A DNA stretch of 45,161 nucleotides, taken from assembly GCA_028706715.1 (NCBI GenBank), contig JAQTVQ010000001.1:1-45161 (forward strand). The letters run 5' to 3'. Each line of letters starts with the position of its first letter. Position 1 is the first letter of the stretch. Below the pieces are notes generated by a model. The model did not search any database and had not been told where the DNA came from. It saw only the letters and a list, made by a program, of their open reading frames with translations. The DNA is from Minisyncoccota bacterium. GTDB lineage: Bacteria; Patescibacteriota; Minisyncoccia; Minisyncoccales; JAQTVQ01. Shown one piece after another: positions 1 to 45,161 of this stretch. The position numbers were made by a program, and so were the translations under genes.

Positions 1-206
1 AAGAATAAAAAATTATATACAGGGCATATACATAATTTGAAATTAAGATTTGAGCTTCATCAAAAATAAAAAGCGGCGTCAACAAAAAGCAGAAGAGGCT
101 TCTTTCACCAACAAGATTCCGTCCGCAGGAAAAAGTATTTAAAAACTTATTTCGGCAAAATATTTTTGAAAAATAGGCTCAAATTTTATTTAATAGAATA
201 AACACT

Positions 207-848
207 ATGAATAAAAAAATCTTACTTAGCCTTTCGGTCATCGCCGCAGTGGCGACAATCGCGGTAGGCGGCACAATCGCTTACTTTAACGATGTAGAAA
301 CCAGCACCGGCAACACTATTACAGCTGGAACAATCGATTTATCTGTGAATGGTCAAAATGGCGGCACTATCTCTCCGATCATAACCGAAGGAGATATTAA
401 ACCTGGCGAGACAAAAGAGTCTGTGGTTGTTAATTTAACAAATTCCGGGAATAACGACGGTTTAGCTGATTTGCATGTCACTTCGGCAGTCCATAGTGAA
501 GGAGCTACTTCAGAACCAGAATGCTTAGCGGAAAACAGTGGAGATGAAAACGCATGGAACGGAACTTCTTGTGTTGGCACTGGCGATGCAGGGGAAAATA
601 TTTGCTCTAAGATAACGCTAACTTATACTTATGATGCGAATGGCAACGGCGTGAAAGACGCCGGTGAGTCTGGAACATTGGGAACATTAGCCAGTAAGGG
701 AAGTCTCAATTTAGACGTTCTACCAACTGGCGTTGATCGCAAGGTTTGGATTGATTATACCTTAGATTCAAACGCAACCAATAAATTTCAAGGTGATATT
801 TGCACTTTCGCAGTTGACTTCACTTTAAAACAATTGGGAATCCCATAA
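207..848 (+). CDS. TasA/camelysin-like secreted protein with SipW-type signal peptide
   Basis: N-terminus MNKKILLSLSVIAAVATIAVGGTIAYFNDVETSTGNTITAGTIDLSVNG resembles SipW-dependent signal peptides (TasA/CalY); signal peptidase I gene is adjacent. Confidence 0.8.
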   Translation: MNKKILLSLSVIAAVATIAVGGTIAYFNDVETSTGNTITAGTIDLSVNGQNGGTISPIITEGDIKPGETKESVVVNLTNSGNNDGLADLHVTSAVHSEGATSEPECLAENSGDENAWNGTSCVGTGDAGENICSKITLTYTYDANGNGVKDAGESGTLGTLASKGSLNLDVLPTGVDRKVWIDYTLDSNATNKFQGDICTFAVDFTLKQLGIP

Positions 849-1313
849 AATGGCGTTTATTCTTTTGTTGATATTGGAAATCCTGAAAGCGAGTCTTCAA
901 AGGATATAAAAGGTTGGAGCGATGCTATTTGGCCGCAAAGTGGCGGTTGGGGAGATGGAGATGATCAGACCATTAGAACTGTTGCCAGTAATTCTGATAA
1001 TGTGAAATCCTCATTAGGAGATGTTGACGATGCAACTGTCGTAATGGATTTTGGCCCAACATCAGCCACAAAGAAAATTTACATTCGCCATTTGGATGGT
1101 CAAACAGACGACTCTTTCAAGGTATATGTTGATGGGACCCTCATCGATTCATATACAGATGCTTATTCTACTGAGACATGGCTAACATCTTCATTTGATG
1201 TCAGCTCATATACAGGAACACATGAGGTTAAAATAACTCTTACGGCAAGTCACTGGGAGAGTTTTGACAGCTACGGACAGCTCGGAATATCTTGGATAAA
1301 GATTGCTGACTAA
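849..1313 (+). other. In-frame open continuation of the TasA-like ORF after a TAA stop; possible second domain
   Basis: Codons 849-1313 stay open in the same frame as 207..848 (NGVYSFVDIGNPESESSKDIKGWSDAIWPQSGGWGDGDDQTIRTVAS...YGQLGISWIKIAD); the ORF track lists only the 1002..1313 part. Confidence 0.6.
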
Positions 1314-1392
1314 TTATTGAAAATCTAAGCTTTTTCGGTCGCCTCAAATCTTGTGAGCTTGGGGCGGCTCATAAAGGCTTTAAAATTTGATT

Positions 1393-1962
1393 ATGGATTA
1401 TAAAAAAATATTTTCCGACATTTTAGCTGTTTTCTTTGTATTGGTAATCCTGTTGTTGGTTGCTTCTCTTTTTCCGATACCCGGAAATGTTAAACTGTTT
1501 ACCGTTCTTTCAGGATCAATGGAGCCCGCGATCCGAACCGGCAGCGTAGTAGCCATAAAACCGGCGAATGAATATGGAATCGGCGATATTATTACTTTTG
1601 GAGAAATCAGCAGAACAAGCGTTCCTACGACCCACCGCATCAAGGATATAAAAATAGATAATGGAAAAACATTATATATAACAAAAGGCGATGCTAATAA
1701 TGCCGAAGATCAATCTCCTGTTTCAAAAGAATCAATATCCGGAAAAGTTTTTTTCACCATTCCGTTTTTAGGATACGGACTGGCTGCTATCAGACATCCG
1801 ATCGGATTTCTGTTAATCCTTATCATTCCGGCTGGTATAATCATCTATGACCAAGTAAAAGTTATCTTATCGGAAACGAAAAAAGAAAAAGAAGATAAAA
1901 AATTGGAAAAAGAAAGCAAGGAGCCAAAAGAGCCTGAAAATAAAGAAATAAAAAATGGATAA
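1393..1962 (+). CDS. Signal peptidase I, SipW-like
   Basis: VLSGSMEPAIRTGSVVAIKP catalytic Ser motif, GDIITF, THRI, TKGDANNAED; N- and C-terminal TM segments. Confidence 0.85.
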   Translation: MDYKKIFSDILAVFFVLVILLLVASLFPIPGNVKLFTVLSGSMEPAIRTGSVVAIKPANEYGIGDIITFGEISRTSVPTTHRIKDIKIDNGKTLYITKGDANNAEDQSPVSKESISGKVFFTIPFLGYGLAAIRHPIGFLLILIIPAGIIIYDQVKVILSETKKEKEDKKLEKESKEPKEPENKEIKNG

Positions 1963-2845
1963 AAAATTAAAACTGAATATATTTCCAATAGCTGTTGTCT
2001 TGGCGGCGTTTTTTGTTTTTTCCGCTCCTCAAAATTCTTTGGCCTGGTTTGACGACCTGGAAACGGCGGAAGCCAACACTATGTCCGCTTCCACTTTGGA
2101 ATTTTCCGCTTCACCGGTTGATGATCTGCCCGCCGAAGGGATAGCTCCATTTACCGATTATAACCACCGGTTGGATTTGACTAAAATCGGAACCCTTGAT
2201 TTTAATTATTCCATAAGCTTGGGAAATTTTGACGACGGCGGTTCAGGGCTGTGCGACAATCTGACTATAAAAGACGATGCGTCCGGATCGGATCCTGTTT
2301 TTATCAAAGATTACGCGCTTGCTTTGGCTTCTTTTCCGGAGAACTCCAGCTTGGAATTCACCATACGCCTTGTTGCAAACGCGCCCGAACTGCAAGATCA
2401 AACTTGCCGTTTCAGTTATAAAATTGTGGCATGGCAAACCGATATGCCTGATGCCGGCACCGGTTTTTCCGATGAAAAGCTGGTTGATGATTCCATTTTG
2501 AGCGATCCATGGATAGTTGAACCTCTCCAAACAGCAAGTCAGGTTTGTGAGCCTGAAGACAACGACACAAAAGAAGAAAAAGGCGATGAAGGACAGGGAG
2601 AAGAGCAGCCCGAAAAAAGCCCCGATGAAAACGACGGAGAAGATGGAAGCCCGCAAGACGAAGAACGAAAAGAGGAGTCTCCCGCCGAAATTGAAGAAAC
2701 GAAAGAAGAACCGGCTATTGAAGAAGATCCTTCGGGTTCAAACGAGAAGCTAGAAAAACAGGAGCCGCCGGCGGAAGAAAATCAAGACTCTCAAAATAAT
2801 GAATCTTCCGTAAACGGCGAGCCCTCTGAAGAAACCGAAAATTAA
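1955..2845 (+). CDS. TasA-like secreted protein with acidic Glu-rich C-terminal tail
   Basis: N-terminal hydrophobic segment followed by LAWFDDLETAEANTMSASTLEFS, as in TasA-type proteins; long E/D/P-rich low-complexity tail; overlaps the sipW-like gene. Confidence 0.6.
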   Translation: MDKKLKLNIFPIAVVLAAFFVFSAPQNSLAWFDDLETAEANTMSASTLEFSASPVDDLPAEGIAPFTDYNHRLDLTKIGTLDFNYSISLGNFDDGGSGLCDNLTIKDDASGSDPVFIKDYALALASFPENSSLEFTIRLVANAPELQDQTCRFSYKIVAWQTDMPDAGTGFSDEKLVDDSILSDPWIVEPLQTASQVCEPEDNDTKEEKGDEGQGEEQPEKSPDENDGEDGSPQDEERKEESPAEIEETKEEPAIEEDPSGSNEKLEKQEPPAEENQDSQNNESSVNGEPSEETEN

Positions 2846-2851
2846 AAGAAT

Positions 2852-4258
2852 ATGGAAAAATTCCTAAAATTAAAGATCGCAACAGTTTGCTTTTTAGCTT
2901 TAGCGTTTTTTGCTTTTGCCGGAATAGGACAAGCTAAGGCTTCCGGCGATTTTGATATCCAATTTTCCGGAGAGCCCGGACCGATGTTTAATGTTTCCAA
3001 TTTTTTGCCGGGAGATTCGGTTTCCGGTTCAGCAACGGTTCATAATGCGTCTTCTTTGGCGAAAAAAGCTGTTGTTTGGACCGATAATATAATTAATCCG
3101 ACGAACGGCCAAGGCGTAAAACTGGGCAATATTTTGACAATGTCTATCGCAAGACAAGGAGAGCCGCCTTTTTACAGAGAAACCCTGACTAAATTTCTAA
3201 ACGATACGGATAATGCAAGTTCTATTTTTGACGAATATGTTGTTTTGGAAAACAGCTTGCCTAGTCAAACTTCCAAGACATATATTTTTAAAATAGACTT
3301 TGATATCAATGCCGGAAATGAATACCAAGCGGCAATAGCCGGGTTTGATCTCAAGATAGGGTCACAATCCGACTTTGATAACAACACTCCTTCCACTAAA
3401 AGTTTTCTCTCAACCGGCGGCGGATCTGCGCCTCTTATTGAGCTTGAGATAACCAATGTAAGAGAAGAAAATATCCAAGAATCCGCTTCAACCATTTCTT
3501 GGGACACCAATGAGCCGGCTACCACTCAAATTATTTATTCCAGACACGACCAGCCTCACACTTTAACCGGCAACGCCCCTTATTACGGCTATGCCGGCAT
3601 CTATCCAGTGCCCGAAGATCCTAATTTTGTTTATCATCACCAAGTTTCTTTAAACGGATTAACTCCTTGTTCCACTTATTACTACCGCGTCGTTTCGCAT
3701 ACGCAAGGCAAGGGAGATACTGTCAGCAGGCCGGAACAATCTTTTACGACTCTTTGTTCTCAAGGGCTGGAAAAAGAATCATTCGGAGACTTCCAGCAAA
3801 ATTCAAATAATTATTCCGGAGACTTTCAAGAATTCAATAATAATCCCGGGACAAGATTAAACGGATCTTTAATTACGGACGGCCAGCCCGACGAGCAAAA
3901 TGAAGAACCGCAGAATGAGCAAAAGGGAGAAGAAAAAGAAAACAAAAAAGAAAAAAAAGGATTTAATTTATTGGCCAGCCTAGCTTCCATTTGGGATAAT
4001 TTGGGATTTAACGCCTACTGGCCGGACTTTCCATGGTGGATATTTTTGCTCTTCGCCGTTTATCCTTTAATCAAAGCCTTAAACCACTGGAACGAAAAAC
4101 GCAAAAAAAGAAGCTTAATCTTTTTCCTTTTAAGTCTGATACCGATTATTGCCGCTGTTTGGGCGTATTTGAAATGCCTGCCATGGCAGCTTTTCATTAT
4201 CTTTTTAATGGTAAGCGCTTTTGTTTGGCTGATTGACCGCCCTAAAAAATATTCTTAA
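2852..4258 (+). CDS. Surface protein with fibronectin type III-like segment and C-terminal TM helices
   Basis: Signal peptide; EITNVREENIQESASTISWDTNEPATTQIIY...GLTPCSTYYYRV is a typical FnIII-like pattern; hydrophobic C-terminus. Confidence 0.6.
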   Translation: MEKFLKLKIATVCFLALAFFAFAGIGQAKASGDFDIQFSGEPGPMFNVSNFLPGDSVSGSATVHNASSLAKKAVVWTDNIINPTNGQGVKLGNILTMSIARQGEPPFYRETLTKFLNDTDNASSIFDEYVVLENSLPSQTSKTYIFKIDFDINAGNEYQAAIAGFDLKIGSQSDFDNNTPSTKSFLSTGGGSAPLIELEITNVREENIQESASTISWDTNEPATTQIIYSRHDQPHTLTGNAPYYGYAGIYPVPEDPNFVYHHQVSLNGLTPCSTYYYRVVSHTQGKGDTVSRPEQSFTTLCSQGLEKESFGDFQQNSNNYSGDFQEFNNNPGTRLNGSLITDGQPDEQNEEPQNEQKGEEKENKKEKKGFNLLASLASIWDNLGFNAYWPDFPWWIFLLFAVYPLIKALNHWNEKRKKRSLIFFLLSLIPIIAAVWAYLKCLPWQLFIIFLMVSAFVWLIDRPKKYS

Positions 4259-4384
4259 AAAATTTGCGCGAAACGCAACCAATCTTGTTCTAAAATCGTA
4301 TAATAAATTGTTGCTGTTGAACTAAAACTACTTCCAGTCTTTGCATCAAAAATAATTAATAATAATTATTAATTAAAATCAAAG

Positions 4385-4609
4385 ATGAAGCCGGAAAACA
4401 GCAAAGAAAATTCAAGAAAATGCATTTGCGGAGAATGTCCTGTTTATTCCGAGTGCTGTCGCGAAAAAAACGAGCTGCTTTTTTGCGGACGCACCAATTC
4501 AATCTGCGAGCTGAATCAAAACAGGATGTGCATTTGCGGAGACTGTCCTATCCATTTTGAATACAATCTGCAGGGAGGCTACTACTGCGTTAACGAATTC
4601 AAAGGATAA
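4385..4609 (+). CDS. Small cysteine-rich protein, DUF2769-like
   Basis: Repeated CICG(E/D)CP(V/I)xxxx motif, 11 Cys in 74 aa. Confidence 0.55.
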   Translation: MKPENSKENSRKCICGECPVYSECCREKNELLFCGRTNSICELNQNRMCICGDCPIHFEYNLQGGYYCVNEFKG

Positions 4610-4716
4610 AGACAAAAGACTTTCCCTTTATTTAAGTTCAGATCAAGCTGATTTGCGTTTTTTATTTTCTCTATATTGATTTATGCCTAAACAAAGCGTA
4701 AATTAAAACAAATTTT

Positions 4717-5274
4717 ATGCCGGAACCAACCGACGCGGATCTCATTAAACAATATTTAAAAGGAGACGAAAAGCCGTTGGAGATCCTTATTAAAAGATAC
4801 TTAAGGCCTGTTTACGGGCTTGCTTTCAGCTATTCCCGCAATCAAGCGGACGCAGACGACATTACCCAGGAAGTTTTTGTCAAAGTTTGGCGCCATATTA
4901 AAAAATTTGATTGTGAGAAAAGTTTTAAAGCATGGCTTTTTACCATCGCTAAAAACACTTCTCTTGATTTTCTTAAGAAAAAAAGAGCCATTCCTTTTTC
5001 CGTCTTTGAAAATGAAAACGGATATAATTTTGTCGCTGACAGCCTTGCCAGCCAATCGCCATCTCCTTTGCAGGAAGCGGAAAAAAAAGAAGCTAAAAGC
5101 TTTGTTTCCTCGGCAATCAAACATCTTTCTTCAAATTATCAAAAAATAATTTTTTTGCGGCACGATAAAGATATGACCTTTCAGGAAATAGCCGACTTTT
5201 TGGGAGAATCAATAAATACCGTTAAAAGCCGTTACAGGAGGGCGATTATTAATATCAAAAAGATTATCGGATAA
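4717..5274 (+). CDS. RNA polymerase sigma factor, sigma-70/ECF family
   Basis: Sigma2 region (YSRNQADADDITQEVFVKVWRHIKKF) and sigma4 HTH (HDKDMTFQEIADFLGESINTVKSRYRRAI). Confidence 0.92.
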   Translation: MPEPTDADLIKQYLKGDEKPLEILIKRYLRPVYGLAFSYSRNQADADDITQEVFVKVWRHIKKFDCEKSFKAWLFTIAKNTSLDFLKKKRAIPFSVFENENGYNFVADSLASQSPSPLQEAEKKEAKSFVSSAIKHLSSNYQKIIFLRHDKDMTFQEIADFLGESINTVKSRYRRAIINIKKIIG

Positions 5275-5330
5275 AATTAAAAATCAACGCACCCAAAAAC
5301 GGCCTTTCTTCGTATAATAAATAAAACCAT

Positions 5331-5765
5331 ATGACTAAAAACCGCATAGAAAAACCCATAAGCGCTTCTCCGGAGCCTCCGGAATATTTGTTTGGCAGAA
5401 TAATGAGCCGTATTCATAAAGAAAGGGAAGAGGAAATAATCAAAAGAAGGATTATCCTGCTCTCTTTTGTTTCCGCAGCATCTTTTGTTTCCGTTTTTCC
5501 GGCTTTTCAAATACTGAAAGCGGATTTGGCGGCTTCGGGATTTTTCGCGTTTTTCTCTCTTTTGTTTTCTGATTTCGCAATTGTCGCGGCTTATTGGCAG
5601 AATTTTGTCTTTTCTTTGCTTGAATCTCTGCCGATTACAGGGCTTGCCGCAATTTCAATTTCTTCTTTGGCTTTTTTATGGTCAATAAAATTGCTAACCA
5701 AAGGCATTGGAGAAATCTCTAAAATTAATTTAACAGTAAATCAAAAATATGCAGGAAATAACTAA
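5331..5765 (+). CDS. Membrane protein, possible anti-sigma factor
   Basis: Follows the ECF sigma gene; short cytoplasmic N-terminus then TM segments. Confidence 0.4.
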   Translation: MTKNRIEKPISASPEPPEYLFGRIMSRIHKEREEEIIKRRIILLSFVSAASFVSVFPAFQILKADLAASGFFAFFSLLFSDFAIVAAYWQNFVFSLLESLPITGLAAISISSLAFLWSIKLLTKGIGEISKINLTVNQKYAGNN

Positions 5766-6255
5766 ATTTTTTCAATCAAAATTATTCCAGGGGATATTGA
5801 TAGGCATTGGCATTTTCTTGATTTTTCTCTTTGTTTTTAAAGTGGGAATGGTAGTCGGAGCAAAAAAAGCCGAATTTTCGGGAGATTGGAGCGACAATTA
5901 TCATAGAAACTTTGCCGGGCCCAAGGGAGGATTTTTAAATAATTTCCAAGACAGGGACTTTATGGAAGCGAACGGGGTCTTTGGACAAATTATCAATATA
6001 GAAGATGCGAATATAATCGTAAAAGGAAAGAATAATATTGAAAAGGTTGTTTTATTTGAAGAAGGAACCACCACGATAAAAAAATTCCAAAAAGATTTAA
6101 GTCTTGCAGACTTAAATACAAATGATTCTGTAGTGATTATCGGCGAACCGAACAGCGAAGGGCAGATACAAGCCAGATTGATCAGGGTGATGCCTCCGAT
6201 TCCGCAAAACCAGCATCCGCAGAAAAATCCCATACTTGCGCCGCCGTTAAAATAA
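5749..6255 (+). CDS. Membrane-anchored DUF5666-like protein
   Basis: N-terminal TM then GQIINIEDANIIVKGKNNIEKVVLFEEGTTTIKK...NDSVVIIGEPNSEGQIQARLIRVMP; similar to 10279..10731. Confidence 0.5.
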   Translation: MQEITKFFQSKLFQGILIGIGIFLIFLFVFKVGMVVGAKKAEFSGDWSDNYHRNFAGPKGGFLNNFQDRDFMEANGVFGQIINIEDANIIVKGKNNIEKVVLFEEGTTTIKKFQKDLSLADLNTNDSVVIIGEPNSEGQIQARLIRVMPPIPQNQHPQKNPILAPPLK

Positions 6256-6313
6256 AATTCGTCAAAACCAATTCTTAAAAAATTTTAAGCTGGCTTAATT
6301 TTGGCCAAAATTT

Positions 6314-8206
6314 ATGAAAATCCTAGAAATGATAAAAAATATTGCGGGAAAAATTATCAGGCACAAAATCGTTTCATTCATAATAGCGGCTATCGCTATT
6401 GCCGGAGGAACCTTTGCTTTTAACGCTTTAGGGGGAGCATCCCAAATAAGATATGTTTTGGCCGCGGCTGAAAAAGGGAACATTATTACAACTGTATCCG
6501 GCAGCGGGCAGGTTTCCGCATCCAAGCAGGTAGATATAAAAGCCACTGTTTCGGGAGATGTAATTTCGGTAAACGCGAAAGTCGGAGACGAAGTAACAAA
6601 AGGACAGATTATTGCCCGGCTTGATTCAACTTCCGCCCAAAAGTCAGTAAGAGACGCCGAAACCAATTTGGAATCAGCCCAATTGGCTTTGGAAAAAATT
6701 TTGAAGCCTGCTGAAGATTTGGATATTCTAAAAGCGGAAAACAGCCTTGAACAGGCAAAACAAGCCGAAATTCAGGCCGAAGAAAATCTTGAAAAATCAT
6801 ACCAAGACAGTGTTGCCGCGCTGGAAACGATTTTTATCGGCCTTCCCAATATTATGGTTCGGCTTCATGACTTAATCATAGGAACAAGCATTTTTACGGA
6901 TAACATCAATTATTACGTAAATGCCGCAAAAAAATACGATTCCGCCATTAGCCAATATGGAAGCCGCGTTTCTTCTTCTTATGAAAATTCCTCCGAAGAA
7001 TATCAGGAAATATTTAATAAATATTTGAAAATCAGCCGATCATCGGACAGGCAAGACATTGAAAATCTAGTGGAAGAAGCCGTTGTCGCCGCTAGAGACA
7101 TTTCCGAAACAACAAAAAATGCCGCTGATTTGATTTCGCACAGCTATAATGTAATTCCCGCGACGCAAGGAAAAACTGTCAGTGATTCCAATTTGGCTTC
7201 TCTTAATTCCGACGCAGCAACGATTAAAACCTATTTGACCAGCATTACTTCCGCAAAAAATTCCATTCAAAGCTGCAAGCAAGCCTTGATTAATGCCGAA
7301 CTTTCAATAGCGGAAAAAGAAAAAACTCTTGAGGATTTAAAAGCGGGGCCTGATGAGCTTGAATTGAGATCTCAACAAATTTCCATCAGCCAAAAAGAAG
7401 AGGCCCTTGCCGAAGCCAAAGATAAATTAAACGATTACACCATAATAGCGCCGTTTGACGGAGTTATCGCGGCTATGGAAGTCAGCCAAGGAGATTCTAT
7501 CGCCTCCATCTCTTCATACGGAACGATAGCAACGATTATTACAAAAAGCCGAGTGGCCGAAATATCCCTTAACGAAGTTGACGCTTCCAAGGTGGAAGTC
7601 GGACAAAAAGCCAGCCTTGTTTTTGACGCGATAGACGACCTGGCCATTGTCGGCGAAGTTTCGGAAGTGGACACAATTGGAACTGTTTCCCAAGGAGTCG
7701 TTTCTTATAATGTAAAAATACTTTTTGACGCCGAAGAAAACAGGGTTAAGCCGGGGATGAGCGTTTCCGCTTCCATCATAACCGAAGCCGATCAAAATCT
7801 TTTATTGGTGCCAAGTTCGGCCATCCAAGGAACGGAGGGATATTATTATGTTGAAACATTAAGCGCGGAAAACATTTTATCCGGCCAAAACGCAACCGGA
7901 AGCGAAGGAGTCTTCTCCTTATCTGATCCAATCCAAAAATCAGTTGAAGTGGGCCTGTCCGACGACACGATGGTTGAAATAATAAGAGGCATTGAAGAAA
8001 AAGAGCTTGTCGTCGTAAAAACAATTATTCAAACTGTTCAGAGCGGCTCTTCCTCGCAGGGACAAGGGCTTTTCTCTTTTCCGGGAAGCAGAAACTCTTC
8101 CAAAAGCTCCAACGGAAACTCCGGCGCTAAAGGCAATTCTTCTTCGGGCGGATCTATCCCAAGCGGAGGAAATTTCCCGGCAGGAGGAATGGGACCGGGA
8201 ATGTAA
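6314..8206 (+). CDS. MacA/HlyD-type efflux periplasmic adaptor subunit
   Basis: GNIITTVSGSGQVSASKQVDIKATVSGDVISVNAKVGDEVTKGQIIARLDS biotinyl-lipoyl-like region, coiled coil, second half YTIIAPFDGVIAAMEVSQGDSI; Gly/Ser-rich tail. Confidence 0.88.
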   Translation: MKILEMIKNIAGKIIRHKIVSFIIAAIAIAGGTFAFNALGGASQIRYVLAAAEKGNIITTVSGSGQVSASKQVDIKATVSGDVISVNAKVGDEVTKGQIIARLDSTSAQKSVRDAETNLESAQLALEKILKPAEDLDILKAENSLEQAKQAEIQAEENLEKSYQDSVAALETIFIGLPNIMVRLHDLIIGTSIFTDNINYYVNAAKKYDSAISQYGSRVSSSYENSSEEYQEIFNKYLKISRSSDRQDIENLVEEAVVAARDISETTKNAADLISHSYNVIPATQGKTVSDSNLASLNSDAATIKTYLTSITSAKNSIQSCKQALINAELSIAEKEKTLEDLKAGPDELELRSQQISISQKEEALAEAKDKLNDYTIIAPFDGVIAAMEVSQGDSIASISSYGTIATIITKSRVAEISLNEVDASKVEVGQKASLVFDAIDDLAIVGEVSEVDTIGTVSQGVVSYNVKILFDAEENRVKPGMSVSASIITEADQNLLLVPSSAIQGTEGYYYVETLSAENILSGQNATGSEGVFSLSDPIQKSVEVGLSDDTMVEIIRGIEEKELVVVKTIIQTVQSGSSSQGQGLFSFPGSRNSSKSSNGNSGAKGNSSSGGSIPSGGNFPAGGMGPGM

Positions 8207-8224
8207 TTTATATCCGTTGCCATT

Positions 8225-8944
8225 ATGATTGAATGTAGAAACATCAAAAAAATATATAAAAACGGCGGTAGCGAAAGCTTGGTGCTCAAGGGATTATCTT
8301 TTAACATCAACCCCGGAGAGTTCGTGGCGATTATCGGGCCTTCAGGATCGGGAAAATCAACCATGATGCATATTCTTGGAGCTTTGGATAAAGCCACCAG
8401 CGGAGAGTATTTGCTGGACGGAAAAAATGTATCCGTTCTCTCCGAAGACAAGCTGGCCGAAATCAGAAAGAAAAAAATAGGATTTGTTTTTCAATCTTTT
8501 AATTTGTTGCCTAGAGCGACCGCTTTAAGAAATGTGATCCTTCCTCTTGTTTATGCGGAGATGCCCAAGGAAGAAAGGGATAAAAAAGCCAAGGAAGCTT
8601 TAAAAAATGCCGGGTTGGACGAGAAATATTACGATTATAAATCAAACCAGCTTTCAGGAGGACAAATGCAGAGAGTGGCCATTGCCCGCGCTTTGGTGAA
8701 TGACCCTTCCATTATTCTTGCCGACGAGCCTACTGGAAATTTGGACACAAAAACCGGAGAAATCGTTTTGGCAACTTTTCAGGAACTTAACAAAAAAAAG
8801 GACCATACTATTGTTTTGATCACCCATGAAAGCAATGTTGCGGAACACGCCGACCGTATAATTTTTATTCGCGACGGAGAAATAGTGGAAGACAAAAAAA
8901 ATCCGCGGAAAGTGCTGGCTGGCCGCATCAATTACATTGATTAA
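8225..8944 (+). CDS. ABC transporter ATP-binding protein (MacB/LolD-type)
   Basis: Walker [10 protein letters not shown], signature [15 protein letters not shown], Walker [13 protein letters not shown]. Confidence 0.95.
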
Positions 8945-8958
8945 TTTGCCGGTAAATT

Positions 8959-10182
8959 ATGAAAATATCAGACTTAATAGAAGAAACATATCTAGCCTTG
9001 ATCTCCAACAAGGCTAGATCAGGCTTGACAATACTTGGCATCGTCATCGGCATCGGATCGGTAATTGCTATGATTGCCATTGGGCAGGGGACGCAGGCGT
9101 CCATTAAATCAAGCATTGAATCTTTGGGATCCAATTTGATTATGATCAGGCCGGGAGTTCAAAGAACGGCCGGATCTGCGGTTAGCGCCGGCAGGGGATC
9201 GGCTCAAACTTTAACCGTTGAAGACAGCGAGGCCATAAGAGACGAAATAGAACTGGCTAAAGCAGTGGCTCCGGCTGTGTCAGGACGATATCAGATAACC
9301 GCTAAAGGATCCAATACCAATACTCAAGTGATCGGAACTAACGCCGACTATACGAAAGTCAAAAATATTTCTGTTGATGATGGAGTCTTTTTTACGGAAC
9401 AGCAGTCTAGAAGCGGAGCAAAAGTGGCTGTGCTCGGACCCACTGCGGCTGAAGATTTATTCGGAACAAGCACTTCTCCCATAGGTCAAAAAATAAAAAT
9501 AAAAGGAATTGAGTTCAAGGTGATAGGCACAACCATAACAAAAGGAAGTTCCGGTATGGACGACCAAGACGACGTGGTTTATATTCCATTAGCCGCAGCT
9601 CAAAGATATTTTACCGGAAACGAATATGTAAGCACTATCAATGTCCAGGCCGCCAGCGAAGAATCAATGGAAGATCTGCAAAATCAAATAACGGATTTGC
9701 TGCTGGAAAGGCATAACATAGCCGATTCCGCTTCAGCTGATTTCTCGGTAATGAACCAAGCAGATATTGTTGCCAGCGCGTCTTCAATCGCCGGCACTTT
9801 AACTTTATTGCTGGGAGCCATTGCCGGAATATCTTTGGTCGTCGGAGGCATCGGCATTATGAATATGATGCTTACGAATGTGACAGAACGCACTCGCGAG
9901 ATAGGATTGCGCAAGGCTATTGGAGCGAAAAAGAGAGAGATCTCTTTGCAATTCCTGGCGGAATCGGTAATGCTCACTTTTTTGGGAGGGTTGATAGGAA
10001 CTGCGGCCGGATGGATTGTGGCTTTGGGAGTCCAGCACTTCGGAAATATAGCCATTGAGGTTTCTATGGCTTCTGTTGCAATGGCTTTCGGAGTTTCGGC
10101 AGCAATTGGCATAATTTTCGGATATTATCCGGCCAAAAGAGCCGCATCTCTAAGCCCGATTGAAGCCTTAAGATACGAATAA
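8959..10182 (+). CDS. ABC transporter permease (MacB/FtsX-type)
   Basis: MacB-PCD N-terminal domain and FtsX C-terminus GIMNMMLTNVTERTREIGLRKAIGAKKREI. Confidence 0.93.
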   Translation: MKISDLIEETYLALISNKARSGLTILGIVIGIGSVIAMIAIGQGTQASIKSSIESLGSNLIMIRPGVQRTAGSAVSAGRGSAQTLTVEDSEAIRDEIELAKAVAPAVSGRYQITAKGSNTNTQVIGTNADYTKVKNISVDDGVFFTEQQSRSGAKVAVLGPTAAEDLFGTSTSPIGQKIKIKGIEFKVIGTTITKGSSGMDDQDDVVYIPLAAAQRYFTGNEYVSTINVQAASEESMEDLQNQITDLLLERHNIADSASADFSVMNQADIVASASSIAGTLTLLLGAIAGISLVVGGIGIMNMMLTNVTERTREIGLRKAIGAKKREISLQFLAESVMLTFLGGLIGTAAGWIVALGVQHFGNIAIEVSMASVAMAFGVSAAIGIIFGYYPAKRAASLSPIEALRYE

Positions 10183-10278
10183 TAATTAATTTAAAAAATC
10201 CAAATTTTGAAACCCTAATCGTCAGTCAGCCGGTTTTAAAAATTAAAAAATTATAATTTATTCAAATAGTTTTAAGTT

Positions 10279-10731
10279 ATGAACAAAAAAATAATTGCTA
10301 TATTTTTAGTAACTATCTTAATCGTCGGAGGAGGATCTTTTTACGGAGGGATTAAATACAGCGAAGGCCAAACGTCCGCTAAATTCGCCGCCAGGGGAGC
10401 CGGTAATTTTCAACCGCAGGAAATGAACGGCTCAACCGGCTCAAGAACAGGCTTTCGCGCAAATGGAAACGGGAATATGATATCTGGAGAGATCATCGCC
10501 AAAGACGAACAAAGTATTATTGTAAAATCGCGGGATAACAGCTCTAAAATTATTTTTATCTCCGAGTCTACTGAAACATTAAAACAAGCCTCCGGATCTC
10601 TTGACGATCTAACCGTAGGCGAACAGGTCGCTGTTACCGGAACAGCGGACGCCAGCGGAAACATCACCGCAAAATCAATACAAATATTGCCAGCCACCCC
10701 CACCAGCTCTACAGAGGCCCGGCCTCTGTAA
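10279..10731 (+). CDS. Membrane-anchored DUF5666-like protein, paralogue of 5749..6255
   Basis: TM anchor, then GEIIAKDEQSIIVKSRDNSSKIIFISESTETLK...GEQVAVTGTADASGNITAKSIQILP. Confidence 0.55.
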   Translation: MNKKIIAIFLVTILIVGGGSFYGGIKYSEGQTSAKFAARGAGNFQPQEMNGSTGSRTGFRANGNGNMISGEIIAKDEQSIIVKSRDNSSKIIFISESTETLKQASGSLDDLTVGEQVAVTGTADASGNITAKSIQILPATPTSSTEARPL

Positions 10732-10744
10732 AGTTTTCCACAGG
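10710..10744. repeat. Copy 1 of 35-bp repeat tacagaggcccggcctctgtaaagttttccacagg
   Basis: Identical to 11027-11061; contains inverted repeat tacagaggcc-c-ggcctctgta; encodes the last residues and stop of 10279..10731. Confidence 0.9.
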
Positions 10745-10794
10745 TTGGCGGCACCAATCGGATTGGTGTAGGTTCGGTACAAACTTTTTGTCGC

Positions 10795-10823
10795 TTGACA
10801 GTATTAATAAGGCTTGGTATTTT
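10795..10823 (+). promoter_or_regulatory. Predicted sigma70 promoter of the cysK leader
   Basis: TTGACA (10795-10800), 17-nt spacer, TATTTT (10818-10823); start site would fall at about 10830, next to the leader ATG. Confidence 0.65.
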
Positions 10824-10830
10824 TATATCA

Positions 10831-10923
10831 ATGAACAAACAAATTAACCTAATTTCATCTTGTTGCTGTCCTTGTTGTTCTTCTTGCAAGAAAGAGGTTA
10901 ATTTTTTTGGGCCAACCGTTTAG
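10831..10923 (+). CDS. Putative Cys-rich leader peptide MNKQINLISSCCCPCCSSCKKEVNFFGPTV
   Basis: 30-codon ORF with TGT TGC TGT CCT TGT TGT TCT TCT TGC; between promoter and terminator, upstream of cysteine synthase. Confidence 0.75.
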   Translation: MNKQINLISSCCCPCCSSCKKEVNFFGPTV

Positions 10924-10967
10924 ATCCAAGACACAGACAGCCTAAACGTTTAAACAAAATCAAACAA

Positions 10968-11002
10968 AAAAAACCTCTTTCCCAATCCAAAAGAGGTTTT
11001 TT
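10968..11002 (+). terminator. Intrinsic terminator/attenuator upstream of cysK
   Basis: aaaaaacctcttt (10968-10980) pairs with aaagaggtttttt (10990-11002), 9-nt loop. Leader segment aaagaggtt (10891-10899) duplicates the 3' arm. Confidence 0.8.
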
Positions 11003-11026
11003 ATTTGAAATAATAATTAAAAGCTT

Positions 11027-11061
11027 TACAGAGGCCCGGCCTCTGTAAAGTTTTCCACAGG
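11027..11061. repeat. Copy 2 of 35-bp repeat
   Basis: Identical to 10710-10744; extended inverted repeat ctttacagaggcc-c-ggcctctgtaaag at 11024-11050. Confidence 0.9.
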
Positions 11062-11085
11062 GGTTATTAATATAATTATAAATTT

Positions 11086-12009
11086 ATGAAAAAGATAAAC
11101 GATATTTCAGGAGTTGTAGGCAATACTCCGTTAATAAAGATAGAAAATATTTACGCCAAATTGGAAACAACCAACCCGACCGGCAGCATTAAAGACAGAA
11201 TGGTTTGGCATATGATCGGAAAAGCGGAAAGAAAAGGGGATCTCAAAAAGGGAAGCACTATCATAGAAGTTACTTCCGGCAATACGGGCATTTCTTTTGC
11301 CATGGCTGCGGCTGTGAAAGGATATCGTTTTATTGCCGTAATGCCCGAGTCTATGAGTATTGAACGCAGAAAAATGATCAAGGCTTTTGGAGGCGAAATA
11401 GTTTTAACTCCGGCAAAAGAAGATATGGACGGCGCGGTTAAAAAATATGAAGAGCTTGTTAAGAAAAATAAAAATGCATGGCTTCCAAAACAATTTGAGA
11501 ACCAAGACAACGCCGATTCCCATCGTTTTGGTACGGCAAAAGAAATAATAGAACAAACAGGCGGCAGAATAGACGCATTTGTAGCGGGCACGGGCACCGG
11601 AGGAACATTAATCGGAATAGGCAAGGCTTTAAAAGCCAAATATCCCAAAGTAAAGATTTTTGGCATTGAACCGGCCGAATCTCCGATTATTTCCAAAGGA
11701 AAATCCGGTATTCATAAGATACAAGGAATCGGAGAAGGTTTTGTTCCCGCTCTCATAGAAAAAAACAGCCATTTGATTGACGGCTTTCTGCTCGTCAAAA
11801 GCCAAGAGGCTCTTAATATGAAAGAAAAACTGGCTAAAAAATACGGAGTTTTTACAGGCATAAGCTCCGGAGCCAATGTTTTTGCCGCACTGAAACTGGC
11901 TAAAAAATACAAAACAGTAGTAACTGTTTTGCCCGACAGGGGAGAAAGATATCTAAGCGAAGACTGTTCAAACATTGAATGCCAAACTTCGTGTAAAAAA
12001 AGACAGTAA
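11086..12009 (+). CDS. cysK: Cysteine synthase (PLP-dependent, CysK/CysM family)
   Basis: VGNTPLIKIENIYAKLETTNPTGSIKDRM, EVTSGNTGISFAMAAA, GTGTGGTLIGIG, GISSGANVFAALKLA. Confidence 0.92.
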   Translation: MKKINDISGVVGNTPLIKIENIYAKLETTNPTGSIKDRMVWHMIGKAERKGDLKKGSTIIEVTSGNTGISFAMAAAVKGYRFIAVMPESMSIERRKMIKAFGGEIVLTPAKEDMDGAVKKYEELVKKNKNAWLPKQFENQDNADSHRFGTAKEIIEQTGGRIDAFVAGTGTGGTLIGIGKALKAKYPKVKIFGIEPAESPIISKGKSGIHKIQGIGEGFVPALIEKNSHLIDGFLLVKSQEALNMKEKLAKKYGVFTGISSGANVFAALKLAKKYKTVVTVLPDRGERYLSEDCSNIECQTSCKKRQ

Positions 12010-12033
12010 GCCCGCAACGGCTCCGGCTAAAAA

Positions 12034-12058
12034 TCTGCGCCGATCGGATTGGCGCAGA
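12034..12058. repeat. Intergenic palindrome tctgcgccgatcggattggcgcaga
   Basis: 12-bp stem with one G-T; core atcggattgg is shared with caccaatcggattggtg at 10752-10768. Confidence 0.6.
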
Positions 12059-12106
12059 CTTGTAAGGTTTGATTTTTACTGCGGGTTTGATTTTTGGTAG
12101 AATAAA

Positions 12107-12895
12107 TTGTTTATGAATTTGGCCATTGTTAAAATCGGGGGATCGGTAATAACCGACAAAAAAAGCCTAACTCCGAAGATAAATTCCAAAAATTTAAAAA
12201 TAATCGCCGGGCAGCTTAAAAATTTTAAGCTGCCTTATATTTTAATCCATGGAGCCGGATCTTTCGGACACCCTATTGTTAAAAAAAGCGGTATAGACAA
12301 GGGGATAAAAAATAAAAGCCATCTGATTGCTTTTGCAGAGACCCAAAGATTGCAAAACCGGCTTAATTGTCTGGTTTGCGATTTTTTAATAAAACAAGAG
12401 ATCCCGGCTGTTCCCTGCCAAGCTTCCAGCCACGCGATAATGAAGAAGGGAAGGCTTGTTAAAATGGAATTCAAAGCCATAGAAAATATGGTCAAATTAA
12501 AAATGGTCCCTGTTCTTTACGGCGTTCCGGCTTATGATGAAGCACAAGGATGTTCAATTTTGTCCGGCGATCAAATTGCCCCTTATCTAGCCTTGAAGCT
12601 TAAAGCCGATAAAATTATTGAAGCCGGAGACGTGGAAGGAGTTTGCACCTGCGATCCTAAAAAAAACAAAGAAGCGAAATTGATTGAAAAAATCAATAAA
12701 AAAAATTTTAACGAAATTATTAGATATCTCTCCGGCAGCCAAACGATTGATGTTACCGGCGGAATGAAGCAAAAATACCTGGAATTGGCCGACACAGCCA
12801 AAAAAGGGATAATTACTCAAATCGTCCACTTTAAACGCTTAGAAGCCGCATTAGACGGCCAGGAAGCAGGCACAACAATCAACTTTAAAGAGTAA
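12107..12895 (+). CDS. Isopentenyl phosphate kinase-like amino acid kinase family protein
   Basis: VKIGGSVITDK, ILIHGAGSFGHPIVKK, GCSILSGDQIAPYLA, DVTGGMKQKYLE; HGAGSFGH is typical of IPK. Confidence 0.8.
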   Translation: MFMNLAIVKIGGSVITDKKSLTPKINSKNLKIIAGQLKNFKLPYILIHGAGSFGHPIVKKSGIDKGIKNKSHLIAFAETQRLQNRLNCLVCDFLIKQEIPAVPCQASSHAIMKKGRLVKMEFKAIENMVKLKMVPVLYGVPAYDEAQGCSILSGDQIAPYLALKLKADKIIEAGDVEGVCTCDPKKNKEAKLIEKINKKNFNEIIRYLSGSQTIDVTGGMKQKYLELADTAKKGIITQIVHFKRLEAALDGQEAGTTINFKE

Positions 12896-13012
12896 AAGCT
12901 TTTAAGCTCCCGCTTTAGCGGGCGAAGCCTGGCTTCTGTAAAGTCTGCGAAGATTGGTTTACATGCGGGGCTTTTAACGGTATATATTATTTGTTACATA
13001 TAATTATTTATT

Positions 13013-14080
13013 ATGGCTCTTTCCATAGGCATTGTCGGCCTGCCCAATGTAGGCAAGTCAACATTGTTTGAAACTATCACCAAAAAACAAGTAGACAGGC
13101 AAAATTATCCTTTCTGCACCATTGACCCGAATGTCGGGGTCGTTGCCGTGCCCGATGAACGAGTTGAAAAGCTGGCCGAAATGACTAAATCAGCCAAAAA
13201 AGTTTATACCACCATTGAATTTTTTGACATTGCCGGATTGGTCGCGGGCGCCAGCCAAGGAGAAGGGCTGGGAAACAAATTTTTAACAAACATCCGCGAA
13301 ACGGATGCAGTTCTTTATGTTTTGCGCGTTTTTTTAAACGATAAAGTTATCAACACTCAAAACAGCGTTGATCCGATCCGCGACAAAGATATTCTTGATA
13401 CGGAATTAATTTTAAAAGATTTGGAAACAGTCTCAAAAAGGATTAAAAGCATGGAAGGAGATATTAAAGCCGGAAAAAAAGAAGCGATTAAAGAATTTGA
13501 AGCTTTAAGCAAAGCAAAAAAATTTCTAGAAGAAGGAAAAATATTAGTTGAACAGGAATTTACCCTTGAAGAATTGAAAGAAATGAAAAGCTACCAGCTT
13601 TTAACTTTAAAGCCCAGGCTGTATTTATTAAACGGCAAAGACGAAGAAGTGCCCGAAAGCATTATTGAAGAATTCAAGTCCCATAATTGGCCTTTTTTAA
13701 TAGTGGATATGGCCACTGAATTTGAAGCAGCGGGATTTTCTTTGGAAGAAAGAAAAGAGCTCGGCCTGCCGCTGGAAACCGAACTGGATATACTTATTAA
13801 AAAATGCTACGAAACTTTAGGCTTGATAACTTTTCTAACTACCGGACCGGACGAAACGAGAGCATGGACCATAAAAAAAGGATCAAAAGCGCCTCAAGCC
13901 GGAGGAGCCATTCATAGCGACTTTGAAAAATCATTTATCAGAGCCGATGTTATAAACTGGAAAGATCTGCTGGAAACGAACGGCTTTGGCAAGGCTAGAG
14001 AAAAAGGATTGATCCGAACCGAAGGAAAGGAGTATGTTGTTAAAGACGGAGATGTGATTGAAATAAAACACGGAGCATAA
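13013..14080 (+). CDS. ychF: Redox-regulated ATPase YchF
   Basis: GIVGLPNVGKSTLF, NYPFCTIDPNVGVVAVPDERV, DIAGLVAGASQGEGLGNKFL, C-terminal TGS-like domain. Confidence 0.95.
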   Translation: MALSIGIVGLPNVGKSTLFETITKKQVDRQNYPFCTIDPNVGVVAVPDERVEKLAEMTKSAKKVYTTIEFFDIAGLVAGASQGEGLGNKFLTNIRETDAVLYVLRVFLNDKVINTQNSVDPIRDKDILDTELILKDLETVSKRIKSMEGDIKAGKKEAIKEFEALSKAKKFLEEGKILVEQEFTLEELKEMKSYQLLTLKPRLYLLNGKDEEVPESIIEEFKSHNWPFLIVDMATEFEAAGFSLEERKELGLPLETELDILIKKCYETLGLITFLTTGPDETRAWTIKKGSKAPQAGGAIHSDFEKSFIRADVINWKDLLETNGFGKAREKGLIRTEGKEYVVKDGDVIEIKHGA

Positions 14081-14105
14081 AAATCCCGCTAAAACGGGAT
14101 TTTTA
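14079..14105 (+). terminator. Intrinsic terminator after ychF
   Basis: aaaaatcccgctaaaacgggattttta hairpin plus T tract. Confidence 0.85.
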
Positions 14106-14196
14106 TTAAAAAGCCGAAAAAAAGGTAAACATTTTGGAAATAATTTGTTAAAATATAAAAGGAATTTAAAATTTAAAAAATTAATACAAATATCAT

Positions 14197-15190
14197 ATGG
14201 TTTGGCTCTCCGCCTTAAACGGCTATACCGCCTTAGTTAGCGGAATATTTATGCTTTGTATGGGCTTTTTCGTATTTTTTAAAAGCCCTACAAAAAAACT
14301 TAATATAGTCTATCTGCTCTTCACCGCTTCAATGGCCAACTGGCTTATTGTCAGTTAATTCCAAAAGCGAAGCAGAGGCTATTTTTTGGGACAGAATCGT
14401 GTACTTGGGAGTGGCCTTTATTCCTTCTTCTCTTTTTCATTTAGGCTTGATTTTTACGGACAAGGAGAAAACAAATAAAAAATGGATTAGTTTGGGATAT
14501 TTTTTTTCTTTCGTTTTTGTTTTCTTGAGTCAAACTCCATATTTTATAGACGGAATTTATGAATACAGCTGGGGAGTCCACTCTCAAGCAAGAATATTTC
14601 ATCATCTATTTCTGCTCTTCTTTTTCTCTTATTCCTCTCTTTTCGTTTGGAACACATATAAATATTTAAAGGGAGCCTCAAAGGAAAACTTTGTCCAAGT
14701 TCAACAAATCAAATACTTCCTAGTTTCTTTTATTATTTTACTTTCAGGCTCTTACGCTTTTTTGGCCGCTTACAATATTAATTTCAACCCATTGGGAGCT
14801 TATCTTTTGGAGCTGCTTTCCGTTTCAATTTTATCTTTTGCCATCACAAAATACCGCCTCTTTGAAACCAAGGCTCTTTTGACTGAACTATTGGTAATCA
14901 GCATGGCTATCGTGCTTTTTGTTTTGCCTTTTTTTATGCCGACCGCAACTTTAAAAATCGCCGCGATCATTATCTTTTCCTTATATTCAATCGTTGGCTA
15001 TCTCCTCATAAAATCCACCAAAAAAGAAGTTAAAGCCAAAGAAGGCTTGGAATGCGTCGTCAAAGAAAGGACCAAAGAGCTGGCAGACCGCAACGAGGAG
15101 CTGGAGAAGTGGTACAAGCTTACCATCGGCAGGGAAGTGCGTATGGCGGAGCTGAAGGAGAAAATTAAGGAGATGGAGGGGAAAAATTAA
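14197..15190 (+). pseudogene. 7TM sensor-like protein (histidine-kinase N-terminal type) with apparent frameshift; no kinase domain
   Basis: ATG at 14197 reads MVWLSALNGYTALVSGIFMLCMGFFVFFKSPTKKLNIVYLLFTASMANWLIVS* (stop 14356-14358); the homologous remainder continues in another frame (14348..15190). Similar to 38116..39132. Confidence 0.6.
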
Positions 15191-15202
15191 TGCAGTTATA
15201 AT

Positions 15203-15239
15203 AAAACAGTCCCTAAATCAATCTAGGGACTGTTTTTTT
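15203..15239. terminator. Bidirectional terminator
   Basis: aaaacagtccctaaatcaatctagggactgttttttt between convergent ORFs. Confidence 0.85.
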
Positions 15240-15668
15240 GTTTCTATCAATTCTTTCTTGCTTGATGTCGGCCGCAGGGTTGAAATCTTTTTTTAATAGC
15301 TCGTATTTGATTTCAAAATTATTCTCCGAAAAAAAATCTGTTTTTTTAACCTTGGTAAAAATCCACTTGGTTTCGCCCGGATTCAAAGAAAAGCAAACAA
15401 TCCCATTTTCTGAATCCGTTCCCGAAACGCCGGTTTCGCTTGAAGCGTCCGCCCAAAGAAGGGAAGATTCGGATTCTTTTCCTTCGGGAATTACAATTTT
15501 GTAACATTGAACGGTTATTGCCGGCTGGCCGGTAAAATACGAGTTATTGGTAAACGATTGTATTCTTCCAAAAAATTCTTGTTTTGAAAAATAACTTTCA
15601 ACCAAATTTTTACCCATAAAGAGAAAACAGCAAGCCAATAAAGCAAACATTATTACTTTTACTTTCAT
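15213..15668 (-). CDS. Hypothetical exported or membrane-anchored protein
   Basis: N-terminal hydrophobic segment MKVKVIMFALLACCFLFMGKN; open 151-codon ORF. Confidence 0.5.
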   Translation of the reverse strand: MKVKVIMFALLACCFLFMGKNLVESYFSKQEFFGRIQSFTNNSYFTGQPAITVQCYKIVIPEGKESESSLLWADASSETGVSGTDSENGIVCFSLNPGETKWIFTKVKKTDFFSENNFEIKYELLKKDFNPAADIKQERIDRNKKTVPRLI

Positions 15669-15844
15669 TATTGTGTCCCTTCTTTAATTAATAAAACCAT
15701 TAATAAAAAAATTAATGGCTGATAAAAACTTCGGAAGCAGGACTATTTAAAATAGCAACAGACTTCTATTTTTATCACCCTTCTTCTCTTTTGGCAATTG
15801 GCATTTATCCACAATTTTGATAGGATTAAAATCATAAAGAAAAT

Positions 15845-16849
15845 ATGAATTTTGAAAAAATTGATGAATTATTGGTGGGGGAGCCTCTTTACCGCATAAA
15901 GCAAATTAAAAAAGCTCTCTACAAAGATCTTATTGAAGACTGGTCTCAAGCGACAACTCTGCCGATGTCCTTGCGCGAAAAGCTGAACAAAGAATCTCCT
16001 TTGGAAATCAACGCCGAACTTTTTGAATCCAAAGATAAGAAAACAATAAAAGCTTTAATTGCGTTTAAAGACGGAATAAAGATTGAGAGCGTTTTAATGA
16101 GACACAGAGACGGCCGAAACACCGTTTGCGTTTCTTCGCAAGCCGGATGCGCCTTGGGCTGCGCTTTTTGCGCCACAGGAAAGATGGGCTTCAAACGCAA
16201 TCTTTCCGCTTTTGAAATAGCCCAACAGGTTTTGCTTTTCGGAAGGCTTTTGAAAAAAAACAAAGAGAAGGTGGCGAATGTGGTCTTTATGGGAATGGGA
16301 GAGCCTTTTCTTAACTATGACAATGTTTTAAGCGCGATTAATTTTCTCAACGATCCGGACGGCTTTGGTCTTGGAGCTAGAAATTTTTCCATATCAACCG
16401 CCGGCATCATTGAAGGAATAAGGAAGCTTTCAAACGAAAAGATGGAGATAAACCTTGCCGTTTCTCTCCATGCCCCAAACCAAAAATTAAGATCCGAATT
16501 GATGCCCATTAACAAAAAATATCCCATCGGCAAAGTGTTTGAGGCTGTTGAAAAATACGTAAAAGCGAGAAAAAGGAAAGTAATGTTTGAGTATATAATG
16601 ATAAAAGACGTAAACGACTCTGCCCAAGACGCCAAAGAATTGGCCAAGCTGATGAAAAATCCTTTATATTTTGTTAATCTCATCCCTCTTAATCCCGTTC
16701 CCGGATTTGAACCGTCTCCTTTGGAAAAAATTAAAAAATTTAAAAAAATTCTTCTCGGCTGCGGCGTTCAGGCAACCCAAAGATACCGATTCGGACAAGA
16801 TATTAGCGCGGCTTGCGGACAGCTGGCCGGAAAAAATAATTTAAAATAA
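15845..16849 (+). CDS. rlmN: 23S rRNA (adenine(2503)-C(2))-methyltransferase RlmN
   Basis: Radical SAM CALGCAFCATGKMGFKRNL, VFMGMGEPFLNYDNV, ISTAGI, NLAVSLHAPN, GCGVQATQRYRFGQDISAACGQL. Confidence 0.95.
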   Translation: MNFEKIDELLVGEPLYRIKQIKKALYKDLIEDWSQATTLPMSLREKLNKESPLEINAELFESKDKKTIKALIAFKDGIKIESVLMRHRDGRNTVCVSSQAGCALGCAFCATGKMGFKRNLSAFEIAQQVLLFGRLLKKNKEKVANVVFMGMGEPFLNYDNVLSAINFLNDPDGFGLGARNFSISTAGIIEGIRKLSNEKMEINLAVSLHAPNQKLRSELMPINKKYPIGKVFEAVEKYVKARKRKVMFEYIMIKDVNDSAQDAKELAKLMKNPLYFVNLIPLNPVPGFEPSPLEKIKKFKKILLGCGVQATQRYRFGQDISAACGQLAGKNNLK

Positions 16850-16855
16850 TAAATT

Positions 16856-17167
16856 ATGGACTACCAAATTTCTTATCTGCTCGGATCGCTAATTGCGGTA
16901 ATGTTTTTCAGCACAATATATTATTCCATCAAAATAATCATCGCCAGGAAAAAAGCAAGAGAAGAAACCAAAGAAGCCGCCTTGGTTCTTGCGGAAAGAT
17001 TTAAAAAGCTCCGCCAAGAGATAAGAGAGCAGACCCAAAAACTTAAGAAGAAAAAGGTTCTGTCCCTTGAAGAAAATATCAATTACAAAAAAATGAAAGA
17101 AGCGCTTGACTCTTCGGAAAAATACATAAACAAAGAGATCAAGGATATTCTTAAGGCTCTTAAATAA
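16856..17167 (+). CDS. Hypothetical small protein with TM segment and coiled coil
   Basis: One N-terminal TM then Lys/Glu-rich helix; follows rlmN closely. Confidence 0.55.
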   Translation: MDYQISYLLGSLIAVMFFSTIYYSIKIIIARKKAREETKEAALVLAERFKKLRQEIREQTQKLKKKKVLSLEENINYKKMKEALDSSEKYINKEIKDILKALK

Positions 17168-17174
17168 TTCAATT

Positions 17175-17210
17175 AAAAAAACGCGCCCGGATTTTGCGGC
17201 GCGTTTTTTA
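17175..17210. terminator. Bidirectional terminator between 16856..17167 and efp
   Basis: aaaaaacgcgcccggattttgcggcgcgtttttt. Confidence 0.8.
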
Positions 17211-17229
17211 ATTGATAAAAAATTACAAA

Positions 17230-17790
17230 TTAAACCCTCTTTGAATATTCTCCGGTTGAAGTATTCACTTCAACAATGTCTCCGGCTTCAACGAAAAGAG
17301 GAACATTAATTTGAGTTCCTGTTTCCAATACCGCTATTTTGGTTCCCCCTTGGGCGCGGTCTCCCTTGACTCCGGGAGCGGCTTCGGCAACTTTTAACTG
17401 GACTTTAATGGGCAAGGAAATATTAATAATCTTTCCTTCAAATCTCAATCCTTCAATAATTTGGTCCGATTTAACAAATTTGACGCTGTCTCCCAGCAAG
17501 TCTTCCGGCAATTCAAAGCGATTTTTAGGGTCATCGGCTCCGCAGAAAACATATTTTCCGCGATTGGCGTAAATGAATTTTACTTCTACTTTTTCCAGCT
17601 CCGCTTCTTCAAAACGATCCGACTGGTGGAAGGATTTATCCGTAATTTTTCCGGTTATTAAATTTTTAATTTTCGCTTTAATGACGAAAACGTCCTGCGC
17701 CTTGCCGGCTGGCTGGGATTCAACAATCTCATAAGGCACTCCGTCCATAATAAATTGAACTCCTTTCTTCAACGCAAAATAATTAATCAT
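17230..17790 (-). CDS. efp: Elongation factor P
   Basis: KLITGKITDKSFHQSDRFEEAE-type KOW/OB architecture; C-terminal VNTSTGEYSKRV. Confidence 0.93.
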   Translation of the reverse strand: MINYFALKKGVQFIMDGVPYEIVESQPAGKAQDVFVIKAKIKNLITGKITDKSFHQSDRFEEAELEKVEVKFIYANRGKYVFCGADDPKNRFELPEDLLGDSVKFVKSDQIIEGLRFEGKIINISLPIKVQLKVAEAAPGVKGDRAQGGTKIAVLETGTQINVPLFVEAGDIVEVNTSTGEYSKRV

Positions 17791-17981
17791 AATTTCTTGA
17801 AGTTAAAATGTAAAAATCAAAAATCAAAATTAAGGCATCCCTCCTCCTCCAGCTGGCGGAGAAAGGATTGTATATATCGCGAAGCGATACATTAATTTTA
17901 CATTTTGATATTTACATTTTTCATTTTATTGATTATTCACTTAAAATGTAAATATTTTTTATAGACCTATTTAAGGCAATG

Positions 17982-18671
17982 TTATTTCTCCAGCCTCCAT
18001 TCTATCTCGTTTTCTTTGCCGGCAAATTCCAGCCATTCTCCGCCGTCGCCGATTACATACCACCTGTTTTTTGTTTGAGACCAAATCATAGGCCTGTTTT
18101 GAAAAAATGGCTTTTTTACTATCTCTTTCGGTTTCAAGCGATCCAGCTCCAGCCATTTTTTAAAAACCGTTTCAATGGCGTAATCCAAATTCCTGGACTT
18201 CGCCCATCCTGCGACCTTATCAATCGCTTCTTGCGCTTTGGAGACAGAGCCTGAAAGCTCTAAAAGCTGCTTGGCGGGCTTGGTAAAGCGGGAATAGACT
18301 ATCTCCCTTTTCTTGGCGCTTTCTTTCAACTGCTTCAGATTCAAACCTTTTGTTTCAAAATAATGGGTAACTATTTGGCGAATTGAAGTTTCTTCCTCAA
18401 GATCTTTCAAAAATTTTATTTTGCCCTTTTTTAAATATTCTTCAACTTTTTCCGCTATGCTTTTGCCTATGCCGGATATCTTTTCCAGTCCCTTTTTCCC
18501 TTCGTCTTTATATATCTCTTTAACATCTTTATCAAGCCTTTCCAAAGATCGCGCCGCCCCGCGGTAAGCGTTAATCTTGAAAGAATTTCCTCCTTTCAGA
18601 TCAAGCAAATAAGCTATTCTGTCCAGCGTTTTAGCTATTTCTCGGTTAACCATTATTCTTGCCCGATTCAA
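17982..18671 (-). CDS. Helix-hairpin-helix protein related to the N-terminal domain of DNA polymerase beta/PolX; no polymerase domain
   Basis: IAKTLDRIAYLLDLKGGNSFKINAYRGAARSLERL...LEKISGIGKSIAEKVEEYL; then an unrelated C-terminal segment. Likely start is ATG at 18653. Confidence 0.7.
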   Translation of the reverse strand: MNRARIMVNREIAKTLDRIAYLLDLKGGNSFKINAYRGAARSLERLDKDVKEIYKDEGKKGLEKISGIGKSIAEKVEEYLKKGKIKFLKDLEEETSIRQIVTHYFETKGLNLKQLKESAKKREIVYSRFTKPAKQLLELSGSVSKAQEAIDKVAGWAKSRNLDYAIETVFKKWLELDRLKPKEIVKKPFFQNRPMIWSQTKNRWYVIGDGGEWLEFAGKENEIEWRLEK

Positions 18672-18966
18672 TTTTGCTTAAAATTTCTTGATAAAAATCT
18701 TTGGCCCTTTGCAGCTCTTTTTTCCCTTTATCGGTTATTTTGTAAATTCTGCGCCTTTGGCCCGACTTGCTTTCTACAAAGCCGTCCGATTCAAGGCGGT
18801 AAAGCACGCGGTAAGGAGTAATCTTTCCCGGCTTAAAACCGTATCTTTCTTCAACCATCGCGGGCAATTCCCAGCCATAAGTTTCTTTTTCGCACAGCAA
18901 TGACAAAATATAAATCCAAAGATTGTCTTTTGTGTTTGTTTTTTGCAAATGGTCAAAGGGAAGCAT
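18646..18966 (-). CDS. PadR family transcriptional regulator
   Basis: WIYILSLLCEKETYGWELPAMVEERYGFKPGKITPYRVLYRLESDGFVES...RRRIYKITDKGKKEL. Confidence 0.85.
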   Translation of the reverse strand: MLPFDHLQKTNTKDNLWIYILSLLCEKETYGWELPAMVEERYGFKPGKITPYRVLYRLESDGFVESKSGQRRRIYKITDKGKKELQRAKDFYQEILSKIESGKNNG

Positions 18967-18974
18967 CTTGACAT

Positions 18975-18998
18975 GTTATTTTACCGCGGTAAAATAAC
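18975..18998. promoter_or_regulatory. 24-bp perfect palindrome gttattttaccgcggtaaaataac, candidate PadR operator
   Basis: Between divergent padR and inositol-phosphate synthase; overlaps TTGACA (18968-18973)-16-TAAAAT (18990-18995). Confidence 0.8.
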
Positions 18999-19054
18999 TT
19001 TATAATAATTAATAAAGATAATTTCTAATAACAGGATAAAAGAAACCCGTTAAT

Positions 19055-20209
19055 ATGTCAAAACAAAAAGAAAAAACAAAAAATCAATTCTCGGATGCCG
19101 AAAAAAAGGATAAAAACATAAAAGTTGCCGTTGCCGGAGCAGGGAATTGCTTCTCAAGCCTCTTGCAGGGAATATATTATTACGAAAAAGTTAAAAACGA
19201 CGACGAGCTCGTTCCCGGGCTGATGCACAACGTCGTAGGGGACTACAAAATTTCGGATATAAAAATTGTCGCCGCTTTTGACGTTGATAAAAGAAAAGTC
19301 GGCAAAGATATCTCTCAAGCTATTTTTGAAGAGCCTAACTGCACGAAAACTTTTTTTCGCAATCTGCCCAAGACAGGAGTTAAAGTAAAAATGGGAAATG
19401 TATTGGACGGAATTGCCAGCCATATGAAAGAATATCCCGAAGATAAAACCTTTTCCGTTTCTTCCGAAAAATCTGCCAATATTGTTGAAGAGCTTAAAAA
19501 ATCCAAAGCTGAAATTTTAATCAGCTATATGCCGGTGGGATCCCAAAAAGCCACCGAGTTCTACGCTAACGCCGCTTTGCAAGCCGGATGCGCGTTCATC
19601 AACTGTATACCGGTCTTTATCGTTTCCAACAAGGAATGGGCTGAAAAATTCAAAGAAAGGGGATTGCCATGCATAGGCGACGACATCAAATCGCAGATAG
19701 GAGCGACCATCGTTCACCGCACTTTAAGCCACCTTTTCAGCCAAAGAGGAGTTACCATTGACCGTTCCTATCAGCTTAATTTTGGAGGAAATACGGATTT
19801 CTTGAATATGCTTTCCCGCGAAAGACTGAAATCAAAAAAAATATCCAAAACGGAAAGCGTGGAGTCCCAATTAAACAAAAGGTTGAGCTATGATAATCTC
19901 CATATCGGACCAAGCGACTGGATACCGTTTTTGAAAGATAACAAAATCTGCTTTATAAGGATGGAAGGAAGAAAATTCGGCAATGTGCCGGTTGAACTGG
20001 AATTAAGACTGTCGGTGGAAGACTCTCCCAACTCCGCCGGATGCGTCATAGACGCTATCAGAATGGCCAAACTTGCTTTGGATCGCAAAATAGGAGGCGC
20101 TTTGCTTTCTCCGTCTTCTTATTTTATGAAGCATCCGCCCCAGCAGTTTACCGATGAAAAGTCGCGCGAAATGGTAGAGGAATTTATACTTGGGAAAAGG
20201 GAAATCTAA
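19055..20209 (+). CDS. Inositol-3-phosphate synthase
   Basis: VAVAGAGNCFSSLLQGIYYYEKV, GDDIKSQIGATIVHRTLSHLF, LNFGGNTDFLNM, SDWIPFLKDNKICF, EDSPNSAGCVIDAIRMAKLALD. Confidence 0.9.
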   Translation: MSKQKEKTKNQFSDAEKKDKNIKVAVAGAGNCFSSLLQGIYYYEKVKNDDELVPGLMHNVVGDYKISDIKIVAAFDVDKRKVGKDISQAIFEEPNCTKTFFRNLPKTGVKVKMGNVLDGIASHMKEYPEDKTFSVSSEKSANIVEELKKSKAEILISYMPVGSQKATEFYANAALQAGCAFINCIPVFIVSNKEWAEKFKERGLPCIGDDIKSQIGATIVHRTLSHLFSQRGVTIDRSYQLNFGGNTDFLNMLSRERLKSKKISKTESVESQLNKRLSYDNLHIGPSDWIPFLKDNKICFIRMEGRKFGNVPVELELRLSVEDSPNSAGCVIDAIRMAKLALDRKIGGALLSPSSYFMKHPPQQFTDEKSREMVEEFILGKREI

Positions 20210-20278
20210 AAAATATTATTTAAATATATTGAGATATAAATATTTAAATTTATTGCTCAAAATAAAAAATCAAAATGA

Positions 20279-20316
20279 CAATGTAAAAATTAAAAATTTT
20301 ATAATTTTACATTGTT
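20279..20316. repeat. AT-rich intergenic inverted repeat acaatgtaaaa...ttttacattgt
   Basis: Direct reading; similar attttacattt motifs at about 17804-17960. Confidence 0.6.
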
Positions 20317-20408
20317 ATTTTACATTTTAAATTTCCCCTTGATATAATTTCCGCTATAATAATATCTCAACTATTATTATTAAGTCTTAAATAATGTAAT
20401 ATATTATT

Positions 20409-20732
20409 ATGAAATTAATTTATAGAGCTCCCATAGAGAGGTTTAAAAAAAGCCTGACAGAGGACAATCTTTGGCTTTATATTCTGTCGCTGGCGTTAAA
20501 AGAAGAAATCTGCGAGCAAGACGTTCCTCGCCTTATTTTTGAGAAATTCGGCTTTCTGCCGGGGAAATTCACAACCGGCCGAGTAATTGGAATCTTAAAG
20601 GAAAAGGGATATGCCAAGGCCGACAAGAGACAGGGGAAAAAATCTTATATTACTCTTGAAAAAGGCAAAGAGGAACTGCAAAAAATGAGAAATCTTATCA
20701 AAGAAACAACCGAAGCTTTGGAAAAAATTTAA
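20409..20732 (+). CDS. PadR-like winged-helix regulator, paralogue of 18646..18966
   Basis: Shares the DNLWLYILSL...FGFLPGKFTTGRVIGILKEKGYA...KGKEELQ pattern. Confidence 0.7.
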   Translation: MKLIYRAPIERFKKSLTEDNLWLYILSLALKEEICEQDVPRLIFEKFGFLPGKFTTGRVIGILKEKGYAKADKRQGKKSYITLEKGKEELQKMRNLIKETTEALEKI

Positions 20733-20733
20733 T

Positions 20734-21321
20734 ATGCTTGATCTCCACCGCAACTCCTTTAAATGGCTTGAAAAAGCCGCGGCCGATTGCTTTTCTCCCT
20801 TGCCGATTACTCCCAATCAATACAGTTTTGCTTCCATAGTTTTAGCTTTGGCCTGTTTTTATTTCTTGGCAAAGCAAAGCCTTTTTTTCGCTCTCTGTTT
20901 TTTTATTTTGGCCGTTTTTTTGGATTTAATAGACGGAGCCGTGGCCCGGCGTAAAAATTTAGCGACAAAAAAAGGAGCTTATTTGGATACAATTTTTGAC
21001 CGCTATGTGGAAGCGATTATTCTTTTTGGATTTTTGTTCTTGCCTCTGCCTGAAATATTTTTTCCGAGTTATATTTGGATATTCTTAATCCTTTTCGGCT
21101 CAATGATGACAACATATTCAAAATCAGCGGCAAAAGAAAAAGAACTGGTTAAAAAAGAACTGAAAGGCGGACTTATGTCCAGAGCGGAAAGAAATATTTT
21201 TTATTTTTTCGCAATAGGCTTCGGACTGTTCTGTTTTGAAGCAACGGCTTGGATATTGGCCGCTGCGGCAATCCTTACAAACTTTACCGCCGTCCAAAGA
21301 ATTCGCTCCGCCGCAAAATAG
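20734..21321 (+). CDS. CDP-alcohol phosphatidyltransferase family protein
   Basis: Full CDP-OH-PT motif D-LI-DG-AV-AR-RKNLATKK-G-AYL-D-TIF-D. Confidence 0.9.
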   Translation: MLDLHRNSFKWLEKAAADCFSPLPITPNQYSFASIVLALACFYFLAKQSLFFALCFFILAVFLDLIDGAVARRKNLATKKGAYLDTIFDRYVEAIILFGFLFLPLPEIFFPSYIWIFLILFGSMMTTYSKSAAKEKELVKKELKGGLMSRAERNIFYFFAIGFGLFCFEATAWILAAAAILTNFTAVQRIRSAAK

Positions 21322-21384
21322 CCCCTAAGAGCCTGTCCAAAAAGGCAAAAAGGGCAGGAAAGAATGGAAAGGGTCAGACCCTTT

Positions 21385-22050
21385 CTAGGGATTTTTTCTT
21401 TTATCGGCAAAAAGCCGCCTTAAGGTTTTAGCCGCAACCGGAGCTATAAGATAAAAAATGGAAGATTTCTTGCCGGTTGCGCGCGTTTTCTTTTCTATAA
21501 TGGCTCTTTTAAACTCTTCCAAAGTTTTGGCATCGGCTTCGGTATAGGCATTTCCGGACATTTGCATCAAATGGGCGTCGCTGCCTCCAAAAAAAGCAAG
21601 ATTATTTTCTTCCGCAACTTTGCGGGCTTTTTTATCGGCCAAAACATTGGGCAAACGGCCGTTAAAAACTTCTATTCCGTCAAAAATCTCGGCATATTTT
21701 TTCAAATCGCCGCGAAATTGTTCCGGAAAATGAAACGGATGAGCCGCAACAGCAATGCCCCCTTGGCCTTTTATCTCTTTAGCCGCTTCCAAAAGATTTC
21801 GGCTTTTAACCTCTTTTGACAGAAATAGTCCCAAGACATCTCCTTTATCCGTTTTTATCTCCTGTCCCAAAATAAGCAAGGCGTTATGCTTTTTGGCCGC
21901 TTCAATCGCTTCAGGCCATCCTTTGGCCGTATCGTGATCGGTTAAAGCAATACCGTCCATACCTTTTTTTAAAGCTGAAACTATGAGCTGCTCGGGAGAA
22001 TGCAAGCCGTCATAGGACCAATAGCTGTGATTATGGCAGTCTATTTTCAT
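21385..22050 (-). CDS. PHP domain metal-dependent phosphoesterase
   Basis: MKIDCHNHSYWSYDGLHSPEQL, ALTDHDTAKGWPEA, AVAAHPFHFPEQF, GGSDAHLMQMSG. Confidence 0.88.
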   Translation of the reverse strand: MKIDCHNHSYWSYDGLHSPEQLIVSALKKGMDGIALTDHDTAKGWPEAIEAAKKHNALLILGQEIKTDKGDVLGLFLSKEVKSRNLLEAAKEIKGQGGIAVAAHPFHFPEQFRGDLKKYAEIFDGIEVFNGRLPNVLADKKARKVAEENNLAFFGGSDAHLMQMSGNAYTEADAKTLEEFKRAIIEKKTRATGKKSSIFYLIAPVAAKTLRRLFADKRKNP

Positions 22051-22565
22051 TGATATTTTTCAACTGTAAATTTATATAATTCTATCTTTTCTCGGGCTAA
22101 ATCTATTTCCGCTTTATCCGCGGCTATGGCTATCTGCGATTCAATCGTCTCAACCCCCTCTAAATCAGGAAGCAAAAGCCCGCTTTTTTCTCCTTTAAAG
22201 CTTTTGACAATGACTCCGTATTTTTTCGGATTAAGCTCTTCAATAAAACGAACTGGCTCCGGCTTGTTTAAAACATAAACCGTAAAATCCAAATCAGAAA
22301 GCTCTTCCTTCTTAACGGGCCCGAAACGAAAATCTTTGGACGCCGCGGCAACGGCATTGTAAATCGTTTCTTCGGCAATATTATCATAACAGGGAAGATA
22401 GGTGCCGATACAAGCCCGTAATCGGCCTTTTTTTTCAATGGTAACAAAAACGCCGGCTTTTTTGTTGGTAAATTCTTTTCCAATATTAAGAGGCGCGGCA
22501 ATCTCCGCACCGCTAATTACATAATTTTCAACAGCCGATTTGGCTATTTCAACCAGCGGGTGCAT
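22047..22565 (-). CDS. AmmeMemoRadiSam system protein A (AMMECR1)
   Basis: GVFVTIEKKGRLRACIGTYLPCYDNIAEETIYNAVAAASKDFRF. Confidence 0.88.
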   Translation of the reverse strand: MHPLVEIAKSAVENYVISGAEIAAPLNIGKEFTNKKAGVFVTIEKKGRLRACIGTYLPCYDNIAEETIYNAVAAASKDFRFGPVKKEELSDLDFTVYVLNKPEPVRFIEELNPKKYGVIVKSFKGEKSGLLLPDLEGVETIESQIAIAADKAEIDLAREKIELYKFTVEKYQ

Positions 22566-22583
22566 TCTTGAATTTTCTCATTT

Positions 22584-23999
22584 TTAAATACCATAGTAAA
22601 GCATAAATTCGGCGGAACTGGGACAAGTGCGGACAAAATCATATTCAGCCGTTCTCTTATAGTCAATCCAAGAAGCGATCAGCTCTTCGGAAAAAACTCC
22701 GTCTTTAGTCAAAAAATCTTTATCTTTCTTTAGGGCAAGGAGGCTTTTATCAAGAGAGTCGGGAACTTGCGGCATAGTGTTGGAACAAGCCTCTTTATAA
22801 ATGTTCCCGCTAGCCGGATCTCCCGGATTAATTTTATTCGCAATACCGTCTATCCCGGCCAATAGCATAGCGGCAAAAGCCAAATAAGGATTAGCCGAAG
22901 GATCAGGCGGACGAAATTCTATTCTTTTTTGAGCAGGGCTTTTTGAATAATCCGGTATCCTAATGGCGGCTGAACGATTGCGGTTTGAATAAACCAAATT
23001 AACGGGAGCCTCAAATCCGGGAACAAGCCTTTTATAAGAATTGACCGTCGGCGCGGCAAAAGCCAAGACCGCAGGAGCGTGCTTCAACAATCCTCCGATA
23101 AAATGCAGAGCCGCCTCGCTTAAATTGGCATAGCCGGAATCGCTGTAAAAAATAGGGGAATTTTCTTTCCATAGAGAAATATGCACATGCATACCGGATC
23201 CGTTATCTCCAAAAATCGGCTTGGGCATAAAAGTCGCGGTTTTTCCGTTGCGGAAAGCCGTATTTTTTACCGCGTATTTAAAAGCCATCAGATTATCAGC
23301 CGTATTTTTCAATGTTCCGTATTTAATATCAATTTCCGCCTGTCCGCCGGCAGAAACTTCATGGTGCTCTTTTTCTGTTTCAATGCCCATTTTCTCCATT
23401 TCAATCATCATTTCGCGCCTAAGATCTGCCAATTGATCCGCCGGAGGAACAGGGAAGTATCCTTCCTTATTTTTTATCTTATACCCGTGTCCATTGCCCG
23501 GAGCGTTTTTGTCTTCTTTTGAATCCCAATTGGCTTCGGCTGATTTTATCTCGTGAAAAGAAAAGTTTTGGCCGATTCCAAAATTGGCTTTATCAAAAAT
23601 AAAAAATTCCGCTTCGGGGCCGAAATAAGCTTTATCGGCAATTCCGGTTCTTGCTAAAAAATATTCCGCTTTTTTCGCTACAAAACGAGGATCTTTTTCA
23701 AACGGCTGTCCGGATGGTTCGTAAATGCCGCAGACAAAGCTTGCTAAGGGAAATTTTGAAAAGGGATCTTTTGTAAAAGTTTTTTCATCCGGGATCAAAA
23801 TCATATCGCTGTCTTGTATTTCTTTAAATCCGCGGATGCTTGAACCGTCAAAGCCGATGCCTTCGGTAAAAATTTCCTTGTTGAATTTTTTCAAGGGAAC
23901 CGTAAAATGCTGCCAAGAGCCGGGCAAATCACAGAACTTCAAGTCAATAAAATTAATTCCGCTTTTTTCGCATTCTTCCATCATTTCTTCGTAAGACAT
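22584..23999 (-). CDS. glnA: Glutamine synthetase, type I
   Basis: EGIGFDGSSIRGF, GPEAEFFIFD, EKEHHEVSAGGQAEIDIKYGTL, FMPKPIFGDNGSGMHVHISLW, NRNRSAAIRIP, RIEFRPPDPSANPYLAFAAML. Confidence 0.96.
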   Translation of the reverse strand: MSYEEMMEECEKSGINFIDLKFCDLPGSWQHFTVPLKKFNKEIFTEGIGFDGSSIRGFKEIQDSDMILIPDEKTFTKDPFSKFPLASFVCGIYEPSGQPFEKDPRFVAKKAEYFLARTGIADKAYFGPEAEFFIFDKANFGIGQNFSFHEIKSAEANWDSKEDKNAPGNGHGYKIKNKEGYFPVPPADQLADLRREMMIEMEKMGIETEKEHHEVSAGGQAEIDIKYGTLKNTADNLMAFKYAVKNTAFRNGKTATFMPKPIFGDNGSGMHVHISLWKENSPIFYSDSGYANLSEAALHFIGGLLKHAPAVLAFAAPTVNSYKRLVPGFEAPVNLVYSNRNRSAAIRIPDYSKSPAQKRIEFRPPDPSANPYLAFAAMLLAGIDGIANKINPGDPASGNIYKEACSNTMPQVPDSLDKSLLALKKDKDFLTKDGVFSEELIASWIDYKRTAEYDFVRTCPSSAEFMLYYGI

Positions 24000-24033
24000 A
24001 AAAAATAAATAAAATTAAATTGGTTATAAAAAC

Positions 24034-24062
24034 AAAAAACTCCTAAGCCATACGGCTAGGAG
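24034..24062 (-). terminator. Intrinsic terminator in the glnA leader
   Basis: Minus strand ctcctagcc-gtat-ggc(t)taggag-tttttt, between predicted promoter and glnA start. Confidence 0.8.
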
Positions 24063-24099
24063 ACATCATTGTCCGATTGCGGCGCATCGTTGAGCCGCA
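24061..24099 (-). promoter_or_regulatory. Candidate ANTAR-target RNA: two hairpins with AnnGnn hexaloops
   Basis: P1: tgcggc-t-c[aacgat]g-c-gccgca (24099-24078). P2: ggac[aatgat]gtct (24074-24061). Both hexaloops have A1 and G4. P2 overlaps the terminator 5' arm (24062-24061). Confidence 0.72.
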
Positions 24100-24110
24100 T
24101 TAATGTTTTT

Positions 24111-24139
24111 ATTATAAAGGTTTGATTTTTTTTGGTCAA
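24111..24139 (-). promoter_or_regulatory. Predicted sigma70 promoter of glnA leader
   Basis: Minus strand TTGACC (24139-24134), 17-nt spacer, TATAAT (24116-24111). Confidence 0.75.
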
Positions 24140-24215
24140 GACAGGAAAAAGTTTAAAAATTTCTGTCTGTCGGCAGGCAATTATTAAAAAATTATTTGAA
24201 AACTGGAAAAGGAAA

Positions 24216-24938
24216 CTATCTTTTCGCTTTAATATCGCTGGAAATAATTATGGCGTTCGCCACCTCCTTTAGCGACAGTCTTTTATCCATGCTTTTTTTA
24301 TGCAAAAGCCTGTAGGCTTCTTCTTCGGAGATGTTGAGATCTTTCATCAAAATGCCCTTGGCTCTTTCAATAAGCTTTCTTATCTCCAGGGCCTCTTTCA
24401 AAGCTTCTTTTTCCGAAAAAAGAAGGGCATTATCAATGGCGCCGCCCGTAGCTTTGGCAACCAGCTCAAAAAGGACAATTTCCGTTTTTGAATATTTTTT
24501 AGGCTTGGAGTGCTGGACGTTTATCACTCCCAAAATTTTATCGCGGTAAATAATCGGGACCGAAAGAATCGCTTCAAATTTGTCTTCGGGCAGGCTGTTA
24601 AAAAATTTAAACCGCTTGTCTTTGTAAGCTTCTTTGGCAACGGCAATAGTCTTTTGCTTTTGGGCCGCCCATCCCGCAATGCCTTCTCCTATCTTCATTT
24701 TGATATTTCCTATTTCCAAAGGCTTGGGATTTAAAGAAGCCCGCAAAACCAAATTTCCGCCGTCAATCAAGTATAAAAAACATGAGTCGGCCTTGGTTAC
24801 GGAGCTGACAATTTGGACAATGCGGCTTAGGACCTCCTTAAGGTCAAGATTATAGCTGACAGTCTGTATGATTTCGTATAAAAGCTTAAGCTCTTTTTTT
24901 TCCGATTTTGCTTTTTCCATTTTTTTTATTATTTTCAA
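24216..24938 (-). CDS. GAF domain plus ANTAR (RNA-binding antiterminator) domain protein
   Basis: GAF: LKEVLSRIVQIVSSVTKADSCFLYLID...GEGIAGWAAQKQKTIAV...ILSVPIIYRDKILGVINV. ANTAR: RKLIERAKGILMKDLNISEEEAYRLLHKKSMDKRLSLKEVANAIIIS. Confidence 0.87.
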   Translation of the reverse strand: MKIIKKMEKAKSEKKELKLLYEIIQTVSYNLDLKEVLSRIVQIVSSVTKADSCFLYLIDGGNLVLRASLNPKPLEIGNIKMKIGEGIAGWAAQKQKTIAVAKEAYKDKRFKFFNSLPEDKFEAILSVPIIYRDKILGVINVQHSKPKKYSKTEIVLFELVAKATGGAIDNALLFSEKEALKEALEIRKLIERAKGILMKDLNISEEEAYRLLHKKSMDKRLSLKEVANAIIISSDIKAKR

Positions 24939-25551
24939 AATTAAAATTTGCCGTTAAATATCCCACCCCGAAAGGACCTTCATAAGACAAGATTTCCGGC
25001 CGGTAATCTATTTTGGCGGCGTCCAATATTCCCAGCAAAAAAGCAAAAGACCGCAAGCCGCATTCTCCGGCATTCGGATAAATTTCATCCAGCACCAATA
25101 TTTTTTCCGTTTCTTTCTTTGCTAGAAAATCTTGGAAATCTTTATCAAAATTGGGGCCTTCGGGATTAAATCCGTAAGGGCCGTCTTCTTTTAAGCAATG
25201 GGACATATCCCCGGAAGCGATTAAAGCCGCTTTCTTGAATTCCGATCCCAGCTGGGCTTCGGCAAAAATACGCCTGCCTTCTTCAAAATAAAACTTTGGG
25301 CTCTCCAATCCGGTAAGATAAGTTTTTATGTTTCCTTGAAAATTTTTAGCCAAAAAATGAAGGGGGACATTGAAGCCCCAATCGGCGTGAGGAGAAGAAA
25401 TGATAATAAAATCAGGATTAACGCTTTCAAGCTTTGAGCCAAGAATCTCCAAAGCATTAACCGTGCTTTCCAGCATTGCGCGATCCTCTTCGGACCCGAC
25501 CGAAGGCAGTAAAATTGGAGGATGCGGTGATATGCAGGCAAAACTTATCAT
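24886..25551 (-). CDS. AmmeMemoRadiSam system protein B (Memo-like/extradiol dioxygenase-like)
   Basis: CISPHPPILLPSVGSEED, IIISSPHADWGFNVPLHFL, ASGDMSHCLKEDGPYGFNPEGPNFD. Confidence 0.75.
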   Translation of the reverse strand: MISFACISPHPPILLPSVGSEEDRAMLESTVNALEILGSKLESVNPDFIIISSPHADWGFNVPLHFLAKNFQGNIKTYLTGLESPKFYFEEGRRIFAEAQLGSEFKKAALIASGDMSHCLKEDGPYGFNPEGPNFDKDFQDFLAKKETEKILVLDEIYPNAGECGLRSFAFLLGILDAAKIDYRPEILSYEGPFGVGYLTANFNFENNKKNGKSKIGKKRA

Positions 25552-25662
25552 AAATTAATAATAATTGAAAAGCCAAACAAAGACAATAAAAGCAGCTTTT
25601 CTTAAAAAATTCTTTTTCTCTTGACTTTTTAATACAATTTATATAGAACAAAAAAACAAATT

Positions 25663-25749
25663 ATGTTTATAAATAATATCCAAAATCCATTCATCCTTAT
25701 GTTCGGATGGGCCGCAATAAAACCGACGGCTGGATTTGGATTAAGCTAA
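25663..25749 (+). CDS. Putative 28-aa leader peptide MFINNIQNPFILMFGWAAIKPTAGFGLS
   Basis: Short ORF between a TTGACT/TATAGA-like promoter (15-nt spacer, weak) and a terminator whose 5' arm can also pair with gctggatttgg in the ORF. Confidence 0.35.
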   Translation: MFINNIQNPFILMFGWAAIKPTAGFGLS

Positions 25750-25776
25750 AACATAATTTAAGCGAAAAATAATTCC

Positions 25777-25802
25777 AAATCCGGCAAAAAAGCCGGATTT
25801 TT
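25777..25802 (+). terminator. Intrinsic terminator-like hairpin
   Basis: aaatccggc-aaaaaa-gccggattt-tt. Confidence 0.65.
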
Positions 25803-25898
25803 GCAAAAATAAAACGCGGAGAATTGTTTTCCATAAAAACCAACTTTCCGCGCTTTATAATCGCGGATGCTCTTTTTAGATAAAAAAGGAGGCGGTCT

Positions 25899-26018
25899 AT
25901 GTTTGTGAAAAAATTGAAACGCAGGACAAAATATTTTGACCTGCCGATCAAGAGATCCAAGTGGACAAAGCTGGATTTGTTTAGCCTTTTCCGGCTCAAC
26001 GAAAAAAGCAGGAGGTGA
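25899..26018 (+). CDS. Small basic hypothetical protein (39 aa)
   Basis: MFVKKLKRRTKYFDLPIKRSKWTKLDLFSLFRLNEKSRR; preceded by aaaggagg Shine-Dalgarno; its stop lies within the SD of the next ORF. Confidence 0.45.
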   Translation: MFVKKLKRRTKYFDLPIKRSKWTKLDLFSLFRLNEKSRR

Positions 26019-26023
26019 AAAAA

Positions 26024-26383
26024 ATGGTTGGAAATGCAGAAGGAAGCAGAAGAAGGCTCTGCGCGTTTCAGAACGAAATCATTCCGAATCCGAAGCCGGG
26101 ATCCGTAGAGATCAGAGATGAAGAAGGAAACATAGTGACTTCTGGCATGTTCTACGAAAGGATATATTCCTATCTAATCGTATACGCCCCGTTCGGATTT
26201 GTGCCGGTAAAAGATCCTGAAACCGAAGAAATGCGGCTCCGAATCAGCCTTTTCAGGGACGATATACAAGAGACCTTGATTGCTGATTTGGATTTCCCGA
26301 CAATAATGGCCCTTAAAGCCTGCATTGATAAATTCTTCACAACCCCTTCGGGATCTCAAACGGAAGTGGCCGGATATATATAA
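26024..26383 (+). CDS. Hypothetical protein
   Basis: ATG at 26024 preceded by aggaggtg SD; followed by terminator. Confidence 0.6.
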   Translation: MVGNAEGSRRRLCAFQNEIIPNPKPGSVEIRDEEGNIVTSGMFYERIYSYLIVYAPFGFVPVKDPETEEMRLRISLFRDDIQETLIADLDFPTIMALKACIDKFFTTPSGSQTEVAGYI

Positions 26384-26423
26384 TATCGGGTTTTCCTTTT
26401 ATCCCGATAAAGCTCTTTATACC

Positions 26424-26464
26424 CCTATCTCGCGGCATTCCAAGGTCTGCGAGATAGGTTTTTA
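26424..26464 (+). terminator. Intrinsic terminator
   Basis: cctatctcgc...gcgagatagg followed by tttttta. Confidence 0.85.
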
Positions 26465-26517
26465 TTTGTTGAAAAGAAAAAATATAGTAAAATAAGCTAG
26501 ATAAAATAAAAATATTT

Positions 26518-27507
26518 ATGGAATACAAAACCGATATTTTAACGGGAGTCCGCCCGACAGGAGGGCTTACCGTTGCCAACTATTTAGGAGCGGTGAATGT
26601 TGTAAAAAACTTCCAAGACAAAGGACGCTCAACCCTGCTCTTTGCCGCTGATTTGCATGCCTTAACGGATAGGGAGCCTTCACAGATTAAAAACAATTCC
26701 ATTGAAGTCGTAGCCGACTATTTAGCCTTGGGAATAAATCCGCTCAAAACAAAAATATTTTTACAGTCTGCCATAATGGGGGAGACCGCCTCTCTGATGG
26801 CTCTTTTAGCAAGGCACACTACGGTGGCGGAACTTTTAAGGGTCCCGACTTTGAAAGAGAAATTAAAAAACAGCGCTAATCCTGAAAACGCAAACGCTTT
26901 GCTTCTTTTTTATCCGGTTTTAATGGCCGCTGACATTCTTCTGCAAAAAGCCAAGCAAGTTCCGGTGGGGGAAGACCAGCTTGTCCATCTTGAAGTTACC
27001 AGAAGGCTGGCGGAAAAATTCAACAAAAGCTACGGAGAAGTTTTTGCTCTTCCCCAGCCGCTAAAGATAAAATCATTGAGAATCCTTTCTTTAAAAGGAG
27101 AAGGGAAAATGAGCAAAACCAATCCGAACGGAGCAATTTTCCTTACAGACAGCCCGAAAGAGATTGAAAAGAAAATCAAAGCGGCTGAAACCGCCTTTGA
27201 AGGAAAGATGAACGAAAAACTGGAAAGCCATATTCTTATCGCCAAAGGACTGGCTGGAAATAAAGATGAAATATTGGAGATTGACAATATCGTCAAAGAG
27301 CATCTGTCCGGCAAAGCGGTTATGGGAAAGTTTAAGCAGGAAATGATAAAGATAACGCAAAATTTTATCGCCGGCTTCCAAGAAAAAAGAAATAAAATTT
27401 TCAAAGACCCGGATTATATTAATTCTGTGATTGAAGAAGGAAACAAGATCGCAAAAACAAACGCCCAAGAAACATTGGACTCGGCCAAAAAGGCTCTCGG
27501 CCTTTAA
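26518..27507 (+). CDS. trpS: Tryptophan--tRNA ligase
   Basis: LTGVRPTGGLTVANYLGAV, LFAADLHALTD, GEDQLVHLEVTRRLAEKFN, GKMSKTNPNGAIFL (KMSKS-like). Confidence 0.94.
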   Translation: MEYKTDILTGVRPTGGLTVANYLGAVNVVKNFQDKGRSTLLFAADLHALTDREPSQIKNNSIEVVADYLALGINPLKTKIFLQSAIMGETASLMALLARHTTVAELLRVPTLKEKLKNSANPENANALLLFYPVLMAADILLQKAKQVPVGEDQLVHLEVTRRLAEKFNKSYGEVFALPQPLKIKSLRILSLKGEGKMSKTNPNGAIFLTDSPKEIEKKIKAAETAFEGKMNEKLESHILIAKGLAGNKDEILEIDNIVKEHLSGKAVMGKFKQEMIKITQNFIAGFQEKRNKIFKDPDYINSVIEEGNKIAKTNAQETLDSAKKALGL

Positions 27508-27519
27508 GAATATTTTAAT

Positions 27520-27547
27520 AAAAAACGCGAAGCAATTCGCGTTTTTT
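27520..27547. terminator. Bidirectional terminator between trpS and the radical SAM gene
   Basis: aaaaaacgcgaagcaattcgcgtttttt. Confidence 0.85.
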
Positions 27548-28562
27548 ATTTCTCAATAATATCAAGTTTCGTCTTGCACTCAGGACAATTTCCGTCCAAA
27601 GTAAGATTTTTTATTTTGTATCCTTCCCGTTGGATGCAAAGGGCTCCGCATTGCGGACAAAAAGTATTTTCCGAATCAAGGCCGGGAACATTGCCTGTAT
27701 AAACATATTTCAAACCGGCGTCTTTTCCTATTTTATAAGCGCTTTTTAAAGTCTTCAAAGAAGTGTCCGGCGTCTTTTTCAGCTTCCAAGAAATAGCTCC
27801 GCTAAAACGGTTAATGTGCCAAGGAGTCTCCTCTCCCAGCTCTTTTTTAATGAATTTGGCGATTTTCCTGAACATTTCCGGCGAATCGCTCCTTTTTGGG
27901 ATCGCCAAGGTGGTAATTTCTATCCAAATACCGGCTTTTTTTAAATTCTTGCAGGTTTCTAAAACCGGTTCCAGCCTTGCTCCGCAAGTCTGCCGATAGA
28001 ACTCCTCCGTAAATCCTTTGATGTCAATATTGCAGGCGTCCAAAAAGGGAATAACCTCTTCTCTTGATTCCTTGCTCATAAAACCGTTTGAAACCCAAAC
28101 ATTTTTCAACCCGGCTTTTTTGGCCAGCTTCATAATATCCAAGGCGTATTCCAAAAAAATAGTGGGCTCTGTGTAGGTGTAAGAGATGGAAGCGGTTTTG
28201 CTTTTCAAAGCTTCTTGAACAATTTCCTGGGGCGAGAGTTCTTTCCCCGGCATTTCGGCTAAATTTTTACAATTTTGAGATATATCATAATTCTGGCAGT
28301 TCAAACAGGAAAAGTTGCATCCCGCGGCTCCCACTGACAGAGAAGAGCTTCCGGGCAAGAAATGGAATAACGGCTTCTTTTCAATCGGGTCAACATTGCA
28401 AGCTAAAGCCTTTCCGTAATTTAAGACGAAAAGCTGTCCGTTAATGTTCTCTCTCACTCCGCAGATTCCTCTTTTTCCGGGCAAAATAAAACATCCGTGC
28501 GCGCAAGTTTGGCATTGGACATTTTCTCTTTCCAGTTTCTTATAGAGCAATACTTCCTTCAT
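27546..28562 (-). CDS. AmmeMemoRadiSam system radical SAM enzyme
   Basis: CQTCAHGCFILPGKRGICGVREN, GAAGCNFSCLNCQNYDISQ, SYTYTEPTIFLEYALDIM, C-terminal CPQCG zinc-ribbon-like tail. Confidence 0.9.
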   Translation of the reverse strand: MKEVLLYKKLERENVQCQTCAHGCFILPGKRGICGVRENINGQLFVLNYGKALACNVDPIEKKPLFHFLPGSSSLSVGAAGCNFSCLNCQNYDISQNCKNLAEMPGKELSPQEIVQEALKSKTASISYTYTEPTIFLEYALDIMKLAKKAGLKNVWVSNGFMSKESREEVIPFLDACNIDIKGFTEEFYRQTCGARLEPVLETCKNLKKAGIWIEITTLAIPKRSDSPEMFRKIAKFIKKELGEETPWHINRFSGAISWKLKKTPDTSLKTLKSAYKIGKDAGLKYVYTGNVPGLDSENTFCPQCGALCIQREGYKIKNLTLDGNCPECKTKLDIIEK

Positions 28563-28720
28563 TTAAAATAGTTATAACATAAAAAGCGGAAAAAATCCAT
28601 ACAAAAACAGACTATTGAAAAAAAAGCGATTTATTACTAAAGTAAGATTACCTAGCTCTTTTAAAGGGCTTTTGGCTGTTTTTGCGCAAAAATCTTGCGC
28701 AAAGAAAGGAGGGTAGGAAA

Positions 28721-29110
28721 GTGAAAGAAAGAAGGACTTCCATAACCTTGAAAAGCGAAGGAAAGGTTTTGAGGACTATTGACGGTCCTTTGGCCGGCAT
28801 AGTGGACAGGGCGATAACCCAAGCATTGGTTGAAATAGCCAGCGAAGCGGAGAAAAAGACAGCTGTCTCCGGAGATATAGGAGATAATTCCATAATCCGC
28901 GAAAAAATCCAAAAGCGGGAATGGGTTGACTCCAATGCTCCGGCAGATTTCAGCTATTCAAAGATTATCGCTGACGCCATTGACGCGCTTGAGGCAATGG
29001 ATATGCAAAGCGACGGAGCTAAAATTGTCTTCGTCAAGCAAAGGATATTGGAGGAACGACTAAAGACCGGTTTGAGAAAAACGCCAAAAAGCCGCCCGTT
29101 AAGGGCATGA
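28721..29110 (+). CDS. Hypothetical protein
   Basis: GTG start preceded by aaaggagggt SD; open ORF; terminator follows. Confidence 0.55.
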   Translation: MKERRTSITLKSEGKVLRTIDGPLAGIVDRAITQALVEIASEAEKKTAVSGDIGDNSIIREKIQKREWVDSNAPADFSYSKIIADAIDALEAMDMQSDGAKIVFVKQRILEERLKTGLRKTPKSRPLRA

Positions 29111-29114
29111 CCAT

Positions 29115-29142
29115 AAAGGGTTGGATTTTTTCCAACCCTTTA
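29115..29142 (+). terminator. Intrinsic terminator
   Basis: aaagggttggattttttccaacccttta. Confidence 0.7.
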
Positions 29143-29189
29143 AAACCGAAAAAATTATAATAGCCGCAGTTTTATGATAAAATCCTTAT

Positions 29190-29780
29190 ATGAACCAACA
29201 TCGCCTTTTTATCGCCGTTAATCTTCCGGAAAGAATAAAAAACCGGCTTGATTATTACCAAAATGCATGGCCGGATCTTCCGGCAAAATGGACAAAGCCT
29301 ATGAATCTGCATATTACTTTGCTGTTTCTAGGCAACATCGTTGAAAAGGATATTCCTGCCGTTTTGGACACAGTGGAATGTGTTTCCAAAAAATATCCTC
29401 CGGCAAAATTGGAGTTTGAAAAAATAACTTACGGCCCTCCCAAGAAAATTCCGCCGCGAATGGTTTGGATAACGCTCAAAAAAAGCGATATTTTGGCTAA
29501 AATGAAAGAAGAGATTGAACAACTTTTAATCGCTCAAAACATCCGCTTTCAAATAGAAGACAGGGAATTCTCTCCCCATATAACCTTCGCAAGGCTGAAA
29601 AGTTTTGAGCTAAGACAAATGGATCCGGAAGAAGTTCCTCAAATTGAAGAAGAAATCAATCTTAATTTTGAAGTTAAAGCCATTGATCTTATGGAGAGCC
29701 GAATGAAAAAATTCGGCCCGGAATATGACGTGCTTGAATCGTGCGAGCTGAAGGGAGAAGAATTAGAAATTGAAAATTAA
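29190..29780 (+). CDS. thpR: RNA 2',3'-cyclic phosphodiesterase (2'-5' RNA ligase family)
   Basis: RLFIAVNLPERIKNRL, two HxTx motifs NLHITLLFLG and SPHITFARLK. Confidence 0.93.
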   Translation: MNQHRLFIAVNLPERIKNRLDYYQNAWPDLPAKWTKPMNLHITLLFLGNIVEKDIPAVLDTVECVSKKYPPAKLEFEKITYGPPKKIPPRMVWITLKKSDILAKMKEEIEQLLIAQNIRFQIEDREFSPHITFARLKSFELRQMDPEEVPQIEEEINLNFEVKAIDLMESRMKKFGPEYDVLESCELKGEELEIEN

Positions 29781-29789
29781 TAATTCTCT

Positions 29790-31169
29790 ATGAAGATTCA
29801 CTTTATCGGTATCGGAGGCATCGGCGTCAGCGCCATTGCCAGGCATTATTTGGAAAGCGGCTGCAAAATAAGCGGTTCTGATTTGGCTTCTTCCGATATC
29901 TCCGAATCATTAAAAAAAGCCGGAGCAAAAATCATCATCGGCGAACATAATGCAAAGAATCTTCCTTCAAACATTGACAAGATAATTTACAGTCCTGCCG
30001 TGCAAGAAACCAACCCCGAGCTTAAAGAAGCGAAAAAGCTGCAATCTTTAAACCCAAACATAAAAATTTTAAGCTATCCTCAAGCGTTGGGAGAATTAGC
30101 TAAAAATTATTACACGATCGCTGTATGCGGAACCCATGGGAAAAGCACTACTTCTTCAATGATCGGGCTGGCTATGATAAAAGCCGAAAAAGATCCGACC
30201 ATCGTTGTCGGCACCAAATTAAAAGAGCTGAATAATTCCAACTACCGCAAAGGAAAAAGCAAATATTTAGTTATTGAGGCATGCGAGCATTTTGCTTCCT
30301 TCTTGAATTATTGGCCGCAAATAATCATCTTAACCAATATAGAGCTAGACCATTTGGATTTTTACAAAAATTTGGAAAATTATTCCAAATCTTTTAAAAA
30401 GTTCATCAAGCATCTTCCCGAAACCGGTTGCTTGATAGCCAATAAAGACGATGAAAATACCCAAAAACTTTTAAAATCTGAAAAGAATTGGAATTTTAAA
30501 ATAATTAATTACAGCCTAAAGCAGAAAGAAGCAAAGATCCTTGAAAAAATCCTGAAAATTCCGGGGAAGCACAACATCTCAAACGGCTTGGCTGCGCTGG
30601 AAGCCCTTAAAGCGTTGGGAATTAAAAGTGAAAAAGCGATTGAGGCGCTTTCCGAATTTAAAGGCTCATGGAGGCGTTTTGAACAAGGAGAATTTAATTC
30701 CGGCAGCAAAAAATTCGTCTTGATTGACGATTACGCCCACCATCCGGCTGAAATTTCCGCAACCCTGAAGGCAGCAAGAGAAAAATTTTCCGATAAAAAA
30801 ATTTGTTGTTTTTTTCAGCCCCACCAATACAAACGGACCGACCTGCTTTTTAAAGATTTTGTTAAGGTCTTGGAAGAAGCTTCCAAGAAAAAATGGGCCG
30901 ATAAAATATTCATTACCGATATTTACGATGTGGCGGGAAGGGAAGATAAACTTTCAAAAAAGAAAGTCAGCGCCCAAAAACTGGCCGGCGCCGTTAAAAG
31001 CAAATTTGTTTCTTATCTTCCGAAAGAAGAAATTACGCCTTTTATCAAAGACAATTTGGAAGACAAAGAAATTATTTTAGCGATGGGAGCCGGAAACATC
31101 TATCAAGTTTTCCACAAAAACATTTGCTCTCAAGAGAGTATTAAGATAAAATTGAAAAAGACGATTTAA
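29790..31169 (+). CDS. murC: UDP-N-acetylmuramate--L-alanine ligase (MurC-like)
   Basis: IHFIGIGGIGVSAIARHYLESGCKISGSDL, AVCGTHGKSTTSSMIG, LIDDYAHHPAEISATLKAAR. Confidence 0.9.
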   Translation: MKIHFIGIGGIGVSAIARHYLESGCKISGSDLASSDISESLKKAGAKIIIGEHNAKNLPSNIDKIIYSPAVQETNPELKEAKKLQSLNPNIKILSYPQALGELAKNYYTIAVCGTHGKSTTSSMIGLAMIKAEKDPTIVVGTKLKELNNSNYRKGKSKYLVIEACEHFASFLNYWPQIIILTNIELDHLDFYKNLENYSKSFKKFIKHLPETGCLIANKDDENTQKLLKSEKNWNFKIINYSLKQKEAKILEKILKIPGKHNISNGLAALEALKALGIKSEKAIEALSEFKGSWRRFEQGEFNSGSKKFVLIDDYAHHPAEISATLKAAREKFSDKKICCFFQPHQYKRTDLLFKDFVKVLEEASKKKWADKIFITDIYDVAGREDKLSKKKVSAQKLAGAVKSKFVSYLPKEEITPFIKDNLEDKEIILAMGAGNIYQVFHKNICSQESIKIKLKKTI

Positions 31170-31272
31170 ATAATAAATTTCCCGCAAATATTTTTATAAG
31201 CGGGGATTAACCGCAATATAGGTTTTTTCATCTCTAAAAAAGCGTTAGAAAAAGCCTGCATTGGAAATAATT

Positions 31273-31455
31273 ATGGAAATTTCAACAATAATGTTGATTG
31301 TTATAGCCGTTGCCGCCCTCGGTTTTGTCGCTTATTATATGATGTCCAAAAAAGAAACCCCCGCTGAAATTGAAACCCGGCAACCCGAACAGCCCCAGCC
31401 GGTTCAACAGCCCGAACAGCCCCAACAGACAGAAGAAACCCCTATTCAAAAATAG
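31273..31455 (+). CDS. Small single-TM protein with Pro/Gln-rich tail
   Basis: MEISTIMLIVIAVAALGFVAYYMMSKKETPAEIETRQPEQPQPVQQPEQPQQTEE; short internal DNA repeat cccgaacagcccca. Confidence 0.55.
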   Translation: MEISTIMLIVIAVAALGFVAYYMMSKKETPAEIETRQPEQPQPVQQPEQPQQTEETPIQK

Positions 31456-31472
31456 CTAGAAGCATCTTTTTT

Positions 31473-31508
31473 AAACCTCCTTTGTCCGTAAAAAGCAAAG
31501 GAGGTTTT
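31473..31508 (+). terminator. Intrinsic terminator upstream of pheS
   Basis: aaacctcctttg-tccgtaaaaag-caaaggaggtttt. Confidence 0.8.
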
Positions 31509-31609
31509 AGTTTGGCTTTTCCTTGGAGAAAAAGAGAATTTATTATATAATCCAAATTGCCATTTTTATTATTACAGCTTTTATTATCACAGAAAAAGAT
31601 TCAAACGGT

Positions 31610-32632
31610 ATGGACAATAATATTTTAGAAAGAATGTCTCAAGAGCTTGAAGCCGCAAAATCACCGGAGGAGCTTCAAGAAATTTGGAGAAAATACCTGG
31701 GAAAAAAAGGAGAATTAAAAATACTCTTAAAAAGCATCGCCGCAATGAGCGACGCTGAAAAGTCTGTCCAATCTCCCGCAATACAGGCCGCTCATAAAAA
31801 AGCGCTGGATCTTTTTGCGCAAAAAGAAAAGTCCTTAACCCAAGCAGAAGCCGGCAAAAAACTTCTAAGCCAAGCCGAACCGTTGAGATTGCAAAAAGCC
31901 AAGATAGGGCATCTTCATCCGATAACCCAAACAATCAGGATGCTTAACCAAACTTTTACGGAAATGGGATACAGCATAATGGACGGCCCGGAGATAGAAA
32001 CGGAAGAATATTGCTTCCGACGGCTTAATGTCCCGAGTGACCATCCGGCCCGAGATATGCAGGACACCATATATATTCAAGAACCGAATATCTTGCTAAG
32101 AACGCAAACTTCTTCAATAGAAGCCCATGTCTTGGAAGATTATACTCCGCCGTTTAAGGTCGTTTGTCCGGGAAGAGTCTATCGCAATGAAAAAGTAAAT
32201 AAAAGCAACCACTTTATCTTTCACCACTATCAAGGAATCGTTGTTATGGAAAAAACATCGCTTAAAGACTTATTCGGCACGATTGAATATTTGTTTAAAA
32301 AAATATACGGCCCTGAAGTAAAAATAAGGTTTAGGAATAAATATTATCCCGAAGTTGAACCGGGAGTCGGACCGGACATGCAATGCTTTAACTGCCAAGG
32401 CAGCGGCTGCGCGGTATGCAAAGGAGTAGGCTGGATTGAAATGGGAGGAGCGGGAATGATACATCCAAACGTTATGAAAATGGCGGGCCTTGATACTAAA
32501 AAATGGAAAGGATTCGCTTTCGGTCTCGGATTGGACCGATGGGTAATGGCAAAATACAATATTACCGATATCAGAACTTTATTGGGAGGTAATTTGGGTT
32601 ATAAATATTACAAAAATGAAAGCACTCTATAG
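31610..32632 (+). CDS. pheS: Phenylalanine--tRNA ligase alpha subunit
   Basis: HPITQTIRMLNQTFTEMGYSIMDGPEIETEEYCFRRLNVPSDHPARDMQDT, GLGLDRWVMAKYNITDIRTL; start set at the internal MDNNILERMSQ. Confidence 0.93.
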   Translation: MDNNILERMSQELEAAKSPEELQEIWRKYLGKKGELKILLKSIAAMSDAEKSVQSPAIQAAHKKALDLFAQKEKSLTQAEAGKKLLSQAEPLRLQKAKIGHLHPITQTIRMLNQTFTEMGYSIMDGPEIETEEYCFRRLNVPSDHPARDMQDTIYIQEPNILLRTQTSSIEAHVLEDYTPPFKVVCPGRVYRNEKVNKSNHFIFHHYQGIVVMEKTSLKDLFGTIEYLFKKIYGPEVKIRFRNKYYPEVEPGVGPDMQCFNCQGSGCAVCKGVGWIEMGGAGMIHPNVMKMAGLDTKKWKGFAFGLGLDRWVMAKYNITDIRTLLGGNLGYKYYKNESTL

Positions 32633-34595
32633 CCAGTTCAAAGAGCTAATTCCCGGCTTGAAAGCCGGAGCAAAACAAATAGGCGAGGCAATGACCTTGA
32701 CCGGTTTTATGATGGACTCCCTTGAGGAGGTCGTTTATAAAGGCAAAAAAGATTATTTAATGGGATTTGAGGTAAGGCAAAACAGGGGAGACTGCTTCTC
32801 GGCCATAGGGCTGGCTCGCGAAGCGGCCGCTTTTTACGGCCTGAAAACGCAAGCCCCTAAAGCGAAGCCGATAAAACAGGGAAAGGAAAAATTAAAAATA
32901 AAGATTGAATCAAAAGAAACGGTCAAAAGAGTATTGGCCGTAAAAATTGACGGATTGGAAAATAAAGAATCTCCGGCGTGGCTGAAAGAATATTTGAAAT
33001 TTTACGGTTTGAACAGCATCAATCTTTTGGTTGATCTTTCCAACTACGTAATGATGCTGACCGGCTATCCGTCTCATTTAATAGACTTCAAAAAAACGGA
33101 CGGACAGCTGTCGTGGGCTTTAAACAGCGAGTTTAATTCTATCACCACCTTATTCGGAACAACCGTCGCTTTATCCAAAAAAGAAGAATTGATTATAAAA
33201 GACGGAGAAAAAATCATTGCTTTAGCCGGATTGGTGGGAGGAAAAGACGCCGCCATTGATATGGACAGCAATTCCATTATCGCCGAAGTCGCCGTTTATA
33301 ACGGAGCGATTATCAGAAAAAATTCCCGCAGCTTGAATATTGTTACGGAGGCGGGACATAGACTGGAAAAAGGACTGGATTCGGACGGCGCGGAATACGC
33401 AATGAATCTTCTCGTTTCTTTAATTTTGGAACATGCGAAAGGAAAGGTTTCCAGCGAAGTATTCAGCTTTTATCCCAAAAAGCAATCTTCTCGCACCATT
33501 AAATTTGAACCCGGAATGGCCAGCGATATCGCCGGGGTTGAAATACCGGAAAAAGAAATCTTAAAAATCTTTAAAAATTTAAATTTCAAGGCGGAAAAAA
33601 TCGGCAAAAACATTTCAGTGAAAGTCCCTTCTTACCGGCTGGATGTAGCTATGCCCGAAGATTTAGCCGAAGAAATTGCAAGAATATACGGTTACGACAA
33701 AATACCGGGAACCCAGCCGCCAAAATTGAAAGTTACCCCTAAAATCACTCCTAAAAATATTATTTTGGCTGAAAAAATAAGGGATATTTTAACGTCTTTG
33801 GCTTTTGATGAAATTTTGTCATGGCCTCTTACTCCTGCCGGACTGAATGAACAAATTAATTATCGTAATTGGAACAAGGCCGTAACGCAAAACTCAATGA
33901 ATGAGCTTTTCCCGGAGTTGAGACAATCAATGGCCGCGGGGTTGCTAAACCAGCTCAAAGAATATTCCAAGAAAAACGTTGAATTTATTGATATTTTTGA
34001 AATTGGAAAAGTTTTCGGAGAAAAAAATGGAAAATATTCAGAAAACGATTCTCTCGGAATAATGTCGGTTTCAAACAAGAAAACTTTTAATGAATTTAAA
34101 AACAAGACAGAAAACCTATTAAGACTGATCGGATTGGACGGCATTAATTACTTTGAACCGTCCGCAAAGCCGGCTATCGCCAATCCAGCCTCTTGCTGGA
34201 GAATAGCTTCAGGTAAAAACCAAATCGGCATTATTTATAAATTGGTTCCTCAAGAAAACAGCGAAAATATTTACTTCGCCGAAATTAATATTGCAAAAAC
34301 CGTTGAGATTCTTTCCAAGCCGAGCGCCGGATCAACGGTAGAGCTCAACCAAAAATTAATTCCCTTGGACGCCAATATAGAACTTGATATAAGCGAATCA
34401 ATTTTTGAATACTTGGAAGAAGCCAAGAAAAAAATCGGAAAAAACCGCCTTTGGAGCATTGATGTTACAGATGCTTATAAAACAGAAGACAAGATTAAAT
34501 ACACGATAAGAGCCAGCTATCAAGAAATTACAGATCAAGAAGCTAAAAAAATACACTTGGAAGCATTTAATCTTAATCCAAACCAGCAGATTTAG
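32616..34595 (+). CDS. pheT: Phenylalanine--tRNA ligase beta subunit, lacking the N-terminal tRNA-binding domain
   Basis: B3/B4 and B5 regions (FEVRQNRGDCFSAIGLAREAAAFYG, PSYRLDVAMPEDLAEEIARIYGYDKIP) and C-terminal FDX-ACB; overlaps pheS. Confidence 0.9.
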   Translation: MKALYSQFKELIPGLKAGAKQIGEAMTLTGFMMDSLEEVVYKGKKDYLMGFEVRQNRGDCFSAIGLAREAAAFYGLKTQAPKAKPIKQGKEKLKIKIESKETVKRVLAVKIDGLENKESPAWLKEYLKFYGLNSINLLVDLSNYVMMLTGYPSHLIDFKKTDGQLSWALNSEFNSITTLFGTTVALSKKEELIIKDGEKIIALAGLVGGKDAAIDMDSNSIIAEVAVYNGAIIRKNSRSLNIVTEAGHRLEKGLDSDGAEYAMNLLVSLILEHAKGKVSSEVFSFYPKKQSSRTIKFEPGMASDIAGVEIPEKEILKIFKNLNFKAEKIGKNISVKVPSYRLDVAMPEDLAEEIARIYGYDKIPGTQPPKLKVTPKITPKNIILAEKIRDILTSLAFDEILSWPLTPAGLNEQINYRNWNKAVTQNSMNELFPELRQSMAAGLLNQLKEYSKKNVEFIDIFEIGKVFGEKNGKYSENDSLGIMSVSNKKTFNEFKNKTENLLRLIGLDGINYFEPSAKPAIANPASCWRIASGKNQIGIIYKLVPQENSENIYFAEINIAKTVEILSKPSAGSTVELNQKLIPLDANIELDISESIFEYLEEAKKKIGKNRLWSIDVTDAYKTEDKIKYTIRASYQEITDQEAKKIHLEAFNLNPNQQI

Positions 34596-34637
34596 AAAAA
34601 ATAAAAATCCGGCCCTGACGCAGCTCGCCGCCCTATT

Positions 34638-34955
34638 ATGGAAACAAAAAAGTTTCAAAAAAAAGTTGAAGATTTTATTTGTGAAAAATGCGGAGCAAAA
34701 AATATTGGAAGGGGATATAACGACCATTGCTGTAAATGCCTTTGGTCAAAGCACGTTGATATTAATCCGGGAGACAGGCAGTCGGACTGCGGCGGAGCAA
34801 TGGAGCCGATAGCGGTTGAGATTAGAAAAAGCGGAAGGGAATACATTATCCATTACAAATGCCAAAAATGCGGCTATGAATATAAAGTCAAGGCCATGCC
34901 CGAAGACAATTTTGAAGAGATCTTAAAGCTGTCCAATAAGCCTATAAAAGAATGA
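34638..34955 (+). CDS. RNHCP domain-containing protein
   Basis: DFICEKCGAKNIGRGYNDHCCKCLWSKHVDINPGDRQSDCGGAMEPI. Confidence 0.8.
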   Translation: METKKFQKKVEDFICEKCGAKNIGRGYNDHCCKCLWSKHVDINPGDRQSDCGGAMEPIAVEIRKSGREYIIHYKCQKCGYEYKVKAMPEDNFEEILKLSNKPIKE

Positions 34956-34996
34956 TCCACTTGCAAAAATCAAAAAAACAGTTTAAATATTAAAGT

Positions 34997-35074
34997 ATGG
35001 AAGAAAGAAATCTAATAAAATTAATTAATAATTCGGAAAGAATAATAATTTTAAGTTTTGTAAAAAACAGTTAA
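34997..35074 (+). CDS. Putative 25-aa leader ORF MEERNLIKLINNSERIIILSFVKNS
   Basis: TTGCAA (34961)-17-TAAATA (34984) then ATG 7 nt later; terminator-like hairpin aaaactctgc-gaag-gcggggttttttg directly after the stop. Confidence 0.3.
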   Translation: MEERNLIKLINNSERIIILSFVKNS

Positions 35075-35107
35075 AAACTCTGCGAAGGCGGGGTTTTTTG
35101 TTAGAAA

Positions 35108-35803
35108 ATGCTTACTTCAAAATTTTGGGCTGAATATTTCCAAGTTTACGATTTTTTAAATATATTAATTCCTTATCAGGAGTTGATAGCGACAGTTTGC
35201 GAAAAACTAGAAATACAAAAAAATGAAAAAGTATTAGAAGCCGGCTGCGGAACTGGTAATTTAGCATTAGAAATAGGAAAAAGGGGAGCTGAAGTTTTTG
35301 GGCTTGATAGCTGCCAAGAAGCTTTAAATTTTTATTTAGAAAAAGATAAAAATGCCAAAGTTACCTTTTCTGATTTGACTAAAAAACTCCCTTTCCCCGA
35401 TAATTATTTTGACAAAATTGCATGCAATAATACCTTATATACCATTTCTAGAGAGGAGCAATTGAAAACGCTGAAAGAACTTTTTAGAATTTTAAAGCCA
35501 GGAGGCAAGATAGTGATCGTAAATCCAAAACACGCATGGAGGCCAATGAAAATATATTATGAGGGGGCAGTAAAAACCATTAAAAAAAATGGATTCGTCA
35601 AGGGTTTTATAGAAATTAATAAATTGGTACTTCCTGCAATTAAAATTTTAAATTATAATTATAGGATAAAAAAAGAGTCAAATTATTATTTTTTCAATAA
35701 AGAAGAGCAAAGAGAAATACTAGAAAAGGCTGGATTTAAAAAAATTTCAAAAACAGAACCTATCTACGCTAGGCAATGCTTATTAAATTATGCCGAAAAA
35801 TAA
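35108..35803 (+). CDS. Class I SAM-dependent methyltransferase
   Basis: EKVLEAGCGTGNLALEIGKRGAEVFGLDSCQEAL, NTLYTISREEQLKTLKELFRILKPGGKIVI. Confidence 0.9.
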   Translation: MLTSKFWAEYFQVYDFLNILIPYQELIATVCEKLEIQKNEKVLEAGCGTGNLALEIGKRGAEVFGLDSCQEALNFYLEKDKNAKVTFSDLTKKLPFPDNYFDKIACNNTLYTISREEQLKTLKELFRILKPGGKIVIVNPKHAWRPMKIYYEGAVKTIKKNGFVKGFIEINKLVLPAIKILNYNYRIKKESNYYFFNKEEQREILEKAGFKKISKTEPIYARQCLLNYAEK

Positions 35804-36563
35804 TATAAAAAAAATATCCTTAAAAGATGGTCCCTCTTTGGAGCTAGAAATTATATTAAATCCGCTAGAAAAAGACAAAAAAGAGAAAGAAAAAATTGTA
35901 AGCGAGATGAAGGAAGTTACCAAAAAAAGCTGGTCCGATTTTAAAGAAGTAACTTATAAATGGTTTGAACTAGCCGATATGATTTTTATTTTGCGAGATA
36001 AAAACAAAAAACCCGTAGCTTTCAGCGCTAATAAATTTATAGATGAGAAATTGATAATTTTTCTATCAACAATGGTTTTGCCTGAATTCCAAGGATACGG
36101 AATTGCAAAAAAAATGCAAAAGATTGCCGGACAAAAGTTTCTCAGAGATCAAATATTAAAAAATAGCCTAAAATTTTGGAAAAATTTTAAAAGTTTATAT
36201 TTCGCTTATAGAACTCCGAACCCTAGATTAATAAAAGCAGTTCAAAAATATAATTTAGCTCTGCCGATAGACAATTCTAAAAAAATTTCTGATAAAGAAA
36301 AAATTATAGCAAAAAAGGTAGCAGAGATTTTCTCTCCTAATTTAGAGTTTGAAGAAAAAAATTTTGTAATTAAAAGTGCTTTATTAAAAACGAACCCAGA
36401 ATTAATTTATAAAAAAGACCAAATTCCTTGGTCCGGAGATGAAAAAATTGATAAATTTTGCGAAAATCACTTAGATTATAAAAACCAAAAAGGCAATTTA
36501 TTCGTAATAGTAGGACATATAAATTTTTTCCAAAAAATATTTTTCGCGTGTATCCCTCTTTAG
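35790..36563 (+). CDS. Hypothetical protein, weakly GNAT acetyltransferase-like
   Basis: LSTMVLPEFQGYGIAKKMQKIAGQKFL resembles the GNAT acetyl-CoA loop. Confidence 0.45.
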   Translation: MPKNNIKKISLKDGPSLELEIILNPLEKDKKEKEKIVSEMKEVTKKSWSDFKEVTYKWFELADMIFILRDKNKKPVAFSANKFIDEKLIIFLSTMVLPEFQGYGIAKKMQKIAGQKFLRDQILKNSLKFWKNFKSLYFAYRTPNPRLIKAVQKYNLALPIDNSKKISDKEKIIAKKVAEIFSPNLEFEEKNFVIKSALLKTNPELIYKKDQIPWSGDEKIDKFCENHLDYKNQKGNLFVIVGHINFFQKIFFACIPL

Positions 36564-36566
36564 ACT

Positions 36567-38114
36567 ATGTTTTTTTATAATACTTTGTTTGCATTAAATA
36601 TATTTATTAATTTGGCATTAGGAATTTTAGTCTACTCTTACGATAAAAAAAACATTAATAAAATATTTTTTTTACTAATATTATGCGTTCTTCAATGGAC
36701 GACTAGTATTTATTTCTTGTGGTCTGCTGATACCTCGTCAAAAGCTTTTTTATGGGGAAAGCTTTCCTTTATTGGATCAACTTTAGTTCCCGTTCTTCTT
36801 ATATATTTCTTTTACTACTTCCCTAAGCCAGCAAAAAAAATCGTATTTAAATCTCTTTTCCTATTGTTTACAGGACCGCTTTTAATTTATATAGCGTTAT
36901 TTAATAATTTAATAATAAGCGGAGCGAAAATAGAGGACTGGGGAGTAAAAATTATTTTAGGAAAATTATTCATTTTCTTTCCGATATACTTTTTAATTTA
37001 TTTATTTTATAGCTTATATATTTTTTGGATCCAATATAAAAAAAGTTCTGGATTAGAGACAATACAAATAAAATATTTACTTTTCGGATTTTTTTTGACT
37101 GCCACCTGCGCTCTTTTTACAAATATATTATTGCCAATATTTAATATTAATCAATTTGTTGGATACGGGCCGTTAGCTACGGTGTTTTTTGCCTTGTTCA
37201 CCGCATACGCCATAACCAAGCACCAGCTATTTAATATAAAAGTAATAGCCACAGAATTGTTAGTTGGAATAATGGTTATTATGTTGTTTTTTTTGATCCT
37301 TCTAATGCCGAGCGGCTCTTTAAAAATTCTTACTTCAATAGCTCTTGGTCTCTTTCTTATCTTCGGATTTCTTCTCATTAAAGCCACCCATGCCGAGGTT
37401 CGCAGAAAGGAAGAAGCGGAGCGGCTTCTTAAGGCCAAAACAGAATTTCTTTCTATTGCCTCTCACCAGTTGAGAACGCCTCTTACGGCGATTATCGGAT
37501 ATTCTTCAATGTTAAAAGAAGGAGACTACGGCCGGCTGCCGAAAGGAGCTTCGGAAGCAATAAAACATATCAATGATTCATCTCAAAGGATGATAAAATT
37601 GGTAAATGACTTTTTAAGCGTTTCAAGATTGGAAACAGGCAGAACCGTTTTAAAAAAGCGGGATTTTTCTTTAAATGAATTGATAGAACAAGTTGTTTCC
37701 GGATTGAAGCTTAAAGCAAAAGAAAAAAATCTTTATCTTGAATACGAAAAGCAAAAAAATGATAAAATTATAAAAATGGATCCGGAAAAACTGAAAGAAG
37801 CTATCAGCAATCTCATAGACAATTCTATTCATTATACGGAAAGGGGAGGAATAACGGTCTCCTCCAAAACAACTAATTCAAAAATTATTATTACAATCTC
37901 CGATACGGGCGTAGGAATGAGCAGGCAGGAAATATCCGCTCTTTTTGAAAGCTTTTCAAGGGGCAAGGCCGGAAATGAATTGAATACTCAAGGATCCGGC
38001 CTTGGACTGTATATCGCAAAAAAATTCGTGGAAATGCATAATGGCCGAATATGGGCCGAGTCAGAAGGAAAGGACAAAGGATCTTTCTTTCATATAGAAA
38101 TTCCAAATAAATAA
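36567..38114 (+). CDS. Membrane sensor histidine kinase
   Basis: N-terminal 7TM sensor-like region; HisKA FLSIASHQLRTPLTAIIGYSSML; HATPase NLIDNSIHYTERGG, DTGVGMS, GSGLGLYIAKKFVEMHNGRIWAES. Confidence 0.93.
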   Translation: MFFYNTLFALNIFINLALGILVYSYDKKNINKIFFLLILCVLQWTTSIYFLWSADTSSKAFLWGKLSFIGSTLVPVLLIYFFYYFPKPAKKIVFKSLFLLFTGPLLIYIALFNNLIISGAKIEDWGVKIILGKLFIFFPIYFLIYLFYSLYIFWIQYKKSSGLETIQIKYLLFGFFLTATCALFTNILLPIFNINQFVGYGPLATVFFALFTAYAITKHQLFNIKVIATELLVGIMVIMLFFLILLMPSGSLKILTSIALGLFLIFGFLLIKATHAEVRRKEEAERLLKAKTEFLSIASHQLRTPLTAIIGYSSMLKEGDYGRLPKGASEAIKHINDSSQRMIKLVNDFLSVSRLETGRTVLKKRDFSLNELIEQVVSGLKLKAKEKNLYLEYEKQKNDKIIKMDPEKLKEAISNLIDNSIHYTERGGITVSSKTTNSKIIITISDTGVGMSRQEISALFESFSRGKAGNELNTQGSGLGLYIAKKFVEMHNGRIWAESEGKDKGSFFHIEIPNK

Positions 38115-38115
38115 A

Positions 38116-39132
38116 ATGACTTTTTTTAGCTTTTCAGCCTTATTTAATTTTTTCATAAGCTTAATTTTGGGAGGCTTGATTTTTTTTAAAGACAGAAAGA
38201 GGAAAGAAAGCCGGCTTTTTGCTTATTGGGCCCTTTCTATTGTTGTTTGGAGTATAGGCTATTATTTTTGGCAAATTGCCTCTGATAAAGCTTCCGCTCT
38301 TTTTTGGTGCCGTTTTTTAACTGTCGGATCTGTTTTTATTTCCATTTGCTACTTCCATTTTGTCGCTTCTATATTAAAAATAACTGAAAAGAATAAATTA
38401 TTAATTTTCTTTTCTTATATTTTCGCGATATTTCTTTCATTGGCGTCCGCTTTTACGCCGTATATGGTCAAAGAAGTGGCTCCAAGGCTATTTTTTGAAT
38501 TTTGGCCGATTGCGGGAAGCTTATATAAATATTTCTTGCTATTGTTTTTTGGACTTTTTGGATACGCATGGCTGGTTTTATATCTTGCTTTTAAAAAAAT
38601 CTCCACGAAACCGGAAAAAATCCCTTTAAGATTTCTGCTTTTTGGAGTTTTTTTCGGAGTAATCGGCGGGTCAACGAATTTTCCCCTATGGTATGATATT
38701 CCGGTCGCGCCTTATGGAAATATCGCTGTCTCTATTTTCCTGGCAATAACAGCCGGCGGACTGATAAGATACCAGCTTCTGAATGTAAAGGCTATTTTGA
38801 CTGAAATTTTGGTAGTTACGATGGGTCTAACGCTTGCAGTTTTTCCCTTCTTCATTACAGAGCAAAAAATTAAAATTGCCGCAACAACCATTTTTATTTT
38901 TTTCTGCTTTGTCGGATACCTCCTTATTAAAGCAACTCTGAATGAAATTGCCGCGAAAGAAGGACTGGAAGAAAAAGTCAAAGAGCGCACCAAAGAGCTT
39001 GAGGCTAGCAAAAAAATAGCCGAAGAAAGAGCCGAAGAGCTGGAAAGGTGGTACAAGCTGACCATCGGCAGGGAGTTAAGGATGGCGGAGCTGAAAGAAA
39101 AGATAAAAGAGATGGAGGATAAAGGGAATTAA
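38116..39132 (+). CDS. 7TM histidine-kinase-N-terminal-like sensor without kinase domain
   Basis: Membrane region as in 36567..38114; ends in coiled coil VKERTKELEASKKIAEERAEELERWYKLTIGRELRMAELKEKIKEMEDKGN. Confidence 0.8.
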   Translation: MTFFSFSALFNFFISLILGGLIFFKDRKRKESRLFAYWALSIVVWSIGYYFWQIASDKASALFWCRFLTVGSVFISICYFHFVASILKITEKNKLLIFFSYIFAIFLSLASAFTPYMVKEVAPRLFFEFWPIAGSLYKYFLLLFFGLFGYAWLVLYLAFKKISTKPEKIPLRFLLFGVFFGVIGGSTNFPLWYDIPVAPYGNIAVSIFLAITAGGLIRYQLLNVKAILTEILVVTMGLTLAVFPFFITEQKIKIAATTIFIFFCFVGYLLIKATLNEIAAKEGLEEKVKERTKELEASKKIAEERAEELERWYKLTIGRELRMAELKEKIKEMEDKGN

Positions 39133-39232
39133 GCAAGAAGGGGCGTATAGCCCTTTTTTGTTGCAAAAAAGGGGATAAAAGTGTAAATTTACAATAAAAT
39201 AGCGATGGACTATAATAATTAAAAACAATCAT

Positions 39233-39607
39233 ATGCCAAAGCTAAAAATATTAGTTGTTGAAGACGAACAGATATTGGCGGAAATGTATCAGGATAAATT
39301 TAAGAAAGAAGGGTTTGAAGTTATTGCGGCAAAAGACGGAAAAGAGGGAATAAAAATGATGAGAGAGCAAAAACCCGCCTTGGTCCTGCTGGACATTCTC
39401 TTACCCAATGAGAATGGAATTGATTTTTTGAAAAAACAGAAAAAAGATCCGGAACTTTCTTCCATTCCCATCATAGTTTTTTCCAATTTTGACGATCCGG
39501 AAACGAAAAAAGAAACCCTTGATTTGGGAGTAAAGGAATATTTAATCAAGTCCAACCACAATCCGAGAGAGATTGTTGAACAAATAAAAAAATATATTAA
39601 AAAATAG
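39233..39607 (+). CDS. Single-domain response regulator
   Basis: KILVVEDEQILAEMY, ALVLLDILLPNENG, IIVFSN, GVKEYLIKS. Confidence 0.93.
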   Translation: MPKLKILVVEDEQILAEMYQDKFKKEGFEVIAAKDGKEGIKMMREQKPALVLLDILLPNENGIDFLKKQKKDPELSSIPIIVFSNFDDPETKKETLDLGVKEYLIKSNHNPREIVEQIKKYIKK

Positions 39608-39641
39608 AATTATCGCTTTAAGACAATAAACAGTTTTTAAT

Positions 39642-41009
39642 ATGGAAAGAATCCTCATAAGCGAAACGCCGAAATTCATCGGACAAAAAGTAAAAATTTG
39701 CGGCTGGATAGACACAGTCAGATCTCACGGGAAGATCATTTTTTTTGATTTAAGAGACCGGAGCGGAACGGCCCAGCTTGTTTTTGTCCCAAAAAACAAT
39801 GAAGAAACAAACGATTTGGCAAAAAAAATAAGCTCTGAATGGGCGGTTGAAATAGAGGGAGAAGTCAAACAAAGGCCGGAAAAAATGGTAAACGAAAAAT
39901 TGGCTACCGGACAGGTAGAAATTTCCATTGAAAGCTTGAAAACGCTGGCCGAGTCGGAAGTTCTTCCTTTTGACATAAAAGATCTCAACGCATCTTTGCC
40001 GACAATTTTAGACTATCGGCCCTTAACGCTAAGAAATGAAAAAATTAAAGCCGTTTTCAAGCTTCAAGAAGAGGTTATCAACTCTTTCAGAAAAACATTG
40101 TCTGAAATGGGCTTTACGGAATTTCAATCTCCAAGCATAGTTCCATTGGCCCCCGAGGGAGGGGCCGAGCTTTTTCGCTTGGATTATTTTGAATACAGCG
40201 CCTATCTCGCTCAAAGCCCTCAAGTTTACAAACAGATATTAGTCGGAGTTTTTGAAAGGGTTTTTACCGTTACTCAAGCTTATAGGGCGGAGCCAAGCAT
40301 GACCACCCGCCATCTCTGTGAATTTACCAGTTTGGACGCGGAAATGGGATTTATAGATTCATGGGAAGATCTTATGGATGTGATAGAAGCGGTAACTAAA
40401 AATATTTTCGCTGATTTGCAAAAAAACCGCGCTGAAGAGCTAAAAATATTCAATCCCTCCATGCCGGATCTTGGCGTTAGCTTTCCCAGGATAAAAATGC
40501 GCGAAGCGCAAAAAATTATTTTGGAAAGAACCGGCAGAGACAACACGAAAGAGCCCGACCTCCAGCCGGAGGACGAAAAAGAAATATGCAGATACGCCAA
40601 AGAAAAACACGGATCAGACTTAATCTTTGTCACTCACTATCCGACGAAAAAAAGGCCTTTTTACACTTTTGCAGACCCAAAAGATCCCGAATACACTCTA
40701 AGTTTTGATTTGCTTTACAACGGCGTGGAGCTGATTAGCGGAGGCCAAAGGATTAACGATTACAATAAGCTGGTGGACAATATTAAAAAATGGGGTAATG
40801 ATCCTAAAAATTTTGAATATTATCTCCAGGCGTTCAAATATGGAATGCCGCCCGAGGGAGGGTTCGCTTTCGGAGCAGAAAGAATTATAAAACAGCTTTT
40901 AGGATTGGAAAATGTCAGGGAAGCGGCCATTTTTCCGCGCGATATGGAGCGCATAGACCAAAGGCTGTCCGTCTTGCAGGAAGACAAGAAAAAATCAAAA
41001 AAAGAATAA
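39642..41009 (+). CDS. aspS: Aspartate--tRNA ligase, archaeal-type (possibly non-discriminating)
   Basis: 455 aa without bacterial GAD insertion; PEGGAELFRLDYFEYSAYLAQSPQVYKQILVGVFERVFTVTQAYRAE, C-terminal GFAFGAERIIKQLLGLENVREAAIFPRD. Confidence 0.88.
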   Translation: MERILISETPKFIGQKVKICGWIDTVRSHGKIIFFDLRDRSGTAQLVFVPKNNEETNDLAKKISSEWAVEIEGEVKQRPEKMVNEKLATGQVEISIESLKTLAESEVLPFDIKDLNASLPTILDYRPLTLRNEKIKAVFKLQEEVINSFRKTLSEMGFTEFQSPSIVPLAPEGGAELFRLDYFEYSAYLAQSPQVYKQILVGVFERVFTVTQAYRAEPSMTTRHLCEFTSLDAEMGFIDSWEDLMDVIEAVTKNIFADLQKNRAEELKIFNPSMPDLGVSFPRIKMREAQKIILERTGRDNTKEPDLQPEDEKEICRYAKEKHGSDLIFVTHYPTKKRPFYTFADPKDPEYTLSFDLLYNGVELISGGQRINDYNKLVDNIKKWGNDPKNFEYYLQAFKYGMPPEGGFAFGAERIIKQLLGLENVREAAIFPRDMERIDQRLSVLQEDKKKSKKE

Positions 41010-41015
41010 AAGAAT

Positions 41016-41993
41016 ATGGAAAAAACAAATCAAGATTTGAAAAATTTTTTAATTTTAGGAGGGGCAATGGCCTTTTCTTTGTTCTTTATCTTGACCCAAT
41101 GGCATTTTTCAAGCCGCATAATGACGGCTCAAATAGTCCAGCCGGACAATCAAGAAAAAATAGATGAAGAAATTAAAAATCTTCCGCAGAAAGAAATAAC
41201 TCCCATAAAAATAAAGTCGGCTCCGATACTGGAAACGGGATCCAAAGCCGCCATCTCTCTGCTTTTTCGGCCGGAAAAGCAAAACCTCCCGCCTAGAATA
41301 CTTTTTGAGAAAGAAATTAACAAGGCTCTGCCTATCGCCTCTATCAGCAAGCTGATGACAGCCGTTGTCGCTTTAGAAAATTATCCTTTGCAATCAGAGA
41401 TAAAGATAACCGAAGAATCAGTAAATCAAGAAGGAGAATCGGGCCGCTTGAAAGCCGGCGAGACATTACTGATGGAAAGCTTGCTCCATATTATGCTGAT
41501 GGAATCCAGCAATGATGCCGCCGAAGCGATAGCCCGAAGCGAAGAAAAAGAAAATTTCGTTTCTTTAATGAACAAAAAAGCTAAAGAAATCGGACTGGAA
41601 AAAACTTTTTTTGTAAATCCCAGCGGTTTGGATCCGGAAACAGAAGGAACGCCGAATATTTCTTCCGCTCTTGATTTGGCAAAATTAATAATTTATATAC
41701 AAAAAAACCATCCTCTTATCGGAGAAATACTTTCCAAAAAAGATTACATCTTAAATTCTTCCGACGGACAGTTCCACCACAGTCTGGTCAGCACCAATTC
41801 TCTTTTATACAACAGCCAAACTGTTTGGGGAAAAACCGGTTATACAAAAAAAGCCAACGGCTGCATGGTTAATTTAATGCGCCCGCAAACAGGCGGCGAC
41901 TCAATAATAATCAACATAATTTTGGGAGCAGACGACAGATTTTACGAAATGCAAAAGCTGTCCGATTGGTTAAATAATTCTTTTGTTTGGTAA
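41016..41993 (+). CDS. D-alanyl-D-alanine carboxypeptidase-like (S11 peptidase)
   Basis: SISKLM (SxxK), SSNDAAEAIAR (SxN), VWGKTGYTKKANGC (KTG). Confidence 0.87.
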   Translation: MEKTNQDLKNFLILGGAMAFSLFFILTQWHFSSRIMTAQIVQPDNQEKIDEEIKNLPQKEITPIKIKSAPILETGSKAAISLLFRPEKQNLPPRILFEKEINKALPIASISKLMTAVVALENYPLQSEIKITEESVNQEGESGRLKAGETLLMESLLHIMLMESSNDAAEAIARSEEKENFVSLMNKKAKEIGLEKTFFVNPSGLDPETEGTPNISSALDLAKLIIYIQKNHPLIGEILSKKDYILNSSDGQFHHSLVSTNSLLYNSQTVWGKTGYTKKANGCMVNLMRPQTGGDSIIINIILGADDRFYEMQKLSDWLNNSFVW

Positions 41994-43087
41994 TGACCCT
42001 TCTAACATTTGATTTAATCAGGATACTGGTTTTATCCGCCTTGTCTTCAATGGCGGCAATGTTTTTCGCTCCTTTTTTAATTAAATTTCTTTGCAAAATA
42101 AATTTTTGGAAAAAAAACGCGAGGACAAAATCAATTGACGGATCAGACGCAGAGATAGTGAATTCTTTGAACAAGGAGAGGGAAGTCTGCGTTCCGAGAG
42201 GAGGAGGCATTTTAATTTGGGGCACGGTTTTGGCCATAACCTTTTTGTTTTTCTTTCTTTCTTTTATAGACAACCCATGGTGGCTGAAAAAATTTGATTT
42301 GCTTTCCCGCGAAGGAACATGGCTGCCGCTGTTTACTCTTGTTTCCGCTTCCATTTTAGGGCTGGTTGACGACACTTTAACCGTTTACGGCAAAGGAAAA
42401 TACATAGGAGGCGGCTTGAGCTTTTGGAGAAGGCTGGCCGTTGTTTCCTTAATAGGATTGGTAGGAGGATGGTGGTTTTATTATAAATTGGGATGGGAAA
42501 CCATTCACATTCCTTTGTTTTTTAATTTTCCGGAAGGAATAGACGTTTCCATCGGAATACTTTATATCCCTCTCTTTGTAGTTGTAATGATCGCCAGCTG
42601 GGCCGGAGGAGTTATTGACGGCATAGACGGACTTTCCGGGGGAATTTTTGCTTCAATCTTTGGCGCGTTTACGATTATCTCTTTTGTCGGAGGAAATTAC
42701 GACTTGGCCGCTTTTTGCGCTATTATTTGCGGAACATTATTCGCTTTTCTTTGGTTCAACATACCTCCCGCCAAATTCTATATGGGAGAGACCGGAAGCC
42801 TGGGACTGACTTCAACAATGACGGTTGTCGCCTTTCTTACGGACTCGGTTATAGTGCTTCCCATCATCGCCGGATTGATGGTTGTTGAAGTCGGATCCAT
42901 TATCCTGCAGCTGTTGTCCAAAAAGCTGCGCCATAAAAAAATATGGCTTTGCACTCCCATTCACCACCATTTCCAAGCCAAAGGATGGTCTTCTCCTCAA
43001 GTGACTATGAGATTTTGGATAATCAGTCTTGTCTTGGCTTTTTTGGGCACTGTTTTAAGATTAATGAGCGGTTACGGAAATGGCTAA
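41987..43087 (+). CDS. mraY: Phospho-N-acetylmuramoyl-pentapeptide-transferase
   Basis: GVIDGIDGLSGGIF, YMGETGSLGLTSTMTVVAFLTDSV, CTPIHHHFQAKGW. Confidence 0.92.
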   Translation: MVMTLLTFDLIRILVLSALSSMAAMFFAPFLIKFLCKINFWKKNARTKSIDGSDAEIVNSLNKEREVCVPRGGGILIWGTVLAITFLFFFLSFIDNPWWLKKFDLLSREGTWLPLFTLVSASILGLVDDTLTVYGKGKYIGGGLSFWRRLAVVSLIGLVGGWWFYYKLGWETIHIPLFFNFPEGIDVSIGILYIPLFVVVMIASWAGGVIDGIDGLSGGIFASIFGAFTIISFVGGNYDLAAFCAIICGTLFAFLWFNIPPAKFYMGETGSLGLTSTMTVVAFLTDSVIVLPIIAGLMVVEVGSIILQLLSKKLRHKKIWLCTPIHHHFQAKGWSSPQVTMRFWIISLVLAFLGTVLRLMSGYGNG

Positions 43088-44507
43088 TTTGCCGTCTTTA
43101 AGGAGAAAACACCCCTCTTTCGTTTATGAAAAATATGAATGGAATATTTCAAGGAAAGGGCTTGAAATTTTTTTTGATTTTCGGCTGGAACCGGACATAA
43201 AATTTAGGCCAAAGATTTTAATTGAAAGAGCGGACGCAAAACAAATTGAAAGAATGGGAAAGCAAAACTTGAACAACTTGGTTTTTAACCTCGGACTGGC
43301 GGAAATGATAAGCTATTGGAAAGCGGCTTGCCCTCCCGAGATTATAATCAATGCCGGACCGCTCAACACCGAACAAAAAAGATGGTGGAAATGGCTGGCA
43401 ATAAACGGACTGGGCCAATTTTTTTACGAAAACAAAATTAATTTTCTTGAATCTGGCTTCTTAAAAATAACAGCCGCAAGAACCGTAAAAAATGAATTGT
43501 CCGATTCGTCTAAACTGAAAACGGACGAAAAAATACTGGTTCCAATAGGGGGAGGGAAAGACTCGGCTGCAACATTGGAAATTTTAAAACAAGAGCAAAA
43601 AGATTTGGTATGTTTTGCTTTAAATCCGGCAGAAGAAACTGTAAAAACAATAAAAGCCGCAGGATGCAAAAATCCTATTTTCGCGCAAAGAAAGATAGAC
43701 TCAAAACTTATTGAGCTGAATCAAAAAGGTTATTTGAACGGACATACTCCTTTCTCCGCTTATTTGGCTTTTTTGACAACTTTGACGGCCGCTATTTTTG
43801 GCTGCCGGCATATTGCCGTCTCAAACGAAAGAAGCTCAAACGAAGCCACTTTGAAATATTTAGGCAAAAATATAAATCATCAATGGTCAAAAACTTTTTC
43901 TTTTGAAAAGTCTTTCAAAAATTATTCCCGCAAGCATCTAACAGAACAAATCGGCTATTTCAGTTTTTTGCGGCCTCTTTATGAAATACAAATAGCTGAA
44001 ATTTTTTCTTCATTTAAAAAATACCACCCGATTTTTTTAAGCTGCAACGAAGCGCATAAAACTTACTCCGGAACAAAAAAACCGGCCGGCAAATGGTGCT
44101 GCGGCTGCTCCAAGTGCCTTTTTGCTTTTATTATCCTTTACCCGTTTCTTGGAGAAAAAGAAACCGTAAAAATATTCGGAGAAAATTTATTTGAAAATAA
44201 AAAATTGCTGGAAACAGCCAAAGAGCTGACAGGGGAAAAAGATGCAAAGCCCTTAGAGTGCGTAGGGACAAGAAAAGAAAGCAACATCGCTTTCTATTTA
44301 AGCTTGATAGAAGCAAGAGAAAAAAGCCCGGGAAAAAATTTGCCTTTTTTGCTTGATTATTTTGAAAAAAATATTTTTCCAAAAAATAAAAAATGGGAAA
44401 AAGACGCTAGGAAGATAATGTCTTCTTGGAATAAACAAAACAATCTGCCAAAAAGCTTTGATAAAATTTTAAAAAAGCATCTTTTTTCCAAACAAAAAAC
44501 GCCCTAG
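43080..44507 (+). CDS. murL: MurL-like UDP-MurNAc-L-Ala-L-Glu epimerase
   Basis: PP-loop-like ILVPIGGGKDSAATLEIL, NGHTPFSAYLAFLTTLTAAIFGCRHIAVSNERSSNEAT, KWCCGCSKCLFAFIIL; directly after mraY with overlap. Confidence 0.75.
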   Translation: MANLPSLRRKHPSFVYEKYEWNISRKGLEIFFDFRLEPDIKFRPKILIERADAKQIERMGKQNLNNLVFNLGLAEMISYWKAACPPEIIINAGPLNTEQKRWWKWLAINGLGQFFYENKINFLESGFLKITAARTVKNELSDSSKLKTDEKILVPIGGGKDSAATLEILKQEQKDLVCFALNPAEETVKTIKAAGCKNPIFAQRKIDSKLIELNQKGYLNGHTPFSAYLAFLTTLTAAIFGCRHIAVSNERSSNEATLKYLGKNINHQWSKTFSFEKSFKNYSRKHLTEQIGYFSFLRPLYEIQIAEIFSSFKKYHPIFLSCNEAHKTYSGTKKPAGKWCCGCSKCLFAFIILYPFLGEKETVKIFGENLFENKKLLETAKELTGEKDAKPLECVGTRKESNIAFYLSLIEAREKSPGKNLPFLLDYFEKNIFPKNKKWEKDARKIMSSWNKQNNLPKSFDKILKKHLFSKQKTP

Positions 44508-44516
44508 GGCGTTTTT
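44495..44516. terminator. Bidirectional terminator, 22-bp perfect palindrome
   Basis: aaaaacgccctagggcgttttt between convergent murL and 44515..44856; contains the murL stop. Confidence 0.85.
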
Positions 44517-44856
44517 ACTGCCTAAAACCGTAATATACGGTTTTAGGATTCTCAAAGGCATTTATTCTCCTCCCAATCCCTTTGGAGAAATTGGAGTTTA
44601 AATACCTTAGACACAAGGAACTTGCAAACTCTTCGCTTTCCTTGTGTCCAACAGACTCTGGAAAAGCCTGCTTGGCAATTTGCCTCAAAGAAAGCATTCT
44701 TTGAGGCTTTTCCAGTTTGGCTTTTTTTAGAACTTTTCGGACTCTTATCATAGTCCAAAAGTTCCAAAATTTTTCATCTCTCTCAAGGAAGAGAACTTGC
44801 TCTTTTCCTTTGAAATATGGCCTGCTGGTTTTTATGGGACAAATTTTTGTTTCCAT
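44515..44856 (-). CDS. Hypothetical protein (start METKICPIKTSRPYFKGKEQ)
   Basis: Open frame downstream of a consensus promoter on the minus strand; the longer ORF start (44955) lies upstream of that promoter. Confidence 0.5.
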   Translation of the reverse strand: METKICPIKTSRPYFKGKEQVLFLERDEKFWNFWTMIRVRKVLKKAKLEKPQRMLSLRQIAKQAFPESVGHKESEEFASSLCLRYLNSNFSKGIGRRINAFENPKTVYYGFRQ

Positions 44857-44905
44857 TTTTTTTAAATTTACTTTCAACCGGTAGACGAGCCGATTGTTAA
44901 AATAA

Positions 44906-44934
44906 ATTATAAACACAAAACCACACTTTGTCAA
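44906..44934 (-). promoter_or_regulatory. Consensus sigma70 promoter
   Basis: Minus strand TTGACA (44934-44929), 17-nt spacer, TATAAT (44911-44906). Confidence 0.8.
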
Positions 44935-44951
44935 GCTCGCCGCAAGTAAAT

Positions 44952-45040
44952 TCAATTCTGAAGTGCAACACCCGTTAGCTCATAGAATACCTCATAAGGC
45001 GCCTTCCGCAGTTTTGAGATATTCGGCGAACAAAGCAGCT
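44952..45040 (-). pseudogene. Remnant of IS30-like transposase C-terminus
   Basis: Minus strand reads KLLCSPNISKLRKAPYEVFYELTGVALQN*, resembling IS30-family C-termini (TPYEVF...GVAL); upstream part absent. Confidence 0.45.
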
Positions 45041-45048
45041 TTTACGAA

Positions 45049-45071
45049 AAATCCGCCTTAATGGCGGATTT
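45049..45071. terminator. Hairpin/terminator
   Basis: aaatccgcc-ttaat-ggcggattt-a. Confidence 0.55.
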
Positions 45072-45161
45072 ATTTTAATTTTAAATCAGACCTTTTCAGG
45101 CAATATTATATTTTTGTAATATAATAGCTTATGCCCGGAGGATTGCAGTATTCGTGAATCC

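Follow-up and report, generated by a model that had tools for sequence, protein, structure and literature searches.

In the patescibacterial genome analyzed here, the glutamine synthetase gene glnA is very probably controlled by transcription attenuation, through a one-component ANTAR switch that serves nitrogen assimilation. The predicted steps are binding of the glnA leader RNA by a GAF-ANTAR protein and consequent antitermination. The earlier note on this DNA had paired the same regulator, leader and gene, and its interpretation is supported by the sequence comparisons presented below.

Arrangement of the glnA locus

The window, meaning the whole 45,161-nt stretch of DNA that was analyzed, is part of a contig of 86 kb. 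The genome comprises 755 kb at 97% completeness; its size and its relatives, labelled Patescibacteria/Parcubacteria, agree with the CPR-like character suspected earlier. Elements of the locus follow one another on the minus strand in the order MEMO/LigB-like gene, GAF-ANTAR gene, promoter, hairpin P1, hairpin P2, terminator, glnA. The first of these, the MEMO/LigB-like gene (24886-25551), extends into the start of the GAF-ANTAR regulator gene (24216..24938). The sigma-70-type promoter for glnA, TTGACC-17-TATAAT (24139-24111), matches 11 of 12 consensus bases, and a TTGAC-type promoter with 16-17 nt spacing is also present upstream of most homologous leaders. Next come P1 (24079..24098; stem 24098-24092/24085-24079, loop AACGAU at 24091-24086), P2 (24061..24074; stem 24074-24071/24064-24061, loop AAUGAU at 24070-24065) and an intrinsic terminator (24034..24062) composed of the arms CTCCTAGCC/GGCTTAGGAG (24062-24054 and 24049-24040) and a T6 tract (24039-24034). 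The presumed regulated gene, glnA (22584-23999), encodes a type I glutamine synthetase (TIGR00653, 8.4e-184, above cut-off) and is the sole glnA detected in the genome. The coordinates first read from the window are all reproduced, including positions 24061-24062 shared by P2 and the terminator. Transcription of glnA from a site downstream of 24034 had been named as incompatible with leader control; the sequence downstream of the leader revealed no further promoter-like site.

With the ANTAR gene immediately upstream, read-through transcripts would also reach the terminator, which might then be nothing but the 3' end of the MEMO/GAF-ANTAR transcript, with glnA constitutive and the hairpins incidental. 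We regard this as very improbable: a strong promoter separates the ANTAR stop codon from the hairpins, one homologous locus (G006, L016) has the leader before glnA and the ANTAR gene downstream of glnA, and leaders also occur before gltB on other contigs.

The neighborhood also contains the AmmeMemoRadiSam trio, a conserved set of genes of unknown function: AMMECR1-like (22047-22565), MEMO/LigB-like (24886-25551) and radical SAM (27546-28562; TIGR04337, 2.8e-104), all on the minus strand. These genes are interleaved with glnA and the GAF-ANTAR gene in the window and in the sister species G001; the trio is also found near the locus in G245 and, in part, in G042.

Folding of the leader

Both loops in the window comprise six nucleotides with A at position 1 and G at position 4. 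A1 and U6 of each loop are able to pair in the free fold; most homologous hexaloops end in C, G or A. Loops are 21 nt apart in the window and 18-25 nt in homologs without inserted linker hairpins, and the P1-P2 linker is short, 3-5 nt depending on the end pairs counted (5-12 nt in the eut leaders of Enterococcus faecalis). We searched the window with a scanner for two A..G.. hexaloop hairpins followed by an overlapping terminator. The leader scored 45.5 and the next-best site 26.4. Among 200 dinucleotide-shuffled windows, not one attained 45.5, and when the leader itself (217 nt) was shuffled 2000 times, only one shuffle gave any match.

The folding check proposed earlier gave two alternative structures. 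RNA that stops at the end of P2 forms both hairpins (-14.3 kcal/mol), and RNA extended through the U-tract folds as P1+terminator, with P2 absent from the minimum-energy fold. The terminator stem (-12.1 kcal/mol) holds one bulged U, which is why a simple scan misses it. In each of the 13 leaders compared, the minimum-energy fold of the full-length RNA has the terminator in place of P2. The earlier note had described the two structures as mutually exclusive; the loss of P2 bears this out in part, but strict exclusion is a somewhat too strong statement for the window. Exclusion here is partial, because P2 and the 5' arm of the terminator have only 2 nt in common (24061-24062; 2-7 nt in homologs) and forcing P2 into the full-length fold costs 1.8 kcal/mol (1.3-7.6 in the 12 other leaders). 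It is likely to rely on the bound protein as well as on loss of the base of the stem beside the U-tract.

An overlap of just 2 nt might also suit a different role, in which the hairpins are an ANTAR target and the protein influences translation or the stability of the RNA, or is itself sequestered by the RNA. Actinobacterial ANTAR RNAs often overlap the start codon or ribosome-binding site, and few of them precede a terminator (PMC8164766). Such a role appears improbable for the present leaders, however: P2 is followed by an overlapping terminator and a U-tract in the leaders examined, and in most of them the terminator covers the entire 3' strand of P2.

Conservation of the leader

Homologous leaders precede glnA in nearly all Patescibacteria genomes that have both a GAF-ANTAR gene and a type I glnA. 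Among 247 genomes from the order, an ANTAR gene is present in 9 and a type I GlnA scoring above 600 bits in 7; all 7 of these glnA genes have the leader, which is absent from the four weaker glutamine synthases examined in the order. Further Patescibacteria loci share the layout, several of them outside the order's ANTAR-positive genomes. Across the phylum ANTAR is uncommon, with a match in 3 of 384 sampled genomes, 2 of them above the cut-off.

The leader alignment that the earlier note had called for retains the paired hairpins and reveals compensatory changes in their stems. A1 and G4, taken there as the signature of ANTAR target RNAs, are kept in both loops of 13/13 leaders. Standard pairs occupy 92.3% of the pair cells in these 13 sequences, and double compensatory changes affect five pairs, including four of the six P1 pairs. 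The P2 stem GAC/GTC, for instance, is replaced by GTC/GAC and GGC/GCC in homologs. None of 500 shuffles matched the covariation score, and slid controls scored far lower.

Two covariance models were used in the searches. Because the training set of R1 includes the window leader, R2 was trained on four different leaders of Patescibacteria and one leader from another phylum, with none from the genomes of the window's order. Searched genome-wide, R2 ranks the window leader first (E 0.0047; the next match has E 0.6). A second match in the same genome (C17:20365-20390, E 1.7 / 0.6) was rejected: it is apparently coding and the layout is missing.

Leader and regulator occur together. The leader is detected (E<1e-4) in 8 of the 247 genomes, 7 of which have an ANTAR gene (Fisher p 2.8e-11, a value that overstates independence because the genomes are related). 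Leaders are present in the 71%-complete genome G246, in which no ANTAR gene was found; in the ANTAR-positive genomes G036 and G042, where the ANTAR genes lie near contig ends, leader and glnA were undetected.

Glutamine riboswitches occur in glnA leaders elsewhere, and another cis-acting leader (T-box, glutamine riboswitch or PyrR-type attenuator) could in principle control glnA, its ANTAR resemblance being coincidental. The window yields a PyrR match of 20.3 bits, far from the cut-off of 54; this and other sub-threshold Rfam matches near the leader were judged to be chance, and the window contains no match at the cut-off of any Rfam family. Conservation of A1/G4 in both loops of every leader, together with a presence that tracks the ANTAR gene, largely refutes this explanation and leaves it scarcely credible.

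The GAF-ANTAR protein

The regulator gene had been read as GAF-ANTAR from its translation, and Pfam recovers both domains: GAF with 1e-17 and ANTAR with 9.8e-22 (76.9 bits against a cut-off of 27.3), the latter aligned over 54/54 positions. It is the only ANTAR gene in this genome. The listed start is TTG at 24938 (240 aa); an ATG six codons further along, at 24920, is more likely to be used (234 aa). Alignment of the ANTAR domain with that of EutV requires no gaps. Of the eleven EutV residues that contact RNA (PMC8934654), seven are identical (R142, K143, K149, E160, Y164, M172 and R175), K147 is conservatively replaced by R, and three are changed (R168H, N173D, R177S). An AlphaFold model (pLDDT 82) displays the GAF domain, a single long helix 151-201 running into ANTAR, where a dimerizing coiled coil would be expected, and two further helices. 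The top structural matches of the protein cover GAF only; the ANTAR assignment comes from sequence.

A tree of 80 GAF-ANTAR proteins unites the Patescibacteria members with leaders in one clade (support 100/97). Proteins of this CPR clade have one GAF domain and mostly about 235 aa. We considered binning contamination and rejected it: the arrangement is also found in a genome of the same genus, and the supported Patescibacteria clade disfavors a foreign origin of the contig.

Predicted mechanism and likely signal

We infer RNA binding, a dimeric state and a positive direction of regulation. By default, polymerase starting at the 24139-24111 promoter would transcribe the leader, P1 and then the terminator would fold, and transcription would stop before glnA. 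With the GAF domain in its active ligand state, a dimeric GAF-ANTAR protein would bind the nascent RNA, first at the P1 hexaloop and then at P2, G4 presumably stacking on the conserved Tyr. Holding P2 would remove the base of the terminator stem beside the U-tract and let transcription enter glnA.

The GAF sequence is closest to that of PtsP/EI-Ntr (GAF region of NF008283, 6.4e-19, which as expected does not reach the cut-off for the whole protein), and so is the GAF structure (3ci6, TM 0.84, 27% identity). The PtsP/EI-Ntr GAF binds glutamine in Sinorhizobium, and glutamine sensitivity is also described in Caulobacter (PMC4848567). The GAF of NifA, more distant from the window GAF than that of PtsP/EI-Ntr, binds 2-oxoglutarate (PMC8219145). 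These affinities point to glutamine (inhibiting) and/or 2-oxoglutarate (activating) as the likely ligand. PII, an ammonium transporter (Amt) and glutamate synthase (GltB) were each undetected in a search of the genome; together with the single ANTAR gene, this makes a direct reader of glutamine or 2-oxoglutarate our best guess for the role of the protein.

A wider proposal is that, in streamlined Patescibacteria lacking PII and Amt, a single-GAF ANTAR protein sensing glutamine or 2-oxoglutarate directly would be the sole nitrogen regulator and would act through RNA only, and that leader architectures with a third hexaloop or a 9-bp spacer hairpin newly evolved there. We put this forward tentatively, as a possibility somewhat less probable than its negation.

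Leader variants and other putative targets

Two leaders depart from the basic layout. The leader of G001 (L022:2411-2503, minus strand) has a third A1/G4 hairpin, with loop AGAGCA, between P1 and P2; its loop-to-loop spacings are 23 and 22 nt, and the fold contains the third hairpin, which looks like a duplicated P2. In G245 (L020:1323-1410, plus strand), P1 and P2 are separated by 45 nt that include a 23-nt hairpin of 9 bp, which would restore an effective P1-P2 spacing of about 22 nt. We have not seen either architecture described before.

Leaders are not confined to glnA. Outside its training set, R1 matches leaders ahead of glutamate synthase genes, one in G246 (L157:1356-1400, plus strand) and a weaker one in G091 (L153:2731-2775, minus strand); these positions suggest a GS/GOGAT regulon in the family of the two genomes. 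In a member of Staskawiczbacteria without type I glnA (G219, L055:5777-6128, plus strand), the leader lies downstream of the GAF-ANTAR gene and precedes a 75-aa cysteine-containing ORF without a Pfam match. In Nitrospirota (L117, L120, L121, L123 and L126, around 6160-6390, plus strand) it adjoins the gene for a glutamine-dependent NAD synthetase (nadE) downstream of GAF-ANTAR, and in Omnitrophota (L077, L107, L116) it precedes amt. A glnA leader from Elusimicrobium (L060:3649-3706, minus strand) has GATGAT loops, in which G replaces A1 in both, and a spacer hairpin.

Relation to known ANTAR systems

Antitermination by ANTAR proteins through dual hexaloops is established for EutV (PMC3369931, PMC8934654). 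The window leader resembles the eut leaders of E. faecalis in its two A1/G4 hexaloops and in a P2 that overlaps an intrinsic terminator, and the ANTAR domains of the two proteins are homologous, both containing the G4-stacking Tyr (Tyr164) and the Met plug (Met172). The systems differ in input, a GAF domain here and a phosphorylated receiver (REC) in EutV, and in target, which is glnA, with one leader in the genome, whereas E. faecalis has several. The overlap is also shorter: 2 nt in the window, whereas P2 of eut is embedded in the terminator.

NasR of Klebsiella is a NIT-ANTAR one-component sensor and the clostridial NitR a REC-ANTAR protein encoded near glnA; both act by antitermination of nitrogen-assimilation genes, as predicted here, but their sensory domains and signals differ. 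GAF-ANTAR proteins of Nitrospirota, Omnitrophota, Elusimicrobiota and Acidobacteriota are related, and the leaders found with them adjoin nitrogen-linked genes; most of these proteins are about 420 aa long (two GAF domains in the single protein checked), in contrast to the shorter single-GAF proteins of the CPR clade. The PtsP/EI-Ntr GAF (PDB 3ci6, 3trc) is the closest GAF of known context in sequence and structure, but it controls autophosphorylation, whereas the window GAF is joined to a predicted RNA-binding domain.

Dual-hairpin ANTAR targets were predicted in 2012 upstream of PII, ammonium transporter, glutamate synthase and glutamine synthase genes, with nitrogen-gene regulons in, e.g., Desulfotomaculum and Pelobacter (PMC3369931). 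The mechanism is therefore not new; what is notable is the CPR host, the single GAF and the leader variants. The window locus shares dual-hairpin targets at nitrogen genes with those regulons. The main text of that work does not report Patescibacteria, and covariation and regulator co-occurrence are added here; the same source stated at the time that no combination of ANTAR with GAF had been characterized (PMC3369931). The earlier note was aware of no such system in a CPR-like genome, and we likewise found no description of an ANTAR system from Patescibacteria in the open-access literature, which is weak evidence of absence.

Little is known about metabolic regulation in CPR bacteria. A compact and self-contained switch consisting of a soluble sensor and one target could be reconstituted in vitro with no need for a culture of the organism, and could then reveal a GAF-ANTAR ligand. 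The natural spacing variants, in turn, test a proposed model in which an ANTAR dimer visits the two hairpins sequentially under a distance constraint.
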